This document shows positions 1-64,000 of a stretch of DNA of 64,000 nt, piece by piece. Source of the stretch: Rhabdobacter roseus (lineage in GTDB: Bacteria; Bacteroidota; Bacteroidia; Cytophagales; Spirosomataceae). Both the position numbers and the translations under genes were made by a program. The first letter of the stretch is position 1. Each line of letters begins with the position of its first letter. The stretch is taken from the NCBI RefSeq assembly GCF_014202275.1, contig NZ_JACHGF010000001.1, forward strand, positions 496,001 through 560,000. The letters run 5' to 3'. The notes under the pieces are model-generated. The model did no database searches, had not been told where the DNA came from, and saw nothing but the letters and a program-made list of their open reading frames with translations.

Positions 1-468
1 TTCCGCACCTTCAATCCCGGCAGCCCGTTTGATTACAAATTCTCAGATCAGCAATACGCCCTGAAATTTGCTGCCGAAGAGCGTATCGGAAAGTTGGCAG
101 CAGTATTTGCTGTATTGGCCATTTTCATTAGTTGCTTGGGACTTTTCGGGTTGGCCTCGTTCGTAGCTGAGCAGCGTACAAAAGAAATTGGCATTCGGAA
201 GGTGCTGGGAGCTACCGTGTTTAACCTCTGGCAGTTGTTGTCCAAGGACTTTGTATTTCTGGTGTTAATTGCTTTCGTGATGGCGGCACCCTTGGCCTAC
301 TACTTTCTGAACGGCTGGTTGCAGAAGTATACGTACCGTACCGAGATCTCCTGGTGGATTTTTGCCGCTACCGGGGCGAGCGCGTTGCTTATTACCTTGC
401 TCACGGTGAGCTTTCAGGCCATTAAAGCTGCCCTGATGAACCCGGTGAAGACGCTGAAAACGGAGTAA
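1..468 (+). CDS. ABC transporter permease (FtsX/MacB type), C-terminal part
   Basis: The frame is open from base 1, so the gene starts before the window; about 155 C-terminal residues are present. After a short periplasmic stretch it holds the second FtsX domain: a membrane helix at about residues 34-52, then the family's cytoplasmic turn EQRTKEIGIRKVLGA, then two further hydrophobic segments. It ends in MNPVKTLKTE, nearly the same tail as the third permease (ends 5712). It lies 4 bp upstream of the next paralogue on the same strand. FtsX/MacB permeases work with an ABC ATPase on lipoproteins, peptides or drugs at the inner membrane; no ATPase is adjacent and the substrate cannot be told. Confidence 0.9.
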   Translation, partial: FRTFNPGSPFDYKFSDQQYALKFAAEERIGKLAAVFAVLAIFISCLGLFGLASFVAEQRTKEIGIRKVLGATVFNLWQLLSKDFVFLVLIAFVMAAPLAYYFLNGWLQKYTYRTEISWWIFAATGASALLITLLTVSFQAIKAALMNPVKTLKTE

Positions 469-472
469 GCTT

Positions 473-3106
473 ATGAAACCACCGCCACGCTGGGCCGACC
501 GCCTGCTGGAGCGCTTCTGTGCACCGCACTTGCTGGAAGAGATTCAGGGGGATCTGCACGAGCGCTTCGAGCGCCGCCGGGTACTTTTTGGCGAACGTGC
601 GGCCCGGCGGCAGTACGGCTGGGAGGTACTTGGGTTTCTGCGGCCTTTTGCCTTGAAACGAAAAAGGAATGCTACTTCTACCACTTATCTAATTAGCCAT
701 ATGATGATCCAGAATTATTTCAAAATCGCGTTTAGAAACTTGCGGAAACACAAGGCGTTCAGTTTTATCAACATTGCCGGGGTAGCCCTGGGGCTGGCTT
801 GTTTTCTGATGCTAGCGCTTTACGTCAAGGACGAGCTGAGTTACGACCGCCACCATGCCCATGCCGACCGGATCTACCGGCTGTCGCGGACGTTCCTGTC
901 TAAAGATGGTACGGTATCCTTGCGGCTAGGACACGCCGCCCCGCCGTTCGGGCCGTTGATCAAGCAGGATTTTCCGGAGGTGGAGGAGGTAGTTCGGATG
1001 CTGGAAACGGGCGCGCTAATACGGTACGGAGACCACCTCTTCAACGAAAATGAGCTGTTTGTAGCGGAACAGAATCTATTCAAGGTTTTTTCCTTTAAAG
1101 TGCTGAGCGGTAATCCGGATAAGGCGCTCGAAAATCCGTTTTCCATTATGTTTTCCCGCCCGATGGCCGAGAAGTACTTCGGGAAGGAGAATCCGCTGGG
1201 CAAGGTGGTACGGCTCGACGACCAGCTCGACTACACCGTGACGGGCGTTTTTGAACCCCTACCCGCGCAGTCGCACTTTCACCCCAGCTTCCTGATTTCG
1301 TTTACTACGCTGAACGACGACCGGGTCTACGGCGCCGAAGGCTTGCGCAGCAACTGGGGCAATAATTCGTTCTCGACGTTTTTGCTCCTACCCGAGAAGT
1401 ACGATGCGCAAAAAATGGTGAAAGCGTTTCCTGATTTTCAAAACCGCCACATCGACCCCAAAGCCTCGACCTACTCGGTACTGGATCTGATGAAGCTAAC
1501 GGATATTCACCTGCACTCGCACCTGGACTCCGAAATTGAAGCCAATGGCGACATTCAGTACGTGTACCTGTTCTCGGCCATTGCCCTTTTTATTTTGATC
1601 ATTGCCTGTATCAACTACATGAATCTGGCCACGGCCAAGTCGGCTACGCGCGCCAAGGAGGTAGGAATGCGGAAGGTGATTGGGGCGGTGCGCTTACAAC
1701 TGATCAATCAGTTTTTAAGCGAGTCCGTCTTGCTGGTGGGCGTGTCCGTGGTGCTGGCGGTGGGCATCGTGGTACTTTGCTTGCCAGCGTTGAATAATTT
1801 TACCCAAAAACAGCTGTCGTTCGCGGCCCTGCTGGACCCTACCTTCCTGGCCATTCTGGTTTTCATTACCCTTTTTACCGGCCTCGTGGCCGGAAGTTAC
1901 CCGGCTTTTTTCATGACGTCATTCCAGCCCATTAGCGTGCTGAAAGGCCGGATGGCTTCCGTGCTGAAAAATGGAATGCTGCGCCAGACGCTGGTCGTGG
2001 CCCAATTTGCCATTGCCGTGGTGCTGATCATCAGCACGGTGGTGGTTTACACACAAATGCGCTACATCCAGAACTACAAGCTGGGCTACTCCAAGGACCA
2101 AGTGGTACTTTTATACGCCTCCGACGACTCGACGATCCATTTTGAGAGTATCAAGGAGCGGCTGAAGGCCAATAGTAACATCCGGGAGGTAGGGCGCTCT
2201 TCCCGCGTCCCTTCGGGGCGGCTGCTGGACTCCTGGGAAGCCTACGTCATGAAAGGCGATAGCATGGCGCCTACCGACATCAACATCAAGTCGCTGTCCG
2301 TAGACGAGGATTTCATCCCGACCTACCAGATCGAGATGGCGGCGGGCCGGAATTTCTCGCGCGACTACGCCACCGATAAAACCGCCGGATTTATCCTCAA
2401 CGAAACCGCCGTCAGGCTGCTCGGCTGGAAGAACCCGGCCGATGCCGTCGGGAATCGGTTTGGCTACGGAGCGGTGCGGGGGCAGATCATCGGCGTTACC
2501 AAAGACTACCATTTCGAGTCGTTGCACCAAAAAGTAGCCCCCATCGTGATGTTTCACCAGCCGGGGCGCATGAGCCGCGTATCCGTGCAGGTGTCGGGTG
2601 GGGATTTGCAGCAAGCGCTGAGCCACATTGAGTCGGTCTGGCAAAGCCAGTTTCCCGGTCGGCCGTTTAGCTACGAGTTTCTGGATCAGCGCTTTGGCCA
2701 GCTTTACGCCCGCGAACAAACGCAGCAAATGCTTTTCGGGATTTTTGCGGGCATAGCCATATTTATTTCCTGCCTGGGTCTGCTGGGCCTATCGATGTTC
2801 ATGGCCGAGGTACGTACCAAGGAAATCGGTGTCCGGAAGGTACTGGGTGCCTCGGTGGGTAGTATTGTGGTTATGCTGTCAAGCGACTTCCTGAAGCTGG
2901 TGCTGGTAGCCATCGCCATTGCCTCGCCCATCGCCTGGTACGGGATGCGCAGCTGGCTGCAAGACTTTGCCTACCATACCGACATCAGCTGGTGGGTGTA
3001 CGTGCTGGCCGGTACTTTGGCCGTCGGCATTGCCCTGCTCACGGTGAGCTTCCAGAGTATCAAAGCGGCTTTGATGAACCCCGTGAAAAGTTTGCGCAGC
3101 GAATAA
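473..3106 (+). CDS. ABC transporter permease with permease-prefix domain (FtsX/MacB type)
   Basis: 877 residues. Residues 1-65 form a soluble prefix (PPRWADRLLERF, HLLEEIQGDLHERFERR) typical of Cytophagales permeases with a 'permease prefix domain 2'. A MacB-like periplasmic domain follows the first helix (about 95-115). Two FtsX transmembrane units begin near residues 363 and 752, each with a K-E-V/I-G-x-R-K-V-x-G-A turn. The whole has the eight-helix, duplicated FtsX layout. The start ATG at 473 is 4 bp after the previous stop; the stop overlaps the next start (TAATG). Three tandem paralogues suggest duplication. The substrate is unknown; families of this kind are common in Bacteroidota and mostly uncharacterised. 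Confidence 0.92.
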   Translation: MKPPPRWADRLLERFCAPHLLEEIQGDLHERFERRRVLFGERAARRQYGWEVLGFLRPFALKRKRNATSTTYLISHMMIQNYFKIAFRNLRKHKAFSFINIAGVALGLACFLMLALYVKDELSYDRHHAHADRIYRLSRTFLSKDGTVSLRLGHAAPPFGPLIKQDFPEVEEVVRMLETGALIRYGDHLFNENELFVAEQNLFKVFSFKVLSGNPDKALENPFSIMFSRPMAEKYFGKENPLGKVVRLDDQLDYTVTGVFEPLPAQSHFHPSFLISFTTLNDDRVYGAEGLRSNWGNNSFSTFLLLPEKYDAQKMVKAFPDFQNRHIDPKASTYSVLDLMKLTDIHLHSHLDSEIEANGDIQYVYLFSAIALFILIIACINYMNLATAKSATRAKEVGMRKVIGAVRLQLINQFLSESVLLVGVSVVLAVGIVVLCLPALNNFTQKQLSFAALLDPTFLAILVFITLFTGLVAGSYPAFFMTSFQPISVLKGRMASVLKNGMLRQTLVVAQFAIAVVLIISTVVVYTQMRYIQNYKLGYSKDQVVLLYASDDSTIHFESIKERLKANSNIREVGRSSRVPSGRLLDSWEAYVMKGDSMAPTDINIKSLSVDEDFIPTYQIEMAAGRNFSRDYATDKTAGFILNETAVRLLGWKNPADAVGNRFGYGAVRGQIIGVTKDYHFESLHQKVAPIVMFHQPGRMSRVSVQVSGGDLQQALSHIESVWQSQFPGRPFSYEFLDQRFGQLYAREQTQQMLFGIFAGIAIFISCLGLLGLSMFMAEVRTKEIGVRKVLGASVGSIVVMLSSDFLKLVLVAIAIASPIAWYGMRSWLQDFAYHTDISWWVYVLAGTLAVGIALLTVSFQSIKAALMNPVKSLRSE

Positions 3107-5712
3107 TGAAACCACTACCCCCACGCTGGGCCGACCGCCTGCTGGAGCGCTTCTGCGCGCCGCACCTGCTGGAAGAAATCCAGGGCGACCTGCATGAGCG
3201 CTTCGAGCGCCGCCGGGTACTTTTTGGGGAGCGCGCCGCCCGGCGGCAGTACGCCTGGGAGGTACTTGGGTTTCTGCGGCCTTTTGCCCTCAAACGAAAA
3301 AAGAGCGTTACTACTACCACCTATTCAATGAGCCATGATATGATCCAGAATTATTTCAAAATCGCATTCCGAAACCTGGCTAAGAACCGGGTTTATTCCT
3401 TCATCAACATTTTTGGCCTGTCAGTGGGTATGGCCGTGGCGATGGTCATTGGGCTGTGGGTGTACGATGAGCTATCGTTTAATAAGCAATTCAAAAACCA
3501 CGATCGGCTCGCCAAGCTTTGGCAGTTTGTGCAGTTTGATGTTGAAAAATCGTCCTACGACGTCATGCCCATTCCGCTGGCCGAGGAGCTTCGCAGCAAG
3601 TACCCCGACTTTGAGCGGGTTAGTTTGTCGGTTTTTCGGGAAATAACGCTGGCCGCCGGGGAGCATAAATTTCTCAGAAAGGGGAATTACGTCGAGCCGG
3701 TTTTTATGGACATGCTTTCGCTGGATATACGGGCGGGTAGCGCCTTCGCTGCGCAGGACGTACATGCCATTCTGCTTTCTGAATCGTTAGCGAAAGCTAT
3801 ATTTGGTTCCAAAGACCCCATCGAGCAGCTACTCGAGCTGGAAGGAAAAGAATCGGTAAAAGTAGTGGGCGTGTATAAAGATTTTCCGGCTAATACGAGT
3901 TTTAACGAAGTATCCTTTCTCGCTCCGTGGAATTTATACCTGGCTACGGATCGCAACGCCAAAGCGAACGTACATGCTTGGGATTCCAACTCCTACCAAA
4001 TCTTTGCGCAGCTCAAACCAGGCGCCGATTTTGCACAGGTTTCGGCCAAGATCAAGGATATTCGCATGAAGCTGGACAATCCGCCGGGCTATAAGCCGGA
4101 GTTTTTCCTGCACCCCATGAGCAAGTGGCACCTGTTCGCCGATTTCAAAAATGGCGTGAATACCGGAGGACTGATTTCGTTTGTCTGGCTGTTTGGCATC
4201 ATTGGCGTCATTGTGCTGCTACTCGCCTGTATTAATTTCATGAATCTCTCGACGGCCCGGAGCGAGAAGCGTGCCAAGGAAGTAGGGATTCGGAAAGCAG
4301 TCGGGTCCGTGAGGAGTCAGCTGGTAGCCCAGTTTTTTAGCGAGTCGCTGCTCATGGCGGTGCTCGCCTTCGTTCTGGCGCTGCTATTGACGCAGCTGGC
4401 CTTACCCTTTTTTAATGAGGTAGCTGGTAAGAAGATGCCCATATTGTGGTTTAGCCCTTGGTTCTGGCTCTGCGGGCTGAGTTTTAGTGTACTCACGGGC
4501 CTCATTGCGGGGAGCTATCCCGCTTTGTATTTATCTTCCTTTCAGCCGATAAAAGTACTGAAAGGTACCCTCAAAGCCAGCCGCTCGGCTGCTAGCCCCC
4601 GCCGCGTATTGGTTGGCTTTCAGTTTATGGTTTCGGTAACGCTCATCATCGGGACTATCATTGTGTTTCGTCAGATCGAGCACGCCAAGGACCGCCCGGT
4701 GGGGTATAGCCGTGAGGGGCTCATGGAGGTAAAAATGAATACTCCCAAGCTTCGCGAAGGCTACGAAACCGTACGGGCCGATCTGCTCCGGACGGGAGCC
4801 GTTGAAGAAATGGCGGCCTCTTTCGGATCACTTACCGTTGAAAACGACGGGACGGTGGCGGTTTTCTGGCGGGGGAAGTCCCCTGACTCAAGCCCGCTGC
4901 TAATGGGCAACCGGGTTTCGTACGATTTTGGGAAAACCGTAGGCTGGCATTTGGTGGCAGGGCGGGATTTCTCCCGCGATTTTTCCACGGATTCAACGGC
5001 TATGATTCTGAACGAAGCCGCCGTCAAACTGATGGGCTTTCAGAAGCCCATCGGCGAGCGAATCAGGTGGAACGGTAAGGAGTGTGAGGTGGTCGGGGTC
5101 GTGAAAGATCTGATCAAGGAAGATCCCTTCAAGCCCGTTAAGCCGTCTTTTTTTGTGCTTGAATACCAATACGTAGATGTCCTTCACGTCCGGCTAGATC
5201 CCCAGGTGCCCGTAAGCGAAGCGCTGGCTAAGGTAGAGCAGGTGTTTAAGGTTCATCATCCAGCGGCGCCGTTTGAGTACAAATTTGTGGATGATCTGTA
5301 CGCCCAAAAATTTGATTACGAAGTACGGATCGGCAAAATAGCCAGTGTGTTTGCGGGCTTAGCCATCCTGATCAGCGGGCTGGGTTTGTTTGGGCTTGCC
5401 TCTTTCATGGCCGAGCAGCGCACCAAAGAAATCGGCATTCGCAAGGTAATGGGAGCGTCGGTATTGGCTATTTGGCAGCTCCTCTCGCGCGAGTTTGTGG
5501 TATTGCTGCTGGTTGCTTTTTGCGTGGCGGTTCCGGTGGCGTACTATGTGCTCTCCGACTGGCTCCAGAAATACGAATACCGTACTGAACTCTCCTGGTG
5601 GATCTTTGCGGCTACCGGTTTGGGAGCCCTCCTGGTTACTTTGCTCACGGTAAGTTTCCAGGCTATCAAAGTTGCGCTGATGAATCCCGTGAAGACGCTA
5701 AAAACGGAGTAG
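3106..5712 (+). CDS. ABC transporter permease with permease-prefix domain (FtsX/MacB type), paralogue
   Basis: 868 residues from the ATG at 3106, which shares one base with the preceding stop (TAATG); a longer open frame from 2992 runs through the upstream gene and is rejected. The first about 65 residues repeat the prefix domain of the neighbour almost exactly (differences such as KPPPRW/KPLPPRW and YGWEV/YAWEV), and DNA identity is high there. The periplasmic domain is clearly diverged. FtsX units begin near residues 360 and 745; the second has EQRTKEIGIRKVMGA. The tail MNPVKTLKTE matches the first permease rather than the second, giving a mosaic look. Last gene of the run; a hairpin with a T-run follows. 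Confidence 0.92.
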   Translation: MKPLPPRWADRLLERFCAPHLLEEIQGDLHERFERRRVLFGERAARRQYAWEVLGFLRPFALKRKKSVTTTTYSMSHDMIQNYFKIAFRNLAKNRVYSFINIFGLSVGMAVAMVIGLWVYDELSFNKQFKNHDRLAKLWQFVQFDVEKSSYDVMPIPLAEELRSKYPDFERVSLSVFREITLAAGEHKFLRKGNYVEPVFMDMLSLDIRAGSAFAAQDVHAILLSESLAKAIFGSKDPIEQLLELEGKESVKVVGVYKDFPANTSFNEVSFLAPWNLYLATDRNAKANVHAWDSNSYQIFAQLKPGADFAQVSAKIKDIRMKLDNPPGYKPEFFLHPMSKWHLFADFKNGVNTGGLISFVWLFGIIGVIVLLLACINFMNLSTARSEKRAKEVGIRKAVGSVRSQLVAQFFSESLLMAVLAFVLALLLTQLALPFFNEVAGKKMPILWFSPWFWLCGLSFSVLTGLIAGSYPALYLSSFQPIKVLKGTLKASRSAASPRRVLVGFQFMVSVTLIIGTIIVFRQIEHAKDRPVGYSREGLMEVKMNTPKLREGYETVRADLLRTGAVEEMAASFGSLTVENDGTVAVFWRGKSPDSSPLLMGNRVSYDFGKTVGWHLVAGRDFSRDFSTDSTAMILNEAAVKLMGFQKPIGERIRWNGKECEVVGVVKDLIKEDPFKPVKPSFFVLEYQYVDVLHVRLDPQVPVSEALAKVEQVFKVHHPAAPFEYKFVDDLYAQKFDYEVRIGKIASVFAGLAILISGLGLFGLASFMAEQRTKEIGIRKVMGASVLAIWQLLSREFVVLLLVAFCVAVPVAYYVLSDWLQKYEYRTELSWWIFAATGLGALLVTLLTVSFQAIKVALMNPVKTLKTE

Positions 5713-5729
5713 AAGACGTGAAAAGCATG

Positions 5730-5801
5730 GCCGATGCGCGCGTGACTTACGGTCGGTTTAGTCGCATAACGAGAGTATTCACGACGCATCGGCTCTTTTT
5801 T
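5730..5801 (+). terminator. Probable rho-independent terminator after the permease genes
   Basis: Inverted repeat GCCGATGCG (5730-5738) / CGCATCGGC (5785-5793), with an inner pairing CGTGA (5741-5745) / TCACG (5779-5783), followed by a T-rich run (5794-5801). The loop is long, so the fold is less certain than a compact hairpin. The rest of 5713-5924 holds no convincing gene. Confidence 0.55.
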
Positions 5802-5924
5802 AAAGACCAAAGTACCTTAGTCCGTATTTATACTATCCAGGTACCTACCGAAATACCTCCGCCAAAGGAAACGTGATGCCCGCTACGCGGCCAATAAACG
5901 TACAGCTCGTGGTAAAAAGGTACT

Positions 5925-7457
5925 TTAACAATCACTCTCACCAAACGACGCTCGTAGCCGCTCGTAGTCGATCTTGGAATGGTGGCGCGGGTCGCGGGGA
6001 AGTTTGGGTACAAAAACAATTTCCCGAATGGGTACTTCCAGCGCCTCGATCTGCCGCCGAACGGCTTCTTTCTGAGCCGGGTCGCGGAGCTCTAGGAAAG
6101 CCGTCAAGGTACCTTGGAGTAGCAGCAAAGTACCTAGCTCCACGCCGGGGAGCGTTTGGAAGTAGTGCTCGTAAACAAAGGGCGAGAGCAGTTCTCCTTC
6201 CCACGGAATGAGGCTGGCGCAGCGCCCCGTCAGAAAAAGCAGGCCGTGCGCGTCGAGGTAGCCGCTGTCGCCGGTGCGGTGCCAGCACTGGTCGTTTACG
6301 AAGATTTTGTGGCGCTGGCGGGCGGGGGCGTTGTGCAGGTAGTCGCGCAGGACGTGCGCCCCGCTCACGATGATCTCGCCGATCTGGCCGCGGGGTACTT
6401 CCAGGGCGTCCAGGTCCGGTAGGGAGTGCACCACCAAGGCCTCGTCCGTGATCCCGATGATTTTGACCTGTGTCTCCGGCGCGGGCTTTCCTACTTTCAG
6501 GCCCTGGGTAGGTACTTTCTCTTGCCTGAGCTCCGCTACGTCGATGGCGCTGATGGGCTCGGCTTCGGTGGAGCCGTACACGACCTGGGTCGTAGCCTCG
6601 GGAAAAGCCCGGTGGTACAGCGCGGCCTCCGTTGGAAACACGGGCGCGCCGCCGGTGAAGATTTTTTGTAGCTGGGGGAGCCCAAGGCGCTGGCTGATGA
6701 GGTACCTGGCAATTTCTTTCACCACAAAAGGCGAAGCCACCAGGCTCCGTACCTGCTGCGCTTCCAGCTGCCGCACGATACGGCCCGGCTTGATGGTGTG
6801 CGGCTTCCGCGGGTTGAAATCCGCAATGACCGACGTAACACCGCTGCCCAGGTTGATCAGCAGCACGATGGGCAGCACGGGCATGTCGGTGGTTTGGGTC
6901 TGGGGCTGGATGAGCCTCGTGAGCGATTGAAACTGCGCCTGCAACAGCCCGTGGGTACGTACGGCGGCCTTGGGCACGCCCGTACTACCCGTAGTGAAGG
7001 TAATGAGCGCGGGGTCGTCGGGCGTGGTTTCGGGGAAGGAGAAGGTACCTTGAGCCGAAAAATGCAGGCCCAGCTTCAGCGGAATCTTCCGCGTTTCGGC
7101 GGAGAGCAGCGCCAGCAGCCGCACTTTCCAGCTCCCCACGAAGGCCCGGCACTGCGCCACCCGGCAGGCCTCCTCCAGGCGCTTTTTACTCACCCATTCG
7201 TCCAGAAAAACCGCCGTGGCCCCCATCCGGAAAAGCGCCAGCACCACCCGGTACAGGTCGATGCTCATGGGAACAAACACCAGCACGCGGTCGCCCTTGC
7301 GGATGCCTTTATGAAGAAAGTACCGCGCCGTGTCGGTGACCTGCTGCTCCAGCTCCGCAAAAGACACGGCGCGGTTGCGGTGGATGATGGCCGTCTGCTG
7401 GGGTACCTGGCGGGCCGCCGCGTAAAACAGATCCACGATGTTGAAGGCGTTCTCCAT
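5925..7457 (-). CDS. AMP-binding acyl-CoA ligase / acyl-AMP ligase
   Basis: 510 residues from the ATG at 7457; an in-frame extension to 7622 overlaps the upstream gene and is rejected. It is an ANL-superfamily adenylating enzyme: the phosphate-binding motif TFTTGSTGVPKAAVRTHG lies near residues 155-172, the A5-like VYGSTEAEPIS in the middle, and the RTGDSGYLDAHGLLFLTGR region near 390. The family activates a carboxylic acid with ATP to an acyl-adenylate and usually passes it to CoA. It is the last gene of the seven-gene lipid operon, 10 bp after the GNAT-like gene. In that setting a fatty or isoprenoid acid is a plausible substrate, which is inference. A substrate-specific subfamily cannot be assigned. 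Confidence 0.85.
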   Translation of the reverse strand: MENAFNIVDLFYAAARQVPQQTAIIHRNRAVSFAELEQQVTDTARYFLHKGIRKGDRVLVFVPMSIDLYRVVLALFRMGATAVFLDEWVSKKRLEEACRVAQCRAFVGSWKVRLLALLSAETRKIPLKLGLHFSAQGTFSFPETTPDDPALITFTTGSTGVPKAAVRTHGLLQAQFQSLTRLIQPQTQTTDMPVLPIVLLINLGSGVTSVIADFNPRKPHTIKPGRIVRQLEAQQVRSLVASPFVVKEIARYLISQRLGLPQLQKIFTGGAPVFPTEAALYHRAFPEATTQVVYGSTEAEPISAIDVAELRQEKVPTQGLKVGKPAPETQVKIIGITDEALVVHSLPDLDALEVPRGQIGEIIVSGAHVLRDYLHNAPARQRHKIFVNDQCWHRTGDSGYLDAHGLLFLTGRCASLIPWEGELLSPFVYEHYFQTLPGVELGTLLLLQGTLTAFLELRDPAQKEAVRRQIEALEVPIREIVFVPKLPRDPRHHSKIDYERLRASFGESDC

Positions 7458-7467
7458 AAGGGTACTT

Positions 7468-8478
7468 TTAGTGCAGGTACTTTCCGTACAAAATGTATTC
7501 CTTGTACGACTGCCCCGAAAAATGACTCGATAGCGTGGTGGAGGTACCTTGCTCGAAGATAAACGGGTGAATGATGCTCTGGTAGCCCAGGCCGGTGGCG
7601 ATTTGGTAAATGCGGTTGCCAATGACGCGCCCCAGGCCCCGCCACCGCTCGGCCGGATGGCGCGCGAGGGTTTTCACGATCAACGATTTTTCGGTTTGGT
7701 TCCAGACGTCGTCCAGGCAAAAAAAGTAGCCGATCAGGTTTTGCGCCGCATCTTCGGCCAGTAAGGTACATTGCGGATGCACGAACGGCCGGGCCGGGAG
7801 GTACTTTTGAACAAACGCATCCTGGTCAATGGGCGTATAAAGGAAGTTTTTCTGGAAAGCCAGGGCCGTAAAGGCGTGGATTCGCACCAGCTCCTGCTCG
7901 TAGCGAAGCAGGTCGATGGGCCGGATCACGACGCCCTGCGCGCTCAGCGCCCGGTCGCGGGCCAGTACCTCCGGGTGGTCGAACCGCAGGGTCGTATCTT
8001 TGTGGCTCACGTAGCGCCCGATGGCCCCCAAGCCCGCCTGCGCGAAGTGCGCGTGGTAGTAGAGGTGGTGGTAGGGCTCCAGAAAAAACGGCGGATAGCG
8101 GTGGTGAAGGCTGAAACGGTAGGTTTCCCAGGTACTTCCGTTCATGGGACCGAGCAGAAACGCCGCCCCCAGGGCGCGCGCTTCGGCGGCGATATGCTCC
8201 AGGAGCTGCCTGCCGTGAGGTACCTCCGGCGTGGCTTCGTACTGGCCCACGCAGCAGGTTTTTTGGTTTTGATAAAGCAACTGCGGGTTGTGGTACAAAG
8301 CCGCGCGCGCCCGTACCTGCCCCCGCTCCACGAGCAGGTAGCAGCCCGCCAAAAACGCCTCCGGCAGGGTTTCGGGTAGGTGGAAGTAGGGGCTGTCGGG
8401 CGGGTAGATTTCTTTGGGGAAATCGCGAAAAAGCGGAAAATCCGGCTGACCGGGCCGTGTTTCTAGTATTTCAATCAT
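7468..8478 (-). CDS. GNAT-like acyltransferase family protein
   Basis: 336 residues from the ATG at 8478, whose ATGA overlaps the stop of the lipid-kinase gene; a longer open frame upstream is a shadow. The body resembles proteins annotated as GNAT-like N-acyltransferases: FLLGPMNGSTWETYRF near residue 100, then EQELVRIHAFTALAF, and a C-terminal acceptor-like region RWRGLGRVIGNRIYQIATG near residues 285-303 that resembles the GNAT pantetheine-binding loop. No signal peptide or membrane helix is visible. The gene sits between a CTP-dependent lipid kinase and an acyl-AMP ligase, which suggests acyl transfer to a lipid or amine headgroup. That role is inference from context; the fold assignment itself is moderate. 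Confidence 0.7.
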   Translation of the reverse strand: MIEILETRPGQPDFPLFRDFPKEIYPPDSPYFHLPETLPEAFLAGCYLLVERGQVRARAALYHNPQLLYQNQKTCCVGQYEATPEVPHGRQLLEHIAAEARALGAAFLLGPMNGSTWETYRFSLHHRYPPFFLEPYHHLYYHAHFAQAGLGAIGRYVSHKDTTLRFDHPEVLARDRALSAQGVVIRPIDLLRYEQELVRIHAFTALAFQKNFLYTPIDQDAFVQKYLPARPFVHPQCTLLAEDAAQNLIGYFFCLDDVWNQTEKSLIVKTLARHPAERWRGLGRVIGNRIYQIATGLGYQSIIHPFIFEQGTSTTLSSHFSGQSYKEYILYGKYLH

Positions 8479-9137
8479 GAATAAAAAAGGAGGGTTAGTA
8501 GCACGCTGAGCGGTACGGTGAGGTTGTCGGTACCTTTTAGGCCCACGGCCTCGGCGCCCGTAGCCAGCGCGGCCAGCACCAGCACAAAGGAAGTGCCTAG
8601 CTCCGATGGGAAAGGCATCAGGTACAGCAGAAGGCCGGTTAATAAAAAGGTCGCCAAGAAAAAAGCCCCGGAGCCCGTCAGCGTTTTGGGACTCCTCGCC
8701 GGGCCGTACTGCCCCCACGGCCAGCGCTTGCCCACCAGCGCCGCCAGCGGATCGCAGACCGCCAGAATGAGCATGGGTAGGTAAAATACCAGCAGGCCCC
8801 GCTCCGCGTGGTGGTAGGCCAGGTAGCAGCCGTATACGGCCACCGGGTACAGGGTACTTCCCAGCGAAGCGCGCCCGACGGCGTTGATCGAAGGCAGAAA
8901 ACGGTACTTCAGGCTGGCCAGCAGCAGCAGCAAAAAACCAACGCAAAGTACCAGCACCGACCAGTGGCTATCCAGCCAGAGCGGAAACAGCAGCGTGAGC
9001 ACGCCCGTACCCAGGTGCACGATTTTTCGGGTGAGCTCGGCGGGTACCCGAAGCCAGTGATAAAGTACCTCGGCCAGGCCGAAGAGGGTCAGAAAACAAA
9101 GCGTCAGGAGCAGTATAGCGCCAAGATCCGGGATCAT
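8475..9137 (-). CDS. CTP-dependent lipid kinase (dolichol/phytol kinase, DGK1-like) membrane protein
   Basis: 220 residues, about six to seven membrane helices. It carries the hallmarks of the SEC59/VTE5/DGK1 polyprenol kinase family: RKIVHLGTG at 37-45, a GSTLYPVA stretch at 93-100, CDPLAALVGKRWP at 128-140, SPKTLTGSGA at 149-158 and DNLTVPL at 204-210. These enzymes phosphorylate a lipid alcohol (dolichol, phytol, diacylglycerol) with CTP in the membrane; phosphatidate cytidylyltransferases are distant relatives and a common misannotation. The start overlaps the stop of the DUF3419 gene by 4 bp and its own stop overlaps the GNAT-like start, so translation is probably coupled. With HMG-CoA reductase and UbiA in the same operon, an isoprenoid alcohol or unusual diacylglycerol is a reasonable substrate (inference). 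Confidence 0.82.
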   Translation of the reverse strand: MIPDLGAILLLTLCFLTLFGLAEVLYHWLRVPAELTRKIVHLGTGVLTLLFPLWLDSHWSVLVLCVGFLLLLLASLKYRFLPSINAVGRASLGSTLYPVAVYGCYLAYHHAERGLLVFYLPMLILAVCDPLAALVGKRWPWGQYGPARSPKTLTGSGAFFLATFLLTGLLLYLMPFPSELGTSFVLVLAALATGAEAVGLKGTDNLTVPLSVLLTLLFYS

Positions 9138-10225
9138 TTGCGTTGATCGACGATGAATTGTTGATAAAAAAAACCGTTGTCGCGCGCGGTGAGGGTACTG
9201 GAAAGCGCGGCCAGGTACCTGGCGCTTTCGGGCCGGGCGGGGGCGATGTGCCGGGGCACGAGCAGGTTCCAGTAGGCCAGCTTACCGCCCGGTAAGGTAC
9301 CTTCCAGAAGCTGCTGCGCGGTATCCATAAACTGCCTTTGATCCATGTACTCAAAAATATTCGACAGATTGAGGTACCCAAACGGACCGAACTCGGCGAT
9401 GGCCTCCTGGGCAAATCCTTGTTTCAGCACCAGCCGGTCCAAGTTGGCTTTAATAGCATCGTAGTTTTCGGGCCGGAGGTAGTGGGGCACTAAAGTACCA
9501 AAACTACCCGTAAGCGCATAGCGCAGCATGGGGTTGGTCTGGGCCGCCGCCGACTGCAAGTGCCGGGCGGCTTTAGCGTAGATGGTCTTTGCCACGGGTA
9601 CTTTTACTTCTCTCAAAAACTCCGGGTCGCGGCCGTACTTGCCCATGACGTACCGGCTGAAGAAGAGCCGAAACAGCAGCTTCCAGCGCCAGGTATCCCA
9701 GCGGCTGGCGTAGTAGGTAGCCTGCTCGGCCTCACTTTTGGGGCGCAGGAGTTCGTCGATAGTGCGGCCCGAATGAATCCAGGGCAGTAGTTTGTGGGCA
9801 AAGAGCTGAAAGTACCTTTCAAACTTTCCCTGGTGAATCACGCCGCCCCGGAGGAGCGGCCGGTTGTTTTCCCAGTACTGCCGGGCGGGGGTACTTAGCG
9901 CGGTTTTGATGGCCTGAAAGTACTCCTCGCGCCGGGTACTTTCCGTAAAACCCAAAAATTCCAGCGTTTGCGCGCGGCTGAGCGTTTGAATACTGGCTTT
10001 TTTGAGCTCGATGAGGTAGAGCTGCAAGGCGCTGATGTCCACGGCCACTACCCGCGCGGGCTGGGTACTTAGGAGCGAAAAGCTGTTGTCGCCCGCCGAG
10101 CCTACCGACAAAATGGTACTGCCCGGCGCGGGGGCGAGCCCGGCCAGCAGCAGGTCGGCGTCTTCCCAGCAGTTGGCGTAGCGGATCTGGTCAAAAAGTA
10201 CCCGTTGGGTCAAATCGTGGCTCAT
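9134..10225 (-). CDS. DUF3419 family protein, BtaA-like S-adenosylmethionine 3-amino-3-carboxypropyl transferase
   Basis: 363 residues. The N-terminal DQIRYANCWEDADLL (12-26) and the SAM-site glycine region ILSVGSAGDNSFSLL (38-52) with VVAVDISALQLYL following are characteristic of DUF3419/BtaA. In betaine-lipid synthesis BtaA moves the aminocarboxypropyl group of SAM onto diacylglycerol, and BtaB then trimethylates it. No BtaB methyltransferase is present in this operon, so the product, if lipid, may stay unmethylated or be modified by neighbours. The start overlaps the dikinase stop by 4 bp and the stop overlaps the lipid-kinase start by 4 bp. Family assignment is strong; the exact acceptor is unknown. 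Confidence 0.85.
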   Translation of the reverse strand: MSHDLTQRVLFDQIRYANCWEDADLLLAGLAPAPGSTILSVGSAGDNSFSLLSTQPARVVAVDISALQLYLIELKKASIQTLSRAQTLEFLGFTESTRREEYFQAIKTALSTPARQYWENNRPLLRGGVIHQGKFERYFQLFAHKLLPWIHSGRTIDELLRPKSEAEQATYYASRWDTWRWKLLFRLFFSRYVMGKYGRDPEFLREVKVPVAKTIYAKAARHLQSAAAQTNPMLRYALTGSFGTLVPHYLRPENYDAIKANLDRLVLKQGFAQEAIAEFGPFGYLNLSNIFEYMDQRQFMDTAQQLLEGTLPGGKLAYWNLLVPRHIAPARPESARYLAALSSTLTARDNGFFYQQFIVDQRK

Positions 10226-12876
10226 GACTCTGGCTGAATGATACGAATGTGCCCTGTGCTGCCGTCCATTTCTAGTTCGTCTCCGGTTTTTATGGTTTTC
10301 AAAAGGCCCGTCACGCCCACGATGCAGGGCTTGCCCATCTCGCGCGACACGATGGCCGAGTGGCTAAGCAGGCTCCCGCGCTCCACAATGATGCCCGAGG
10401 CGCTCGGGAAGAGCATCACCCAGCCCGGATCGGTGCTGGTAGTGACGAGTATGTCGCCGTTTAGCGAAGGTACCTCGCCGGGGTGGAGCACCACCCGCGC
10501 CCGCGCCCGTACTTTTCCGGGCGAGCACCCGATTCCCTTCAACGTACCTTCTCCCGCTTGAGGTTCATCTTGACGATTTGCCTCAAAATCGGTGGATTGG
10601 TACACCGGGCCGTAGGTAGCAAAGCGCTCCGGGGGCGGGTCTTGTTGGTGGTACTTTTCAAATTCGGCCTGGCGCAGGGCCACCAGCGCGCGGGCGTTTT
10701 GGGTCACGGAAGTACCTTCGATCAGCGCAAAAATCTCGTCCTGGGTCAGGTAGAAAATAGCGCGGTCGTCGTCCAGAAGGCCCTCAGCCTCAAACCGCCG
10801 GCCCATATACGTGAACAACTCCCGCACGATGCCGAAGGCGCGGGTGCGCTCGTAGCGAAGATTCTCGCGGGCGCTGACCAGCTCCCGGGCTTTCCGGAGG
10901 GTACTTTTGAGCTGCCAGCGGACGTAGGGACGGCCGCGCAGCGCCTGCTCCAGCTGCTGCTCGGCCTGCTGCCGGATCTGGCTTTCGGCCCGCGCCGAGA
11001 AGCGCTCGGTAGTGAGGCCCGTTTCTACATAGGTTTTCAGGATCTGGATAAATTGGGTAGGATCGTGCGCGTACGACACCGTTTCGAGCTTAAGTTCTCC
11101 CACACAACGTTCGCCGAAGTCGGCCAGGTACTGGTCAATGGACTTTTTGAGTGAAAGGTAGTTGGGCGCCGTACTTTCCTGAAGCCGCTGCCAAAGGGTA
11201 CTTGGTGCTCCGGTGATAAATAAATCCTTGAGCTCGTCGTCGGCCAGGATTTGCGACGCCAGAGCCCCCGTGCGGTGGATGGGCTGCACCGAAATAATGT
11301 CGCTGCTGCCGCAGAGCAGGTCGTTGTGGATGTTGGGGAATTGGGGGAGGTACTTTTCGCACTGCTTCTGCAACCGCCCAAACCAGATCATGGCAAAGAA
11401 GTCGTTGAGCAGCGGGGCTTTCCACTCGTTGAGCAGGGTACCTTCAAAGTGCCGGTAGAGCTGCATGAGCTCGTGGGCGCTTTTCGCGGGGTAGTCAAGG
11501 CCCTTGTAGTGCGTGATGGTTTTTTCCAAAAGCGCCATGAACTCGCGGCGCTTGCGCGGCAGCGAAAGGTACCTGGCGTACATCCGTACGGCCATTTTCA
11601 AAATACGCCACCCGGCTTGTCCTTTCGACAGGCGGTAGTTGTCCGGAATGTCGAAGCGCTCCTTGACGCCCATCATGTTTTCCATGAAGCGGGCGTTGAG
11701 GCTGTAGCCCGGCAGCATGGCCAGCATGTGGTACCAGGTTTTGAGGTTGTAGTACACGCGGCCGTTGATGAGCCCCAGCGTATTGGCAAACACCGCCTGG
11801 TTTTCTTTCACCACGCGCTCGCTCACGCCCAGGTACTGGCTAAACAGCGAGTAGGCTACCTCGTAGGATTGACGAATAAACGAAAACGTGAGCGGCGTCG
11901 TGACGCCCGGATACGACTCAATGATGTTGCTGTTGTCCCAAAGGGTATACTCCCCTGACCCGGATTCGCGGGATGACCCCTCGCTTTCCGGCGTGGATAC
12001 GTCCGGAGCGGCGGGCAGGCCCGTGATGGGCCGGGTTTGTAATAAAAAGAGGGTATTGTTTTTAATCGCAAACTCAATGTCCTGCGGGCTGCCCCATTCC
12101 CGCGCAAGTACCTCCAGCGCGTCGGCGATCTGCCGGATTTGCTCGGGCGTCAGCGTGGGGGCATCGTGCCGGTGGGGCTCCAGGGGTACTTGGCAAGTAC
12201 CCCCCGACGAATCAGGGTTCAACACCACCTGATGCGTTTTGTGGGCCAATTGACTGACAATTTCTCCGTTTCGTACCGTAAAATGATCGGCGTTCAATTC
12301 GCCCGACACCAGCCCTTCGCCCAGCCCAAACACGGCGCTGATGAGTTTTTCGTCCCGACGGCCGTTGGCGATATTGGCCCCAAAAGCCACACCCGCTACC
12401 TCGGCGTCGATCATTTCCTGCAAAATCACCGCCATACCAAACGCGCCCGCCGCCTGGTGATGCTTTCTGTAGGCCGCTACCCGTTCCGAGAAAGCCGACG
12501 CCCAAACGTCCCGGATGCGGTCGGCCAGGGACGAGGGCGGTACGTAGAGGTAGCTTTCAAATTGCCCCGCGAAGGAAAAGGTAGTGCCGTCTTCGTCGGG
12601 CGCAGAGGAGCGCACGGCCAGGTACCTGGCTTCGGGAAAGTGGGCGAGGATTTCGGTCACCCATTCGGCGGGAAGGGTACTTTGGGCGATAAACGCGCGG
12701 ATCTGCCCGGCATCGCCCGCTCGGATCTCCTGCGGAACGAGCGCCTCAAGTACCTCCACCGGAAGCACGGCAAACGGCGGTACGCGCAGGCCCATTTCCT
12801 GCAAACGAAACAGATTTTTGGCCTTGCCGCCCAGGGTACCTGTCGGGTTGGGGTCGGTGTGGAGGACGTTCGACAT
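10222..12876 (-). CDS. PEP/pyruvate-binding dikinase, rifampicin-phosphotransferase-like architecture
   Basis: 884 residues. The N-terminal ATP-grasp (PPDK N) domain shows GGKAKNLFRLQEMGL near residue 16 and RSSAPDEDGTTFSFAGQFES near 90-110. A long central region follows, and the swivelling phosphohistidine domain is at the very C terminus with GSLLSHSAIVSREMGKP, catalytic His839. True PEP synthase and PPDK carry a further C-terminal PEP/pyruvate barrel after the histidine domain; none is present. The order ATP-grasp, substrate domain, His domain is that of rifampicin phosphotransferase, which splits ATP to AMP and phosphate while phosphorylating a small molecule. The substrate here is probably an operon intermediate (inference). 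The start shares one base with the UbiA stop. Confidence 0.85.
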   Translation of the reverse strand: MSNVLHTDPNPTGTLGGKAKNLFRLQEMGLRVPPFAVLPVEVLEALVPQEIRAGDAGQIRAFIAQSTLPAEWVTEILAHFPEARYLAVRSSAPDEDGTTFSFAGQFESYLYVPPSSLADRIRDVWASAFSERVAAYRKHHQAAGAFGMAVILQEMIDAEVAGVAFGANIANGRRDEKLISAVFGLGEGLVSGELNADHFTVRNGEIVSQLAHKTHQVVLNPDSSGGTCQVPLEPHRHDAPTLTPEQIRQIADALEVLAREWGSPQDIEFAIKNNTLFLLQTRPITGLPAAPDVSTPESEGSSRESGSGEYTLWDNSNIIESYPGVTTPLTFSFIRQSYEVAYSLFSQYLGVSERVVKENQAVFANTLGLINGRVYYNLKTWYHMLAMLPGYSLNARFMENMMGVKERFDIPDNYRLSKGQAGWRILKMAVRMYARYLSLPRKRREFMALLEKTITHYKGLDYPAKSAHELMQLYRHFEGTLLNEWKAPLLNDFFAMIWFGRLQKQCEKYLPQFPNIHNDLLCGSSDIISVQPIHRTGALASQILADDELKDLFITGAPSTLWQRLQESTAPNYLSLKKSIDQYLADFGERCVGELKLETVSYAHDPTQFIQILKTYVETGLTTERFSARAESQIRQQAEQQLEQALRGRPYVRWQLKSTLRKARELVSARENLRYERTRAFGIVRELFTYMGRRFEAEGLLDDDRAIFYLTQDEIFALIEGTSVTQNARALVALRQAEFEKYHQQDPPPERFATYGPVYQSTDFEANRQDEPQAGEGTLKGIGCSPGKVRARARVVLHPGEVPSLNGDILVTTSTDPGWVMLFPSASGIIVERGSLLSHSAIVSREMGKPCIVGVTGLLKTIKTGDELEMDGSTGHIRIIQPES

Positions 12877-13850
12877 CAGTCAAAGAGAAGTTTGGTGAGC
12901 ATGGGGCCGCCGCCCAGGGTGAGGTACATGGCGATGGTCCAAAGCGCCGAGGCGGCCTCGATGAGGCGGGCGCGCTTGGGGCTGCGCTGCTGCAAAAAGA
13001 GTACTGCTGGCCAAGAGCAAAGCGAGAAAAGTACCCCCAGCACCACGAAGCCCGTTTTGCCGTAGCCCGCAAAGTAGGAAGCCAGGATGCTCATGACCAG
13101 CGTGAGCAGCAGCACGCCCAGCCAAAGTACCACCGCGCGCCGGCCGCCCAGCATGGCGGTATAGGTAAGTACCCCCTCAGCCTCCTGCTCCGGCGCGCGG
13201 ATCTTCCGGCCAATCTCCAGCACGATGCCGTTGAGGTACGATACCCCAAAAAAGAACAGCAACCCCACGGGAGCGGCCGCGCCCTCCAGGTACCAGTCGA
13301 GCCCGCTGGCGTAGACGTCCACCAGCGGAATGATGAACATGTGCGAGGTCACGTACCAGAACTGGTGCTTTTTGAGCCACGCGGCCACAAAAAATTCCTT
13401 GGTCATCAGCCCCAGGTACGTGACCACAACCAGGTACAACACCAGCATTTTAGGAAAGAAAAGCGCATTCAGCGCCACCTGAAGCACCACCGCGCCCACG
13501 GCCAGGGTACCTAGCTCCCGAAACGAAACCAGGCCGCGGGGGACGGGAAGCTCGGGGCGGAAGCGGGCGTCATCGGCGGCGTCCTTGAATTCGTCGGCAA
13601 TGCGCACCAGCAGGAAGAGCGACACCGTGGTGATGGCTCCCACCGCAAAGGTAGTGCCGTCGATGAAGCCTTCCACGCCGCGACAAATGCGGGAGTAGGA
13701 AACCGCCGAGAAGCTAAAAGCCAGCACCAGCAGGCCGTGGCCCAGGAGCGGGAAACGCTCCTTTTGGTATATATAAAGTCGTTTTAAAAAAGGAGCCTGA
13801 TTTTCTTCGATCCGGCTAAATTCGTTGGATAGATGGGCGGATCTGCTCAT
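12876..13850 (-). CDS. UbiA-family prenyltransferase
   Basis: 324 residues from the ATG at 13850 (ATGA overlap with the HMG-CoA reductase stop); an upstream extension is rejected. Multi-pass membrane protein, about eight to nine helices. The first aspartate-rich motif is RIADEFKDAADDARFRPE (83-100), followed by LPVPRGLVS; the second conserved region is EIGRKIRAPEQEAEGVLTY near residues 228-246. UbiA enzymes bind a prenyl diphosphate through Mg2+ held by the two acidic motifs and transfer the prenyl chain to an aromatic or lipid acceptor. The motif spacing is that of the RxxDEFKD/RKIRxPxxE subgroup rather than MenA or COX10. No acceptor can be read from the sequence, and the operon suggests a lipid. 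Confidence 0.85.
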   Translation of the reverse strand: MSRSAHLSNEFSRIEENQAPFLKRLYIYQKERFPLLGHGLLVLAFSFSAVSYSRICRGVEGFIDGTTFAVGAITTVSLFLLVRIADEFKDAADDARFRPELPVPRGLVSFRELGTLAVGAVVLQVALNALFFPKMLVLYLVVVTYLGLMTKEFFVAAWLKKHQFWYVTSHMFIIPLVDVYASGLDWYLEGAAAPVGLLFFFGVSYLNGIVLEIGRKIRAPEQEAEGVLTYTAMLGGRRAVVLWLGVLLLTLVMSILASYFAGYGKTGFVVLGVLFSLCSWPAVLFLQQRSPKRARLIEAASALWTIAMYLTLGGGPMLTKLLFD

Positions 13851-15121
13851 TTTTTTCGGCCGTATTTTTGGTGGGCGGACGTAAAATGACCCGCCGACAG
13901 CGCGGCCGCGATGGAGAGCTCTCCCGCCAGCACCGTGGCCCCGCAGATTTCGGCCAGCTTTTTGGCTTTGCCCGCGCCGTAGCAGTCGAGCAGCTCCAGG
14001 CACTCGCGTTGGGTGGGCAGCGAAGTACCCCCGCCCACGGTACCCACGATGAGGTTGGGGAGCGTCACGCTGGCGTACAGGTTTCCGTCGTGCGTGACCT
14101 CCATGCGCGTGATGCCCACCGCCGCCTCCGACACGCAGGTTACGTCTTGTCCGGTGGCGATGAAGAGCGCCGCGAGCCCGTTGGCGTAGTGCCCCTGCGC
14201 GCCGATGGCCCCACTCTGGATAGTTCCTAGCGTGGAGGAACGCCAGTACTGGGCTATGGCTTCGGGGGTTGTTTTCAAAAGATCGCTTACCAGTACCTGC
14301 GGTAGTTCTATTTCGGCCGTTACCTTTTTGCCCCGTACGTTGCTGAACGACAACGCTGTGGCTTTCTTGTCGCCGGAGTAATTTCCCTCAATAAACCAGA
14401 ACTCGGGCTTGACGGGAGCTTCGGCCAGGATGTACTGACAAATGGCGTCGGTACAGAGCGTCACCATGTTTTGGCCGGCGGCGTCGCCGGTATGGTACTC
14501 AAAGGTAAGGATAAGGTGGTTGCCCTCGATGTTGGTCTTGACGCTTTCCAGCCGGGCGTAGCGACTTTGCTGGCGGGTGATTTCTTCAAAAGTACCTACC
14601 TGCCCCAGCGCCCAGGCCAGAAATTCCATCAGGTACCTCAGGTCGTTGAACTTAAATAACGGCGACCGCTGTACGCCTTCCGCCAGGCAGACCGACGTAA
14701 CCCCACCGGCCAGCGAGCAGGCCTTGGCGCCCCGCTGGTAGGAGGCTACGAGTGCGCCTTCGGTGGTGGCGAGCGGTACGTAGAAATCGCCCTGGGCGTC
14801 GTTGCCAATCACGCGCAGCGGACCAATGATCCCCGTAGGTACCTGGGCCATTCCGATGTAGTTTTCGATGTTCCCTTCCAGGGTACTTGGCTCCGAAAAA
14901 CGCGCCGTGCCCGCCAGAAAAGCGGGGTACTTCTGAAGGGTACTTTGCAGGAAATCGAGTCTTCGCCGGGTACCTTCCACTGAAGGTACCTCTTCCGTCG
15001 GGATGTTTTTTTGGCCGTTTGGCCGGGAGTTTTTCTCGGCGGGATTCTCCCCTCCGGCCGGGGTACTTGGCGGAGGAAGGGTGGTCCAATCAGGCTTGAA
15101 TGTCTCGTCGGAATCGGGCAT
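13847..15121 (-). CDS. hmgA: Hydroxymethylglutaryl-CoA reductase, class I (NADPH)
   Basis: 424 residues from the ATG at 15121. It reduces HMG-CoA to mevalonate, the committed step of the mevalonate route to isoprenoids. Class I signatures are all visible: ENYIGMAQVPTGIIGPL (86-102), TTEGALVASYQRG with Glu121, GNYSGDKKA with Lys252, GQDVTC with Asp326, VGTVGGGTSLPTQ (360-371), LAGELSIAAALSAGH, and SAHQKYGR with the catalytic His417. No membrane anchor is seen; the first about 50 residues are proline-rich and probably disordered. It is the first gene of the operon, with a 4-bp overlap into UbiA. An HMG-CoA reductase heading a lipid-tailoring operon rather than a mevalonate cluster is unusual. 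An in-frame extension to 15247 lacks family support. Confidence 0.95.
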   Translation of the reverse strand: MPDSDETFKPDWTTLPPPSTPAGGENPAEKNSRPNGQKNIPTEEVPSVEGTRRRLDFLQSTLQKYPAFLAGTARFSEPSTLEGNIENYIGMAQVPTGIIGPLRVIGNDAQGDFYVPLATTEGALVASYQRGAKACSLAGGVTSVCLAEGVQRSPLFKFNDLRYLMEFLAWALGQVGTFEEITRQQSRYARLESVKTNIEGNHLILTFEYHTGDAAGQNMVTLCTDAICQYILAEAPVKPEFWFIEGNYSGDKKATALSFSNVRGKKVTAEIELPQVLVSDLLKTTPEAIAQYWRSSTLGTIQSGAIGAQGHYANGLAALFIATGQDVTCVSEAAVGITRMEVTHDGNLYASVTLPNLIVGTVGGGTSLPTQRECLELLDCYGAGKAKKLAEICGATVLAGELSIAAALSAGHFTSAHQKYGRKK

Positions 15122-15280
15122 AAAAAGGTACTTTATGGTTTCCTGGGGTGAATATACTTCTACAAGCAGGTACTTTGGCAATTGGTACAAGAACGTTAAA
15201 AAAGGTGTTCCGTAGGCGCAGTAAAAAATATTTTTTTCAAAAATCAACTCCTCTTTTTACGAAAGCCGGTAAGTCAAGGC

Positions 15281-15320
15281 AAAAAAAAACTCCGACCGCC
15301 AGCGCTGGGGTCGGAGTTTT
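15281..15320 (-). terminator. Rho-independent terminator of the susC-susD operon
   Basis: Twelve-base inverted repeat AAAACTCCGACC (15286-15297) / GGTCGGAGTTTT (15309-15320), with an 11-base loop that itself contains the palindrome CCAGCGCTGG. On the minus strand a run of about nine T follows (complement of 15281-15289). It lies 25 bp after the SusD stop. The rest of 15122-15280 is A/T-rich upstream sequence of the HMG-CoA reductase operon; I saw no clear TAnnTTTG box there. Confidence 0.85.
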
Positions 15321-15344
15321 GAAAAAGGAGGGAAAACGGAGGCA

Positions 15345-16847
15345 TCAGCGCTTATCCCACCATACCCGGCTCAGGTAGGTGTCGCCGTTGGGCAGGCGTT
15401 GCGAGGCAGTCGTGTACTCATCCGGATTGCGGAAGCGCTCGCTGCCCGAGTACACCGCCCGGCGCGGAATCTGCCCGTTGGTGACGCCCTTGTTGGGGCC
15501 CGGCGTGAGCTTGGGGTACCCCGTGCGCCGCCATTCGGCGTAGGCTTCGTAGTGGCGCATGAAGAGGCTGATCCACTTCTGGGTCATGATTTGCTCCAGC
15601 TGCTGCTCCGCCGAGCCCGCCAGCTTCCCTTCGGTAGCCAGGTAAGCGGTGATCTGGTCGGCGGGGATGTTGTAGGGCTGCGTTTGCATGGCCGCCCGGA
15701 TGCCTTCCTGATAGAAGCCTTCGGCCTGCGCGGGGGTAAGCCCGGCCCAGCCCAGCAGCGCCGCTTCGGCCCGGTAAAAGCACAGGTCGGAGTAGGCCAT
15801 GAACAGGTACGGGAAGGTCGTTTTGCGGTCGTTGTAGATGGAAATGGTGCCGTACGAGTAGTCGTCGCGGTTGATCGTCACGTTCTGGCCCAGCGCTACG
15901 CCCAGTCCGCGGTAGAGGGGCGTACCGGCCTTTTTGGAGTTTTCGGTTGGCTCGGCGATCCTAGGCAGGCGCGGATCTTTCTTGGCCAAAAGGGTACTTA
16001 TGAAAGGCTCGGCCAGCTGGTTTAGCTCCTTGCTGCCGTTGTAGCCTCCTATGGTAGGGTGATACCCCAGCGCAAAGCCGTCCTGCGGGTTGGTAGGCAT
16101 GGCGGCGTTGTCGGCATTGCTCACGAAGATCGGTCCGGCCAGGGCCTCTTCCACGGTTTTGCGGGCCAGGGCTTCGTCGGCGTAGCGCAGGCGGAAGCCC
16201 ATGCGTAGTTTGAGCATATTGCCGAATTTCCGCCAGGCGACTACGTTGCCTTTATAGACCAGGTCGGCGTTGCCGTAGGATATATCGCTGGCGTTCAGCT
16301 TGCTCATGGCGGCGTCCAGCTCAGTCAGCAGCGATTTATAAATATCCTGTTGCAGATCGTACTTGGGCGTAAGGATAATCTCCGCTTCGGGCAGCGCCGA
16401 CTCGGAGTAGGGGATGTCGCCCCAGAAGTCGGTCATGCGCTGCCAGATGTAGATCTCGTTGATCCGGGCAATGGCCAGTTTGGTGCGGCCGTTGGGACTT
16501 TCTTCCTGGCCCTTCAGCAGGCGGTTGCGGATCTGGGCCAGGTTGTTGATGTACCCGTAGTGGGCGGCCCAGTTGCGGGTTTCGTAAATGTCGCGGTCTT
16601 CCTGGTACTGCGACGGCGCCGACAGCGAGCCACTGGCCCACTGCTGCACCCAGGAGCCCACCTGCCACCAGTTGGTCCCTTCGGTGAGCAGGGCGTTCAG
16701 CTGCACGTTGGAAAGTACGTACTCGGCGGGTACCGTAGCGGGTTGCGTAGGTGAAATATTGAGCTCTTCAAACCCTTCGGTGCAGGCTACCAGGCCCAGC
16801 GTCAGACAGGCCGCGGCGATCAGTCGGTAAAAGGTATTTTTTTTCAT
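15345..16847 (-). CDS. SusD/RagB-like nutrient-binding outer-membrane lipoprotein (SusD-like_2)
   Basis: 500 residues. The signal peptide ends in the lipobox LGLVAC, so Cys22 should be lipidated and the protein anchored in the outer membrane facing out. The body (CTEGFEELNISPTQP, WWQVGSWVQQWASG, NNLAQIRNRLL, repeated TPR-like helices) fits the SusD-like_2 branch, which pairs with SusC-type TonB channels and acts as the lid and substrate binder. It is 25 bp downstream of its SusC. This branch is not tied to starch and also serves peptides and other glycans; no ligand can be inferred. A strong terminator follows. Confidence 0.92.
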   Translation of the reverse strand: MKKNTFYRLIAAACLTLGLVACTEGFEELNISPTQPATVPAEYVLSNVQLNALLTEGTNWWQVGSWVQQWASGSLSAPSQYQEDRDIYETRNWAAHYGYINNLAQIRNRLLKGQEESPNGRTKLAIARINEIYIWQRMTDFWGDIPYSESALPEAEIILTPKYDLQQDIYKSLLTELDAAMSKLNASDISYGNADLVYKGNVVAWRKFGNMLKLRMGFRLRYADEALARKTVEEALAGPIFVSNADNAAMPTNPQDGFALGYHPTIGGYNGSKELNQLAEPFISTLLAKKDPRLPRIAEPTENSKKAGTPLYRGLGVALGQNVTINRDDYSYGTISIYNDRKTTFPYLFMAYSDLCFYRAEAALLGWAGLTPAQAEGFYQEGIRAAMQTQPYNIPADQITAYLATEGKLAGSAEQQLEQIMTQKWISLFMRHYEAYAEWRRTGYPKLTPGPNKGVTNGQIPRRAVYSGSERFRNPDEYTTASQRLPNGDTYLSRVWWDKR

Positions 16848-16872
16848 GATTCGTATAAAGCTTGTAGGGTAC

Positions 16873-19800
16873 TTAAAAACTGAGGTTGAAATCGATACCG
16901 ATGTTACGCATCATGGGCAACGAATGGCCTTCCATGCCCATCGTACCGGTGTTCACGTTGACTGAAGAATTTTCTGGCGAGAAGCCATCCGTATGGCGCT
17001 CCAGGTACCCTAGGTTTCGTCCGTACACGGCCAGAGAGGCTGCGCGAATGAATTTGGTTTTTTCAAATAAGGAAGCGGGCAACTGGTAGGCTAGGCGGAG
17101 CTCCCGAATGGCCACGTAGCTGGCGTCGTAGATAAACTCCTCGGCCACGGCAAAGCCTTTGTCGGAGGCTACGCGGTTCCAGAAAGCTTGGGCGGTGGTG
17201 GTGACGTCGTTGGGCTGGCCGGTGCTTACCCAGGTATTGCCCTCCTGGCGCGCCTTCACGCCTTCCACCAACAGGCCGCCTTCGCGCCCTTCCAGGGTAC
17301 GCTTGGAAGTACCGTAGGCGGCTTCCTGCACGCGCCCCTGCGAGAAGATGATCCCACCCCGGCGAATGTCGATCAGGGAGCTGAACGATAATCCTTTGTA
17401 CGAAAAGTTATTGGCAAAGCCGCCGGTCCAGTTGGGATTGGCGTTGCCCAGCTCGAGCGTAGGTACCGACCGCACAATGGGGAGCCCGTTGGCGTCGATC
17501 AGGCGGTTGCCGTTTTCGTCGCGGAGGTAGGCGTAGTCGGCGGCGTTCACCACGCCGTACGGTTTACCGGGTACGGCCGTAATGCGGACGTTGCGGTCGG
17601 AGCCCACCAGGATTTCCGATACGCCATCGATGAGCTCAAGTACCTTGTTGCGGTTGGCGGCCAGGTTGAAGCTCGTTTCCCACTTGAAGCCATTGGCTAG
17701 CTGCACGGGCGTGCCCGACAGCAGCAGCTCGATGCCGTGGTTCTGGAGTTTGCCCGCGTTGGTGAGCTTGGTACTGTAGCCGGTAGACTCCGCAATGGTG
17801 ATGGGCAGGATCTGGTTGCTGGTGACGGAATGGTAGTAGGTAAAATCGACGAGGAGGCGGTTTTTGAGAAACCGCAGCTCGGCCCCGGCTTCGTAGGAAG
17901 TCTTGAGCTCGTTTTTGAGATTAGGGTCGGTAATGACGCTGGTATACGAAGCGAGCGGCTGGTTCTGGAAGGTATTGGCATTGAGCCCAAAGTACCCGAT
18001 GGTATTGTAGGGATCACCCGAGCGGCCCGCCTGCGCCCACGAGGCCCGTACTTTGGCGTAATCCAGGAACGAGCTCTTGAGATTCAGGGCGTCGGTCAGG
18101 ATCAAACTACCCCCAATCGAAGGATAAAAGAAGGAGTTGTTTTGTACGGGCAGGGTAGATGACCAATCGTTGCGGGCGGTTACGTCCAGAAAAGCCACGT
18201 TTTTATAGCCCACGTTGGCGGCCGCAAACACCGAATTGATGTCATACTCCGACACGCCCAGCGTAGCATTATTCAGGATCGTCCTTCCGACGGCGTACAG
18301 GCCGGGTATGCTCAGTTGCGAGCCTGCATTGCCCATGATCCGGTAGCGGTTGGACTGGTGGTTGGCTCCGGCATTAGCAAAGATCGAAAAGTCGCCGATG
18401 TCGTGCGAGGCAGTCAGGAGCAGGTCGGCGTTTTCCACTTTGTTGTAAACGGTGTTTTCAAAAACATTACCCGTTTGCGCAACGCGCGTACCAACGGCGT
18501 TCCAGCCGTACTGGCGCTCGTAGTAGAAGTCGGTGCCGTAGCGTCCCTGGATGGAAATGCCTTTGGTGAGCTGGTAGTTTAGCTTGGCGTAGGCAATGAT
18601 GCGGTCGCGTTGGTCTTCGTTGTGGTTGTTATTGATGGTCCAAAACGGATTGGAGGTTACGGAGTTACTTTCAAATATTTTTTCTCCGCCCACAAAAAAA
18701 CCATTGCCGCCCAGGTCGCGCGAGTACTGAATATCCTTTGGCGTATAGGTGTAGCGTTTAAGTCCCTCCATGCTCAGGCTGCGGGGAATGTACAAAAAGC
18801 GGTAAACGGGGTTTTGTCCGTCGTCGCCGAGGTAGGGCCGGTTGTTCACGTCCTGGCGGATGTAGTTGGCTTTTACGTCCAGGTTCAGCCCCTTGGCAAT
18901 GTCCGTAGAAATTTTCAGCGTGGCCGAGTTGCGGCTCATGGTGTTGGTTGGCTGAAAACCCTGATTTTTCAGGTTCGTCAACGAGAAATAATAGGTCGTT
19001 TTGTCACCGCCGCCGTCCACGCTCACGGTGTTGATGGCGAGTCTTTCGGGCTGGAAAAACTCCTTGTAGGGATCGGCAATGGGCGAATACCGCACCGTAT
19101 CGCCCCACATATCCTCGACGAGCTGTCCTTCCATGCGGGGGCCCCAGCTACCGCGGGTCGTGGGGTTACGTCCGGCACTCAGCTTCGGGATTCCTCCGGT
19201 TAAAGCGGCGCTGTAAGGTACTACCGAGCCATTGGCCTGGCGGTAAAAAGTATACTGCCCGTTGAAGCCCTGGCCGTACTCATTTTGGTAGTCGGGCTTC
19301 ACCAGAGCGGTTCCTACCGAATAGCTGCCGTTGTACTGTACAGTTGGCCTGCGGTTGCGGGTACCTGATTTGGTCGTAATAATAATAACCCCGTTGGCAC
19401 CGAGCTGCCCGTAGAGGGCGGCTCCGTTGGGGCCTTTCAGTACCGTCACCGACTCGATGTCGTTGGGGTTGATGTTCGAAATACCGTCCCCGCCGTCTAC
19501 GCCCGTGGCAAACGTCTGCGAGCCGAGGCTGCGGCGGTTGGAGTTGTCGATCGGTACGCCGTCGATGACGTACAGAGGCTGCGAGTTACCCGATAGGGAC
19601 GAATTGCCCCGGATGATCACCCGCGACGCCCCGGCCATTCCGCCCGCCGAGCTCGTGACCTGCACCCCGGCTACCTTGGCCGAGAGCGCCGAGGCCAGGT
19701 TGGTTTCGCGGGCATTGGCAAAGTCGGTTCCTTTCAGCTCGCCGGTGGCAAAGGTGAGCGCCTTTTTGTCACGCTTGATGCCCAGGGCCGTCACGACTAC

Positions 19801-20463
19801 CTCATTCAAACTCCGGGTGTCGGCTCCCAGCGCTACGTCAATGACCGAGCGATTGCCAATCACCACTTCTTCCGATACGTACCCTACGTACGAGAATACC
19901 AGCGCCGTGGCGTCGTCGGGTGCATTGAGCGAGTACCTACCGTCGCCATCGCTGGTAGTTCCTATGGTTTTTCCTTTTACCAAGATACTTACTCCCGGCA
20001 AAGGTCCGCCGCTTTCCTTGTCCGTGACGGTACCCGAAATGGCCTGGTCTGCCGAGCTGTGCAGCCGATCTGGCGGCAGGCTCGTTTCCGACCTGAAAGT
20101 AGGCTCGCCTTTGAGCAGGATTTGCCGCTCGCCGATCACCTCGTAGCTTATTTTGAGCGGGCTCAGCAGCTGCTCGATGGCCTGAGAAAGGGGTAGGTCG
20201 GTGAGTTTTACCGTCACCTTGCGCTGGGCCTGGATCTGCTGGGGTAGGTACGAAAATTTTACGCGGGCCATTTTCTCCACCATCGACAGGGCCGTTCGGA
20301 TCTCTTTGTTTTCCAGGCTAAGGCTGATTTTTGTTTCCAGCACATTTTGCCCCTTTACCTTTTCGGCCTGGGTTATTCCTACGAATAGCACCGCCATCAG
20401 CAGCTGATACATCGAAATATGCAGCAGGCTGGGGAAGTACTTTTGTTTTAGTTGTTTTTTCAT
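16873..20463 (-). CDS. SusC/RagA-family TonB-linked outer-membrane channel with STN domain
   Basis: 1196 residues from the ATG at 20463; a TTG 33 bp upstream is possible but less likely. After a signal peptide (to about residue 34) comes an STN domain (about 40-105), the domain that contacts a FecR-type anti-sigma factor. A carboxypeptidase-regulatory-like domain (ISGTVTDKESGGPLPGVSI, about 140-230) follows, then the TonB plug with VIIRGNSSLSGNSQPLYVIDG, and a long beta-barrel. Together with SusD it imports an oligomer across the outer membrane using TonB energy. The STN domain and the adjacent FecR and sigma genes predict substrate-induced autoregulation. It starts 69 bp after fecR. Confidence 0.93.
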   Translation of the reverse strand: MKKQLKQKYFPSLLHISMYQLLMAVLFVGITQAEKVKGQNVLETKISLSLENKEIRTALSMVEKMARVKFSYLPQQIQAQRKVTVKLTDLPLSQAIEQLLSPLKISYEVIGERQILLKGEPTFRSETSLPPDRLHSSADQAISGTVTDKESGGPLPGVSILVKGKTIGTTSDGDGRYSLNAPDDATALVFSYVGYVSEEVVIGNRSVIDVALGADTRSLNEVVVTALGIKRDKKALTFATGELKGTDFANARETNLASALSAKVAGVQVTSSAGGMAGASRVIIRGNSSLSGNSQPLYVIDGVPIDNSNRRSLGSQTFATGVDGGDGISNINPNDIESVTVLKGPNGAALYGQLGANGVIIITTKSGTRNRRPTVQYNGSYSVGTALVKPDYQNEYGQGFNGQYTFYRQANGSVVPYSAALTGGIPKLSAGRNPTTRGSWGPRMEGQLVEDMWGDTVRYSPIADPYKEFFQPERLAINTVSVDGGGDKTTYYFSLTNLKNQGFQPTNTMSRNSATLKISTDIAKGLNLDVKANYIRQDVNNRPYLGDDGQNPVYRFLYIPRSLSMEGLKRYTYTPKDIQYSRDLGGNGFFVGGEKIFESNSVTSNPFWTINNNHNEDQRDRIIAYAKLNYQLTKGISIQGRYGTDFYYERQYGWNAVGTRVAQTGNVFENTVYNKVENADLLLTASHDIGDFSIFANAGANHQSNRYRIMGNAGSQLSIPGLYAVGRTILNNATLGVSEYDINSVFAAANVGYKNVAFLDVTARNDWSSTLPVQNNSFFYPSIGGSLILTDALNLKSSFLDYAKVRASWAQAGRSGDPYNTIGYFGLNANTFQNQPLASYTSVITDPNLKNELKTSYEAGAELRFLKNRLLVDFTYYHSVTSNQILPITIAESTGYSTKLTNAGKLQNHGIELLLSGTPVQLANGFKWETSFNLAANRNKVLELIDGVSEILVGSDRNVRITAVPGKPYGVVNAADYAYLRDENGNRLIDANGLPIVRSVPTLELGNANPNWTGGFANNFSYKGLSFSSLIDIRRGGIIFSQGRVQEAAYGTSKRTLEGREGGLLVEGVKARQEGNTWVSTGQPNDVTTTAQAFWNRVASDKGFAVAEEFIYDASYVAIRELRLAYQLPASLFEKTKFIRAASLAVYGRNLGYLERHTDGFSPENSSVNVNTGTMGMEGHSLPMMRNIGIDFNLSF

Positions 20464-20532
20464 ACACTGGGGGTTTTTAAGCGTTTTAAGTTGCAAATGA
20501 GGTATTTAGATTGAAGGGGATGTACTAACCGC

Positions 20533-21582
20533 CTAGCAGCCCTGGCCCTGGAAAACGATCTGGGCATCAATGGTTTTGTAGCTGGCGTTCATCAGCTTAC
20601 TCAGGATCTCCAGAATGTTGTGCAGGCTTTCACCGTCCAGGGAGGTGGTGATGGAGCAATTTTTCATGAGCTCTTCGTCGTACACAATATCCACGCCGTA
20701 GGCAATTTCGATGGCTTCAAAGAGCTCAGAGATGGGCGCGTTTTCGAAGGTGAACATGCGGAGCCTTTCCTCAGGAATGAGTATATCCGGCTTGTCGATC
20801 AGCGACTTTATCAGTCTTTTTTCCTGACTGAGGTAGACTACCTGTTGGTTGGGCGTAAGTACCACGCCGGTGGTTTCCGGGTCCTGGTTGCGGAGGTTGT
20901 TGGTTAGGAGCTCGTTGGAAAAAACCGTCACTTTTCCCGTTTTTACCGTCACCACTACCTTGCCGCCCTTTTCCCGGGCGTTGACCCGAAAGCTCGTCCC
21001 CAGTACCTTCGTCACTACGTCGTTGGCGTAGACGAAGAACGGTTTGTCGGGATTTTTTGTGACCTCAAAAAAAGCTTCTCCCGTCAGGTATACTTTCCGC
21101 TCGGTTTGTCCGAATGAGTCGGCATAGCGGATATGGCTGCGGGGGGCCAGCGTGACGGTACTTCCATCGCTCAAGACGATTTGGGCGTTGTCGTTCGTGG
21201 CGTTGGTTTCTTCCCGTAGCGAGTCGGTACTTGGTAGCCAGGGCTGTAAAGCCACGGGCAGGGTACTGAAGGCCGAAGGGCTTCGTAGCCAAAACCAACC
21301 CATGCCTACACCCAGCAGCACTACCGCCGCGGCGGCCCAGCGCGTGGGCGAGCGGTACCACCAGGGGCGAAGGGGCGCGGGCGAAGGGAAATCCGCCAAC
21401 AGCTCGTTTTCCTGAACCAACGCCTGCCATTTCTGGCGGATGAGCGCTGCTTGCTCGGTTTCGGAGTCGGCGGGCGGCAGGCCCGCTTCCAGCGAGCGGT
21501 ACCAGTCATCCAGCAAGGCTTTTTCCTGGTCGGTGCAGGTACCTTCCAGGTATTTTTTTAGCAAATCCTTGTATGCATCCAT
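20533..21582 (-). CDS. FecR-family anti-sigma factor
   Basis: 349 residues. The cytoplasmic N-terminal about 75 residues (KKYLEGTCTDQEKALLDDWY) bind the ECF sigma factor, one membrane helix spans 82-99, and the periplasmic FecR domain has the IVLSDGSTVTLAPRSHIRYA signature. The C-terminal part (IPEERLRMFTFENAPISELFEAIE) is the DUF4974 domain that mirrors the STN fold. In this family a SusC channel carrying substrate signals through its STN domain to FecR, which releases the sigma factor. The gene lies between its sigma factor (97 bp upstream) and susC. Confidence 0.92.
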   Translation of the reverse strand: MDAYKDLLKKYLEGTCTDQEKALLDDWYRSLEAGLPPADSETEQAALIRQKWQALVQENELLADFPSPAPLRPWWYRSPTRWAAAAVVLLGVGMGWFWLRSPSAFSTLPVALQPWLPSTDSLREETNATNDNAQIVLSDGSTVTLAPRSHIRYADSFGQTERKVYLTGEAFFEVTKNPDKPFFVYANDVVTKVLGTSFRVNAREKGGKVVVTVKTGKVTVFSNELLTNNLRNQDPETTGVVLTPNQQVVYLSQEKRLIKSLIDKPDILIPEERLRMFTFENAPISELFEAIEIAYGVDIVYDEELMKNCSITTSLDGESLHNILEILSKLMNASYKTIDAQIVFQGQGC

Positions 21583-21679
21583 GAGGGCCGAGGGTAGTTT
21601 CCCGGCATGACGGACAGAACGGAAATTACCCTAAGGTGGGATAAGGTATTTTTTACAAATAATTGAGAAAGGTACTTTC

Positions 21680-22255
21680 TTAGAGCCGCAGCAGTAAAAA
21701 GAGGGCGATGAATTCGCGCAGATGCAGGCGCAGAAAGGAAAGTGCCCGCGAGAGGTGGTACTCGATGGCCTTTTCGGAAAGCGAGAGATCCCGGGCTATT
21801 TCGGGGATGGTGAGTTGCTCAAACCGACTCAGAATAAACACCTGCTGCGTTTTTTCGGGTAGCTGGCCCAGTACCCGGTGCAGGTTATCGGTGAGGTCGT
21901 GGTACTGCACGTCCTGGGCCGCCGTAGAAAAATACGATGGCGGCAGGAAGGTCTTTAAGTGCTGGAGGTAGTTTTCTTCCTGAATATTCTTCCGAATGTA
22001 ATCCACGATCAGGTTTTTGAGCGAAACGTGGAGGTAAGCGCCCAAATTCTCGATGTAAAGTACCCCGCGCTTTTGCCAAAGTACCGCAAATACCTGCTGG
22101 GCCATTTCTTCGGCAATGTCTTTCCGGCCAATTTTCCGGGCGGCTTTGCTGTACAGTCCGTACCAGTAGCGCTCATACAGCTCCCGAAAAGCCGCGGGGT
22201 CGCTTTCGCGCAGAAGCGCTAGCAGCTCAGAGTCGCTACGGGAGTTGATGGACAT
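21680..22255 (-). CDS. ECF RNA polymerase sigma-70 factor (Bacteroidota sigma/FecR type)
   Basis: 191 residues from the ATG at 22255; an upstream extension to 22429 is not conserved-looking. Region 2 is at about residues 20-90 (FRELYERYWYGLYSKAAR, DIAEEMAQQVFAVLWQKR, YLHVSLKNLIVDYIRK), and region 4 has the helix-turn-helix LTIPEIARDLSLSEKAIEYHL near 150-171. No inhibitory or C-terminal extension is present. It should direct RNA polymerase to the promoter of the susC-susD pair after release by the adjacent FecR. Confidence 0.93.
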   Translation of the reverse strand: MSINSRSDSELLALLRESDPAAFRELYERYWYGLYSKAARKIGRKDIAEEMAQQVFAVLWQKRGVLYIENLGAYLHVSLKNLIVDYIRKNIQEENYLQHLKTFLPPSYFSTAAQDVQYHDLTDNLHRVLGQLPEKTQQVFILSRFEQLTIPEIARDLSLSEKAIEYHLSRALSFLRLHLREFIALFLLLRL

Positions 22256-22316
22256 GTTACTACCAAAAAAAGAGGGGTAATTTAGAGGGAAAGGTGGACT
22301 TATGCAAGAGCGGCTA

Positions 22317-22516
22317 GCCCTGATCCATAGATGAAAGTACCTATCCGCCAGGTACCCTTCGGCAGCGACGGTTCGGGAACGAAAGCAGGTACCTGGCGTA
22401 AGGTACTTCGGAAACAACGCGGTATTCAAGTACCCCTGCCATCAGGGTACTTTCGTAGCCCAAAGTACCCTGGGGGGCCACAAGCGGCCGCAGGTAGCTG
22501 GGGAAGTACCTTACTT
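22317..22516. repeat. Dense cluster of RRGTACYY words in a spacer
   Basis: This spacer between the sigma factor and the lyase gene contains eight GTAC cores, and all eight match RRGTACYY: AAGTACCT, AGGTACCC, AGGTACCT, AGGTACTT, AAGTACCC, GGGTACTT, AAGTACCC, AAGTACCT. With equal base frequencies about 0.05 match would be expected in 200 bp. Spacing is irregular. It is the densest patch I saw of a word that recurs through the whole window; no gene or promoter was recognised here. Confidence 0.8.
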
Positions 22517-23593
22517 CATGGACACCGTCGGTGGCATCAGCGTGGGAAACGACCAGGCAAAGTGGTGCTTGTCGATGCAGACGGGGCGGGCGGGCTGGGC
22601 GTAGGCGCGGTACTTTTCCTCGCCGTAGATGACGCCCATTGCTTCAAAGAGGTTGCCGGGCCAGTTGCCGGGCGAGCCGGGCCGTGGGTCTTTGAACCAG
22701 CTCCACGCCTCGGGGTGCAGGTTGTAGTGGTAGAGGTAGTCGAGGGCTTTCTTCATGGAGACGCCCTTTTCTTCCAGCCGGAACAGGTTCTCGCCGGTGC
22801 TGTTGTAAAGTACCTGGCAAGTGGCCGTAATGGGTGCCAGAGAAAAGTAGGTGTACCAAATGCCGTTGCTGCCGCGGCGGGTTTCTTCGGGCATGTGGCC
22901 GTCTTCGGCTATTTTGTGAAATAAATCACTCTTCACCAGGCGGCTGTTTTCGGCTAGTTGGGCGGGGTCGTCGAGGAGCTGCGCGCAGAGGGCAGAGCCC
23001 AGCCGTCCCCAGTCGGCCCAGTTGTTTTTGCGGCCCCGGATTTCGTCGCAGGCTTTGCGGTACACGTTCCGCACCCAGCCCAGGTACTTTTCGCGCTCCT
23101 GCGCCTTCCAGGCCGGGTAGTGGTACAGCAGGTCACCGGCTATAACCATCGCGGTACCCGAGTAGGCCATCACCAGCGAGCCGTCGGCTTCGGAGTAGGT
23201 GGTGTTGGTGGTGGCCCAGGTGTTGAGTATATCCAGGGCTTTTTGGCCGTACTTATTATGGCCGGAGAGCTGCCAGGCCAGCGCGCAGGCGTAGGCATCG
23301 AAGGCGTCGGACTGCAAGCTGCGCGAGTTGCGGCGGTGGCCCTCGGCGTCCACGTAGAAGCCCGGTACTTTGAAGTCGGCCAGGGCGTGGGTAGGGTGCG
23401 TCAGGGCCGAGTCGGCGTGGGCCAGTAGCTGCAGGTAGGCGTCGTAGTAGGGTTGGGTTTTGGTACTTATGTGTTTTTTTACCAACGTAATCTGTGCCTG
23501 GGTGTGCATGCCACCGGGGTGGTCGTAGGCCCAGGCGCTCCAATGGGTGAGTAAAAGGATAAAAAGTACTTGGCCAAAATGCGTTGCCTTCAT
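22511..23593 (-). CDS. Alginate lyase superfamily polysaccharide lyase (PL5/PL38-like)
   Basis: 360 residues from the ATG at 23593, with a signal peptide ending near AWAYDHPGG. The fold is an (alpha/alpha) toroid: FDAYACALAWQLSGHNKYGQKA, then GRKNNWADWG, the N-N-x-x-x-W motif of alginate-lyase-like enzymes, then EDGHMPEETRRGSNGIWYTYFSL. Enzymes of this clan cut uronic-acid polymers (alginate, glucuronan) by beta-elimination. The exact substrate cannot be called. It is on the same strand and just upstream of the sigma/FecR/SusCD genes, so it could supply their ligand, but a 255-bp spacer separates them. The cell location is probably periplasmic. Confidence 0.8.
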   Translation of the reverse strand: MKATHFGQVLFILLLTHWSAWAYDHPGGMHTQAQITLVKKHISTKTQPYYDAYLQLLAHADSALTHPTHALADFKVPGFYVDAEGHRRNSRSLQSDAFDAYACALAWQLSGHNKYGQKALDILNTWATTNTTYSEADGSLVMAYSGTAMVIAGDLLYHYPAWKAQEREKYLGWVRNVYRKACDEIRGRKNNWADWGRLGSALCAQLLDDPAQLAENSRLVKSDLFHKIAEDGHMPEETRRGSNGIWYTYFSLAPITATCQVLYNSTGENLFRLEEKGVSMKKALDYLYHYNLHPEAWSWFKDPRPGSPGNWPGNLFEAMGVIYGEEKYRAYAQPARPVCIDKHHFAWSFPTLMPPTVSMK

Positions 23594-23724
23594 GCGGGAG
23601 AAGATTAAGTAGGTACACTCATCTCTAGAAGGGTACACGGGGTACTTTTTACCGGTTTAGGTCCAAAAAAGTCAGAGGAAACCCAGGCCAGTTTGCCCCC
23701 CAGGTAGATAAGTACCCAAGCTAC

Positions 23725-24573
23725 CTACTGCACCACCGCCGACTCGCAGATGTAGGTAGGAATAATGCCCGTGCTGCGAATCTTCATCTCGGCGTCTTCG
23801 GGCTGGGTGTTGCCCGTAAGTACCAGGGCCGTGTCCAGGCCAAACTTATTGCCCCCCAGGATGTCGGTGTGGAGCGTGTCGCCTACCATCAGAATGTCGC
23901 GCTTGCTGATGGTGGGGTAGTTTTTGATGTGCTCGTAAGCAAAGATGAACATCTGGGCGTCGGGCTTGCCGAAGCGGATAAACTGCTTGCCCACGATGTC
24001 TTCCACCATCTTGGCCACGGCCCCGATGGCAATGGCGATCTGGTGCTGCGAAACGGGGTAGGTCTTGTCAGTATTGGCCACAATCACCGGAATGTTGCGC
24101 TTGCGAAGCAGGTTCACGGTTTTGGTGAGGTCGGTGTTCCAGTCAAAGCCTTCGTCGTCCATAAACACCAGCGCGTTCACTTCCGAGATGGCATTGAGGT
24201 CCAGCTGGCTGATGGGCAGCGTTTTCAGGGTGGGCGTTTCGAGGTAGTGGGCCGAGTTGGCCGTGCCCAGGTAAGCTACCGTGCCGTGGGGTACTTTGAG
24301 GTCGAGGTACTCGCGGGCCAGCATCCCCGACGAAATGATACAGCTGGGCACGACGTCGTGAATCCCCAGGCGCACGTACGACTCCGCCAGCTGCTCCGGG
24401 CTGCGGGAGGCGTCGTTGGTCAGGACGTAAAAATCCTTACCCGTTTCGCGCAGGTAGGCAAAGGTATTTTCAATGCCCGGAATGAGGCTGTTGTGGGTTT
24501 TAAGTACCCCAAAGGCATCGAAGAAAATAACTTTATACTGATCAACAAGGGTTTTGAAACAATCGAGCTGCAT
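23725..24573 (-). CDS. HAD-IIA family hydrolase (NagD-like)
   Basis: 282 residues. The HAD motifs are in order: motif I FFDAFGVL with nucleophile Asp19, motif II LTND (Thr52), motif III GKPDAQMF (Lys203) and motif IV GDTLHTDILGG (Asp232, Asp237), with a type-IIA cap between II and III. The residue two after the nucleophile, normally an Asp acting as general acid/base, is Phe21. Some HAD-IIA subgroups also vary there, so activity may be low, altered or absent. It follows a kinase-like gene by 23 bp on the same strand, suggesting opposing phosphorylation and dephosphorylation of one metabolite (inference). The substrate is unknown. Confidence 0.85.
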   Translation of the reverse strand: MQLDCFKTLVDQYKVIFFDAFGVLKTHNSLIPGIENTFAYLRETGKDFYVLTNDASRSPEQLAESYVRLGIHDVVPSCIISSGMLAREYLDLKVPHGTVAYLGTANSAHYLETPTLKTLPISQLDLNAISEVNALVFMDDEGFDWNTDLTKTVNLLRKRNIPVIVANTDKTYPVSQHQIAIAIGAVAKMVEDIVGKQFIRFGKPDAQMFIFAYEHIKNYPTISKRDILMVGDTLHTDILGGNKFGLDTALVLTGNTQPEDAEMKIRSTGIIPTYICESAVVQ

Positions 24574-24596
24574 AGGAGAAGGGGGTAAGAGGTACT

Positions 24597-25640
24597 TTAG
24601 AGGTGCAGGGCGTTCAGGATGCGGTCGGCGTCAAATTGCGCTTCGATGGAAGGAAAATAAATCTCGTAGGCCTCGCGCTGGAGCTTGGTAGCGTAGGTAC
24701 GGTGGAAAAAGTACCTCCCGTACTTGATGACGTAGTTCAGGATAAAAAACCGGTAGGCTTCTTTCATAAAAAGTACCTCCTCGGCCCGGAGCGGGTATAC
24801 TTTATGGTACTCTTCCAGAAACCAAAGAAAGCGCTCTTCCATCAAAGTACCGATGTAGTAGCTGAATACCGTCCGGTCGCCGACGTTGGAGACTACCCGG
24901 CTGAAAAAGTAGAAGTCCATGATCCGCGACGACACCCGGAACCAGTCGTAGTCCCAGCGCGAAAAGAGCTCTAAATCTTCGTTGACCGAAAAGTTGCCGA
25001 TGTTCCAATCCACAAAGACTGGCATGGTATCAAAGGTACTTATGTTGAGTTCCTGGGTATTTTTCAGGAAGGTTTTGCACTGCTCGCGCAGGTAGTTTAC
25101 GTGCATCCGGTGCTCGTATTGCCCGGTCTCGGTGTCGAGGATGTCCAGCAGGTGCTGCACGTCCACGCGTAGGGTTTTGGACGATTTGGGGAGTGCGTTG
25201 CTGGCGCGGAAGCAGGCCTTGTGGAAACGCGCCATCTGCGTACCAAACTGCCGAATCTCGCTTTCGTTGAGGCGCTTGGGCAGTCGCAGGCGCGTCCGGA
25301 TCGGGTTGTAAAAAACCACCCAGGTATCCACAAAACCCTCCTGATGGCGATAAGTATATACCTGGTTATTCTTCATCAGCGACTTCGCCAGGACGTTCTC
25401 GAAGGGGTACAGCAGGTTGTTGGCCAGGGCATGTATGATACGGTGATCTTCCTTGAAGTGCTCGTACTTACCAAAGTACGATAGCTTGGCAATGATGAAG
25501 TCATCGTTGTCGAAAGTGACCTTAAAAACGTGGTTGGTCGACACCTTTGCGCTGATGTCCTCGACGCGCTGAATGGTCTTGGAAGCGTCAAAACCCGCCC
25601 AGGCTTTTTTTATGATGGCCGGATAATCTACTAGTTGCAT
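24597..25640 (-). CDS. APH/choline-kinase-like phosphotransferase
   Basis: 347 residues, no signal peptide. The N-lobe carries FIIAKLSYFGKYEHF with Lys52 as the probable ATP-binding lysine. The catalytic loop reads FVDWNIGNFSV (Asp211, Asn216), standing in for the usual HGDxxxxN, and the metal-binding segment is SRWDYDWFRV (Asp230, Asp232), a Brenner-type motif of aminoglycoside/choline kinases. Replacement of the loop histidine by Val210 marks a divergent branch. The family phosphorylates small hydroxyl compounds such as choline, sugars or antibiotics. It probably forms an operon with the following HAD-IIA gene. The substrate is not known. Confidence 0.75.
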   Translation of the reverse strand: MQLVDYPAIIKKAWAGFDASKTIQRVEDISAKVSTNHVFKVTFDNDDFIIAKLSYFGKYEHFKEDHRIIHALANNLLYPFENVLAKSLMKNNQVYTYRHQEGFVDTWVVFYNPIRTRLRLPKRLNESEIRQFGTQMARFHKACFRASNALPKSSKTLRVDVQHLLDILDTETGQYEHRMHVNYLREQCKTFLKNTQELNISTFDTMPVFVDWNIGNFSVNEDLELFSRWDYDWFRVSSRIMDFYFFSRVVSNVGDRTVFSYYIGTLMEERFLWFLEEYHKVYPLRAEEVLFMKEAYRFFILNYVIKYGRYFFHRTYATKLQREAYEIYFPSIEAQFDADRILNALHL

Positions 25641-25857
25641 AGGAAGTAAGGTACTTTACGGAAGGCCAAAGTACCGGTTTTATTTTTGGATACGCCAACG
25701 GGCAGCCAAAAATTGGGGTAGTAGCTGGTTGGTAGCGCCGCCGGGAGGTCGTTTGATCCGCGGATTTTCCCTAAAAATACAGGAAGTAGATGAAAACAGG
25801 ATAAAGTACCTTGATTCCCGGCGGCAATACCTTTGGTAGGCTGGGTGGTGGAATCGC

Positions 25858-26490
25858 CTATACCAGCTCGGTAATAAATTCTTCTTTGGGCGTCCGTACT
25901 TTTTTAAGGTTGACCAGCCAGTCACCTTGCTCATCGCGGTAGCCAAGCGGTAGTATAATGGTACTTTTTAATCCCAATGGGCCCAGTCCGAGTAATTCGT
26001 CCAGTTGGGCGGAGTCAAACCCCTCCATGGGTGTAGCGTCCACTTTTTGTTCGGCGGCGGCTGCTATAGCTAGTCCAAAGGATATATAGGCTTGTCGGGC
26101 ACTATGATTTCTATGCCATTCCTGGTCTAGGGGTTCATACAATCCCCAGAGCATGTTTTTGTACTCGTCAGCGGTGTCATCGGGCAAGCCCCGTTCCTGC
26201 GAAGTTTTTAGCAAAACATCACTAATTCTTTCGTACGAATAGCGATCCCACGCGGCCCAGACCAGCAGATGGGAGCAGTCGGTAATTTGACTTTGATTAA
26301 ATGAAATTGCTCTGATTTTTTCAAGCAAGCTTCTATTACTGATGACAAAAAGGCGGTAAGGCTGTAGCCCTGATGAGGACGGCGCAAACCGGGCCGCTTC
26401 CAGGATGTAATCCAATTTCTCTTTCGGAACAGGCTGTCCGTTCATTTTCTTGGTAGCGTAGCGCCACTTGAGGTTGTCTATTAAAGCCAT
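25858..26490 (-). CDS. Nitroreductase family FMN oxidoreductase (NfsB-like)
   Basis: 210 residues. The FMN-binding N terminus has KWRYATKKMNGQPVPKEKLDYI; FAPSSSGLQPYRLFVI is the classical nitroreductase motif at about 36-51, and LGLKSTIILPLGYRDEQGDWL closes the fold near 177-197. The family reduces nitroaromatics, quinones or flavins with NAD(P)H in the cytoplasm. It is divergently transcribed from an HxlR regulator 104 bp away, a common arrangement in which HxlR senses electrophilic or quinone stress. The gene and its regulator are visibly less GC-rich and have few GTAC words compared with neighbours, which hints at recent acquisition. Confidence 0.9.
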   Translation of the reverse strand: MALIDNLKWRYATKKMNGQPVPKEKLDYILEAARFAPSSSGLQPYRLFVISNRSLLEKIRAISFNQSQITDCSHLLVWAAWDRYSYERISDVLLKTSQERGLPDDTADEYKNMLWGLYEPLDQEWHRNHSARQAYISFGLAIAAAAEQKVDATPMEGFDSAQLDELLGLGPLGLKSTIILPLGYRDEQGDWLVNLKKVRTPKEEFITELV

Positions 26491-26516
26491 GATGTTATAT
26501 TTAATTGATTTCTCTG

Positions 26517-26524
26517 CAAAGTTA
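26517..26524 (-). promoter_or_regulatory. Probable -7 box of the nitroreductase promoter
   Basis: On the minus strand it reads TAACTTTG, matching the Bacteroidota TAnnTTTG consensus and identical to the box before rplC. It is 27 bp from the nitroreductase start. I found no clear -33 TTTG at the right distance. Confidence 0.45.
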
Positions 26525-26544
26525 GAATGGCTTTGTTTATTTTT

Positions 26545-26592
26545 GTTACTAAGTATAGAAAAGTAACAGTAACCTTTGAGTAACCAAGTAAC
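26545..26592. promoter_or_regulatory. Candidate HxlR operator: repeated AGTAAC
   Basis: The divergent spacer carries four direct AGTAAC copies (26562-26567, 26568-26573, 26579-26584, 26587-26592) and one inverted copy GTTACT (26545-26550). The last copy ends two bases before the HxlR ATG. HxlR dimers often bind repeats in the spacer shared with their target gene, so these are likely binding sites. The assignment is inference from position and repetition. Confidence 0.5.
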
Positions 26593-26594
26593 AT

Positions 26595-26936
26595 ATGCTA
26601 GACAATCACGCGTGTAAACAACACATCAGAGCCGTACATGACGCCATGGATGTGCTCAATGGAAAATGGACGATATCCATCATCGCCGTTTTATGCTACC
26701 ATCAACAGCGAAGGTTTTCGGATATTTTGAGTGATGTAAAAGGAATATCCAATAAAATGTTGAGTAAAGAATTGAAAGAGATGGAGATGAATAAACTTAT
26801 AACAAGAACAGTCATGGATACGCAGCCCGTAACCGTCTACTATGAGCTGACGGACTATGGACAAAAATTACAGGCTGTCATCAAAAATCTTTCTGATTGG
26901 GGGAGTGAACACCGAAAGAAGATTATTGAGGAGTAG
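26595..26936 (+). CDS. HxlR-family winged-helix transcriptional regulator
   Basis: 113 residues. It has the HxlR core: a cysteine near the N terminus (HACKQHIRAVHDAMDVLNGKW), the helix-turn-helix RRFSDILSDVKGISNKMLSKELKEME, and the wing TVYYELTDYGQKL. Cys7 may be a redox or electrophile sensor, as in related YodB/HypR regulators. It is divergent from a nitroreductase and probably controls both itself and that gene through the AGTAAC repeats. DNA composition is more A/T-rich than the surrounding genes. Confidence 0.92.
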   Translation: MLDNHACKQHIRAVHDAMDVLNGKWTISIIAVLCYHQQRRFSDILSDVKGISNKMLSKELKEMEMNKLITRTVMDTQPVTVYYELTDYGQKLQAVIKNLSDWGSEHRKKIIEE

Positions 26937-26976
26937 CTGCCGTTTCCTTTTTACAGGCTTTCGTCAGTTAGTCGAG

Positions 26977-27498
26977 CTACTTATTGACGTACTTAAGTAC
27001 CTCGATGGCGGCGTTGGCGGCGTGGCGTTGGTACAGTACGGTGAACTCGCCGGTACTTTCCATCACGATGGCATCTACCTGGTCGGGCGACTCCAACCCC
27101 TGCCGCCGGATGGCAGCGTGGAGTTCGGGTTCGGTTACGCGCTCCTCTTCCATGGCCTGGGTCATGAACTCCCCGTGCAGAAAAAGCAGGCGAGGCTTTG
27201 ATTGCACCAGTTTACGAACTTGATCAGAGCGGATGGTGAGCTTGGCTACGATGAATTGCAACAGAATGAGCAGCCCCAGCGCCAGTACCCCGTCGGCCAG
27301 GGAAACATCCTTGGCCGTGATGATCGACGACAACGTAGAACCCAGCGCAACGGTAATCAGGAAGTCGAAGGCACTCATCTGGGCCAGGGTACGCTTCCCC
27401 GAAATGCGGACCATCAGAACCAGCGCTACGTAGGCAAGTACCCCAACGATTAAAATTCGTAAGAGACTAGAGCCGCTATCGAAAAATACTTTGTCCAT
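26977..27498 (-). CDS. DUF421/YetF-family membrane protein
   Basis: 173 residues. Three hydrophobic helices lie at about 13-32, 43-60 and 64-85; the first two flank VRISGKRTLAQMSAFDFLITVALGS, the family signature. The cytoplasmic YetF domain follows with LLFLHGEFMTQAMEEERVTEPELHAAIRRQG and VDAIVMESTGEFTVL. In spore-formers relatives function in germination, but in other bacteria the role is unknown. It stands alone, convergent with the HxlR gene. Confidence 0.88.
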   Translation of the reverse strand: MDKVFFDSGSSLLRILIVGVLAYVALVLMVRISGKRTLAQMSAFDFLITVALGSTLSSIITAKDVSLADGVLALGLLILLQFIVAKLTIRSDQVRKLVQSKPRLLFLHGEFMTQAMEEERVTEPELHAAIRRQGLESPDQVDAIVMESTGEFTVLYQRHAANAAIEVLKYVNK

Positions 27499-27551
27499 GC
27501 CGGGTAGTTTATTTAGGATAAACCAGTACTTTTCTAAAAAAACGTACCTAC

Positions 27552-29021
27552 CTAGGCAATGATGGGCTTGACTACGCTACCGTGCACGTCGGTGAGGCGG
27601 TAGCGGCGACCTTGGTGCTTGAAGATGAGCCGCTCGTGGTCGACGCCGAGCAGGTGCATCACCGTAGCCTGGAAGTCATGCACGTGTACCGGATCTTTGA
27701 TTACGTTGTAGCCAAAGTCGTCGGTTTCACCGTAGACGAATCCCTTCTTAACGCCCGCTCCCGCCATCCAGATGGTAAAGCTGCGCGGGTGGTGGTCCCG
27801 GCCGTAGTTGTCTTTGCTGAGCTTTCCCTGTGAGTAGGAGCCCCGCCCAAACTCTCCTCCCCACACCACCAGCGTATCGTCCAGCAGGCCGCGTTGTTTG
27901 AGGTCCAGAATGAGGGCCGCCGAGGCCTGGTCTACGCTCTTGGTCATGATTTTGATGTCCTTGGGTAGGTTACCGTGCTGGTCCCAGCCCTGGTGGTAGA
28001 GCTGTACAAACTTCACGTCTTTTTCAATGAGCTTACGCGCCAGCAGGCAGTTGGCGGCGTAGGTACCCGGTATGCGGGCCTCTTCGCCGTACATATCGAA
28101 GATATAGTCGGGCTCCTTGGACAGATCCAGCGTTTCGGGCACGGCGGTTTGCATCCGGTAGGCCATTTCGTACTGCGACACGCGGTAGTTGATCTCGGGG
28201 TCCAGGATTTTCTCAAACTGCTCCTGGTGAAGCTTGGCCAGGTAGTCGAGCATTCGTCGGCGGCTGGTTTTATCAATTCCTTCCGGATTGTTGAGGTAAA
28301 AAACCGGGTCGGGCCCCGACCGGAACACTACGCCCTGGTGCAGCGAGGGCAGGAAACCGTTGCTCCAGAGCTTGGCGTACAGCGGCTGGTCGCCGTTGCG
28401 CCCTTTGGAAAGAAGTACCACAAAGGCGGGCATGTTCTGGTTGTCGGAGCCCAGGCCGTAACTCACCCACGAGCCCCACGAGGGCCGCCCGCCCTGCTGG
28501 CTGCCCGTCTGGAAGAAGGTCACGGCGGGGTCGTGGTTGATGGCCTCGGTATGCATGGAGCGGATAAAGGTCGCTTCGTCGGCGATGGAGGCGATGTGCG
28601 GCAATAGCTCGCTGATCCACATCCGGCCCGGCCCGTGCTGGGCAAAGGAGTACTTAGAGGCCGCCAGCGGAAAGCTACTCTGCCCGGCAGTCATGCCGGT
28701 GAGGCGCTGGCCCTGCCGAATGGACTCCGGCAAATCCTGCCCCCACATTTTTTCGAGCTTGGGTTTGTAATCAAAGAGCTCAAGCTGCGAGGGAGCTCCG
28801 CTCTGAAACAGGTAGATCACCCGCTTGGCTTTGGGCGCAAAGTGCGGATTGCCCAGTGGCAGGCTTTCCGGGGAGGGCGTGGCTTTGGTGGCAAAGCTGT
28901 GGTCGGCGCTCAGCAGCGAGGACATAGCGGCCGCACCCAAGCCTAAGCTGGTGCGGGAAAGAAAGTTGCGCCGGCTTAGCTGCTCGTGGACGTGGTTTTC
29001 GAGTTCTCGGTAGAAGCTCAT
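27552..29021 (-). CDS. DUF1501 domain-containing protein (planctomycete-type, sulfatase-like fold)
   Basis: 489 residues. The N terminus SRRNFLSRTSLGLGAAAMSSLL is a twin-arginine (Tat) signal, so the protein is exported folded. The body fits DUF1501, an alkaline-phosphatase/sulfatase-like fold: VIYLFQSGAPSQLELFDYKP, then NHDPAVTFFQTGSQQGGRPSWGSWV, then LVVWGGEFGRGS and GRDHHPRSFTIWMAGAGVKKG. The biochemical activity of the family is not established. It begins 4 bp after the PSD1/cytochrome gene; the two families occur as a fixed pair, abundant in Planctomycetes and present in marine Bacteroidota. Confidence 0.92.
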   Translation of the reverse strand: MSFYRELENHVHEQLSRRNFLSRTSLGLGAAAMSSLLSADHSFATKATPSPESLPLGNPHFAPKAKRVIYLFQSGAPSQLELFDYKPKLEKMWGQDLPESIRQGQRLTGMTAGQSSFPLAASKYSFAQHGPGRMWISELLPHIASIADEATFIRSMHTEAINHDPAVTFFQTGSQQGGRPSWGSWVSYGLGSDNQNMPAFVVLLSKGRNGDQPLYAKLWSNGFLPSLHQGVVFRSGPDPVFYLNNPEGIDKTSRRRMLDYLAKLHQEQFEKILDPEINYRVSQYEMAYRMQTAVPETLDLSKEPDYIFDMYGEEARIPGTYAANCLLARKLIEKDVKFVQLYHQGWDQHGNLPKDIKIMTKSVDQASAALILDLKQRGLLDDTLVVWGGEFGRGSYSQGKLSKDNYGRDHHPRSFTIWMAGAGVKKGFVYGETDDFGYNVIKDPVHVHDFQATVMHLLGVDHERLIFKHQGRRYRLTDVHGSVVKPIIA

Positions 29022-29025
29022 AGAT

Positions 29026-32000
29026 TTATCTTTTAATAACGAATTCGTCGAAATTCATGATGGTACTGGCCACGATGGTCGTAGCCGCCAACTCCACGGG
29101 GTTCAGCCGCTTATCGGCGGGGTACTCGCCCGTTTGCAGGAGCTGCCGGGCGCGGGCCGTGTTGCGGGCAAAGTCCCGGTACTCTTCGCTATAGAGTTCT
29201 TTCAGCAACGCTATTTCCGTGGGGCGGGGCGGACGGCTCGTCAGGGCCTTGTAGGCGTAGGTGATCCGCTCCTCGGGCGTTTTCCCGTTTAGCAACATTC
29301 GTTCGGCGAGTATTCGCGAGGCTTCCACAAACTGCGGATCATTCAACGTGACGAGCGCCTGGAGCGGCGTACTGGTTTTTTGGCGTTTCACCACGCAGAA
29401 ATGCCGCTCGGCGGCGTCGAAGTTGAGCATCATCGGCGGTGGGGAGCTACGCTTCCAGATGGTATACAAGCTGCGCCGGTACAGGCTGTCGCCGTGCTGC
29501 TGGGGGTAGGTTACGGAGTTGCGCGTAGCCAGCGCCTCCCAGAGCCCGGCGGGCTGGTAGGGATGCACGCTCGGTCCCCCAATTTCTTTGACCAACAGTC
29601 CGCTGGCGGCCAGCGCATTGTCCCGTATTTGCTCGGCGCTGAGCCGGTAGCTGGGGCCGCGGGCGTAGAGGAGGTTCTCGGGATCAAGCTCGCGGAGCGT
29701 CGGGTCCGTACGCGACGACTGCCGGTAGGTAGCTGACAGCACGATCATTTTCTGGAAGGCCTTGACGTCCCACTTCATGGCCCGAAACTCATACGCCAGC
29801 CAATCGAGCAGCTCGGGGTGTGTGGGTAGGTCGCCCTGGTTGCCAAAATCATCGCTGGCGCGCGCCAGCCCCTGCCCAAAGTACTGCTGCCAAAAGCGGT
29901 TGACGGTGACGCGCGCAAAGAGCGGGTGGTCTTCGTGCAGCAGCCAGCGCGCCAGTCCCAGGCGGTTGCGGGGGTATTCTTTGGGTATTTTAAAAAGCTG
30001 ATCGGGGGTGTCGGCCGAGACCTCACGGCCGGGCGCATCGTAGGTACCCCTTTCCAGAATGAAGGTCTTGCGGGGGTACTTACGCTCCTTCATCACCATC
30101 ACATCGATCTGGTGGTTGAGCAGGTCGGTTTCTTCTCCGATCCACTTCAGGCTTTCGGCCTGGCTTTTTTTATACGCTTCGTCAAAATGCTGGAGGTAGT
30201 AGTCGAGCAGTGCCTGTCGCTGGACGGGCGTGCGCCGCGCCGTTGGCGTTTTAAGCGCGAGGAGTAGCTCGTTGCGCTGGGTAAAAAGGCCGAGCATTTC
30301 CAGCGACGTCAGCGCGCGCGTGTATATTTTCAGCTCATCTACCTCAAAGTTTTTGGTGTACTGGTCGGCCAGCCGCCCAATCATCAGGTTGGAAGTACCC
30401 CAGTTGGATTTGTTTTTTCCGTACAGCAGGCTTTGAGTCAGGTTGTCGTTATGGATCGACACCCGCACGGGCTTGCCGTTGACGTACAGCTTCACGCCCC
30501 GGGCTTTGCTGAGGCCGTCGTAGGTGAAGGCCAGGTGCGTCCATTGGTTGAGGGGAAATTTGTCCAGGGTTTGCAGTTCGATGGCGTCTTCGGGCCAGAT
30601 GTGGCTAATCATGAACCGCAGGCGGCCGTCGGCCAACCGAAACACGTTCCAGCCCCGGTAGCCGTTAAATACGCCATTGGATTTATGGATCAGGGAGCCA
30701 CTGACGGCGGGGTCGTGCAGGTTCAGCCACACGCTTACGCTAAACGGCTGGTTTCGTTCGAAGAAGGCAAAATCATTCTGAAAGTTGATCGCGTTTTCTC
30801 CGTAAATGTACCGGGCTTTTCCAAAGCGCCCCGGACGCGACGCTTTGCTCGACGTCAACGAGTCCCCCTCGGCGCGGGCTTTGTGCTCGGGATTAGCCAG
30901 GTTTTGAAAATGCTGCCCCGCGGGTTCATCAAAAGTAAAGTGGCCGAGCAAATCCTGCTGCGCGGGTACTATGGTGGCTTCGGGGGCCTGCTCAGCCTGG
31001 CGCAGCCATTGCTCAAAGCGCTGTTGGTAGGTAGGTTGGGCGGGAGTAAGTTTCCGTTTTTCGGTACTCAGGCTGGTTCGGATAAATTGTAGCCGGGCTT
31101 CGGCTTCGGGCGTGGGAATGGTGATGCTGGGGCTGGCCTCGCCGTTGTAGGGGATCTGCCCGTTTTCGTTGTTATTATTAAAGAAAGCGTAGAGCGAGAA
31201 AAAGTCCTTCTGGCTCACGGGGTCGTACTTATGGTCGTGGCAGCGGGCGCACTCCACGGTCAGGCCCAGGAACGCTTTGCCAAAGGTACCTACGCGGTCG
31301 GCCACGTACTCGGTGCGGTACTCTTCGGGCACGATACCCCCCTCCTGGCTTTGCTGGTGCATCCGGTTGAAGGCCGTAGCGAGTAGCTGGTCCCGGCTGG
31401 GCTTAGGCAGCAGGTCGCCGGCCAGCTGCCAGGTTACGAATTGGTCGTAGGGTAGGTTTTGATTATAGGCTTTAATGACCCAGTCGCGGTAGGGCCAGGC
31501 CGAGCGCGGGCCGTCGTCCTGGTAGCCGTGGGTATCGGCGTAGCGGGCTATGTCCAGCCAGGGTACGGCCATGTGCTCGCCGTACTGCGGTGAGGCCAGC
31601 AGCCGGTCCACGGCTTTCTCGTAGGCGCTAGGACTGGTATCCTTCAGGTAGGCATCCACTTCGGCGGGCGTGGGTGGCAGGCCGGTGAGGTCCAGCGACA
31701 CCCGCCGGAGCAGGGTAGTTTTATCGGCTTCCGGGGCGGGCGTTATTTTCTGGTCTTCCAGCTTTTTAAGAATAAAACGGTCGATGTCATTGCGTACCCA
31801 CGTGGTATTTTTTACGGCAGGTACCTGCGGTTTTTCGACTTTAGTAAACGACCAGTGCGGTTTGTACTCGGCTCCTTGCTCAATCCAGCGGATAAGCGTG
31901 GCTTTTTCCTGGGGTGATAACGACAGGTGCGAGTCGGGCGTAGGCATCATGAGCTCCGGGTCGCCCGAGAGGATGCGGTAAACGACCTCACTGTTCTTGG

Positions 32001-32292
32001 AATTGCCCGGTACAATGGCCTTGCGACCGCTTTCGCATTTTTTGTCCAGCGCGGCTTCGGCTACGTCCAGGCGCAGGCCCGCCTTCTGCTTGTTCTGGTC
32101 GGGGCCGTGGCAGGCAAAGCAGCGGTCGGACAGGATCGGCTTGACGTGGTAGCTGTAATCGACCTGATCAGGTACCTCTTTCATGGCCAGGGCTACTTCT
32201 TCGGGTAGTTCTACCCGGCGCTCGCAGGAGGCCAGCCCCGCCAGGGTACCCACTAAAAATAAGCTTTTTATGTACTTGCTCGCTAAACCCAT
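29026..32292 (-). CDS. PSD1 and planctomycete cytochrome c domain lipoprotein with LamG domain
   Basis: 1088 residues. Lipobox LASC (Cys23). The cytochrome-like PSCyt1 domain has RCFACHGPDQNKQKAGLRLD with heme ligands Cys58, Cys61 and His62. PSCyt2 (DUF1549) follows around residues 170-380 (DIDRFILKKLEDQKI, VECARCHDHKYDP with a second CxxCH), a LamG/concanavalin-like domain at about 460-640 (GHFTFDEPAGQHF, WTHLAFTYDG), and PSD1 (DUF1553) at 770-1040 (RVTVNRFWQQYFGQGLA, YRQSSRTDPTLRELDPEN). The family is linked by association to degradation of sulfated or complex polysaccharides; its reaction is unknown. First gene of a two-gene operon with DUF1501. Confidence 0.93.
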   Translation of the reverse strand: MGLASKYIKSLFLVGTLAGLASCERRVELPEEVALAMKEVPDQVDYSYHVKPILSDRCFACHGPDQNKQKAGLRLDVAEAALDKKCESGRKAIVPGNSKNSEVVYRILSGDPELMMPTPDSHLSLSPQEKATLIRWIEQGAEYKPHWSFTKVEKPQVPAVKNTTWVRNDIDRFILKKLEDQKITPAPEADKTTLLRRVSLDLTGLPPTPAEVDAYLKDTSPSAYEKAVDRLLASPQYGEHMAVPWLDIARYADTHGYQDDGPRSAWPYRDWVIKAYNQNLPYDQFVTWQLAGDLLPKPSRDQLLATAFNRMHQQSQEGGIVPEEYRTEYVADRVGTFGKAFLGLTVECARCHDHKYDPVSQKDFFSLYAFFNNNNENGQIPYNGEASPSITIPTPEAEARLQFIRTSLSTEKRKLTPAQPTYQQRFEQWLRQAEQAPEATIVPAQQDLLGHFTFDEPAGQHFQNLANPEHKARAEGDSLTSSKASRPGRFGKARYIYGENAINFQNDFAFFERNQPFSVSVWLNLHDPAVSGSLIHKSNGVFNGYRGWNVFRLADGRLRFMISHIWPEDAIELQTLDKFPLNQWTHLAFTYDGLSKARGVKLYVNGKPVRVSIHNDNLTQSLLYGKNKSNWGTSNLMIGRLADQYTKNFEVDELKIYTRALTSLEMLGLFTQRNELLLALKTPTARRTPVQRQALLDYYLQHFDEAYKKSQAESLKWIGEETDLLNHQIDVMVMKERKYPRKTFILERGTYDAPGREVSADTPDQLFKIPKEYPRNRLGLARWLLHEDHPLFARVTVNRFWQQYFGQGLARASDDFGNQGDLPTHPELLDWLAYEFRAMKWDVKAFQKMIVLSATYRQSSRTDPTLRELDPENLLYARGPSYRLSAEQIRDNALAASGLLVKEIGGPSVHPYQPAGLWEALATRNSVTYPQQHGDSLYRRSLYTIWKRSSPPPMMLNFDAAERHFCVVKRQKTSTPLQALVTLNDPQFVEASRILAERMLLNGKTPEERITYAYKALTSRPPRPTEIALLKELYSEEYRDFARNTARARQLLQTGEYPADKRLNPVELAATTIVASTIMNFDEFVIKR

Positions 32293-32332
32293 GGGTATTC
32301 AATTGACTTTCCTATAAAAGCAGAGATTTGTA

Positions 32333-32340
32333 CAAATTTA
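32333..32340 (-). promoter_or_regulatory. Possible -7 box upstream of the PSD1/DUF1501 operon
   Basis: The minus strand reads TAAATTTG here, fitting TAnnTTTG, 41 bp upstream of the ATG. A CAAA on the plus strand at 32356-32359 could be part of the -33 element but the spacing (15) is short. Confidence 0.35.
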
Positions 32341-32426
32341 CGCATGCTCAGGTACCAAAAAAAATAGGGCCCCCAAGACAAGGTACCCTACAAGCCATTA
32401 ACCTAAAAAATTGATAATTAGTTGCT

Positions 32427-33476
32427 TCAGGTGGTAGTACCCCCGCAGCTCGAACCCGCGCCGGCCGTACAGCCATAGCAGTGCTGGTGCAGCACGATGT
32501 CGCGCTGCTGGAGCGCCGAGTCATCAAAGTCCCTGATGTGCCGGGGAGCGGTAGGGGCTACGGGTAGTTCCAGCATTTGGTTGAAGTCGCAGTCGTAGAG
32601 GTACCCGTCCCAGCTCACCGACAGCGTGTTGCGGCACATAACACCCTGAGCCGCCGCCGGATTGAAGGCATTGACGAGCTTTTCCAGGTACCCATTAAAG
32701 TTGCCCGACGTAAAGAGATAGTCGAGGTAGCGGCTGATGGGCATGTTGGTAATGGCGTACAAATCGTTGAACACAATGCCAAATTCGCTCCAAAGTACCC
32801 GTTTAAACTGCCGCTTGAGCCCTTCCTGCGGACCGGGCAAAAAAGCCCCGGCGGGGTTATATACCAGGTTGAGCAGCAGCCCGCTGCCTTCTTTCCCGTA
32901 GCCCACGGCGTTCAGCATTTGCAGCGCCCGGACGGATTCTTTAAAAACACCCTTTCCCCGCTGGCGGTCGGTTTTGTCGGCGTTATAAAAGGGCAGCGAG
33001 CTGACGATCTCCACGCCGTGGTCGCGGTAAAATGCGGGCAGGTCGTGGTACTTAGGGTTGGCTACAATGATGGTAAGGTTGCAGCGCACCATCACGTGCT
33101 TTCCTAATTTATGGCACTCCTCCACAAACCACCGGAAGTGCGGGTTCATTTCGGGCGCGCCGCCCGTCAGGTCCACGGTGGGTACGTCCGAAGTGGCCAG
33201 GGCGTCCAGGCAGAGCTGCATGGTGTCGCGTGTCATGATCTCTTTGCGGTCCGGGCCCGCGTCTACGTGGCAGTGTGCGCAGGTCTGGTTGCACATTTTA
33301 CCCAGGTTGATCTGAAAGATCTCCATCTGGGTAGGCCGAAGCGGAAAAAGCCCCGCTTCAGCCAGCCGCTGCTGAAACAACGGAAGACCCAGCTGGTCGC
33401 GCAGGCCCGCTTCGAGGCGGTCCAGTTGCGTCAGCGGATCGGCCAGGGCGTGCTGGGTGGCGTGTAGGCTTTTCAT
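32427..33476 (-). CDS. arsS: Arsenosugar-biosynthesis-type radical SAM protein ArsS
   Basis: 349 residues. The radical SAM 4Fe-4S motif is MCNQTCAHCHVDAGP with Cys62, Cys66 and Cys69, followed by VDLTGGAPEMNPHF. The C-terminal half carries extra cysteines (CRNTLSVSWDGYLYDCDFNQM, then HQHCYGCTAGAGSSCGG), typical of the DUF3641 extension of ArsS that likely binds an auxiliary cluster. ArsS proteins add a 5'-deoxyadenosyl group to dimethylated arsenic in arsenosugar synthesis. The partner methyltransferase ArsM is not in this window. A CxxC peroxidase-like gene lies 36 bp upstream on the same strand. Confidence 0.88.
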   Translation of the reverse strand: MKSLHATQHALADPLTQLDRLEAGLRDQLGLPLFQQRLAEAGLFPLRPTQMEIFQINLGKMCNQTCAHCHVDAGPDRKEIMTRDTMQLCLDALATSDVPTVDLTGGAPEMNPHFRWFVEECHKLGKHVMVRCNLTIIVANPKYHDLPAFYRDHGVEIVSSLPFYNADKTDRQRGKGVFKESVRALQMLNAVGYGKEGSGLLLNLVYNPAGAFLPGPQEGLKRQFKRVLWSEFGIVFNDLYAITNMPISRYLDYLFTSGNFNGYLEKLVNAFNPAAAQGVMCRNTLSVSWDGYLYDCDFNQMLELPVAPTAPRHIRDFDDSALQQRDIVLHQHCYGCTAGAGSSCGGTTT

Positions 33477-33512
33477 AGTGATATCGTTGGTTTAATGCGC
33501 GGGGGTACTTTT

Positions 33513-33845
33513 TTACATCGACAACTCCTTGACCTTATTCATCATTTGCACGCCGTGCACCAGTGAGGAGCCGCCCCGGATGGCCGCCGCCACGTGGATG
33601 GCCTCCATCATTTCCTGTTCTGAGCAGCCTTTTTCGAGGGTGTCTACCGAGTAGGCATCGATGCAGTAGGGGCACTGCACGGTGTGGGCCACGGCCAGGG
33701 CAATGAGGGATTTCTCGCGGGCGGTGAGGGCCCCTTCGGCAAATACTTCGCCGTAGTAGGCAAAGAACTTTTCGGCCAGGCTGGGTTGAAATTCACCAAT
33801 GTTGCCAAATTTTTTCAGGTCTTCGGGGTTGTAGTAGGTCTTCAT
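33513..33845 (-). CDS. Arsenosugar-associated peroxidase-like protein (carboxymuconolactone decarboxylase/AhpD fold)
   Basis: 110 residues from the ATG at 33845, chosen because MKTYYNPEDLKKFG is the usual start and the upstream extension is unrelated. AhpD-like helical fold with the redox motif QCPYCIDAY (Cys58, Cys61) and a following acidic and histidine pattern (EAIHVAAAIRGGSSLVHGVQM). This small family sits next to arsS in many genomes and is named a peroxidase-like arsenosugar protein, without a proven reaction. Cotranscription with arsS is likely. Confidence 0.88.
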   Translation of the reverse strand: MKTYYNPEDLKKFGNIGEFQPSLAEKFFAYYGEVFAEGALTAREKSLIALAVAHTVQCPYCIDAYSVDTLEKGCSEQEMMEAIHVAAAIRGGSSLVHGVQMMNKVKELSM

Positions 33846-33968
33846 ACCGGGGGAGTCATTGGAAGTTAAAGAATAGTTTGCCAATAAATAAATGAATACT
33901 TATGCTTTAAACCTACGTCAGAAAGCATTTATTTTGATCACGCTTCTCTAAAAATAAACGTTATTCCC

Positions 33969-34946
33969 TTGGTTTACTACTTTTCTCGGTTCCTCATCCG
34001 GCTGGCCTTGCCGATCTTTCTGCGGCGACTCTGCGTGTTTAATAAACAGATCGTCCCTACGCACGGCCCGGTGCTACTGGCCTCCAACCACTCCGGTTCC
34101 TTTTTTGACGCCCTGGTGGTGGGGGCCATCGTATCTCAGCCCATTCATACCTTCACGCGGGGCGATGTGTTTCGTAACCCCAAAGTAGCTTTTTGGCTGC
34201 GCCAGATCAATCTGATTCCCGTATTCCGGGGCTCGGAGGGACGCCACAACCTAAAAAAAATAGACGATACCATTTTACGCAGCCTGCGGGTATTGCGCCA
34301 GGAGGAAATCGTGCTGGTTTTTTCGGAAGGAGTGTGTGTGAACGAATGGCGGCTGCGGCCGCTGGGCAAAGGTACTGCCCGCATGGCGCACCAGGCTTGG
34401 TTTGGGGAGGAAGGGCTGGCGGAGCTGGCTGTGATCCCGACGGGGCTTACCTACGAGCACTACCGGGGCACGGGCAAGCGGGTGGTAGTTAAGTTTGGGG
34501 AGCCCATCCGGGCTGCCGACATCGCTACGGCTCCCGCCGACTACGAGAAATGGCTGCGGGAATTCAATGAGCTACTCACGGCACGCATGCGCGCTACGAT
34601 CCTGGAAGTACCTGCCCAGGCTACTCCCGGCGAGCAGCAGCAGCACTTGCAGCAGTACTTGCAGGTGTGCCCGGTACCGCCTACACCGGCCCTGGCGCGG
34701 CCCCTAGGTACTTTGGGCCGCGCCCTGCACCGGCCGCTCTACCGCGCCCTCAGCCAATGGGTAGCCCGCCGCACCGCCGGTACCGTCTTCTACGACTCGG
34801 TACTTTTTGGCCTGCTGGTGTACCTGTACCCGCTACTGGTGGTACTTCTCTCACTGCTGGTAGGTACTTTGGCGGGCTGGCCCTGGGGTACTTTGGTATT
34901 TGTGGGGGTACCTCTGCTGGCCTACCTGGGCAACCGCTTCCGCTAG
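33969..34946 (+). CDS. PlsC-like glycerolipid acyltransferase, membrane-bound
   Basis: 325 residues if the TTG at 33969 is the start; there is no upstream in-frame ATG, so the start is uncertain. The acyltransferase motif I is NHSGSFFD with His41 and Asp47 (H-x5-D form found in AGPAT-like branches), motif II is GDVFRNPKVAFWLRQINLIPVFRG, and motif III FSEGVCVNEWRLRPLGKGTA replaces the usual FPEGTRS. Two to three C-terminal helices (LLVYLYPLLVVLLSLLVGTLAG) anchor it in the membrane. It is divergent from the arsenosugar genes and convergent with the VOC gene; it probably acylates a lysophospholipid or related lipid. Confidence 0.82.
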   Translation: MVYYFSRFLIRLALPIFLRRLCVFNKQIVPTHGPVLLASNHSGSFFDALVVGAIVSQPIHTFTRGDVFRNPKVAFWLRQINLIPVFRGSEGRHNLKKIDDTILRSLRVLRQEEIVLVFSEGVCVNEWRLRPLGKGTARMAHQAWFGEEGLAELAVIPTGLTYEHYRGTGKRVVVKFGEPIRAADIATAPADYEKWLREFNELLTARMRATILEVPAQATPGEQQQHLQQYLQVCPVPPTPALARPLGTLGRALHRPLYRALSQWVARRTAGTVFYDSVLFGLLVYLYPLLVVLLSLLVGTLAGWPWGTLVFVGVPLLAYLGNRFR

Positions 34947-34954
34947 CCTGGGCT

Positions 34955-34978
34955 CCGGTACCTTCACCAAGGTACCGG
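34955..34978. terminator. Hairpin made of two GGTACC words between convergent genes
   Basis: Perfect 10-base inverted repeat CCGGTACCTT (34955-34964) / AAGGTACCGG (34969-34978) with a 4-base loop CACC. It lies 8 bp after the PlsC-like stop and 81 bp from the VOC stop, so a bidirectional terminator is likely although no T-run follows. The stem is built from the RRGTACYY word that recurs across the window. Confidence 0.55.
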
Positions 34979-35037
34979 CTGCATTTAAAGAGCAATACTT
35001 TATACAAATCCGCAGGTCGGGCCTCGCAGGCCGGGCC

Positions 35038-35064
35038 GCGGACGGCTAGTTGCGGACGGCTAGT
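35038..35064. repeat. Two tandem 13-bp copies of GCGGACGGCTAGT
   Basis: Copies at 35038-35050 and 35052-35064, one base apart, with a partial third (GCGGACG) right after. The stop codon of the VOC gene on the minus strand (35060-35062) lies inside the second copy, so the repeat may be expanding at the gene end. Confidence 0.7.
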
Positions 35065-36118
35065 CGCGGACGCGGCTGAGGCTCATCATCCGGAGCATCC
35101 AGTTGGGGAGTGGCTTCTGGTGTTTTCTTTTTTGCAGGTCCAGGTACCAACCTATTTTTTTCAGAATGGGTAGTTTGTGGGTTTCTACCAGCTCAATGAG
35201 CGTGCCATCCGGATCTTCTACGTACGCAAAGCGCCCCGCCGCCGACTCCATCCCGAACGACTCCTCGCTATCGACCGTGAAGGGGTACCCTTTGTCTCCC
35301 ATGCGAGTTTTGAGGGCTTTCATGTCCAGGGCGTCAAAACACACGTGGATGTACCCACAGTCGCCCCAGTAGCGGTCGGCAAAAAGCCGCCGCGGCTCGC
35401 GGTCCAGGGCCTGGATGAGCTCGATCTGGACGTTGCCCAGGAGCTGGCTGAACGCCCCGTGGCGCGTTACGGTTTTGCGTAAAAGTACCCTGCGAAAGCG
35501 CTGGCCGGGGGTGGAAGTGGGCAGGTCAGCGAAGGTACCGGTCTGGTCATAAACTACCTCGCAGGGATTTAATAAATGCTGGTAAAAGCGGAGCGAAGCG
35601 TCCACGTCCGACACGCCCACTACCACGCCCGCTACGCCCCCCGTAGGCTGGTCGTTTTGCTGAAACCAGGACGAATCACCGGCTACCTGAAACACGTTGC
35701 CGTCCGGGTCTTTCCCCCAGAAACCATCGCCCTCGGGTAGTTTGGCGAAAGTACCCACGTTGGCCTGGGGCTGGGTTTTGACCCAGTCGTAGGCGCGGCG
35801 GGCATCGGGGGCTTTGAAACGAATGGCAAAAATGCCGAGATCGCCCGGCTCGGCCTGAAACGCGCAGGGCTGCGGCGTGCGGTCGGTGAACTGCCAGATC
35901 TCCAGTCCGCCGCCGCCGGCCATGTTGAGGGCCATCACGGCGTGCCTGCTTTGTACGTTTCCGCCGGTGTAGTTGACCATCAGGCGGGCTTCGGAGCGAT
36001 CATCAAAAACGGGGACGTCAAAGCCTAGTACCCGACGGTACCACTGCCAGGCTTTGGGGACATCGGTGACACCAATGCCTACTTGTTGAATACCGGAAAT
36101 AAGCGGACTGCTGCTCAT
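35060..36118 (-). CDS. Two-domain VOC (glyoxalase/bleomycin resistance) family protein
   Basis: 352 residues from the ATG at 36118. Two VOC halves: the first (ISGIQQVGIGVTDVPKAWQWYRRVLGF, KDPDGNVFQV) covers about 1-150, the second (GVAGVVVGVSDVDASLRFYQHLL, DCGYIHVCFD, VEDPDGTLIELVET) about 160-320. The glyoxalase-like His/Glu metal ligands are plausible in the second half (HVCFD, LIELVE). The family includes isomerases, dioxygenases and resistance proteins; substrate cannot be read. It sits between arsenosugar-type genes and is on the same strand, but an arsenic role is only a guess from location. Confidence 0.82.
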   Translation of the reverse strand: MSSSPLISGIQQVGIGVTDVPKAWQWYRRVLGFDVPVFDDRSEARLMVNYTGGNVQSRHAVMALNMAGGGGLEIWQFTDRTPQPCAFQAEPGDLGIFAIRFKAPDARRAYDWVKTQPQANVGTFAKLPEGDGFWGKDPDGNVFQVAGDSSWFQQNDQPTGGVAGVVVGVSDVDASLRFYQHLLNPCEVVYDQTGTFADLPTSTPGQRFRRVLLRKTVTRHGAFSQLLGNVQIELIQALDREPRRLFADRYWGDCGYIHVCFDALDMKALKTRMGDKGYPFTVDSEESFGMESAAGRFAYVEDPDGTLIELVETHKLPILKKIGWYLDLQKRKHQKPLPNWMLRMMSLSRVRD

Positions 36119-36147
36119 GAGGGGGGAATTGAAAGTAATAAAAAGAG

Positions 36148-36918
36148 TTAGGGAGTATGGTTTACCAGGGGCGGGCTGGCGGGACGTTTTTCCAGCGATA
36201 GCCCGTATTTTTCTACCTGGATAAGGTACTTGTACGTTCGGATTAATTTCTGCTGCGAGTACCCCAAAAAGTACATGCTCATGACTACCGCGTTGGCCAG
36301 GTTTACGCGCAGGTAGCTGTTGTGAAGGTACTTTCGGGTAGAAATAACGACGGCTTTGGGAATAATTTTGAACGCATACTGACGCCGGGCGCGCAGGATG
36401 AACTCGTAGTCTTCCATCACGAGATGATCTTCCCGGTAGCCACCTAACGACCAAAAGAGGGCTTTCGGTATGAAAAGCGTCTGATCGCCCCCGCGGCACC
36501 AGATCCGGTCGAAACGGGTACAGTAGGCGTTGAATCGCAGGGCGGCACTGGGCTTATCAAACTGAGACCGGTAGCAGCCCAGCGAATAGCCTTCGTCCAG
36601 CGCCTGCTGAATATCCGCTACGTAGTCCGGGTGGATGTGCACGTCGGCGTGTACAAAGTAAAGTACCTCGCCGGTGGCCACGGCGGCTCCGGCGTTCATT
36701 TGGTAGGCCCGCCCCGGCCGGTCCGAAATCAGTACCCTGGCCCCGGCTTGTCGGGCCACGGCGGCGGTATTGTCCTGGCCAGGCGTGTCTACGACAATGA
36801 TTTCTGCCAAGTAGTTTTGGCCATAGTGCCGCAGCTGGGCTACTAGATGCCCAATATTCGCTTCCTCGTTATAGGTAGGAATAATAACACTGATCGGCCT
36901 ATGAGCTGGTGTTTCCAA
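36148..36918 (-). CDS. Family 2 glycosyltransferase, TIGR04283-like (arsenosugar-associated)
   Basis: About 256 residues if translation starts at the TTG at 36918, 8 residues before the domain opens with ISVIIPTYNEEANIG. The longer frame to 37101 would run over the aroB start and has an A/T-rich, non-conserved lead, so it is rejected; no ATG lies between. GT2 features: SVIIPTYNEE, EIIVVDTPGQD, HADVHIHPDY (DxD-like) and GGYREDHLVMEDYEF (catalytic-base region). The TIGR04283 branch is found beside arsS in arsenosugar loci. About 30 bp after its stop lies the VOC start on the same strand. The sugar donor is unknown. Confidence 0.75.
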   Translation of the reverse strand: METPAHRPISVIIPTYNEEANIGHLVAQLRHYGQNYLAEIIVVDTPGQDNTAAVARQAGARVLISDRPGRAYQMNAGAAVATGEVLYFVHADVHIHPDYVADIQQALDEGYSLGCYRSQFDKPSAALRFNAYCTRFDRIWCRGGDQTLFIPKALFWSLGGYREDHLVMEDYEFILRARRQYAFKIIPKAVVISTRKYLHNSYLRVNLANAVVMSMYFLGYSQQKLIRTYKYLIQVEKYGLSLEKRPASPPLVNHTP

Positions 36919-37037
36919 ACGTGTAAGCGCTCGCTGGTTTTTGAAAGCAAAGGCAATTGTACTAAAAAAAATACGAAAATAGACAAAAAATAGATGGAGT
37001 CGTCGGGATGGTAGGGACAAATTCCTGGGGGCCGTCG

Positions 37038-37045
37038 TATCTTTG
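37038..37045 (+). promoter_or_regulatory. aroB: Probable -7 box of the aroB promoter
   Basis: TATCTTTG fits the Bacteroidota TAnnTTTG consensus and lies 38 bp before the aroB ATG. No clear -33 TTTG is present at the usual distance. Confidence 0.45.
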
Positions 37046-37083
37046 AATTCCTTACTGCGTATTTTTTGTCCTTCTCGTTTCCT

Positions 37084-38118
37084 ATGCATCATTCCGTCCA
37101 AATTGCCCCCATTGCCGAAAGCCTACCGGCTTTTCTGGCTCAAAGCTCCTATTCTAAAGTACTGGCCATTGCCGATACCCACACGAGCCGCCACTGCTAC
37201 CCGCTGGTGAAGCCCTGGCTGGGCAAGCACCAGCTCGTTAAAGTACCTAGTGGCGAAACCCACAAAACGCTAAGTACCTGCGAGACCATCTGGCAGGCCA
37301 TGACCCGTGCCGAGCTGGATCGCCACGCGCTGGTGGTTAACATCGGTGGCGGGGTGATCGGGGATATGGGTGGTTTTTGTGCGGCCGTCTACAAGCGGGG
37401 TATTGATTTCATCCAGGTACCTACTACCCTGCTTGCTCAGGTAGATGCCAGCGTGGGCGGGAAGCTGGGGATTGATTTCCACGGCTTTAAGAATCACCTG
37501 GGCGTATTCACCCAGCCCCAGCGGGTACTTATTGACCCGGTATTTCTCCAAACCCTACCCGAGCGGGAGGTACGTTCGGGCTTTGCCGAAATTGTGAAAC
37601 ACTGCCTGATTGCCGATGTAAATAAATGGCAACACATTCGGGCTCGGGATTTTCAGGAGCAAGATTGGCCCGACCTGATTGCTCATTCGGTCAGCATCAA
37701 GAAAAAGGTAGTAGAGCAGGACCCGACGGAGAAAGGGCTTAGAAAAATATTAAATTTTGGCCATACCCTGGGCCACGCCGTGGAGACGCACTTTCTGAGC
37801 AAACCACCCAGGGAACGATTATTACACGGAGAAGCCATTGCGGTGGGAATGGTCATGGAAAGTTATCTGGCTTTTAGAAAAAAAATGATTGACCGCCAAA
37901 CACTTGAATCCGTTGAGGAGTTTATTTTTTCTACCTACGGACGCATCCGAATCACGGACTCCGACGTAGGTAATATTGTGGCGCTGACCCGACAAGACAA
38001 AAAAAACCGGGCAAACGTGGTACGATTTTCTTTATTAGACCAAGCCGGTAGCTGTGCCTACGATATAGCAGCCAGTGCGGCGGAGATGCGCCAGGCCATT
38101 CTATATTATATTGGCTAG
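37084..38118 (+). CDS. aroB: 3-dehydroquinate synthase
   Basis: 344 residues from the ATG at 37084; a TTG at 37066 is in frame but less likely. NAD-dependent second enzyme of the shikimate pathway, turning DAHP into 3-dehydroquinate in the cytoplasm. Signature segments: NIGGGVIGDMGGFCAAVYKRG for NAD binding, FIQVPTTLLAQVDASVGGKLG, RSGFAEIVKHCLI (metal-ligand Glu region), and KILNFGHTLGHAVETH with the zinc-binding histidines, then LLHGEAIAVGM. The length is normal for the family and no other aro gene is nearby. Confidence 0.95.
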   Translation: MHHSVQIAPIAESLPAFLAQSSYSKVLAIADTHTSRHCYPLVKPWLGKHQLVKVPSGETHKTLSTCETIWQAMTRAELDRHALVVNIGGGVIGDMGGFCAAVYKRGIDFIQVPTTLLAQVDASVGGKLGIDFHGFKNHLGVFTQPQRVLIDPVFLQTLPEREVRSGFAEIVKHCLIADVNKWQHIRARDFQEQDWPDLIAHSVSIKKKVVEQDPTEKGLRKILNFGHTLGHAVETHFLSKPPRERLLHGEAIAVGMVMESYLAFRKKMIDRQTLESVEEFIFSTYGRIRITDSDVGNIVALTRQDKKNRANVVRFSLLDQAGSCAYDIAASAAEMRQAILYYIG

Positions 38119-38213
38119 AGTATGAGCTTGAGAATTTAGGAGGTAAGCTATTGATTATTACTGATTAATACTTTATATTTCGTGTTTGAACCGTAAAAAA
38201 TCTACAAAAGCGT

Positions 38214-38783
38214 ATGGTAAAGTCTGCTACGATAGGATGTGCTGCTTTTTTCGCCTTAATTCTGGCGGGATGTTCGTTTGGTCGAAAGGTATTTGTCGAA
38301 CACGATTACAGCTACGAAACTAACTTCAAGAACTACTCCACTTATACCTTCCTGGAGTGTGAACGCGATACCAACAACCTTTGTACCGAAATATACGAGG
38401 CGATTCGTCGGCAAATGCAGGCCCGTGGCTACAAGCTCACGGCCGATAAACCCACACTTTTGGTCAATTACGGAATTTTTTACGACAACCTTCGGTACCA
38501 GGGCTACATGCAGCCGGTGATCAAGAACTGGGTAGATACCGAAAACGAGGGTTTCCGCTACGAACCCATCAAGTACTCCCTGGACAAAGGTACCCTCATT
38601 GTGTCCCTCATCGACGCCGATTCGGATCAGGTAGTATGGCGCGGGTACGCGTCGGGGATTCTGGGGCAGGAGAACAACCCCAACAACTACTACCGCAACG
38701 TAGTACGGCGCATCTTTGACCAGTACCCGCTGTTTGCCAAAGGCTACGATCCCCGCCGGTACACCGAAGACATAGGACGTTAG
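38214..38783 (+). CDS. DUF4136 domain lipoprotein
   Basis: 189 residues. Signal peptide with lipobox ILAGC (Cys20). DUF4136 features: HDYSYETNFKNYSTYTFLE near residue 30, EIYEAIRRQMQARGYKLTADKPTLLVNY in the middle, and KGTLIVSLIDADSDQVVWRGYASG near the C terminus. The family is of unknown function, exported to the cell envelope. A strong hairpin follows. Confidence 0.88.
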   Translation: MVKSATIGCAAFFALILAGCSFGRKVFVEHDYSYETNFKNYSTYTFLECERDTNNLCTEIYEAIRRQMQARGYKLTADKPTLLVNYGIFYDNLRYQGYMQPVIKNWVDTENEGFRYEPIKYSLDKGTLIVSLIDADSDQVVWRGYASGILGQENNPNNYYRNVVRRIFDQYPLFAKGYDPRRYTEDIGR

Positions 38784-38833
38784 AAGAGAGCACCGGGTTG
38801 ATTTAACGGTTTTTATATATAGCTATAGTAGGA

Positions 38834-38875
38834 AAGAGGAGTGGCTTGTCCGATACGCGGCAAGCCACTCCTCTT
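38834..38875. terminator. Bidirectional terminator between convergent genes
   Basis: Fifteen-base perfect inverted repeat AAGAGGAGTGGCTTG (38834-38848) / CAAGCCACTCCTCTT (38861-38875), loop of 12. It lies between the DUF4136 gene (+) and the GldA-like gene (-). The short A/T runs on both sides fit use in either direction. Confidence 0.8.
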
Positions 38876-38898
38876 GGTATATATAAGGTACCTTGCCG

Positions 38899-39606
38899 CT
38901 ACACCGTAAGTACCTTAAATACTTCCTCCAGGGACTCGCCCCGCTGGCGGAGGGTACTTAGGGGGCTATCGGCTACGATTTGCCCGCGGTTGATCACGAT
39001 CACGCGGTCGCAGAGGGCTTCTACCTCCTGCATGATGTGCGTCGAGAACAGGATGGTCTTGTTTTGGCCGGCCGTTCGGATCAGCGTCCGGATTTCCAGC
39101 AGCTGGTTGGGGTCCAGGCCCGTGGTAGGTTCGTCGAGGATAAGTACGGCCGGGTCGTGCAGGAGCGCCTGGGCCAGGCCTACCCGCTGCCGGTAGCCCT
39201 TCGAAAGCTGCCCGATCTTTTTGCGCTTTTCTACTTCCAGTCCGCAGAGCTGGATCATTTCTTCCACGCGCGCTTTTAGCAAAGTACCCCTTAAGCCGTA
39301 GAGCTCGCCCGTAAAAAACAAAAATTCGCGCACGTACATGTCCAGGTACAGCGGGTTATGCTCCGGCAGGTACCCCACCGTACGCCGAGCCTGCTTCGAC
39401 TCACGGGCCAGGTCGTAGCCGTTTACCTGGGCGCTGCCCGCCGTCGGGTGCAGGTACCCCGTCAGTATTTTCATGGTGGTGGACTTCCCGGCCCCATTGG
39501 GCCCCAGAAAACCCACGATCTCCCCCGGCCGTAGCTCGAAGCTAATGGTGTCTACGGCTTTTTGGGTACCGTACTGCTTGGTTAGTTGCGAAACAAGAAT
39601 GGACAT
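38899..39606 (-). CDS. gldA: ABC transporter ATP-binding protein, GldA-like
   Basis: 235 residues. Walker A GPNGAGKS (35-42), signature LSKGYRQRVGLAQAL, Walker B VLILDEPTTGLD, and H-loop FSTHIMQE are all intact. The start MSILVSQLTKQYGTQKAVDTISF and overall length resemble GldA, the ATPase of the GldA-GldFG transporter needed for gliding in several Bacteroidota. GldF and GldG are not in the window, so the symbol rests on sequence resemblance alone; another ABC-2-type exporter ATPase remains possible. It is 8 bp after the DUF5009 gene and probably cotranscribed. Confidence 0.72.
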   Translation of the reverse strand: MSILVSQLTKQYGTQKAVDTISFELRPGEIVGFLGPNGAGKSTTMKILTGYLHPTAGSAQVNGYDLARESKQARRTVGYLPEHNPLYLDMYVREFLFFTGELYGLRGTLLKARVEEMIQLCGLEVEKRKKIGQLSKGYRQRVGLAQALLHDPAVLILDEPTTGLDPNQLLEIRTLIRTAGQNKTILFSTHIMQEVEALCDRVIVINRGQIVADSPLSTLRQRGESLEEVFKVLTV

Positions 39607-39614
39607 AGGCTACC

Positions 39615-40730
39615 TCAGATCCGTAGGAAAAGTTTGTTGCGGTAAAGTAAATACATAAAGCTCCACTGAACCAACACGTAGATGACAACGGCACCCACCG
39701 CGCGGGCGGGTTCGGCCAGAAAACCCAGCAGTCCGCCAAAAATAGCCTCGGCGGTATATTCAAAATCAATAAACTTCCCCACCAGATAAATGACGATGGA
39801 GTTGGTGCCGATCACCAGGAAGAAGAACGTCCAGTGGTGCCAGCGCAGTATGTCTATGATCCCATAGAATAAAGCCAGCAGCAGCAGGCTCCAGCCTCCG
39901 GCAAAGAGCGTAAACGAGCTCGTCCAAAGCTGCTTGTTGATCGGAAAGACGAAGTTCCACAGCTGCGCACTGAGCAAGGCCACAACGCCAGCCGCCACCA
40001 GGTACAGGGCTTTGTGGCGTTTGGATAAGGCCTGCTCGTTGGTTCGGAGCACATTTCCGGCAAAGGTACCCATCAGGCCCGTAGCGATGGCCGGCAGCGT
40101 GGAAAGTACCCCCTCCGGATCGTGAATGCCTTTGTGTAGCCGTCCGGGCAGCAGGAGGCGGTCCAGGTAGCTGGCCGGGTTGCACTCCATGGTGAGCAGG
40201 CCCGCTCCGCAACCCGGCACGGGTACCAGGGTCATGAGGAGCCAGTACCCCACCAAGATTCCCCCAAACCACACCCACTGCCCCCTCCGGCTGGCGTAGA
40301 GGTAGATGATCTGCGCAAACATACCCGCCAGACCAATGCGCCCCAGCACACTGGGGTAGCGCATGTTTTCCCAGGCCGTGTGGAAGAGGCCGTTGTTGTA
40401 CAGAATACCCAGCGCCACCAGCACCAGCCCCCGCCTCACTACTTTGGGCAGTAGCTCCCGGCGCGAAGTACCCCTCTCCAGGCGAGCCCCCAGCGAAAAA
40501 GGCGTAGAGACGCCCGCCAGAAAAAGAAAAAGCGGGAAGATGAGGTCGTAGGCGCGAAAGCCGTCCCAGCGCACGTGCGTAAACTGCTCGGCCAGGAAAA
40601 CCGCCCCGCCCCAGCCGGTGGCCTTGGCCAGTACGTGCAGGATATCCTCGCCGCCCGTGATCCAGAACATATCAAATCCCCGAAGGGTATCCAGCGAAAG
40701 TAAACGAGTGGGAGTAGAAGCTTCGGGCAT
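39615..40730 (-). CDS. DUF5009/HGSNAT-like acyltransferase membrane protein
   Basis: 371 residues, about ten membrane helices. The opening LSLDTLRGFDMFWITGGE with a further HVRWDGFRAYDLIFPLFLFLAGVS is characteristic of DUF5009 proteins, relatives of heparan-alpha-glucosaminide N-acetyltransferase. The first cytoplasmic-to-periplasmic helices carry the RGFDM and YDLIFP motifs. Members are thought to move acetyl groups across the membrane onto sugars; the substrate is unknown here. It leads a probable two-gene operon with the GldA-like gene. Confidence 0.85.
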   Translation of the reverse strand: MPEASTPTRLLSLDTLRGFDMFWITGGEDILHVLAKATGWGGAVFLAEQFTHVRWDGFRAYDLIFPLFLFLAGVSTPFSLGARLERGTSRRELLPKVVRRGLVLVALGILYNNGLFHTAWENMRYPSVLGRIGLAGMFAQIIYLYASRRGQWVWFGGILVGYWLLMTLVPVPGCGAGLLTMECNPASYLDRLLLPGRLHKGIHDPEGVLSTLPAIATGLMGTFAGNVLRTNEQALSKRHKALYLVAAGVVALLSAQLWNFVFPINKQLWTSSFTLFAGGWSLLLLALFYGIIDILRWHHWTFFFLVIGTNSIVIYLVGKFIDFEYTAEAIFGGLLGFLAEPARAVGAVVIYVLVQWSFMYLLYRNKLFLRI

Positions 40731-41094
40731 AGAGGTGGGTTTTGTTCAGTGCCTAAATGTAAAAAAAGAACGGCGTTAAACGAAAAGCGGGTTGCATCCT
40801 CGGCGACTGGTCGTAGAGAAAAAAAACGCACCAAAAGGAGTGAAGACGAGCGTGAACAAACCGGCTTTTAGCGATGACGCAAAGGCTAGGTACTTTTAAA
40901 GTAAGCATTATGGAAAATTTATTCAGTATTAGATAAAAAAAACGGGATGCGGCAGGGAGATTCTTTTAGAAAGTACGACTAAGTAAATCACAGGGTAGGT
41001 ACTGGGCTGACGCTTTCTTACACTTTACTACCCTGGAAAGTTCACCAAGTACTTTACCTAAAATTTTTTATTACACACAAATTCTTTTTACCAA

Positions 41095-42846
41095 ATGAAA
41101 AAAATCGTATTAACCGTATCAATGCTTTTGGCAGGTACCTACCTCTTTGCCCAAAGTAACACCGCTACCGTTGACCAGAAAGGCAATGGCAACACTGCCC
41201 CTATCACTCAAACGGGACTTACCAACACGGCTACTGTACTTCAAAAAGGCCCTGGTTCGGCCAACGCTAACAACAACGACGGTGCCGTTACCCAAACTGG
41301 TACCTCAAACATCGCTACTACTACCCAACAAGGTAGTAATGATGACGCCAGTACCACCCAGCAGGGTAATTCCAATACTGGAATCATTAACCAGGCCGTA
41401 AATGGTGTGAATGATGCTACCATCCAGCAAATTGGTGGTAATTCTAATACTGCTACCATCAATCAAGGTGGAAACCGGACGACTGTATTTGGAGTAGTTA
41501 TTGCCGAAACCCGAAACGATGCCGACGTAACGCAAACGGGAAGCAGTAATATTTCAACGGTAGGTCAAGGAGGTGCTGCTTCGGGCGATAACGACGCGGA
41601 CGTGCTGCAATCAGGTAATGACAACACCTCTACCATCAGCCAAACGGCCGGTTTAGCAGGTAACAACAACGCCAACACCGTGCAGTCAGGAAATGGCAAC
41701 ACCGAAACGACTACCCAATCCGGTGCCGTAACCAACAACGCACAGACCGATCAGTCGGGTGATGGAAATACGTCTACTACTACTCAAAGTGGTTCAGTTC
41801 TGGCCAACAATGCGATAACGGATCAGGAAGGTGATGGAAATAATGCCACTACCATCCAATCAGGCTCAGCCCTAAACGGGTCGTTTACTTACCAGTCGGG
41901 TGATGGTAACACAGCTTCAACGACCCAATCGGGAGCCGGAGGAGAGAACACAGCTTTAACGGATCAGGAAGGTGATGGAAATTCCTCTACGATTGGTCAG
42001 TCCGCCAGTACGCTAGGTACCAATGGTGCTGAGATCTTTCAGGAAGGAAATGGCAATACTTCTACCGCTACGCAGACGGCCTCAGGTGCGGGCAGTAACT
42101 ACCTTTTGGTTGACCAGGAAGGGAGCAGTAATAATTCAACGTCTACGCAAGGTGCTAGCTCGGGTGGTGATAACGAGGCCGAGATCCTCCAAGGTGGCAA
42201 TGGTAATGGTTCTACTTTGAACCAAACTGCCTCTACCCTGGGAGATAACTACGCCGAAATTAGCCAGGAAGGTGATGGTAATACTTCTACTGCTACTCAA
42301 GCGGCTAGCACGTCAGGTGACAACGATTTGTATGTTAGTCAAATTGGAAATGGCAATACTTCTACTGCTTCCCAAACGGCTAGCTTAGGTGGTGATAACT
42401 ACGCCAGCATAACTCAGGGCGGTAACAGTAACACCTCAGTACTTACGCAAACTGCGGGTTTATTTGGTGACAATGAAGCGTTTATTTCGCAAGCGGGTAA
42501 TGGTAATACCAGCCGTCTTAGCCAAACCGGTGCCAACTACGCGAACATTTCCCAAGCTAGTAACGGGAATTTCTTTGTAGGAGCCACCAATAGTGATCCC
42601 GCAATCCAGAATGGTTTCGGAAACGTAATCAATCTATCGCAATTGGGCGGAGATGGCAACGTGACTCGCCTGAATCAAACCGGTAATAATAACACGGTTA
42701 AAGGTGTAATTGATGGTTTGGCGATTCAAAATGGTACTAACAACCTGGCAGACATTACCCAAACGGGTAACGGCCATACGTTCAATTTGAGCCAGATTGG
42801 TAATAACAATTCCGCGGTAGTTTCGCAGTCTCCCATGATGCCTTAA
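41095..42846 (+). CDS. Large secreted curlin-repeat protein (CsgA/CsgB-like)
   Basis: 583 residues with a clear signal peptide (MKKIVLTVSMLLAGTYLFAQ). Nearly the whole mature part consists of curlin-type repeats of about 20-25 residues with the N-G-N-x-S/T ... Q-x-G pattern (for example GDGNTSTTTQSG, GNGNTSTATQTASG); about 20 repeats can be followed. Curlin repeats stack into a beta-helical amyloid on the cell surface. CsgA is about 150 residues, so this is roughly four times longer. No csgG, csgE or csgF homologue is nearby. The 364-bp spacer 40731-41094 is A/T-rich upstream sequence without a clear TAnnTTTG box; I saw no gene in it. Confidence 0.88.
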   Translation: MKKIVLTVSMLLAGTYLFAQSNTATVDQKGNGNTAPITQTGLTNTATVLQKGPGSANANNNDGAVTQTGTSNIATTTQQGSNDDASTTQQGNSNTGIINQAVNGVNDATIQQIGGNSNTATINQGGNRTTVFGVVIAETRNDADVTQTGSSNISTVGQGGAASGDNDADVLQSGNDNTSTISQTAGLAGNNNANTVQSGNGNTETTTQSGAVTNNAQTDQSGDGNTSTTTQSGSVLANNAITDQEGDGNNATTIQSGSALNGSFTYQSGDGNTASTTQSGAGGENTALTDQEGDGNSSTIGQSASTLGTNGAEIFQEGNGNTSTATQTASGAGSNYLLVDQEGSSNNSTSTQGASSGGDNEAEILQGGNGNGSTLNQTASTLGDNYAEISQEGDGNTSTATQAASTSGDNDLYVSQIGNGNTSTASQTASLGGDNYASITQGGNSNTSVLTQTAGLFGDNEAFISQAGNGNTSRLSQTGANYANISQASNGNFFVGATNSDPAIQNGFGNVINLSQLGGDGNVTRLNQTGNNNTVKGVIDGLAIQNGTNNLADITQTGNGHTFNLSQIGNNNSAVVSQSPMMP

Positions 42847-42874
42847 TTCTTATTCCAAATAAGGATAAAAGCAG

Positions 42875-42902
42875 ATCCGGCCGGGCGCAAGCCCGGCCGG
42901 AT
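42875..42902 (+). terminator. Rho-independent terminator of the curlin-repeat gene
   Basis: Perfect GC-rich inverted repeat ATCCGGCCGGGC (42875-42886) / GCCCGGCCGGAT (42891-42902) with a 4-base loop GCAA, 29 bp after the stop. The flanks are T-rich (downstream) and A-rich (upstream), so it may also serve the convergent nuoM gene. Confidence 0.85.
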
Positions 42903-42990
42903 TCGTTATTTATAACGCAAAGCACATTCTAAAGTACCCTGAGGGTGGGTTTAGCCATTGGCCATATAAAGCCGCCAGGTACTTGGGTAC

Positions 42991-44661
42991 CTACCGAAGC
43001 CCGCTCAGCCAGGCCTGTACCGTTGGGCCAGTGAGGTCAAAAAGTAGGCCGGGCAGCAAACCCAGCAGGAGCGTCAGCAGCGCTAGAGGTACCAGGAGTC
43101 CAAGCTCGCGGGCGGAAAGATCCCGGAGCAGAGGGGTGTCCTGCGGCTGCGCGTACCAGAAAGTACCCAGGAACATCCGCTGAAACGTCCAGAGAAAGTA
43201 GGCGGCAGCGAGTACAATGCCCAGCGTAGAAAGCGCCGGTACCCACACGGGCAGGTACTCGGCGCGGAACGCGCCCATGAGCGTAAACAGCTCCCCCACA
43301 AAGCCCGAAAAGCCCGGCAACCCCAGCGAAGCAAAGAAGGCTACGCCCGTTAGCACCGCGTAGCGCGGCATGGGGCCGATGAGCCCCCGGTAGTGCTCGA
43401 TGGTGCGGTTATGGGTGCGGTCGGAAAGTACCCCCGCCAGCAGGAACAGCATGGCCGAAAGGAGCCCGTGGCTTACCATTTGGTACAGGGCCCCGTTGAT
43501 CCCCTCCGCCGTAAAGGAGGCGATGCCCAGCAGCACAAAGCCCATGTGCGATACCGACGAAAAAGCAATCATCTTTTTGAGGTCGGACTGGGCCAGCGCG
43601 TTGAACCCCCCGTACACGATGGAGATCATGCCCAGCACCGCCAGCGGCACCGAGCTATGCAGCGCCTCAGCCGGAAAAAAGCCGTCGACAATTCGAATAA
43701 AGCCGTAGCCGCCTACTTTTAGCAAAATCCCCGCCAGTACCACCGATACGGGCGTGGGTGCTTCCACGTGGGCGTCGGGCAGCCAGGTATGTACCGGCAC
43801 CACGGGTAGCTTCACGGCGAAGCCCACAAACAGCAGCCAGAAGGCCAGCAGGCGGAAAGGTACCCCCGCCAGGGTGAGCGTGGAATCGGGGCTGAGCAAG
43901 GTACCTGGCAGGTAGTTGGCGGGGTCGGCGAGGTATTCAAACCGGAAGGTACGTACGATCTGCTCCGGGGCGATCTGCTCATTGACCAGCCACTGCTGCA
44001 CCTGTCGGATCGCGTCCATGGAGCCAGGTACCCCTGGCTCGAGCAGGCCGATCATGCGGGCGGTTTCCAGGGGGTCCATCACCGAGAGGTACAGCCCGAT
44101 CATCACAATCAGGATGAGTAGCGAGCCGAAAAACGTGTAGACAAAAAACTTGATGGCAGCGTACTCGCGCCGCGGGCCACCCCACAACCCGATGAGGAAG
44201 TACATGGGCAGCAGCATGAACTCGAAGAAGAGGTAGAACAGGAAGAAATCCTGCGCCAGAAAACAGCCGACGATACTCCCGCTCAGGAGTAAATACAGCG
44301 AAAAGTACGCTCTGGGCCGCTGCGCGATGGTCCAGGAGCTGATGGCCCCTACCAACAGTACCAGCACGGCCAGCAGCACCAGGGGTAGGCTGATGCCGTC
44401 TATTGCCAGGGCGTAGTCGATGGACACCGTGCCCAAGGTACCCAGCGGCAGGGTGATCCAGTCGGCGGCTTCGGTGAGCTGGTAGCGGCTCAGGGCGGGA
44501 TCAAACGAAAGGTAAATAAGTACCCCCACTATCCCTTCCAGTACCATCACAGCCAGGGTAATGAGGCGGAAGTCGGATGAGCGCTCGTGCGGCCAGGCCA
44601 GCATCAGCAGCGCGCCCAGCAGCGGAATGACTATCAGTAAGGTAAGTAGATGGTCGCCCAT
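42991..44661 (-). CDS. nuoM: NADH-quinone oxidoreductase subunit M (proton-pumping antiporter-like)
   Basis: 556 residues, 14 predicted helices. Pumping residues of the family are visible: Glu in FYLFFEFMLLPMYFLIGLWGG (the TM5 glutamate), Lys in FAVKLPVVPVHTWLPDAHVEAPTPVS (TM7-8), and QSDLKKMIAFSSVSHMGF. It transports protons in the membrane arm of complex I. The order nuoL then nuoM on the same strand (42 bp apart) is normal, but no nuoK lies upstream and no nuoN follows. An Mrp-type antiporter subunit is less likely because no other mrp genes are present and both lengths fit Nuo. Confidence 0.9.
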   Translation of the reverse strand: MGDHLLTLLIVIPLLGALLMLAWPHERSSDFRLITLAVMVLEGIVGVLIYLSFDPALSRYQLTEAADWITLPLGTLGTVSIDYALAIDGISLPLVLLAVLVLLVGAISSWTIAQRPRAYFSLYLLLSGSIVGCFLAQDFFLFYLFFEFMLLPMYFLIGLWGGPRREYAAIKFFVYTFFGSLLILIVMIGLYLSVMDPLETARMIGLLEPGVPGSMDAIRQVQQWLVNEQIAPEQIVRTFRFEYLADPANYLPGTLLSPDSTLTLAGVPFRLLAFWLLFVGFAVKLPVVPVHTWLPDAHVEAPTPVSVVLAGILLKVGGYGFIRIVDGFFPAEALHSSVPLAVLGMISIVYGGFNALAQSDLKKMIAFSSVSHMGFVLLGIASFTAEGINGALYQMVSHGLLSAMLFLLAGVLSDRTHNRTIEHYRGLIGPMPRYAVLTGVAFFASLGLPGFSGFVGELFTLMGAFRAEYLPVWVPALSTLGIVLAAAYFLWTFQRMFLGTFWYAQPQDTPLLRDLSARELGLLVPLALLTLLLGLLPGLLFDLTGPTVQAWLSGLR

Positions 44662-44703
44662 GTCAACAAAAGCGCAGGTTTAAAGTCGAAGGTACAGGAA
44701 TAG

Positions 44704-46680
44704 TTACAGCAGCCATAGCCATAGTAAAAGTAAAAAGAGCCCCAGCACGGTAGTGAGGTAGTAGGTTTGGATTTTTCCGTTCTGGAATAAGCGCACCAGC
44801 CGCCCGGCCCGGCCCACCAGGTACGTAATCAGCCACACGCCCCCATCTACGACGTGGCGGTCGATCCAGTTGATCACGTGGGCCAACACCACGGTAGTGC
44901 GTCCGAAGGCATTCACCAGGGCGTCGATAAGCCGGGTCTCGATGCGTTGTAGCAAAACGGCGACCTGCTGGAACGGCACGAGGAAAAACACCCGTTGCTG
45001 CGTTTGCTCCGAAAATTCCGCCAGCCAGGAAAAGTACCTCTTGGGCGGCCAGGTACCTTCGGGGGGTACTTCGGCCACGGGGGCATCATAAGGTACTTTA
45101 CCAAATCGAAAGTACCCCCAGCTGATCCCGGCCAGGGTAACGGCTACCGACAGCCAGGGTACCCAAGCCGCGTGGTGATCGGGGCCAGCCAGCCGCGCCA
45201 TAAACCAACCCGAAGCGGCATCCAGCGGATTAAAAGAAAACCATACAAACAGCGAAAGCAGCGCCAACAGCGCCATAGGTACCCCCATGCGGGCGGGGGC
45301 CTCGTGCGGATGAACCTCAGGGTACTTGAGGTACCTTTTTTCACCCATAAATACCAGCCAGACCTGCCGGGTCATGTAGTAGGCCGTAAGGCCCGCGGCG
45401 GCCAGGGCCAGGATCGGGATGAGGTAGGCCAAGGTACCTTGCGCGGCGGCCCAGGCAAAGGCTTGCAGAAAAATGGCGTCTTTGGATAAAAAACCCGAAA
45501 AGAAGGGCAGGCCGGCCAGGGCGGCCGCGCATACCACAAAGCAGCCAAACGTAAGCGGCATCACCTGCCGGAGCCCGCCCATGGTGCGCATATCCTGCGG
45601 ATCGTAGCCGGGAGAAGACGAGCCGAGGGGGACCATGGCGTGGATCACCGAGCCCGCCGAGAGGAACAGCCCTGCTTTGAAAAAAGCATGGGTAGTGAGG
45701 TGAAAAAGGGCCACTTGCCAGCTACCTACCCCCACGGCCAGGACCATCAGGCCCAGCTGTGATACCGTAGAAAAAGCCAGCACGCGCTTGATGTCCCAGG
45801 CCCGGCAGGCGCTGAGCGCGCCACGGAGCATGGTGAAGGTACCTACCAGAAGTACCACCAGCTGGGCCGTGGGCGTGAATAAAAAAGCAATGCGGGCCAG
45901 CAGAAAAATACCCGCGGCGACCATGGTGGCCGCGTGGATGAGGGCGGACACGGGCGTGGGGCCTTCCATGGCGTCGGGTAGCCAGGCCGACAGCGGAAAC
46001 TGGGCCGACTTGCCCACGCAGCCACCAAACAGGCACAGCCCAATGCCCGTCAGCAGGCCGGGCGGCAGGCTTCCGGCAGAATGCGTAAGTACCTCGAAAT
46101 CCGTGGAGCCGGTAGTATAAAGCAGCAGCAGAATGCCCGTCAGAAAGGCGGCATCGCCGATGCGATTCATGACGAAGGCTTTTTTGGCCGCCCAAACGGC
46201 GCGGGGCCTTTGGTACCAAAACCCAATGAGCAGGTAGGACGAAAGCCCCACCAATTCCCAAAAAATATACATTAGCAGCAACCCGCCCGACAGCACAATG
46301 CCCAGCATGGAAAAAACGAAGAGCTGAAGGAAAGCAAAGTACCGGTATAGACTACGCTCGTGGCTCAGGTAGGCCGTGGAGTAGATCTGCACCAGCAGAG
46401 CCACAAAGTGCACCAGCAGCAGCATGAGCCAGGTAAGGGCGTCGAAGCGCAGCGTGAGCGTAAGGGGAAAGGTACCTATGGATACCCAGTCGAAGGAAAA
46501 CGTATGGATGCTATCCGGGGCGGCGTAAAGGAAACAAACGAGCAGTCCGGCGGCGGTCACCAATACTCCCGCTGGCCCGGCCAGAAAATTAAGGCGTCGC
46601 CCTCCACTCCAGAGTACCAGAAAGGCCAGCAAAGGTAACCCCAGCAGCAGCAAGGCTAGGAGAGCGGAAGGATCAAGCAT
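44704..46680 (-). CDS. nuoL: NADH-quinone oxidoreductase subunit L
   Basis: 658 residues, about 16 helices. The N-terminal antiporter unit carries YIFWELVGLSSYLLIGFW (essential Glu) and GKSAQFPLSAWLPDAMEGPTPVSALIHAATMVAAGIFLLAR (lysine plus the histidine-rich region), with RAWDIKRVLAFSTVSQLGLM downstream. The C-terminal part from about 480 supplies the lateral helix that clamps the membrane arm. Proton translocation in complex I is the expected role. It starts the two-gene unit; the serine hydrolase gene upstream is 60 bp away and unrelated. The other 12 nuo genes must be elsewhere. Confidence 0.92.
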   Translation of the reverse strand: MLDPSALLALLLLGLPLLAFLVLWSGGRRLNFLAGPAGVLVTAAGLLVCFLYAAPDSIHTFSFDWVSIGTFPLTLTLRFDALTWLMLLLVHFVALLVQIYSTAYLSHERSLYRYFAFLQLFVFSMLGIVLSGGLLLMYIFWELVGLSSYLLIGFWYQRPRAVWAAKKAFVMNRIGDAAFLTGILLLLYTTGSTDFEVLTHSAGSLPPGLLTGIGLCLFGGCVGKSAQFPLSAWLPDAMEGPTPVSALIHAATMVAAGIFLLARIAFLFTPTAQLVVLLVGTFTMLRGALSACRAWDIKRVLAFSTVSQLGLMVLAVGVGSWQVALFHLTTHAFFKAGLFLSAGSVIHAMVPLGSSSPGYDPQDMRTMGGLRQVMPLTFGCFVVCAAALAGLPFFSGFLSKDAIFLQAFAWAAAQGTLAYLIPILALAAAGLTAYYMTRQVWLVFMGEKRYLKYPEVHPHEAPARMGVPMALLALLSLFVWFSFNPLDAASGWFMARLAGPDHHAAWVPWLSVAVTLAGISWGYFRFGKVPYDAPVAEVPPEGTWPPKRYFSWLAEFSEQTQQRVFFLVPFQQVAVLLQRIETRLIDALVNAFGRTTVVLAHVINWIDRHVVDGGVWLITYLVGRAGRLVRLFQNGKIQTYYLTTVLGLFLLLLWLWLL

Positions 46681-46740
46681 GAGACGGGTTCGTCATTGAC
46701 TCGGCAAATATCCTTAATTCAGGGCCGATTTCAAACCCGA

Positions 46741-47958
46741 TTACAAGTCTTTCTCCACATCGTCGGCCTGGGCTTGGCCGTGCAGGACATCGAGCAGGTC
46801 TTTGACCTGATATACCGAGCGGTTGTAGGAGTTGCTCAAGATAATAATCACGAAGTCGTCTTCGGGACTCATCCACATGATGGTGTTGTAGCCTTTCCAC
46901 CAGCCGGTATGGTAAATGTAGCGCGGCTGCTGGCGCTCGTCCAGGTGCATCCGGAAGCCGTAGCCGTAGTTTTTGATGCTTTTTCGTTCAAAACTCCGCG
47001 GCATGTAGGCTTCTTCGAGCGTACGTTTTTTCAGCAGGCAGCCCCCCGTCAAGCCCCGGTAAAAGCGGTAGAGGTCTTCGGTGGTTGAATAAAGCCCTTT
47101 ATCGCCCACTACTTCGTCATAGTAGTCTTTGGGTACGGCGTAGCCGCGCTCGTGGCCCACCGTCCGGAAAAGCTGAGTCGAGTCGTTCTGCACGGTGCTC
47201 AAAAAGGTACTTTTCATGCCCAAAGGCGTAAAAATGGTTTTGTCCAGATAAGTACCAAAAGTCATCCCGGAAACTTTCTCTACGATGGCCGCCAGCACGC
47301 AGTAGTTGGTGTTGCTGTAGTTAAAGGCGCGGTTGGGGTAGCCGTAGGGCCTTGGGCTGGGTTTGACCCGCGCAAACCACTCCATCACCGCTTGATTGGA
47401 GGGGTACTTTCGGCCGTGCCGAACGCTGTCCGGAAACGCGTAGGCGTAGTTGGGCAGCCCGCTTCGGTGGCTCAGGAGTGCCTGGATGGAAATGCCACGG
47501 TAAGGGAAGTCCGGGAAAAAACGCTGGATAGAATCTTCCAGACTAAGCTGCCCGGCTTCAACGAGCTTGAGGATGGCTACGGACGTGAACGGCTTCGAAA
47601 GCGAAGCCAGCTGAAAAGCATGTTGATTACGAAGGGTATCTTTTTGGCGAAGGTGCGCGTAGCCGAAGGCATTTTCATAAAGTACCACGCCCTTTTGGGC
47701 AATGAGCACGTTGCCGTTGAAGCCCGCTTTGCGCTTTTTGCGGAAAATTTCTTCGATCTCGGCCGTTTTGCTTTCGGCGTTGATCTGTTTCCGAATTTTG
47801 GCCTCTTGCTCGGCGGTAAGCGGGCTGCCCAGGCATTCGGCCAGGCGGTCTTTGGGTTTCTGGATCTGGCTGTGTTGTTTTTGTTCGCAGGAAAGCCCCC
47901 CCACTACTACGGCCATCCACACAGCCCACCGTATGTTTTTCTCCACCAAATAAATCAC
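46741..47958 (-). CDS. Serine hydrolase, beta-lactamase/DD-peptidase (class C fold) lipoprotein
   Basis: 405 residues from a GTG at 47958; this start is preferred to the ATG at 47916 because it gives a complete signal peptide before the lipobox VGGLSC (Cys24). Active-site motifs are QLASLSKPF (Ser119, Lys122), FNYSNTNY (Tyr214, Asn216) and HTG in YIYHTGWWKGY. The fold is shared by class C beta-lactamases, esterases and peptidases, so substrate is open. It ends 60 bp before nuoL and is on the same strand; no functional tie is evident. Confidence 0.88.
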   Translation of the reverse strand: MIYLVEKNIRWAVWMAVVVGGLSCEQKQHSQIQKPKDRLAECLGSPLTAEQEAKIRKQINAESKTAEIEEIFRKKRKAGFNGNVLIAQKGVVLYENAFGYAHLRQKDTLRNQHAFQLASLSKPFTSVAILKLVEAGQLSLEDSIQRFFPDFPYRGISIQALLSHRSGLPNYAYAFPDSVRHGRKYPSNQAVMEWFARVKPSPRPYGYPNRAFNYSNTNYCVLAAIVEKVSGMTFGTYLDKTIFTPLGMKSTFLSTVQNDSTQLFRTVGHERGYAVPKDYYDEVVGDKGLYSTTEDLYRFYRGLTGGCLLKKRTLEEAYMPRSFERKSIKNYGYGFRMHLDERQQPRYIYHTGWWKGYNTIMWMSPEDDFVIIILSNSYNRSVYQVKDLLDVLHGQAQADDVEKDL

Positions 47959-48003
47959 TACCCTCTACACCAATAAAAAATTAGAAACCGAAATATGCTT
48001 TCC

Positions 48004-49308
48004 TCAACGAATAAGTACTTTGGTATGTTGTTGAAGCCCGTTTTGATGCAGCGAAAGTAAGTAAACGCCCGTAGGCAGCGGCTGGCTGGGCTTGATCTCG
48101 ATGTAGTCGCCGCCCGTGGCCTGGGCTTTGAAGGAAATCTCCTGCCCCAGCAGGTTGGTGAGCCGGAGCGAAGAAACGTCCGTAGCGTAGGCCCGCAGAC
48201 GGATCAGGTCCGACGACGCGGGGTTAGGACTGACCAGCAGGGCGGGGGCGTTGGGCCGTACGGTGGCGTCAATGACTTTGGAATACGCGTAGGTACCATC
48301 CTGGTCTACCTGGCGCAGGCGGTAGTAGTTGGCTCCCGCGGCGGGCGTTTCGTCGGTGAAAGTATACTGCCGCTTCCCGTCCGACTCACCGGCGGCGGCC
48401 AGGCGGCCAATGTCCCCGAACTCTTTGAGGTCGGTGCTGCGCTGAATCACAAATTCCTGGCTATTTTTTTCCCAGGCCGTTTCCCAGGCCAGATCTACCT
48501 GGGTACCCAGCGGCTGCGCCTTGAAGTAGGTAAAGGTCACGGGCAGGATACCCGCTACTTCCCGAATGAGGATATTGCTAAGCTGAACCCTTCCCACGCC
48601 ACCCGTAAAGCGGAAGGCAATGTCGGTCAGGGGTACTTCCTGGGAAGATATGCGAGGCCAGTTGCGCAGGAAATTGGTACCGTTGATCCAGAGGTCGTAG
48701 CTTTTGGGGGCCAGCGTATCGTAGCCACCCAGCGGAGTGAGGTAAGGCAGGGGCTGCACGTCGTTGTTCATAACCCAGGTGATCAAAACGCGCCGGTTGT
48801 AGATGCCACTGTTTTTGGCACCGGTGCCCGTAATCCGAAACTGAAAATTATCGTTGGTTAAGAGATTAAAGGAGAACTTGGCAAATAAATCATTGTCCGG
48901 AGGAATGGCTGCATTGCCTTTGATAAAATTACGGCCTACCCAAAAGTACCCAGCCGTAGTAGCTGATACGGATGATTCAGGTACATCGAACTCCACCTGA
49001 TAGTACATATTCTTAGGCGAGGGAGAGAAATCGGTAGAGCGCACAAAGCGTCCCGTTCCTGGTCCTGTTTGTGTTCTTTCAAACTCCAGGTACCCTTCGC
49101 CGGGGGGAATGCGATAAACTGCCGGAGAAAGGGCGTAGATGCTGTCAAATTGGGTGGCATCGGGCGTGGGCGACATGAACGGGCCGGTGCCATAAAAGCG
49201 CTGCTCAAAGTAGGTAGCCTGGGCCCAGGCGCCCGTAGCCAGCAGCCCCGCACTCAGGACAAGGACCAGGGCGGTGAGTCGTATGGATAAGGTATAAGGA
49301 TGCTTCAT
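48004..49308 (-). CDS. Secreted protein with type A T9SS sorting domain
   Basis: 434 residues from the ATG at 49308. A signal peptide (RLTALVLVLSAGLLATGAWAQ) precedes an N-terminal region of unknown fold, probably a jelly-roll-like beta domain, up to about 280. A linker with VDLAWETAWEKNSQEFVIQRS, a fibronectin-like segment, comes next. The last about 75 residues (LLVSPNPASSDLIRLRAYA, TGVYLLSLHQNGLQQHTKVLIR) are a type A C-terminal sorting domain, which directs export by the type IX secretion system to the surface or outside. The function of the N-terminal part is not recognised. Confidence 0.88.
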   Translation of the reverse strand: MKHPYTLSIRLTALVLVLSAGLLATGAWAQATYFEQRFYGTGPFMSPTPDATQFDSIYALSPAVYRIPPGEGYLEFERTQTGPGTGRFVRSTDFSPSPKNMYYQVEFDVPESSVSATTAGYFWVGRNFIKGNAAIPPDNDLFAKFSFNLLTNDNFQFRITGTGAKNSGIYNRRVLITWVMNNDVQPLPYLTPLGGYDTLAPKSYDLWINGTNFLRNWPRISSQEVPLTDIAFRFTGGVGRVQLSNILIREVAGILPVTFTYFKAQPLGTQVDLAWETAWEKNSQEFVIQRSTDLKEFGDIGRLAAAGESDGKRQYTFTDETPAAGANYYRLRQVDQDGTYAYSKVIDATVRPNAPALLVSPNPASSDLIRLRAYATDVSSLRLTNLLGQEISFKAQATGGDYIEIKPSQPLPTGVYLLSLHQNGLQQHTKVLIR

Positions 49309-49640
49309 ACCGGACAAATTCATGTGGACGCGAGTGTGTAACAGGATTATACCCACAAATATACACATTAGCCGGGTAGATTGTTTACATTTTTTAAGCA
49401 ACGCTCCAAAACCCGGCTCGCCCTGAGGGGCAAGGGGTACTTGGCTTGCCGGGTAGTTTAGCCAGCAGCGAAATCAACCCCAATTTTAAAAAAGGGTGTA
49501 GCAAAGACGAAGAAAAATGTGCTATTTTTGGTACGTGGGCTCGTTCCGGCGTAGCCACCAAGCAGCAGCAATGGGATCAGGTAGCCTCTGGAACTACAGT
49601 GCCTATGAGGTTTAGAAGCAGTACATTTAAGCAACGCTTT

Positions 49641-50060
49641 ATGGCCAAAAGATTGATCGGCGGGCTCGTGGCCTTAGGTACTTTACTGGCGCTGAGCTGC
49701 CAGCCGGATGAACCTTCGCTGGGCGTGGGTGATCCGCGCGTGGCAGGTACCTGGCAACTTCACGAGCGAAGTACCTACGTGGATACTACGCAGGTTGTGG
49801 AGCAGGTACCCGTTACGCCGCTCCAAACGCTGCGCTTCACCGACGACGGGCAGATCGCCGCCGAAGGCGAGAAGCTGGTCTACTACCGCAGCGCCAGCTA
49901 CTACCGCCTCGACTCCGCCGCGGGTACCTTGCGGCTCACTTTTGTGCTCGACCGGCTCAACGGCGACTACCAGCAAAGCCTCCTGATCGCTAACGACACC
50001 ATGACCCTGCTGCCGCCCTGCGAAGGTACCTGCTACCTGAAGCTGGTAAGGAGGCGGTAA
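49641..50060 (+). CDS. Small lipoprotein, lipocalin-like fold, unknown function
   Basis: 139 residues from the ATG at 49641. Lipobox ALSC (Cys20) follows a hydrophobic signal. The body RVAGTWQLHERSTYVDT, then LQTLRFTDDGQIAAEG and LRLTFVLDRLNGDYQQSLLI, has the W-x-L opening and strand pattern of lipocalin-like proteins common in Bacteroidota. An upstream extension to 49446 is poorly conserved-looking and rejected. The word GGTAC occurs eight times across the short gene. It faces the coiled-coil gene across a 67-bp spacer. Confidence 0.75.
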   Translation: MAKRLIGGLVALGTLLALSCQPDEPSLGVGDPRVAGTWQLHERSTYVDTTQVVEQVPVTPLQTLRFTDDGQIAAEGEKLVYYRSASYYRLDSAAGTLRLTFVLDRLNGDYQQSLLIANDTMTLLPPCEGTCYLKLVRRR

Positions 50061-50127
50061 TGGCAGCTGCAGTCTCGCCTTATGGAAGCTTGAACAAAAG
50101 GAAATACCGCTGCCCGACCAGGTACTT

Positions 50128-51051
50128 TCAACGTACCGAGAAAGTACCTTCCCCGATCCGGAAGCCTTCGGCGTAGAGCTCCACGGTATAAGTACCCGCG
50201 CGAAAGGCACCGGGGCGGTCGTAGAGCACACTTACTTCCTGGTTTGTGTTGGTGTAGTTAATCACCTTGCTCAGGGTGAAGGTTTCGCTTTGGCCCTGGT
50301 ACTCAAAGGTACCTGAGCCCAGGCCGGTGTCCGATAGCGTCGCGCCGTCGGGGTCCAGAATCCGCAGGTAGATGGTCTTGGACTCGGTCGTGGCCAGCGG
50401 ATTTTTTTCCAGCCTGAAATCCACCCGAATTTTGTCGATCCGGCGCGCCCGTACCGACTCGCCTTCCTGAAGTTTTCCTTTGGCCGAAACCGCGTAGACT
50501 TTCAGTTCGCGCGCCCGTAAGGCCGAAGCCAGGTTGACTTTCGATTCCAGGTCTCGATTTATATCTTGTATTTCCAGCAGCGAGTCGCTCAGCAGCTGCC
50601 GGTGCTGCTCGAGGGTACTTTTGGCGGCGGTCAGCGATTCGTTCTGGCTGAGTAGTTGTTGGTTTTCTTTGCGAAGCAGCGCTAGCTCCGTGTCTTTCCG
50701 AATCAGGAATTGTTCGTATTCCTTCACTTTGTTTTTAAACGCCTCGTTGAGCGCGGTATTTCCTCTTCGCAACGCCGACCGATCCGCTTCCAGCTGGGCT
50801 TTTTGTTTTTGCAGCTCGGTGATATTACCACCCAGGCCTTTTACTTCGGCTATACGGGTGTCCAGCTGTTTGGCGATGGAGTCCAGCTTGATCTCAACCG
50901 CCGCCAGCTCTGTCACCCGCACTTCCAAGTCCTCTTCCTGCTGGCGGGTAATGCCCCGTTCGTGGTAGTAGAGGTACCCAAAAACCGCGCACAGGACGGT
51001 CATGGTAAGTAGCCCGATCAGCAGCAATCCGGTGGTAGGACGTTCCTCCAT
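50128..51051 (-). CDS. Membrane-anchored coiled-coil protein, unknown function
   Basis: 307 residues from the ATG at 51051. One membrane helix at about 8-28 (TTGLLLIGLLTMTVLCAVFG) follows a short cytoplasmic start. A long heptad-rich coiled coil runs about 30-165 (EEDLEVRVTELAAVEIKL, KQKAQLEADRSALRRG, KENQQLLSQNESLTAAKS). The last about 120 residues form a beta-rich domain (IRVDFRLEKNPLATTESKTIYLRI, VSVLYDRPGAFRAGTYTVELYAEGFRIGEG). I do not recognise a named family; the shape suggests a periplasmic scaffold or stress-sensing protein. It is 65 bp downstream of the first TPM gene on the same strand. Confidence 0.7.
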   Translation of the reverse strand: MEERPTTGLLLIGLLTMTVLCAVFGYLYYHERGITRQQEEDLEVRVTELAAVEIKLDSIAKQLDTRIAEVKGLGGNITELQKQKAQLEADRSALRRGNTALNEAFKNKVKEYEQFLIRKDTELALLRKENQQLLSQNESLTAAKSTLEQHRQLLSDSLLEIQDINRDLESKVNLASALRARELKVYAVSAKGKLQEGESVRARRIDKIRVDFRLEKNPLATTESKTIYLRILDPDGATLSDTGLGSGTFEYQGQSETFTLSKVINYTNTNQEVSVLYDRPGAFRAGTYTVELYAEGFRIGEGTFSVR

Positions 51052-51116
51052 GAAAAAAGGGTAGTTTAGGAACCCGTAAGATAGGCAAATAGCCAGGAGA
51101 ATACGCAACGGGCGGG

Positions 51117-51890
51117 CTAATAATTACCCCCGGCCCCGCCGCCGCCAAAGCTTCCGCCGCCAAAGCCCCCAAAGCCACCGCCGCCGCTACTTCCTCCGCC
51201 CCAGTTGCCCGACGACCTGCCCCAACCCGAATAAGTATCGTAGGGGAAAATGACGGGGCCAACCCCGCCGCGAAAGCCCCGGCCTCCGCGCCCGCCGCCA
51301 CCGCCTTTGCTCCGCGAAATAATGATAATAATAATCACAAATACGATGATGAACACCAGGGCTCCGCTGGGGGAGCCGTCGTCGCGGTCGCGGGGTTCGG
51401 CTTTATACTCGCCGCTGGCGTACTTCATGATTTCGTCCACACCGCGGTTGAGTCCCTGGAAGTAACGGTCGTTTTTAAATTCAGGAATGATCACGTCCGA
51501 GACGATACGCTTGGCAATGGCATCCGGGATGGCACCTTCCAGGCCGTAGCCCGTAGCAATGTACACCTTGCGGTCTTTGGGCGCCCACAAAATCACCAGG
51601 CCGTTGTTCTTGTCCTTTTGGCCCACGCCCCATTCCCGCCCGAGCTTGAAGGCGTAGTCGGCAATCTCGTAGGGCCCGGTGGTAGGTACAATCACGACCA
51701 GGATCTGGTTGGAAGTGGAGTCGTTGTAGGCCACTAGCTTTCGCTCCAGCTCGGCGCGCTCGCCCACGTTGAGTTGCTGCGCAAAATCATTGAGAAGCCG
51801 GGGCGGGTTGGGTGGGGCAGGTATCTCCTGCGCCAGCACGCCGCTGACGGTCCACAGGAAGATTAGAAGAGAGCTAAGTCGTTTTTTCAT
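51117..51890 (-). CDS. TPM-domain membrane protein (YgcG-like) with Gly-rich tail
   Basis: 257 residues. Signal peptide to about residue 20, then the TPM domain (LNDFAQQLNVGERAELERKL, QILVVIVPTTGPYEIADYAFKLGREWGVG, KVYIATGYGLEGAIPDAIAKRI), then a helix (SGALVFIIVFVIIIIIIS, about 177-194) and an extremely Gly-rich tail (GGGGGRGGRG to the end). TPM proteins in chloroplasts and bacteria have been linked to membrane-complex maintenance and phosphatase activity. It is 9 bp after a second TPM gene and follows lemA, the usual arrangement in Bacteroidota. Confidence 0.9.
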   Translation of the reverse strand: MKKRLSSLLIFLWTVSGVLAQEIPAPPNPPRLLNDFAQQLNVGERAELERKLVAYNDSTSNQILVVIVPTTGPYEIADYAFKLGREWGVGQKDKNNGLVILWAPKDRKVYIATGYGLEGAIPDAIAKRIVSDVIIPEFKNDRYFQGLNRGVDEIMKYASGEYKAEPRDRDDGSPSGALVFIIVFVIIIIIISRSKGGGGGRGGRGFRGGVGPVIFPYDTYSGWGRSSGNWGGGSSGGGGFGGFGGGSFGGGGAGGNY

Positions 51891-51899
51891 GGCCGGTGG

Positions 51900-52340
51900 T
51901 TACCCAAACGAAATGTCGTCGGGTAGTTCGTTGATGTCGTCCGCTTGGTACGGGAAATATTTTTTCAGCTGCAAACCCGCCTCCCGGATGCCCAGACAGA
52001 GCCCGTCGGCGTAGGTACCTTGCGAAAAGTGCTGGCGGAGCAGGTCTTTGGTACTATCCCAGAAACCAACGGGTACTTGCTCGTAAATACCCTTGTCGCC
52101 CAGTACAGCAAACTTTCGGTCTTCGTAGGCCAGGTAGAAAAGTACCCCGTTGTGGAGTTGGGTTTGGTGCAGGCCCAGCTGCGTAAAAACCTCCTTGGCG
52201 CGCTCCAGGGGTACTTCGTGGGGGCAGTTTTTCTCGATATGTACTTTTACTTCACCTGAAGTCTGGGTTTCGGCTTCCTGGATAGCCGCAACAATGCGCT
52301 GTTGTTCTTCCTTGCTCAGAAAATGCGTCGCTTCAGCCAT
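51900..52340 (-). CDS. TPM-domain protein, short second copy
   Basis: 146 residues with no signal peptide. TPM domain: FLSKEEQQRIVAAIQEAETQTSGEVKVHIEKNC, HNGVLFYLAYEDRKFAVLGDKGI, then DGLCLGIREAGLQLKKYFP. It is the soluble cytoplasmic member of the LemA-TPM-TPM set. It starts 119 bp after lemA with a hairpin between, and 9 bp before the membrane-bound TPM gene. Function unknown; association with LemA suggests a shared membrane-linked process. Confidence 0.88.
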   Translation of the reverse strand: MAEATHFLSKEEQQRIVAAIQEAETQTSGEVKVHIEKNCPHEVPLERAKEVFTQLGLHQTQLHNGVLFYLAYEDRKFAVLGDKGIYEQVPVGFWDSTKDLLRQHFSQGTYADGLCLGIREAGLQLKKYFPYQADDINELPDDISFG

Positions 52341-52407
52341 ACTTAAAAAGGGTTAGAGGAGCAATGGGTAATTTCTCCGAAAGGTACCCATCCGGACAGT
52401 AAACGTA

Positions 52408-52444
52408 GGGGCCACCTTTCCTGCCTAACGGGTTAGGTGGCCCC
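52408..52444. terminator. Hairpin between lemA and the TPM genes
   Basis: Ten-base inverted repeat GGGGCCACCT (52408-52417) / AGGTGGCCCC (52435-52444), loop 17. The T-rich flank is on the plus side, so on the minus strand it lacks a T-run and may only partly stop transcription from lemA, acting as an attenuator or processing site. Confidence 0.5.
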
Positions 52445-52459
52445 TGGTTTTATAGGTAC

Positions 52460-53041
52460 TTAAAAAGTGACGGTAGGGGCGTTCTGAGCGCCTTGGGAAG
52501 CTTCAAAGTACCCCTTTTGTGGGAAGCCAAACATGCCCGCAAAGAGGTTGGCGGGGAAGGTACGTACGGATTGGTTATAGCCTTTCACCACGGTATTGAA
52601 GTCGTTGCGGGCTACGGCAATTCGGTTTTCGGTACCTTCCAACTGAGCCTGTAGGTCGCGGAAGTTCTGGTTGGCCTTCAGGTCAGGGTACCTTTCTACG
52701 GCTACCAACAGCCGCGAAAGCGAGCCGCCGAGTTGATCCTGCGCCTGCTGAAACTTCTGAATATTTTCGGGCGTGAGCTGGTCGGCGTTGATGTTCATGG
52801 AAGTAGCCTTGGCGCGGGCCTCAATGACGCTCTGAAGGGTACTTTTCTCAAAATCAGCGGCGCCCTTCACGGTATTGACCAGGTTAGGGATGAGGTCGGC
52901 GCGGCGCTGGTACTGGCTTTGTACCTTCGACCAGGCCTCGTTGACGGCCTCGTCTTTGCCTACCAGGCCATTATAGGTACTACAGCCAAAGAAGCCGAAT
53001 ATTAATACTACAGCGATTACCCCAATGAGTCCTTTTGACAT
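52460..53041 (-). CDS. lemA: LemA family protein
   Basis: 193 residues. An N-terminal signal-anchor (VIAVVLIFGFFGCSTYNGLVG) may be cleaved at a lipobox-like FGCS (Cys20). LemA signature: DEAVNEAWSKVQSQYQRRADLIPNLVNTVKGA, FEKSTLQSVIEARAKA, NQNFRDLQAQLEGTENRIAVARNDFN, with a helical hairpin fold. The family is found in the envelope of many bacteria, role unknown. First gene of the LemA-TPM-TPM group. Confidence 0.92.
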   Translation of the reverse strand: MSKGLIGVIAVVLIFGFFGCSTYNGLVGKDEAVNEAWSKVQSQYQRRADLIPNLVNTVKGAADFEKSTLQSVIEARAKATSMNINADQLTPENIQKFQQAQDQLGGSLSRLLVAVERYPDLKANQNFRDLQAQLEGTENRIAVARNDFNTVVKGYNQSVRTFPANLFAGMFGFPQKGYFEASQGAQNAPTVTF

Positions 53042-53079
53042 AGTGGTTTGCGATTAAAAGTAGGTGTTAAAAAACAGTT

Positions 53080-53111
53080 CAAAGGTATCCAAATCTACCT
53101 CATTTCTTCAA
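53080..53111 (-). promoter_or_regulatory. lemA: Likely promoter of the lemA group
   Basis: On the minus strand TTG at 53111-53109, a gap of 21, then TACCTTTG (53087-53080), which fits -33/-7 TTTG/TAnnTTTG. The -7 box lies 38 bp before the lemA ATG. Confidence 0.5.
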
Positions 53112-53121
53112 TAAAACTACA

Positions 53122-54579
53122 TCATCGGTCGGCGGGTTCCTCTAACCAGGAGTTGGTATTGATGATCGGTAAGGGATAGTCGGTGCCGAGCCTTAGGCCG
53201 TACGCTTGCTGCTCTGAGGTACTGAGCTGCCACACCCGATGCACCCGCTCGGCGGGTACCTGGGCCAGTTGGGGCAGCCAGTATTTTACGTAGGTACCTT
53301 GCTCGTCGTAGCGGGTAGCCTGGATGTACATATTAAAGTAGCGGTTTGCGCGCGGGTCGTTGCCGACGCCCGCTAGGTAGTTCCAGTTGCCCCAGTTGCT
53401 GCAAACGTCATAGTCGATCAGCTGGCTCTCAAAGTAGGCGGCACCCCAGGTCCAGTTCAGGCGCAGATCTTTGGCCAGGAAGCTGGCCACGTTTTGTCGG
53501 CCGCGGTTGGAGAGGTAGCCCGTGGCGTTCAGCTCGCGCATGTTGGCGTCCACGAAGGGGACGCCCGTTTGGCCGCTGGCCCATTGGTCAAAAAGTACCC
53601 GGTCGTTCTCCCAGCGAAGGTCCATGTTGTGCCGGATGCCGCTGGGCTTAAAAAGACGGGTACCGTAGCGAAGCATCACAAAGTGGAAGTAGTCGCGCCA
53701 GAGTAGCTCAAAAACCAGCCAGTAGGTAGAGTCGTTGGCGACGCGCTCTTTTTCGTAACGCTTCACTTCTTCATAAATATAGCGGGGCGAAATGCAACCC
53801 AGCGACAGCCAGGCCGACAGTTTGGAAGAGTAGTCGGCACCCAGGAGGTCGTTGCGGGTTTCTTTGTAGTGGCGTAGCTGGTCGCGCTCCCAAAAGTACT
53901 GCTGCAGCCGGGCCTGGCCGGCTTGTTCACCGCCCTCAAACCGAAGTACCCCCGCAGGGGTACCTTCAGGGTCCGGCAGTTCGTTTTCTTCGTAACACAG
54001 GTCCGTTAAAGTGGGTAAAGGACCAGCTTCATAGTTAGCGGGCAGCCGGATAGCGTCGGGCGTTGGCAGGCAGGGACGTACTTGGGCAGAGGCTTCAACG
54101 ATTTTACGAAAATCCGTAAAGACCTGGGGTAGTTTGGCAAAGCTAAAGGGCAGGTCACGCGGGTGGTAGAGCGTAGCCATCCATACTAACTTTATATCGA
54201 CGTTGATCATCTTAAGGCGCTTGCTCAGAGAAGACTCCACGTCGGTTTCTTCCTGGGCAATTTCCTTGCTGGTGTATACCGCCGTGGCGTCGTAAGCCTG
54301 GGCCAGATCGGCCACTATTTTTTCCGGCTCGCCGATCCGCACCAGTAGCTCGCCACCTTTTGCACGTATATTTTCCCGCAATTGCTGCACCGACTCGACC
54401 ATAAACCGGGCTCTCCGCGCCCCAATGCGTCGAAAACCCAGGTACCCGTTTTCAAAGGCGCGCGGATCAAAAACAAACACGGGGATTACTTCATCAGCCT
54501 GCTGAGTAGCTTGCCAGAAGCCTTCGTTGTCGTAGAGGCGCAGGTCGTTGCGAAACCAGTAGATAATACGTTTAGTCAT
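53122..54579 (-). CDS. DASH-family cryptochrome/photolyase
   Basis: 485 residues from the ATG at 54579; an extension to 54729 is rejected. N-terminal antenna-binding alpha/beta domain (IYWFRNDLRLYDNEGF) and a FAD-binding helical domain: SAWLSLGCISPRYIYEEVKRYE, GVPFVDANMRELNATGYLSNRGRQNVASFLAKDL, and the DASH-typical NWNYLAGVGNDPRANRYFN. DASH proteins repair cyclobutane pyrimidine dimers, chiefly in single-stranded DNA, using blue light. Length fits the family. No regulatory partner is adjacent. Confidence 0.94.
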   Translation of the reverse strand: MTKRIIYWFRNDLRLYDNEGFWQATQQADEVIPVFVFDPRAFENGYLGFRRIGARRARFMVESVQQLRENIRAKGGELLVRIGEPEKIVADLAQAYDATAVYTSKEIAQEETDVESSLSKRLKMINVDIKLVWMATLYHPRDLPFSFAKLPQVFTDFRKIVEASAQVRPCLPTPDAIRLPANYEAGPLPTLTDLCYEENELPDPEGTPAGVLRFEGGEQAGQARLQQYFWERDQLRHYKETRNDLLGADYSSKLSAWLSLGCISPRYIYEEVKRYEKERVANDSTYWLVFELLWRDYFHFVMLRYGTRLFKPSGIRHNMDLRWENDRVLFDQWASGQTGVPFVDANMRELNATGYLSNRGRQNVASFLAKDLRLNWTWGAAYFESQLIDYDVCSNWGNWNYLAGVGNDPRANRYFNMYIQATRYDEQGTYVKYWLPQLAQVPAERVHRVWQLSTSEQQAYGLRLGTDYPLPIINTNSWLEEPADR

Positions 54580-54686
54580 TCCAATAAATAAAAAAGCCCA
54601 TGAACGCGGGCGGCGGGTAAGAAAAAAGTACCTTTTAGGGGTACTTTGGAGCCCCAAATTTACAACAAGCCGCCGGGATAATAAAG

Positions 54687-54714
54687 ACCCCAGGACGCCG
54701 CAACGTCCTGGGGT
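54687..54714 (-). terminator. Terminator of the PorE-like gene
   Basis: Perfect 11-base inverted repeat ACCCCAGGACG (54687-54697) / CGTCCTGGGGT (54704-54714), loop 6. On the minus strand the T-rich CTTTATTAT follows. It is 33 bp after the stop. Confidence 0.75.
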
Positions 54715-54747
54715 TGGAATTTCGGGCAAGAAAGTACCTAGTCGCTA

Positions 54748-56769
54748 CTAGTAGCTCAGAATCGTGAATTCGGTGCGGCGGTTGCGCTGGTGCTCTTCTT
54801 CGGTCCGAGCATTCTGGACAATGAGCTGCCGCTCCCCGTAGCCTTTGGCCGTGAGGCGGCTGGCGTCGATGCCTCGCGAAACGATGTAGTTCACCGCCGA
54901 CTCGGCCCGTTGCTGCGAGAGCGTCATGTTGTAGGCGTCGGTGGCGCGGGCATCGGTATGGGAGCTGAGCTCGATGTTCACCGTCGGGTTATCCTTTAGG
55001 ATTTCTACGAGCTTATCCAGCTCCACGGCGGCGTCGGGGCGGATATTGTACTTATTCAAATCGTAGTAAATGTTCTCGAGCACGAAGGTCTTGTTGAGCT
55101 CCAGCTTATCGAGCCGTACCGTCACGCGGTAGGTAGTGTCGGTGATCACCTTGTTGAGGAAAATGGGCGGTATGCTGCGGCCCGTCATGGAGAAGGTGGT
55201 ACGGCGGCTAATGTACCCCGGACGTTCCACGAGTAGGATGTAGTCCTTGCCTTCTTCCAGGCGGTGATCGCCAAATTTTCCCTGCTCGCTCGTCACGAGC
55301 CGACCCACCTCCACGTCGGCGCTGTCGGCCAGGATACGTACCGTAGCGGAGTCAATGGGGGTACTTGGCGTGGCGTTGGTCAGCACGTCTCCGGCCAGAA
55401 AGTACCTTACTACCTTAAGCTGGCCGTTCAGGTAGTTAGGGTTGTTAGGATCTTTTTCGGCCACCAGGGTCGTGTCTGGTTCGTCCTCGGTCGGGATGGA
55501 GAAGAAGTAGATGTCGTCGTCGCCTTTTCCGCCTTCGCGGTTGGAGGCAAAGAAACCGCTTTCACCGTCGTCGTCTTCGTGAAACACCAGACTGAAATCA
55601 TCCTGTGGGGTATTAAAAGGAATGCCCAGGTTTTCGATGGAAATAATCCCCTGCGAGCGAGTAGCTACAAAGAGGTCGAGCTTGCCCAGGCCGGGATGTC
55701 CGTCGGAAGCAAAGTACAGCTTGTTGTCGGGCGATACATAGGGAAACATTTCGTCACCGGCGGTATTGATGTCTTTACCCATATTGACGGGCTTGCTGAA
55801 GCGCCCCGACGCATCCATGTTGGTACGGTACAGGTCGATTCCGCCCACACCACCTGCTCGGTTGGAAGCGAAGTAGAGTGTTTTGCCGTCGCGCGAGAAA
55901 GCCGGGGAGCCATCCCAGGCCAGCGAATCGTTGATGGGTAGGTAGGCGGGCGCGGTCCATTGGCCGTTCACGAACCGACTCATGTACAGATCCACGTCCA
56001 CGGTACCTTTGCGCTTGCCCGTATTGCCGCGGGCAAAGACCAGCGTTTTGCCGTCGGGCGTGAAGGCCGGGGAGCCTTCGTTGGCATCCTCGACAAAAGT
56101 ACTGCTGCTGAATAAAGTAGGGCTGCCTCCCGCTTCGCTGGGTTGTTCGCCCAGCCTGACTTTGTAGAGGCCCAGCATGGCCTGGCCGTTGTTTTTATAA
56201 ATTTTTTCTTTCTTGGACGCCGAAAAAACCAGCTCGTTGCCCAGAATGGCGGGCGAAAACTCCGAGCCCGGCGTATTGAAAGGAAGGTTTTCAACAATGA
56301 TCTCCTTTTTCTTTTGCCCGATCCGATCCGTAATTTTGAGGGTTTCAATTTCGCGGTAGGCGCGTTCCTGAAGTACCTTGTTGGCCTCGGCGCTCTGGGC
56401 AAATTCTGTGAAGGCGGCGCGGGCCTCGACGTACTGCCCCGCAGTTTTTAGGGCGTAAGCATACTGAAAGCGAGCCTCGGCGTCGGTCAGCCCGGCGTCC
56501 AGCGCTTTCTTGTAGTAAGGGATTGCCTCGCTGAAACGGTTGGAAAGCCGATAAGCTTCGGCAATGAGGTGGTTGGTTTGGGCAGGCTCGTAGTTGGCCG
56601 CCGCTACTTTCTGAAGATCTTTCAGCGCCAGGTCATACTCACCGTTTTCAAATTTCTTTATTCCCTGCTTGTAGGCTTGCATGGTGGGATTACAAGCCAA
56701 GAGCAAAGTACTCAACGCGAGAAAGAGCATCCAAGGAGCATAGTCGTGCCGCCGTGTATTCATCATCAT
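54748..56769 (-). CDS. OmpA/PD40/TPR lipoprotein, PorE-like
   Basis: 673 residues. Lipobox LLAC (Cys26) after the signal. TPR repeats at about 35-135 (KKFENGEYDLALKDLQKV, FSEAIPYYKKALDAGLTDAEARFQYAYAL), a PD40 beta-propeller at about 160-420 (GSPAFTPDGKTLVFARGN, DGSPAFSRDGKTLYFASNRAGGVGGIDLY, GDEMFPYVSPDNKLYFASDG), a carboxypeptidase-regulatory-like segment, and the OmpA peptidoglycan-binding domain at about 560-670 (NIELSSHTDARATDAYNMTLSQQRAES). This domain order is that of PorE, part of the type IX secretion apparatus, and of many related envelope proteins. The T9SS cargo at 48004 makes a T9SS role plausible but not proven. Confidence 0.87.
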   Translation of the reverse strand: MMMNTRRHDYAPWMLFLALSTLLLACNPTMQAYKQGIKKFENGEYDLALKDLQKVAAANYEPAQTNHLIAEAYRLSNRFSEAIPYYKKALDAGLTDAEARFQYAYALKTAGQYVEARAAFTEFAQSAEANKVLQERAYREIETLKITDRIGQKKKEIIVENLPFNTPGSEFSPAILGNELVFSASKKEKIYKNNGQAMLGLYKVRLGEQPSEAGGSPTLFSSSTFVEDANEGSPAFTPDGKTLVFARGNTGKRKGTVDVDLYMSRFVNGQWTAPAYLPINDSLAWDGSPAFSRDGKTLYFASNRAGGVGGIDLYRTNMDASGRFSKPVNMGKDINTAGDEMFPYVSPDNKLYFASDGHPGLGKLDLFVATRSQGIISIENLGIPFNTPQDDFSLVFHEDDDGESGFFASNREGGKGDDDIYFFSIPTEDEPDTTLVAEKDPNNPNYLNGQLKVVRYFLAGDVLTNATPSTPIDSATVRILADSADVEVGRLVTSEQGKFGDHRLEEGKDYILLVERPGYISRRTTFSMTGRSIPPIFLNKVITDTTYRVTVRLDKLELNKTFVLENIYYDLNKYNIRPDAAVELDKLVEILKDNPTVNIELSSHTDARATDAYNMTLSQQRAESAVNYIVSRGIDASRLTAKGYGERQLIVQNARTEEEHQRNRRTEFTILSY

Positions 56770-56904
56770 AATTATGTAAAACTCTGAATAGGGTAGAGTA
56801 TTGGTTAAATTCTTAGTGACAATACTACTAAAACAACGTTGGGAAATAAAATTCTACGATGGACTAACGCTTTTTTTTGAAAAATATTGATGCAGATAGG
56901 GTTA

Positions 56905-56946
56905 AAAGGCGAGCAAGTACCCGGATGAAGGTACCTGCTCGCCTTT
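56905..56946 (-). terminator. Terminator after isocitrate dehydrogenase, with RRGTACYY words in the stem
   Basis: AAAGGCGAGCA (56905-56915) pairs with TGCTCGCCTTT (56936-56946), and inside it GTACC (56917-56921) pairs with GGTAC (56930-56934), loop 8. The left inner arm comes from an AAGTACCC word and the right from AGGTACCT. On the minus strand the right side runs into TTTTAA. It lies 47 bp after the stop. Confidence 0.75.
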
Positions 56947-56992
56947 AGAATAAGCGCCAGCGGCTCGGGCCACGCGGTAAAGTACCGGCTGG

Positions 56993-58447
56993 TTATTCCC
57001 CTTGTCCCTGCGAATAGCCCGGTTGGCCGTCGAAGTTATACAAATTTTCGGTTTTGATCAGATCAAACCCTTGCTCGTGCAGCTGCTGCAATAAATCAAA
57101 AATCACCTCCTGACGAATGACGTAGTCCGCGCCCTGCTGGCTCACAAAACGACAGCGCCAGTGGTGGGTCAGGAAAGTCTCCGGCAGCCCGTCGGGGTAG
57201 ACCTTCACGCCACGGTTCGAAATCATTTTTAGCTGTAGTTGTGCCAGGGCCAAGGCCGATAGCGCATCGCCCAGCTCTTGGGCAGAGCCGCTGCTCCAGT
57301 CCAGAAATACATCTACCCCTACCAGTTCCTTTTTCTGAGGAGTACGGGTGGCGGACTTACTGTGGATGGGCCTGGGAGCGGCGGCGTAGCTCACGGGCTT
57401 AAAGTGCTCAGGCTGCTGGCCCAGCCGCTCAATGACGGCCTCGGCAAACTCGGCCGTACCTACCCGTCGCTGGCTGACACCCTCCTGGTATACGTCGCCG
57501 GTATGGATGCCGTCTTCGATGGTACACAGCCAGGCATTGTGTACTTTGGCGGCTACTTCGCCCTGTCCAATGTGTACGAGCATCATGATGGCCCCATTGA
57601 TCAGCCCCGACGGGTTAGCAATGCCCCGGCCGGCAATGTCGGGGGCGGAGCCATGGATGGCCTCAAACATGGCGCACTGATCGCCCACGTTGGCCGAGCC
57701 ACCCATGCCCACGGAGCCCGCAATCTGGGCGGCTATGTCGGAAATAATATCCCCGTACAGGTTCAGGGTAACGATCACCCCGAAGCGCTCGGGCTCATCG
57801 GCCAGCAGGGCCGACCCGATGTCGATGATCCAGTGCTCATTCTGGATGTCGGGGTACTCCACGGCGATCTCGTCGAAGACTTTCCGGAAAAGTCCGTCGG
57901 TCATTTTCATGATATTGTCCTTCGTGAAGCAGGTTACTTTATGACGCTTGTAAGCCCGGGCGTACTCGAAAGCGTAGCGAATGATTTTCTCGCAGCCGGG
58001 CCGCGACACGAGCTTAAGGCATTGGTACACGTCGTCGGTTTGGCGATGTTCAATGCCCGTGTACAAATCTTCTTCGTTTTCGCGGATAATGACCAGGTCC
58101 AGATTAGGGTGTTTGGTCTCGACATAGGGATGGTACGCCTGGCAGGGGCGAACGTTGGCGTAAAGGCCCAGGGTAGTACGGGCGGTTACGTTTAGGCTTT
58201 TGAACCCTCCCCCCTGTGGCGTAGTGATGGGGGCCTTTAGAAATACTTTGTTGCGTCGAAGCGACTCCCAGGCGCTGGGCTCGATGCCGGAGCTACCGCC
58301 ACTCTTATATACTTTTTCACCAATCTCGATGACTTCTGGCTCCAATTGTGCGCCCGCGGCGTCCAGGATGCGCAGAGTAGCTTCCATAATTTCGGGGCCG
58401 ATCCCGTCACCATAAGCTACGGTAATAGGGGTTTTTGTTGATGACAT
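56993..58447 (-). CDS. icd: NADP-dependent isocitrate dehydrogenase, Thermus-type
   Basis: 484 residues. Oxidatively decarboxylates isocitrate to 2-oxoglutarate in the TCA cycle. Substrate and metal residues are in NVTARTTLGLYANVRPCQAYH and RENEEDLYTGIEHRQ; cofactor region GMGGSANVGDQCAMFEAIHGSAPDIAGRG. A C-terminal extension of about 140 residues after the usual core (from about residue 345: VSYAAAPRPIHSKSATRTPQK and on) matches the long form known from Thermus thermophilus, which has about 496 residues. Divergent from rpsL across 354 bp. Confidence 0.93.
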   Translation of the reverse strand: MSSTKTPITVAYGDGIGPEIMEATLRILDAAGAQLEPEVIEIGEKVYKSGGSSGIEPSAWESLRRNKVFLKAPITTPQGGGFKSLNVTARTTLGLYANVRPCQAYHPYVETKHPNLDLVIIRENEEDLYTGIEHRQTDDVYQCLKLVSRPGCEKIIRYAFEYARAYKRHKVTCFTKDNIMKMTDGLFRKVFDEIAVEYPDIQNEHWIIDIGSALLADEPERFGVIVTLNLYGDIISDIAAQIAGSVGMGGSANVGDQCAMFEAIHGSAPDIAGRGIANPSGLINGAIMMLVHIGQGEVAAKVHNAWLCTIEDGIHTGDVYQEGVSQRRVGTAEFAEAVIERLGQQPEHFKPVSYAAAPRPIHSKSATRTPQKKELVGVDVFLDWSSGSAQELGDALSALALAQLQLKMISNRGVKVYPDGLPETFLTHHWRCRFVSQQGADYVIRQEVIFDLLQQLHEQGFDLIKTENLYNFDGQPGYSQGQGE

Positions 58448-58694
58448 TGCTAGGAATGTAAGTTAGTAAATACAAAGAATCTGGCTTAATACTCAAAGAA
58501 GGAAGCCCCAAAAGTACCGGAGGAATGGAGTGAGATGTTTCCTTCAAAAACCAGGGTACTAAAAAGAAAACTACCAAGCTGGATAGTTAGTTTGATAAAA
58601 CGCTCTAAAACATAGGAAAGAGACGTGTTGGGTATACACGGGTAACACTCTCAGGTACTTCTTAAAGCTTTTGTACAAAAAAGCGAAGCAACGC

Positions 58695-58725
58695 TTTGGA
58701 AATCAGGGGGAGTTCCTTACTTTTG
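58695..58725 (+). promoter_or_regulatory. rpsL: Promoter of rpsL
   Basis: TTTG (58695-58698), gap of exactly 19, TACTTTTG (58718-58725): a full match to the Bacteroidota -33/-7 consensus. Directly after the -7 box the leader starts GCAGTCCG, the same as the leader after the rplC promoter. The remaining 58448-58694 holds no recognised gene. Confidence 0.85.
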
Positions 58726-58801
58726 CAGTCCGATTTTTTTCGGGAAAAGTGTATATAGAACATACGATTAGTTTGTTAACTATTCAAAATCAATTTGTTA
58801 A

Positions 58802-59218
58802 ATGCCAACTATTTCACAGTTAGTCCGTAAAGGGAGAGAGAAAATGACGTGGAAATCCAAGTCTCCGGCCTTGGATGCCTGCCCTCAGCGTCGGGGCGTG
58901 TGTACGCGTGTGTACACAACCACACCGAAGAAGCCTAACTCGGCCCTTCGTAAAGTAGCCCGGGTGCGGCTGAGCAACCTCAAAGAGGTGAACGCCTACA
59001 TTCCGGGAGAAGGCCACAACCTGCAGGAGCACTCCATCGTGCTTATTCGTGGTGGCCGGGTAAAAGATCTACCAGGGGTACGTTACCACATTGTACGCGG
59101 AGCGCTTGATACCGCCGGCGTAAATGGTCGTAAGCAACGCCGCTCGAAGTACGGCGCCAAGCGTCCTAAGCCAGGCCAACCAGCTGCAGCACCTGCAAAA
59201 GGTGGTAAAAAGAAATAA
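58802..59218 (+). CDS. rpsL: Ribosomal protein S12
   Basis: 138 residues. S12 core: [74 protein letters not shown]. The basic Ala/Pro/Lys tail ([13 protein letters not shown]) is longer than in E. coli but common in Bacteroidota. It helps the decoding centre check codon-anticodon fit. It is followed by rpsG, as in the str operon, under its own promoter. Confidence 0.98.
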
Positions 59219-59337
59219 TAAAGCAACTCTCTCTGCTTTTATAAAGGATTAATTCTGATAAAAGGGAAGTAATGCCGGGCCAAACCTGGTGTGAATAAGT
59301 TGCAAAACGAAACCTCGTGTAAAACCATTCAAGTGAA

Positions 59338-59805
59338 ATGAGAAAGTCAAAACCGAAGAAAAGATATATTTTGCCCGATCCTAAGTTCCGGGATGTGCAG
59401 GTAACCAAGTTCGTAAACAACCTGATGCTGCAAGGCAAAAAAAGCATTGCCTTTACCATTTTTTACGACGCGCTTGAGCTAGTAGAAAAGAAAACCAGCG
59501 AAAGCGGCCTGGAAATGTGGCGTAAAGCACTCAATAACGTAACGCCCGGAGTAGAAGTGAAAAGCCGCCGGGTTGGGGGAGCCACTTTTCAGGTACCTAC
59601 CGAAGTACGTCCTGAGCGTAAGCAATCACTGGGTATGAAATGGTTGATTAACTACGCACGTAAACGCGGTGAAAAAACCATGGTAGACCGACTGGCAGGT
59701 GAAATCATTGCCGCTTCCAAAGGGGAAGGTGCTGCCGTGAAGAAAAAAGACGACACGCACCGCATGGCCGAAGCCAACAAGGCGTTCTCGCACTTCCGGT
59801 TCTAA
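59338..59805 (+). CDS. rpsG: Ribosomal protein S7
   Basis: 155 residues. [69 protein letters not shown] and FSHFRF at the end are typical of S7, a primary 16S rRNA-binding protein at the small-subunit head. 119 bp after rpsL in the same unit. A strong terminator follows, separating it from fusA. Confidence 0.98.
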
Positions 59806-59842
59806 ATACCAAAGTAAGGTACCTAAAGGTACTTTCATCATC

Positions 59843-59870
59843 AAAAACCCGCCCAGCTGGGCGGGTTTTT
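59843..59870 (+). terminator. Rho-independent terminator after rpsG
   Basis: Perfect palindrome with arms AAAAACCCGCCCAG / CTGGGCGGGTTTTT, 59843-59870, followed by further T. It sits 37 bp after the rpsG stop and so ends the rpsL-rpsG transcript before fusA. Confidence 0.92.
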
Positions 59871-60047
59871 TTCGTGGTATTGGCTGCTTCATAATGCCAC
59901 ACGAACGCTATCCATAGTGAGCTCAGTCGGCCAGGATCGCACTGGCAGCAGAAAGTACCCAGAAGCCAAGGTACCCGGCTTACAGACAGGCACAATGGCC
60001 TGGGGAAGGTACTTGGGAAAAAATAAAGAAAAAGAAGTAGTAAGTCG

Positions 60048-60078
60048 TTGTTTTTACGCGATGGATTTTCTACTTTTG
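60048..60078 (+). promoter_or_regulatory. fusA: Promoter of fusA
   Basis: TTG (60048-60050), gap of 20, TACTTTTG (60071-60078), identical to the rpsL -7 box. The leader begins GCGCTCTG, similar to the GCAGTCCG of rpsL and rplC. A separate promoter agrees with the terminator just upstream. Confidence 0.75.
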
Positions 60079-60182
60079 CGCTCTGATTTTCAAAAAGTAG
60101 CTTCTAAAAAGCCCTGAGGCAGACGCTACGCTTGACACAAGAAATTGATTATTACCAGAAATACAAACAATCACCACTCATC

Positions 60183-62297
60183 ATGGCACGTGATTTAAGA
60201 TTAACAAGAAATATTGGTATTGCCGCCCACATTGACGCCGGGAAAACGACGACAACGGAGCGTATTCTTTACTATTCGGGCGTGAGCCATAAGATTGGAG
60301 AGGTACACGATGGCGCAGCTACAATGGACTGGATGGAGCAAGAGCAGGAGCGTGGTATTACCATTACTTCGGCCGCTACGACCGTAAGCTGGCCTTACCG
60401 TGACGAAACCTACCATATTAACATTATCGATACGCCCGGTCACGTGGATTTTACCGTAGAGGTAAACCGTTCGTTGCGGGTATTGGATGGATTGGTATTC
60501 TTGTTTAGTGCCGTAGACGGAGTAGAGCCTCAATCAGAGACTAACTGGCGCCTAGCTAATAACTATAACGTAGCCCGGATTGGTTTCGTAAACAAAATGG
60601 ACCGCGCCGGTGCCGACTTCCTGAATGTATGCAATCAGGTAAAGGAGATGTTGGGCAGCTACGCAGTACCCCTGCAACTACCTATCGGAGCAGAAGAGAA
60701 TTTTACCGGGGTAGTTGATCTAATCAACTTCCGGGGTATCAAATGGAATGAGGACGATAAGGGAATGACCTTTACCGAAGTACCCATTCCCGACGATATG
60801 CTGGAGGAGGCTACCGAATGGCGGGAGAAACTATTGGAAGCCGTAGCCGAATTCAATGATACGTTGATGGAGAAGTACTTCGAAGACCCTGATTCGATCT
60901 CCGAAGACGAAATCCTGGCTGCTTTGCGCGAGGCGACGGTGAGCATGAAGATCGTACCGATGGTATGCGGCTCTTCGTTCAAAAACAAAGGCGTGCAAAC
61001 CATGCTCGATTACGTGATGGCCCTACTGCCTTCACCCCTCGACCGCGACCACATCACCGGGACCGATCCTAAAACCGGGAACGAGGTGACGCGTAAGCCT
61101 ACGGAAAAAGATCCGTTCAGTGCTCTGGCGTTTAAAATTGCGACGGATCCTTACGTAGGTCGTTTGTGTTTTATCCGTTCTTACTCTGGGGTACTTGAGT
61201 CTGGCTCATATGTACTCAACAACCGTTCGGGCAATAAAGAACGTATCTCGCGTATTTTCCAAATGCACGCGAATAAGCAAAACCAAATCGACCGCCTGGA
61301 AGCGGGTGATATTGGAGCTGTGGTTGGTTTTAAAGATATCAAAACCGGAGATACCCTGTCGGATGAAAAGAATCCTATTGTTCTTGAATCCATGGTATTC
61401 CCTGAGCCGGTAATTGGGTACGCCATCGAGCCTAAGAAAACGGCTGATCAGGATAAGTTCAGCAACGCTATTGGCAAACTTATCGAAGAAGATCCTACCC
61501 TTCAGGTGAATACGGATGAAGAGACGGGTCAGACGATCATCCGGGGAATGGGCGAGCTTCACTTGGAAATTATCATCGACCGGATGCGTCGTGAGTTTAA
61601 AGTAGAGGTGAACCAGGGTGCTCCTCAGGTAGCTTACAAAGAAGCACTTACCAAGAATTACGAACACCGAGAAGTCTACAAGAAGCAAACGGGTGGTCGT
61701 GGTAAATTTGCCGATATTGTCTTTGAAATTGGCCCACGCGACGATCACGAAGAAGGAAAAGAGAAAAATCAGGGACTACAATTTGTGAACCAAATTGTGG
61801 GTGGGGTTATCCCACGCGAATTCATCCCTTCAATCCAGAAAGGATTCGACGAAGCCATGAAAAACGGGCCTTTGGCTGGATACCCGCTGGATTCTATGAA
61901 GGTCCGGATCTTCCATGGCTCTTTCCACGACGTCGATTCTGATTCTTTCTCTTTTGAGATGGCCGCTCGTATCGGTTTCAAAGAAGCCGCTCGTCAGGCA
62001 GGTGCTAAGTTGTTGGAGCCGATCATGGCCGTAGACGTAGTAACACCCGATGAGTACACGGGGCCTATTACCGGTGATTTGAACCGTCGTCGTGGTGTCA
62101 TGAAAGGAATGGATACCAAAGCGGGTTCACAGGTTATCAAAGCAGACGTTCCCCTGTCAGAGTTGTTTGGCTACGTTACCGACCTGCGTACGATTACCTC
62201 CGGGCGGGCAACGGCTACCCTGACGTTCTCACACTATGACTTTGTGCCACAAAACATGGCTGAGTCCGTCATTGAAAAAGCAAAGAACGGCCGTTAA
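60183..62297 (+). CDS. fusA: Elongation factor G
   Basis: 704 residues from the ATG at 60183; the frame is open from 60132 but [23 protein letters not shown] is the normal start. G1 AHIDAGKT, G3 DTPGH, G4 NKMD are intact, followed by EF-G domains II-V ([32 protein letters not shown], and the C-terminal [21 protein letters not shown]). GTPase that moves tRNAs and mRNA on the ribosome. rpsJ follows after 160 bp, a common Bacteroidota order. Confidence 0.98.
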
Positions 62298-62320
62298 GCA
62301 ATTGACCTAGCGCCTTTCGA

Positions 62321-62351
62321 AAGGAGATAACCTCTCCTTATATTGATAAGG
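62321..62351 (+). promoter_or_regulatory. Overlapping alternative hairpins between fusA and rpsJ
   Basis: AAGGAGA (62321-62327) can pair with TCTCCTT (62333-62339), and CCTTAT (62336-62341) can pair with ATAAGG (62346-62351). The two share bases 62336-62339, so only one can form at a time. This is the geometry of an attenuator or translational switch, but no T-run follows and no partner is known. Confidence 0.35.
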
Positions 62352-62457
62352 AATACTTATAAGTACAGAGCATCAGCGGAGTAAATGGTTCTTTCGTTGG
62401 TGAGGGTTTGTCGAGTACAAGCCATGCTTTTATCAAGAACCGAAATAACAAATCAAA

Positions 62458-62763
62458 ATGAATCAGAAAATTAGAATTAAGCTGAAATCGTTTGACCATA
62501 ACCTGGTTGATAAATCAGCGGAGAAAATTGTTAAGGCCGTAAAGGCAACGGGTGCTGTAGTGAGTGGTCCTATCCCTCTACCTACTGAAAAGCAGATTTT
62601 CACAGTACTTCGCTCGCCCCACGTAAACAAGAAATCCCGGGAGCAGTTTCAGCTTTGTACCTATAAGCGCTTGGTAGATATATTCTCTACCAGTGCCAAA
62701 ACGGTCGATGCCCTTATGAAGCTAGAGCTACCAAGTGGGGTAGACGTTGAAATCAAAGTATAA
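62458..62763 (+). CDS. rpsJ: Ribosomal protein S10
   Basis: 101 residues. [61 protein letters not shown] and [19 protein letters not shown] match S10 throughout. Besides the ribosome, S10 (NusE) takes part in antitermination. It follows fusA on the same strand, and a terminator separates it from rplC. Confidence 0.98.
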
Positions 62764-62938
62764 TTCGCTCGCAGAGTTAAGAAGGGCAAAGTCTAAAGTA
62801 CTTAACCCCCTCTAAGAAATAGCATACATATATCGGGTGAAGGTCCAAACTTTTTTGGAAACCACATCTGAGCTCTTGTCGCTAATGTAGTACGACACCT
62901 TATTTGGGTCACGTAGTATTTTACGACTTTCCAACAAG

Positions 62939-62970
62939 AGGTCAGATGTTCCCTACATCTGACCTTTTTT
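62939..62970 (+). terminator. Rho-independent terminator between rpsJ and rplC
   Basis: Perfect 11-base inverted repeat AGGTCAGATGT (62939-62949) / ACATCTGACCT (62955-62965), loop TCCCT, followed by TTTTT. It divides rpsJ from the genes that normally continue the S10 operon. The rest of the 322-bp spacer 62764-63085 holds no gene. Confidence 0.88.
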
Positions 62971-63003
62971 GCTGATTATCAGAAAATAATAACCAAAACG
63001 GAC

Positions 63004-63034
63004 TTGGATACTAAGAAGCAAATTTCTAACTTTG
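63004..63034 (+). promoter_or_regulatory. rplC: Promoter of rplC and the following ribosomal genes
   Basis: TTG (63004-63006), gap of 20, TAACTTTG (63027-63034). The leader starts GCAGTCCG, identical to the one after the rpsL promoter. It lies 33 bp beyond the terminator, so rplC and the genes beyond should form a separate transcript. Confidence 0.75.
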
Positions 63035-63085
63035 CAGTCCGTTTTCAAAAATAGGTTTAATCCTGCTTTATTAAAACAATAAAAA

Positions 63086-63706
63086 ATGTCTGGTTTAATT
63101 GGTAAGAAAATCGGAATGACTAGTTTGTACAATGCTGACGGGCAGGCTCTGGCATGTACTGTAATTCAAGCTGGTCCTTGTGTAGTAACACAGGTACGTT
63201 CCGAAGAAAAAGATGGCTACAAGGCGATTCAGCTGGGCTTTGGTGAAAAGAAAGAAAAAAAGACCACCAAGCCTATGTTGGGACACTTTAAAAAAGCCAA
63301 CACAACTCCCAAGCAAAAATTGGTTGAGTTTAAACTCTTTGAAGAAGAGCACGAGTTAGGTAAAACCCTCCTGGTTCAGGACATATTCGCAGAAGGCGAG
63401 TTTGTAGACGTGGTTGGAACTGCCAAAGGTCGTGGGTTTCAAGGGGTCGTCAAACGCCACGGATTTGGCGGGGTAGGTGGTCAAACCCACGGACAGCACA
63501 ACCGGGCGCGTCACCCAGGTTCAATTGGTGCCTGTTCTTTTCCTTCCCGAGTATTTAAGGGAATGAAAATGGGAGGACGCATGGGGAACAATCGTGTGAT
63601 GATTCAGAACCTGCGTATCCTGAAAGTTATTCCCGAGCAAAACCTGATTGTAATCAGTGGCTCTGTGCCGGGTTCAAAGAATTCATTTGTAATCATTGAG
63701 AAATAA
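63086..63706 (+). CDS. rplC: Ribosomal protein L3
   Basis: 206 residues. [72 protein letters not shown] and [22 protein letters not shown] are diagnostic. L3 is an early-binding large-subunit protein whose loop reaches the peptidyl-transferase centre; its Gln in GGQTHGQ is the usual methylation site region. First gene of its transcript here. Confidence 0.98.
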
Positions 63707-63711
63707 TACCG

Positions 63712-64000
63712 ATGGAACTGTCCGTATTGAACATAAAAGGAGAGGATACCGGCAAGAAGGTGACTGTCTCAGAAGAAATCTTCGGTATTGAGCCGAATGA
63801 ACACGCGGTTTACCTGGATGTGAAGCTATACCTAGCTAATCAACGCCAAGGTACCCACAAAGCGAAAGAGCGTGCCGAAATTAACCACTCAACGCGCAAA
63901 ATCAAGCGTCAGAAAGGTACCGGAGGCGCTCGCGCAGGTAGCATCAAATCGCCTGTCTTTGTAGGAGGAGGTCGTATTTTCGGTCCTCGTCCCCGCAACT
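63712..64000 (+). CDS. rplD: Ribosomal protein L4, N-terminal part
   Basis: The ATG at 63712 lies 5 bp after the rplC stop; the frame is open to the window end (about 96 residues). [50 protein letters not shown] and [30 protein letters not shown] match L4, including the extended loop that lines the exit tunnel. L4 often represses its own operon; a leader structure for that is not evident because the promoter is so close. Confidence 0.95.

Follow-up and report, generated by a model that had tools for sequence, protein, structure and literature searches.

Seven genes lie head to tail on the minus strand of the window (the whole 64,000-nucleotide stretch of Rhabdobacter roseus DNA that was analysed), and the original prediction was that they act in one pathway, with HMG-CoA reductase in its established role of supplying mevalonate. 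Do these genes belong together, is the HMG-CoA reductase (HMGR)-like protein encoded by the first of them a mevalonate enzyme, and what might the product be?

Organization of the operon

The operon occupies positions 5925-15121 (Table 1). Each of the seven ORFs begins with ATG; longer alternatives with GTG or TTG starts are possible for the HMGR, UbiA, GNAT, and LIG genes. The ORF coordinates agreed with the predicted junctions, namely overlaps of 4, 1, 4, 4, and 4 bp and one 10-bp gap. The predicted families were recovered with Pfam for HMG-CoA_red, UbiA, PPDK_N, DUF3419, and AMP-binding, and the GNAT fold was supported by a structure model; the assignment that fell short was that of KIN, whose Pfam score lay below the cut-off. 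No match at E ≤ 0.001 was obtained when the seven proteins were searched for anti-phage defence with PADLOC.

Table 1. Genes of the operon, listed from the first to the last
Product	Positions	Strand	Length	Main match
HMGR-like CoA-thioester reductase (first gene)	13847-15121	-	424 aa	PF00368 HMG-CoA_red, 385 bits
UbiA-superfamily membrane transferase	12876-13850	-	324 aa	PF01040, 39 bits (cut-off 34)
PPS, RPH-like/PEP-synthase-like dikinase	10222-12876	-	884 aa	PPDK_N and PEP-utilisers
DUF3419 (BtaA-like) SAM-dependent enzyme	9134-10225	-	363 aa	PF11899, 204.8 bits
KIN, small membrane protein (CTP_transf_1 / dolichol-phytol kinase type)	8475-9137	-	220 aa	PF01148, 20.4 bits (cut-off 24)
Tandem-GNAT N-acyltransferase-like protein	7468-8478	-	336 aa	Structure model
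LIG, acyl-adenylating ligase, PRK09274/OleC-like (last gene)	5925-7457	-	510 aa	PF00501 AMP-binding, 158 bits

Gene order and variants in other genomes

A total of 82 related loci were collected, and the 46 with enough flank were used for counting; the 36 short-flank loci were excluded. The complete seven-gene set was present in 38 of the 46 loci, in identical order in 37, according to a tblastn recount that was used because ORF calling alone missed displaced genes and gave lower counts (34 and 33). The distribution across genomes was patchy, several Dyadobacter genomes being among those that carry the operon, and the gene order of the window was also found on an alphaproteobacterial plasmid (Roseinatronobacter sp. 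S2). An arrangement shared by 37 of the 46 flanked loci is beyond chance. The plasmid copy likewise speaks against a chance neighbourhood, and the view that the genes form one coupled, conserved pathway held. Among the short-flank loci, four contained three or fewer operon genes: L061, L101, and L106, which have little flank, and L053, in which the 10 kb downstream of the DUF3419 gene carried no KIN, GNAT, or LIG gene.

Ten loci contained an inserted pair of small membrane-enzyme genes, at a different position in one of them. The families were checked in three of the ten loci, for both genes of the pair only in L062, and where checked they were those of a CDP-alcohol phosphotransferase and a cytidylyltransferase-type protein. 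Apart from this pair and a gene of about 200 residues before LIG, no extra gene recurred inside the operon. The CDP-alcohol phosphotransferase and cytidylyltransferase-type insertions suggest a phospholipid-like product. Together with the membrane enzymes, the GNAT protein, and the ligase, they make the predicted lipid-type product plausible, and the operon product is probably a fat-like molecule.

HMGR was absent from seven of the 46 flanked loci and was the sole missing gene in five of these. Two genomes with such loci were searched: G156 had only a lone-type HMGR-like gene, and G165, whose completeness is uncertain, had none. The pathway may thus be able to dispense with the HMGR step, or another enzyme may have assumed it. 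A related gene set exists in which an APH-type kinase is present and HMGR and KIN are both absent. Variant-2 clusters retain a LIG relative, and their genomes have no HMGR.

Substrate pocket of the HMGR-like protein

Ser684, Lys735, and Asn755 are named as HMG-pocket residues in PMC7503714. The window protein retains the catalytic Glu, Lys, Asp, and His, and carries Glu, Ser, and Gln at positions 684, 735, and 755, respectively. In an alignment of 86 HMGR-like rows (one gene being included twice, and about 20 rows being non-operon relatives), the catalytic Glu559, Lys691, Asp767, and His866 were present in every row, as were Asp690 and Lys692 of the HMG pocket, and Asp653 of the NADPH site was present in 84. 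On the other hand, Ser684 and Lys735 were found in no row and Asn755 in three, and position 684 was Glu in 85 rows. All three residues are retained in the HMGRs of human, M. okinawensis, and a Streptomyces MVA cluster. Thus, the operon protein shares with class I HMGR the fold family, the catalytic residues, and Asp653, whereas it differs in the replacement of Ser684, Lys735, and mostly Asn755 and in lacking an accompanying mevalonate gene set. The same altered pocket was observed in lone HMGR-like proteins outside the operon, so the change extends beyond this pathway. In the HMGR tree, the three mevalonate-type HMGRs split from all others with support of 100/99; only this split was used, since the tree contains long branches (human, PL_L190, L168, and PL_L189). 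The operon rows did not form one group in it, and Vibrio rows were interspersed.

Judged from these residues, the operon HMGR looks like an enzyme repurposed for another reaction, a pocket change in itself being no proof of a change of substrate. A pocket with Glu684 and without Lys735 would fit a substrate that lacks the HMG carboxylate and perhaps bears an amine or a hydroxyl group.

Mevalonate in the operon genomes

IspH of the MEP pathway was present, with no convincing MvaD, in 17 of 21 operon genomes. The other four had a convincing MvaD match (one above the cut-off and three just below it), and weak matches (E = 5e-5 to 1.4e-4) were seen in three more operon genomes, including that of R. 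roseus itself. A second HMGR gene was present in all four genomes with MvaD, about 1 kb from MvaD in G155 and G160; the operon HMGR is separate from this mevalonate-pathway copy. The altered pocket, the 17 MEP genomes, and the second HMGR all argue against the predicted role of the operon HMGR, the supply of mevalonate for isoprenoids. The original prediction, in which these isoprenoids then undergo prenyl and aminocarboxypropyl transfer to give a prenylated amino-acid lipid, has the family names on its side, but the same three observations make it very unlikely.

Mevalonate made by HMGR could instead be a building block itself, rather than a source of isopentenyl diphosphate, with LIG activating it and GNAT transferring it; the anhydromevalonyl siderophores of fungi are a partial parallel. 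HMGR and LIG share one operon, LIG is PRK09274/OleC-like, its group being related to the beta-lactone synthetases, whose substrates are 3-hydroxy acids, the four catalytic residues and Asp690 and Lys692 are retained, and 17 of the 21 genomes seem unable to convert mevalonate to isoprenoids. However, Ser684, Lys735, and mostly Asn755 are missing from the reductase, and the variant-2 clusters keep their LIG relative in genomes without any HMGR. No convincing HMG-CoA synthase was found across the 21 operon genomes, by an insensitive test. Overall, we consider mevalonate as a building block rather unlikely. The C half of HMG-CoA synthase was detected in none of 25 genomes and the N half in four of 26, one convincingly (G191) and three weakly. 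Even the four genomes that carry both MvaD and an additional HMGR gave none; this test is therefore insensitive, and the absence of the synthase was dropped as an argument.

UbiA, PPS, and the DUF3419 protein

The first Asp-rich motif of the UbiA protein (DExKDxxxD) was invariant in 27 rows. The second, which is DxxxD in UbiA prenyltransferases, was replaced by an equally invariant ExxRKx6E, which leaves prenyl transfer as a putative activity of the protein. This replacement also bears on an archaeal-type isoprenoid glycerol ether lipid, which would be made by GGGPS, a UbiA protein acting as DGGGPS, and CarS. One of the 27 UbiA rows matched a GGGP geranylgeranyltransferase model, one locus contained a CarS-like gene, and PcrB/GGGPS was present in 17 of the 21 operon genomes, including that of R. 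roseus. The altered second motif speaks against such a lipid, and because the PcrB match was absent from four operon genomes, all Sphingobacterium, this explanation was ranked low and appears highly improbable.

Like the ebo cluster (EboC, Ubi-297), the operon is a conserved bacterial operon with a UbiA-like gene, and in the available text of PMC9235831 no product is assigned to that cluster; the operon lacks the other kinds of ebo genes named there. The window UbiA scored 17.9 bits against the EboC model (cut-off 250). The ebo cluster was rejected as a match because its gene set differs, as were the systems described in the available texts of the FCB archaeal-lipid paper (PMC7852524) and the lipocone paper (PMC12419801).

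PPS consists of an ATP domain, a middle domain, and a C-terminal His domain with a conserved catalytic-His motif (SLLSHSA), and it matched PDB 5fbs, which we take to be rifampin phosphotransferase (RPH), with 226 bits. RPH has this same layout. No Pfam match to the PEP-binding C-terminal TIM barrel of PEP synthase was found in PPS, in which the His domain is C-terminal. PPS also resembles the prodigiosin ligase PigC (355.7 bits, cut-off 1300) and RedH (349.1 bits) in domain layout, but it scores below the NCBIfam cut-offs for RPH, PigC, and RedH alike. The operon might yield a meroterpenoid or another small secondary metabolite, in which case LIG would handle an aromatic acid that UbiA prenylates, and PPS would act as a PigC-like condensing ligase; besides these sub-cut-off scores, the patchy distribution and the plasmid copy are consistent with such a product. 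Nevertheless, the recurrent CDP-alcohol phosphotransferase and cytidylyltransferase-type pair is a better fit for lipids, and the only further genes that recur inside the operon are this pair and the one before LIG. We therefore regard a meroterpenoid as unlikely, if worth keeping in mind.

The DUF3419 protein belongs to the same Pfam family as BtaA, the SAM:diacylglycerol aminocarboxypropyltransferase. The presence of this domain would fit a betaine lipid; however, a BtaB-like methyltransferase is absent among the seven genes, and the BtaA/BtaB route needs none of the six genes with which the DUF3419 gene shares its operon. A betaine lipid is thus scarcely credible. Foldseek gave weak SAM-methyltransferase-type matches for the DUF3419 model (E = 1.4e-4, TM 0.31). 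Sequence searches against solved structures gave only near-chance matches for the DUF3419 and UbiA proteins and none for GNAT.

KIN, GNAT, and LIG

In the KIN alignment, 11 of 40 members matched CTP_transf_1 at E ≤ 0.05, and a Pfam search with the KIN relative on the Roseinatronobacter plasmid gave no match. The window GNAT gene had no Pfam family match of its own. Its AlphaFold2 model (pLDDT 95) was a tandem GNAT, with Z scores of 23.2 to 7q3a and 19.8 to mycothiol synthase 2c27, and 21 of 48 members of the alignment matched PF00583 at E ≤ 0.05. The best NCBIfam model for LIG was PRK09274 (346.6 bits, cut-off 478); OleC beta-lactone synthetase models scored 193.2 bits (cut-off 900) and 171.9 bits (cut-off 850).

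Proposed pathway

From these families we infer the following order of steps and product. LIG would adenylate a carboxylic acid and convert it to a CoA thioester. The HMGR-like enzyme would produce a primary alcohol by NADPH-dependent reduction of this CoA thioester or of a different one. Phosphorylation of the alcohol would fall to KIN, with CTP as donor, and to the RPH-like dikinase, which would convert ATP to AMP + Pi; it might proceed stepwise to a diphosphate, by analogy with phytol kinase and phytyl-phosphate kinase, which act ahead of a UbiA-type transferase. UbiA would couple the phosphorylated alcohol, or else a prenyl chain, to an acceptor. The DUF3419 enzyme would use SAM to attach a 3-amino-3-carboxypropyl group, and the tandem GNAT would acylate an amine. 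A phospho-headgroup might be added in some relatives by the cytidylyltransferase and the CDP-alcohol phosphotransferase. In principle, this scheme resembles the phytol salvage route (VTE5, VTE6, and the UbiA-type VTE2), where phosphorylation by a CTP-type kinase is followed by another phosphorylation and by the action of a UbiA transferase; the operon, on the other hand, is bacterial and adds a reductase, a ligase, and GNAT.

That this conserved, horizontally mobile operon makes an acylated, amino-acid-bearing amphiphile by such a mechanism is our favoured reading, held tentatively at somewhat short of an even chance. It is possible, though somewhat more doubtful, that an HMGR relative was recruited for a different CoA thioester in a new mobile pathway for a lipid class in which acid reduction, double phosphorylation, and UbiA-type coupling come together with an N-acylated aminocarboxypropyl group. 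No described pathway with the seven-gene set was found among the titles listed by full-text searches of the open-access literature, and within this coverage the expectation of an undescribed gene set was borne out.

The operon crosses Bacteroidota genera and reaches an alphaproteobacterial plasmid, which makes it a direct target for lipidomics. Should the HMGR relative prove to have changed its substrate, MEP bacteria would be wrongly annotated for mevalonate synthesis wherever the annotation depends on such a gene, and an enzyme familiar from textbooks would have an unrecognised sister activity.

Layout of the operon and its protein families

The predicted layout was borne out: the seven minus-strand genes have ATG starts and are joined by overlaps of 4, 1, 4, 4, and 4 bp and a 10-bp gap. 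Pfam and NCBIfam searches assigned the products to HMG-CoA_red (HMGR), UbiA, PPDK_N/PEP-utilisers (PPS), DUF3419, and AMP-binding (LIG), with a sub-threshold match to CTP_transf_1 (KIN). The seventh protein (GNAT) had no family; its structure model (pLDDT 95) indicates a tandem GNAT, for which the top structural matches were MAB_4324, glucosamine N-acetyltransferase, and mycothiol synthase, and N-myristoyltransferases ranked lower. UbiA keeps the first Asp-rich motif, and the second is replaced by an invariant ExxRKx6E. The window UbiA matched two uncharacterised prenyltransferase models far below the cut-off, and the other UbiA sequences weakly matched EboC, chlorophyll-synthase, and further models. 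In the PPS-like protein, the catalytic-His motif is conserved and the His domain is C-terminal; this domain is last in rifampin phosphotransferase, whose layout is alike, whereas it is not last in PEP synthase. The modeled structure of DUF3419 bears a weak resemblance to SAM enzymes. LIG falls in the PRK09274/OleC-like group with scores under the cut-offs. Elsewhere in the window, a protein with many N/Q/G/T-rich repeats reads, by eye, like a curlin-type amyloid subunit.

Coordinates of the operon and of other features in the compared loci
Locus	Coordinates	Feature
Window	5925-15121 (-)	Seven-gene operon
Window	41095-42846	N/Q/G/T-rich repeat protein
L034	6766-17401	Variant 2 cluster
L036	1-10442	Variant 2 cluster
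L037		Variant 2 cluster
L032		Variant 2 cluster
L030	8352-13357	Third DUF3419 neighbourhood
L031	8405-13377	Third DUF3419 neighbourhood
L170	8006-9556	Lone HMGR-like gene
L181	8836-10092	Operon-type HMGR of genome G191
L189	5947-7191	HMGR-like gene, Sinorhizobium plasmid

Conservation and transfer of the operon

DUF3419 matches were found in 21 of the 149 relatives' genomes searched, and the close type (at least 44% identity) in seven including the window's own; on the short contig of one of these, G147, the DUF3419 gene had no operon partner. A one-genome-per-species scan yielded 259 pattern matches, 219 of them encoding a relative, and the best 80 of the 219 plus two more loci were examined (82 loci; four judged duplicates omitted). 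Gene order was counted at the 46 loci where the sequence flanking the DUF3419 gene exceeded 6 kb on the upstream side and 4.5 kb on the downstream side. The seven genes, originally predicted to form one pathway, were all present at 38 of these loci, and in canonical order and strand at 37, when ORF profiles were supplemented with tblastn; ORF profiles on their own gave 34 and 33. The non-canonical full set (L028) lies in three separate blocks. Individually, HMGR was present at 39 loci, UbiA, PPS, and KIN at 44 each, and GNAT and LIG at 45 each. HMGR alone was missing at five loci, L093 lacked KIN, L068 lacked three genes, and L121 (titled Chlorobi) had the DUF3419 gene only. With starts as set by the ORF caller, the commonest spacing at each junction was a 4-bp start-stop overlap. 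Pairwise distances were correlated between genes at Spearman 0.33 to 0.80 (43 loci), with the minimum for HMGR-LIG. These values suggest that the operon has mostly, though imperfectly, been co-inherited as a unit.

Dyadobacter, Sphingobacterium, Fluviicola, Chitinophaga, and Saprospiraceae are among the carriers by record title, and a Chitinispirillaceae assembly (L118) has five of the operon genes. Plasmid unnamed3 of the alphaproteobacterium Roseinatronobacter sp. S2 carries HMGR-UbiA-PPS-DUF3419-KIN-GNAT-LIG in the same order, with identities over the aligned parts of 51, 35, 36, 35, 31, 30, and 33%, respectively; its HMGR spans the record start and was read from the end portion alone, and its longer KIN (439 aa) had no Pfam match. 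The operon is a unit that is conserved and has been transferred.

Among 395 evenly drawn Bacteroidota genomes, operon-type HMGR was found in nine, including the window's own; the other eight were 53-61% identical, and two of these eight matches span a stop codon. Operon genes surrounded HMGR in four of the five genomes inspected, in a different order in L179 and L183. In the fifth, G191, there were none within the 19 kb inspected; its second HMGR is divergent (26% identical to the operon type).

Additional genes and a related cluster

A pair of small membrane-enzyme genes lies within the operon at ten loci, at the HMGR/UbiA junction in nine and the PPS/DUF3419 junction in L112. Family tests gave CDP-alcohol phosphotransferase and CTP_transf_1 in L062, CTP_transf_1 in L071, and a CarS-like protein in L100; the remaining members were assigned by eye from likeness to these. 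A gene of ~200 residues between GNAT and LIG occurs at eleven loci, and the one tested had a weak likeness to SRPBCC proteins, scoring 24.8 bits against a cut-off of 27.4.

Four genomes from the window's family have a cluster of LIG, DUF3419, GNAT, PPS, and UbiA relatives, ~25-33% identical where aligned, together with an APH-type kinase, which was assigned by a family test in L034 and L036 and by eye in L032 and L037. We call this cluster variant 2. An MMPL transporter adjoins it in L034 (tested). HMGR and KIN were not found in the four clusters, and two genome searches, one of them including G066 (71% complete), gave no HMGR match in variant 2 genomes. Therefore, the core common to both clusters is UbiA, PPS, DUF3419, GNAT, and LIG; the variable parts are the kinase and HMGR. 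Another gene set surrounds DUF3419 in a third kind of neighbourhood, seen in two genomes that belong to one genus group and looking alike by eye in both.

Active site of the HMGR-like protein

Operon HMGRs and some 20 lone relatives were aligned (86 rows, one gene counted twice). The catalytic Glu559, Lys691, Asp767, and His866 were present in all 86 rows. The HMG-pocket residues named in the review PMC7503714 include Ser684, Asp690, Lys692, Lys735, and Asn755. Asp690 and Lys692 were retained in every row, Lys735 and Ser684 in none (Glu in 85 and Ala in one at position 684), and Asn755 in three, two being one gene. Unlike the operon HMGR, those of human, M. okinawensis, and a Streptomyces mevalonate gene set retain Ser684, Lys735, and Asn755. 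Lys735 is also missing from HMGR-like proteins of Vibrio, Alteromonas, and another Streptomyces, and Asn755 is kept in two Vibrio rows. No mevalonate genes were seen in the annotated Vibrio and Alteromonas regions around these genes; the other Vibrio and Streptomyces records have no annotation there. In the HMGR tree, the three mevalonate-type sequences split from the rest with support of 100/99, with long-branch warnings. Judged from its residues, the operon HMGR is evidently not a normal one.

A second HMGR-like group (L145-L165; e.g., L170), 41-47% identical, occurs alone in many Bacteroidota, mostly as open frames of ~520-600 aa with Lys735 likewise lost. The nine lone-type neighbourhoods L170-L178 contained no operon and one weak ligase match (L176). 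In L189, acyl-CoA carboxylase-type genes flank the HMGR-like gene, whose active-site region diverges at positions conserved in the others.

Role of the operon reductase

The window's genome has IspH, with IspE and IspG identified by reading translations; MvaD gave only a weak match (22.4 bits), where the gene reads as homoserine kinase. IspH was present in 18 of the 21 operon genomes and a convincing MvaD in four (one over the cut-off, three just under). Each of these four has a second HMGR, located ~1 kb from MvaD in G155 and G160; G162 has a second HMGR of the lone type without MvaD. The proposed mevalonate supply is poorly supported, given the lost HMG-pocket residues and the 17 of 21 operon genomes that have IspH without a convincing MvaD. 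Together with the second HMGR of the MvaD genomes, the latter count suggests a dedicated operon reductase, which probably does not feed isoprenoid synthesis. In the pathway that we propose, LIG would activate an acid, the HMGR-like enzyme would carry out a reduction, KIN and the RPH-like enzyme (PPS) would phosphorylate, UbiA would perform the coupling, and DUF3419 and GNAT may decorate the product.
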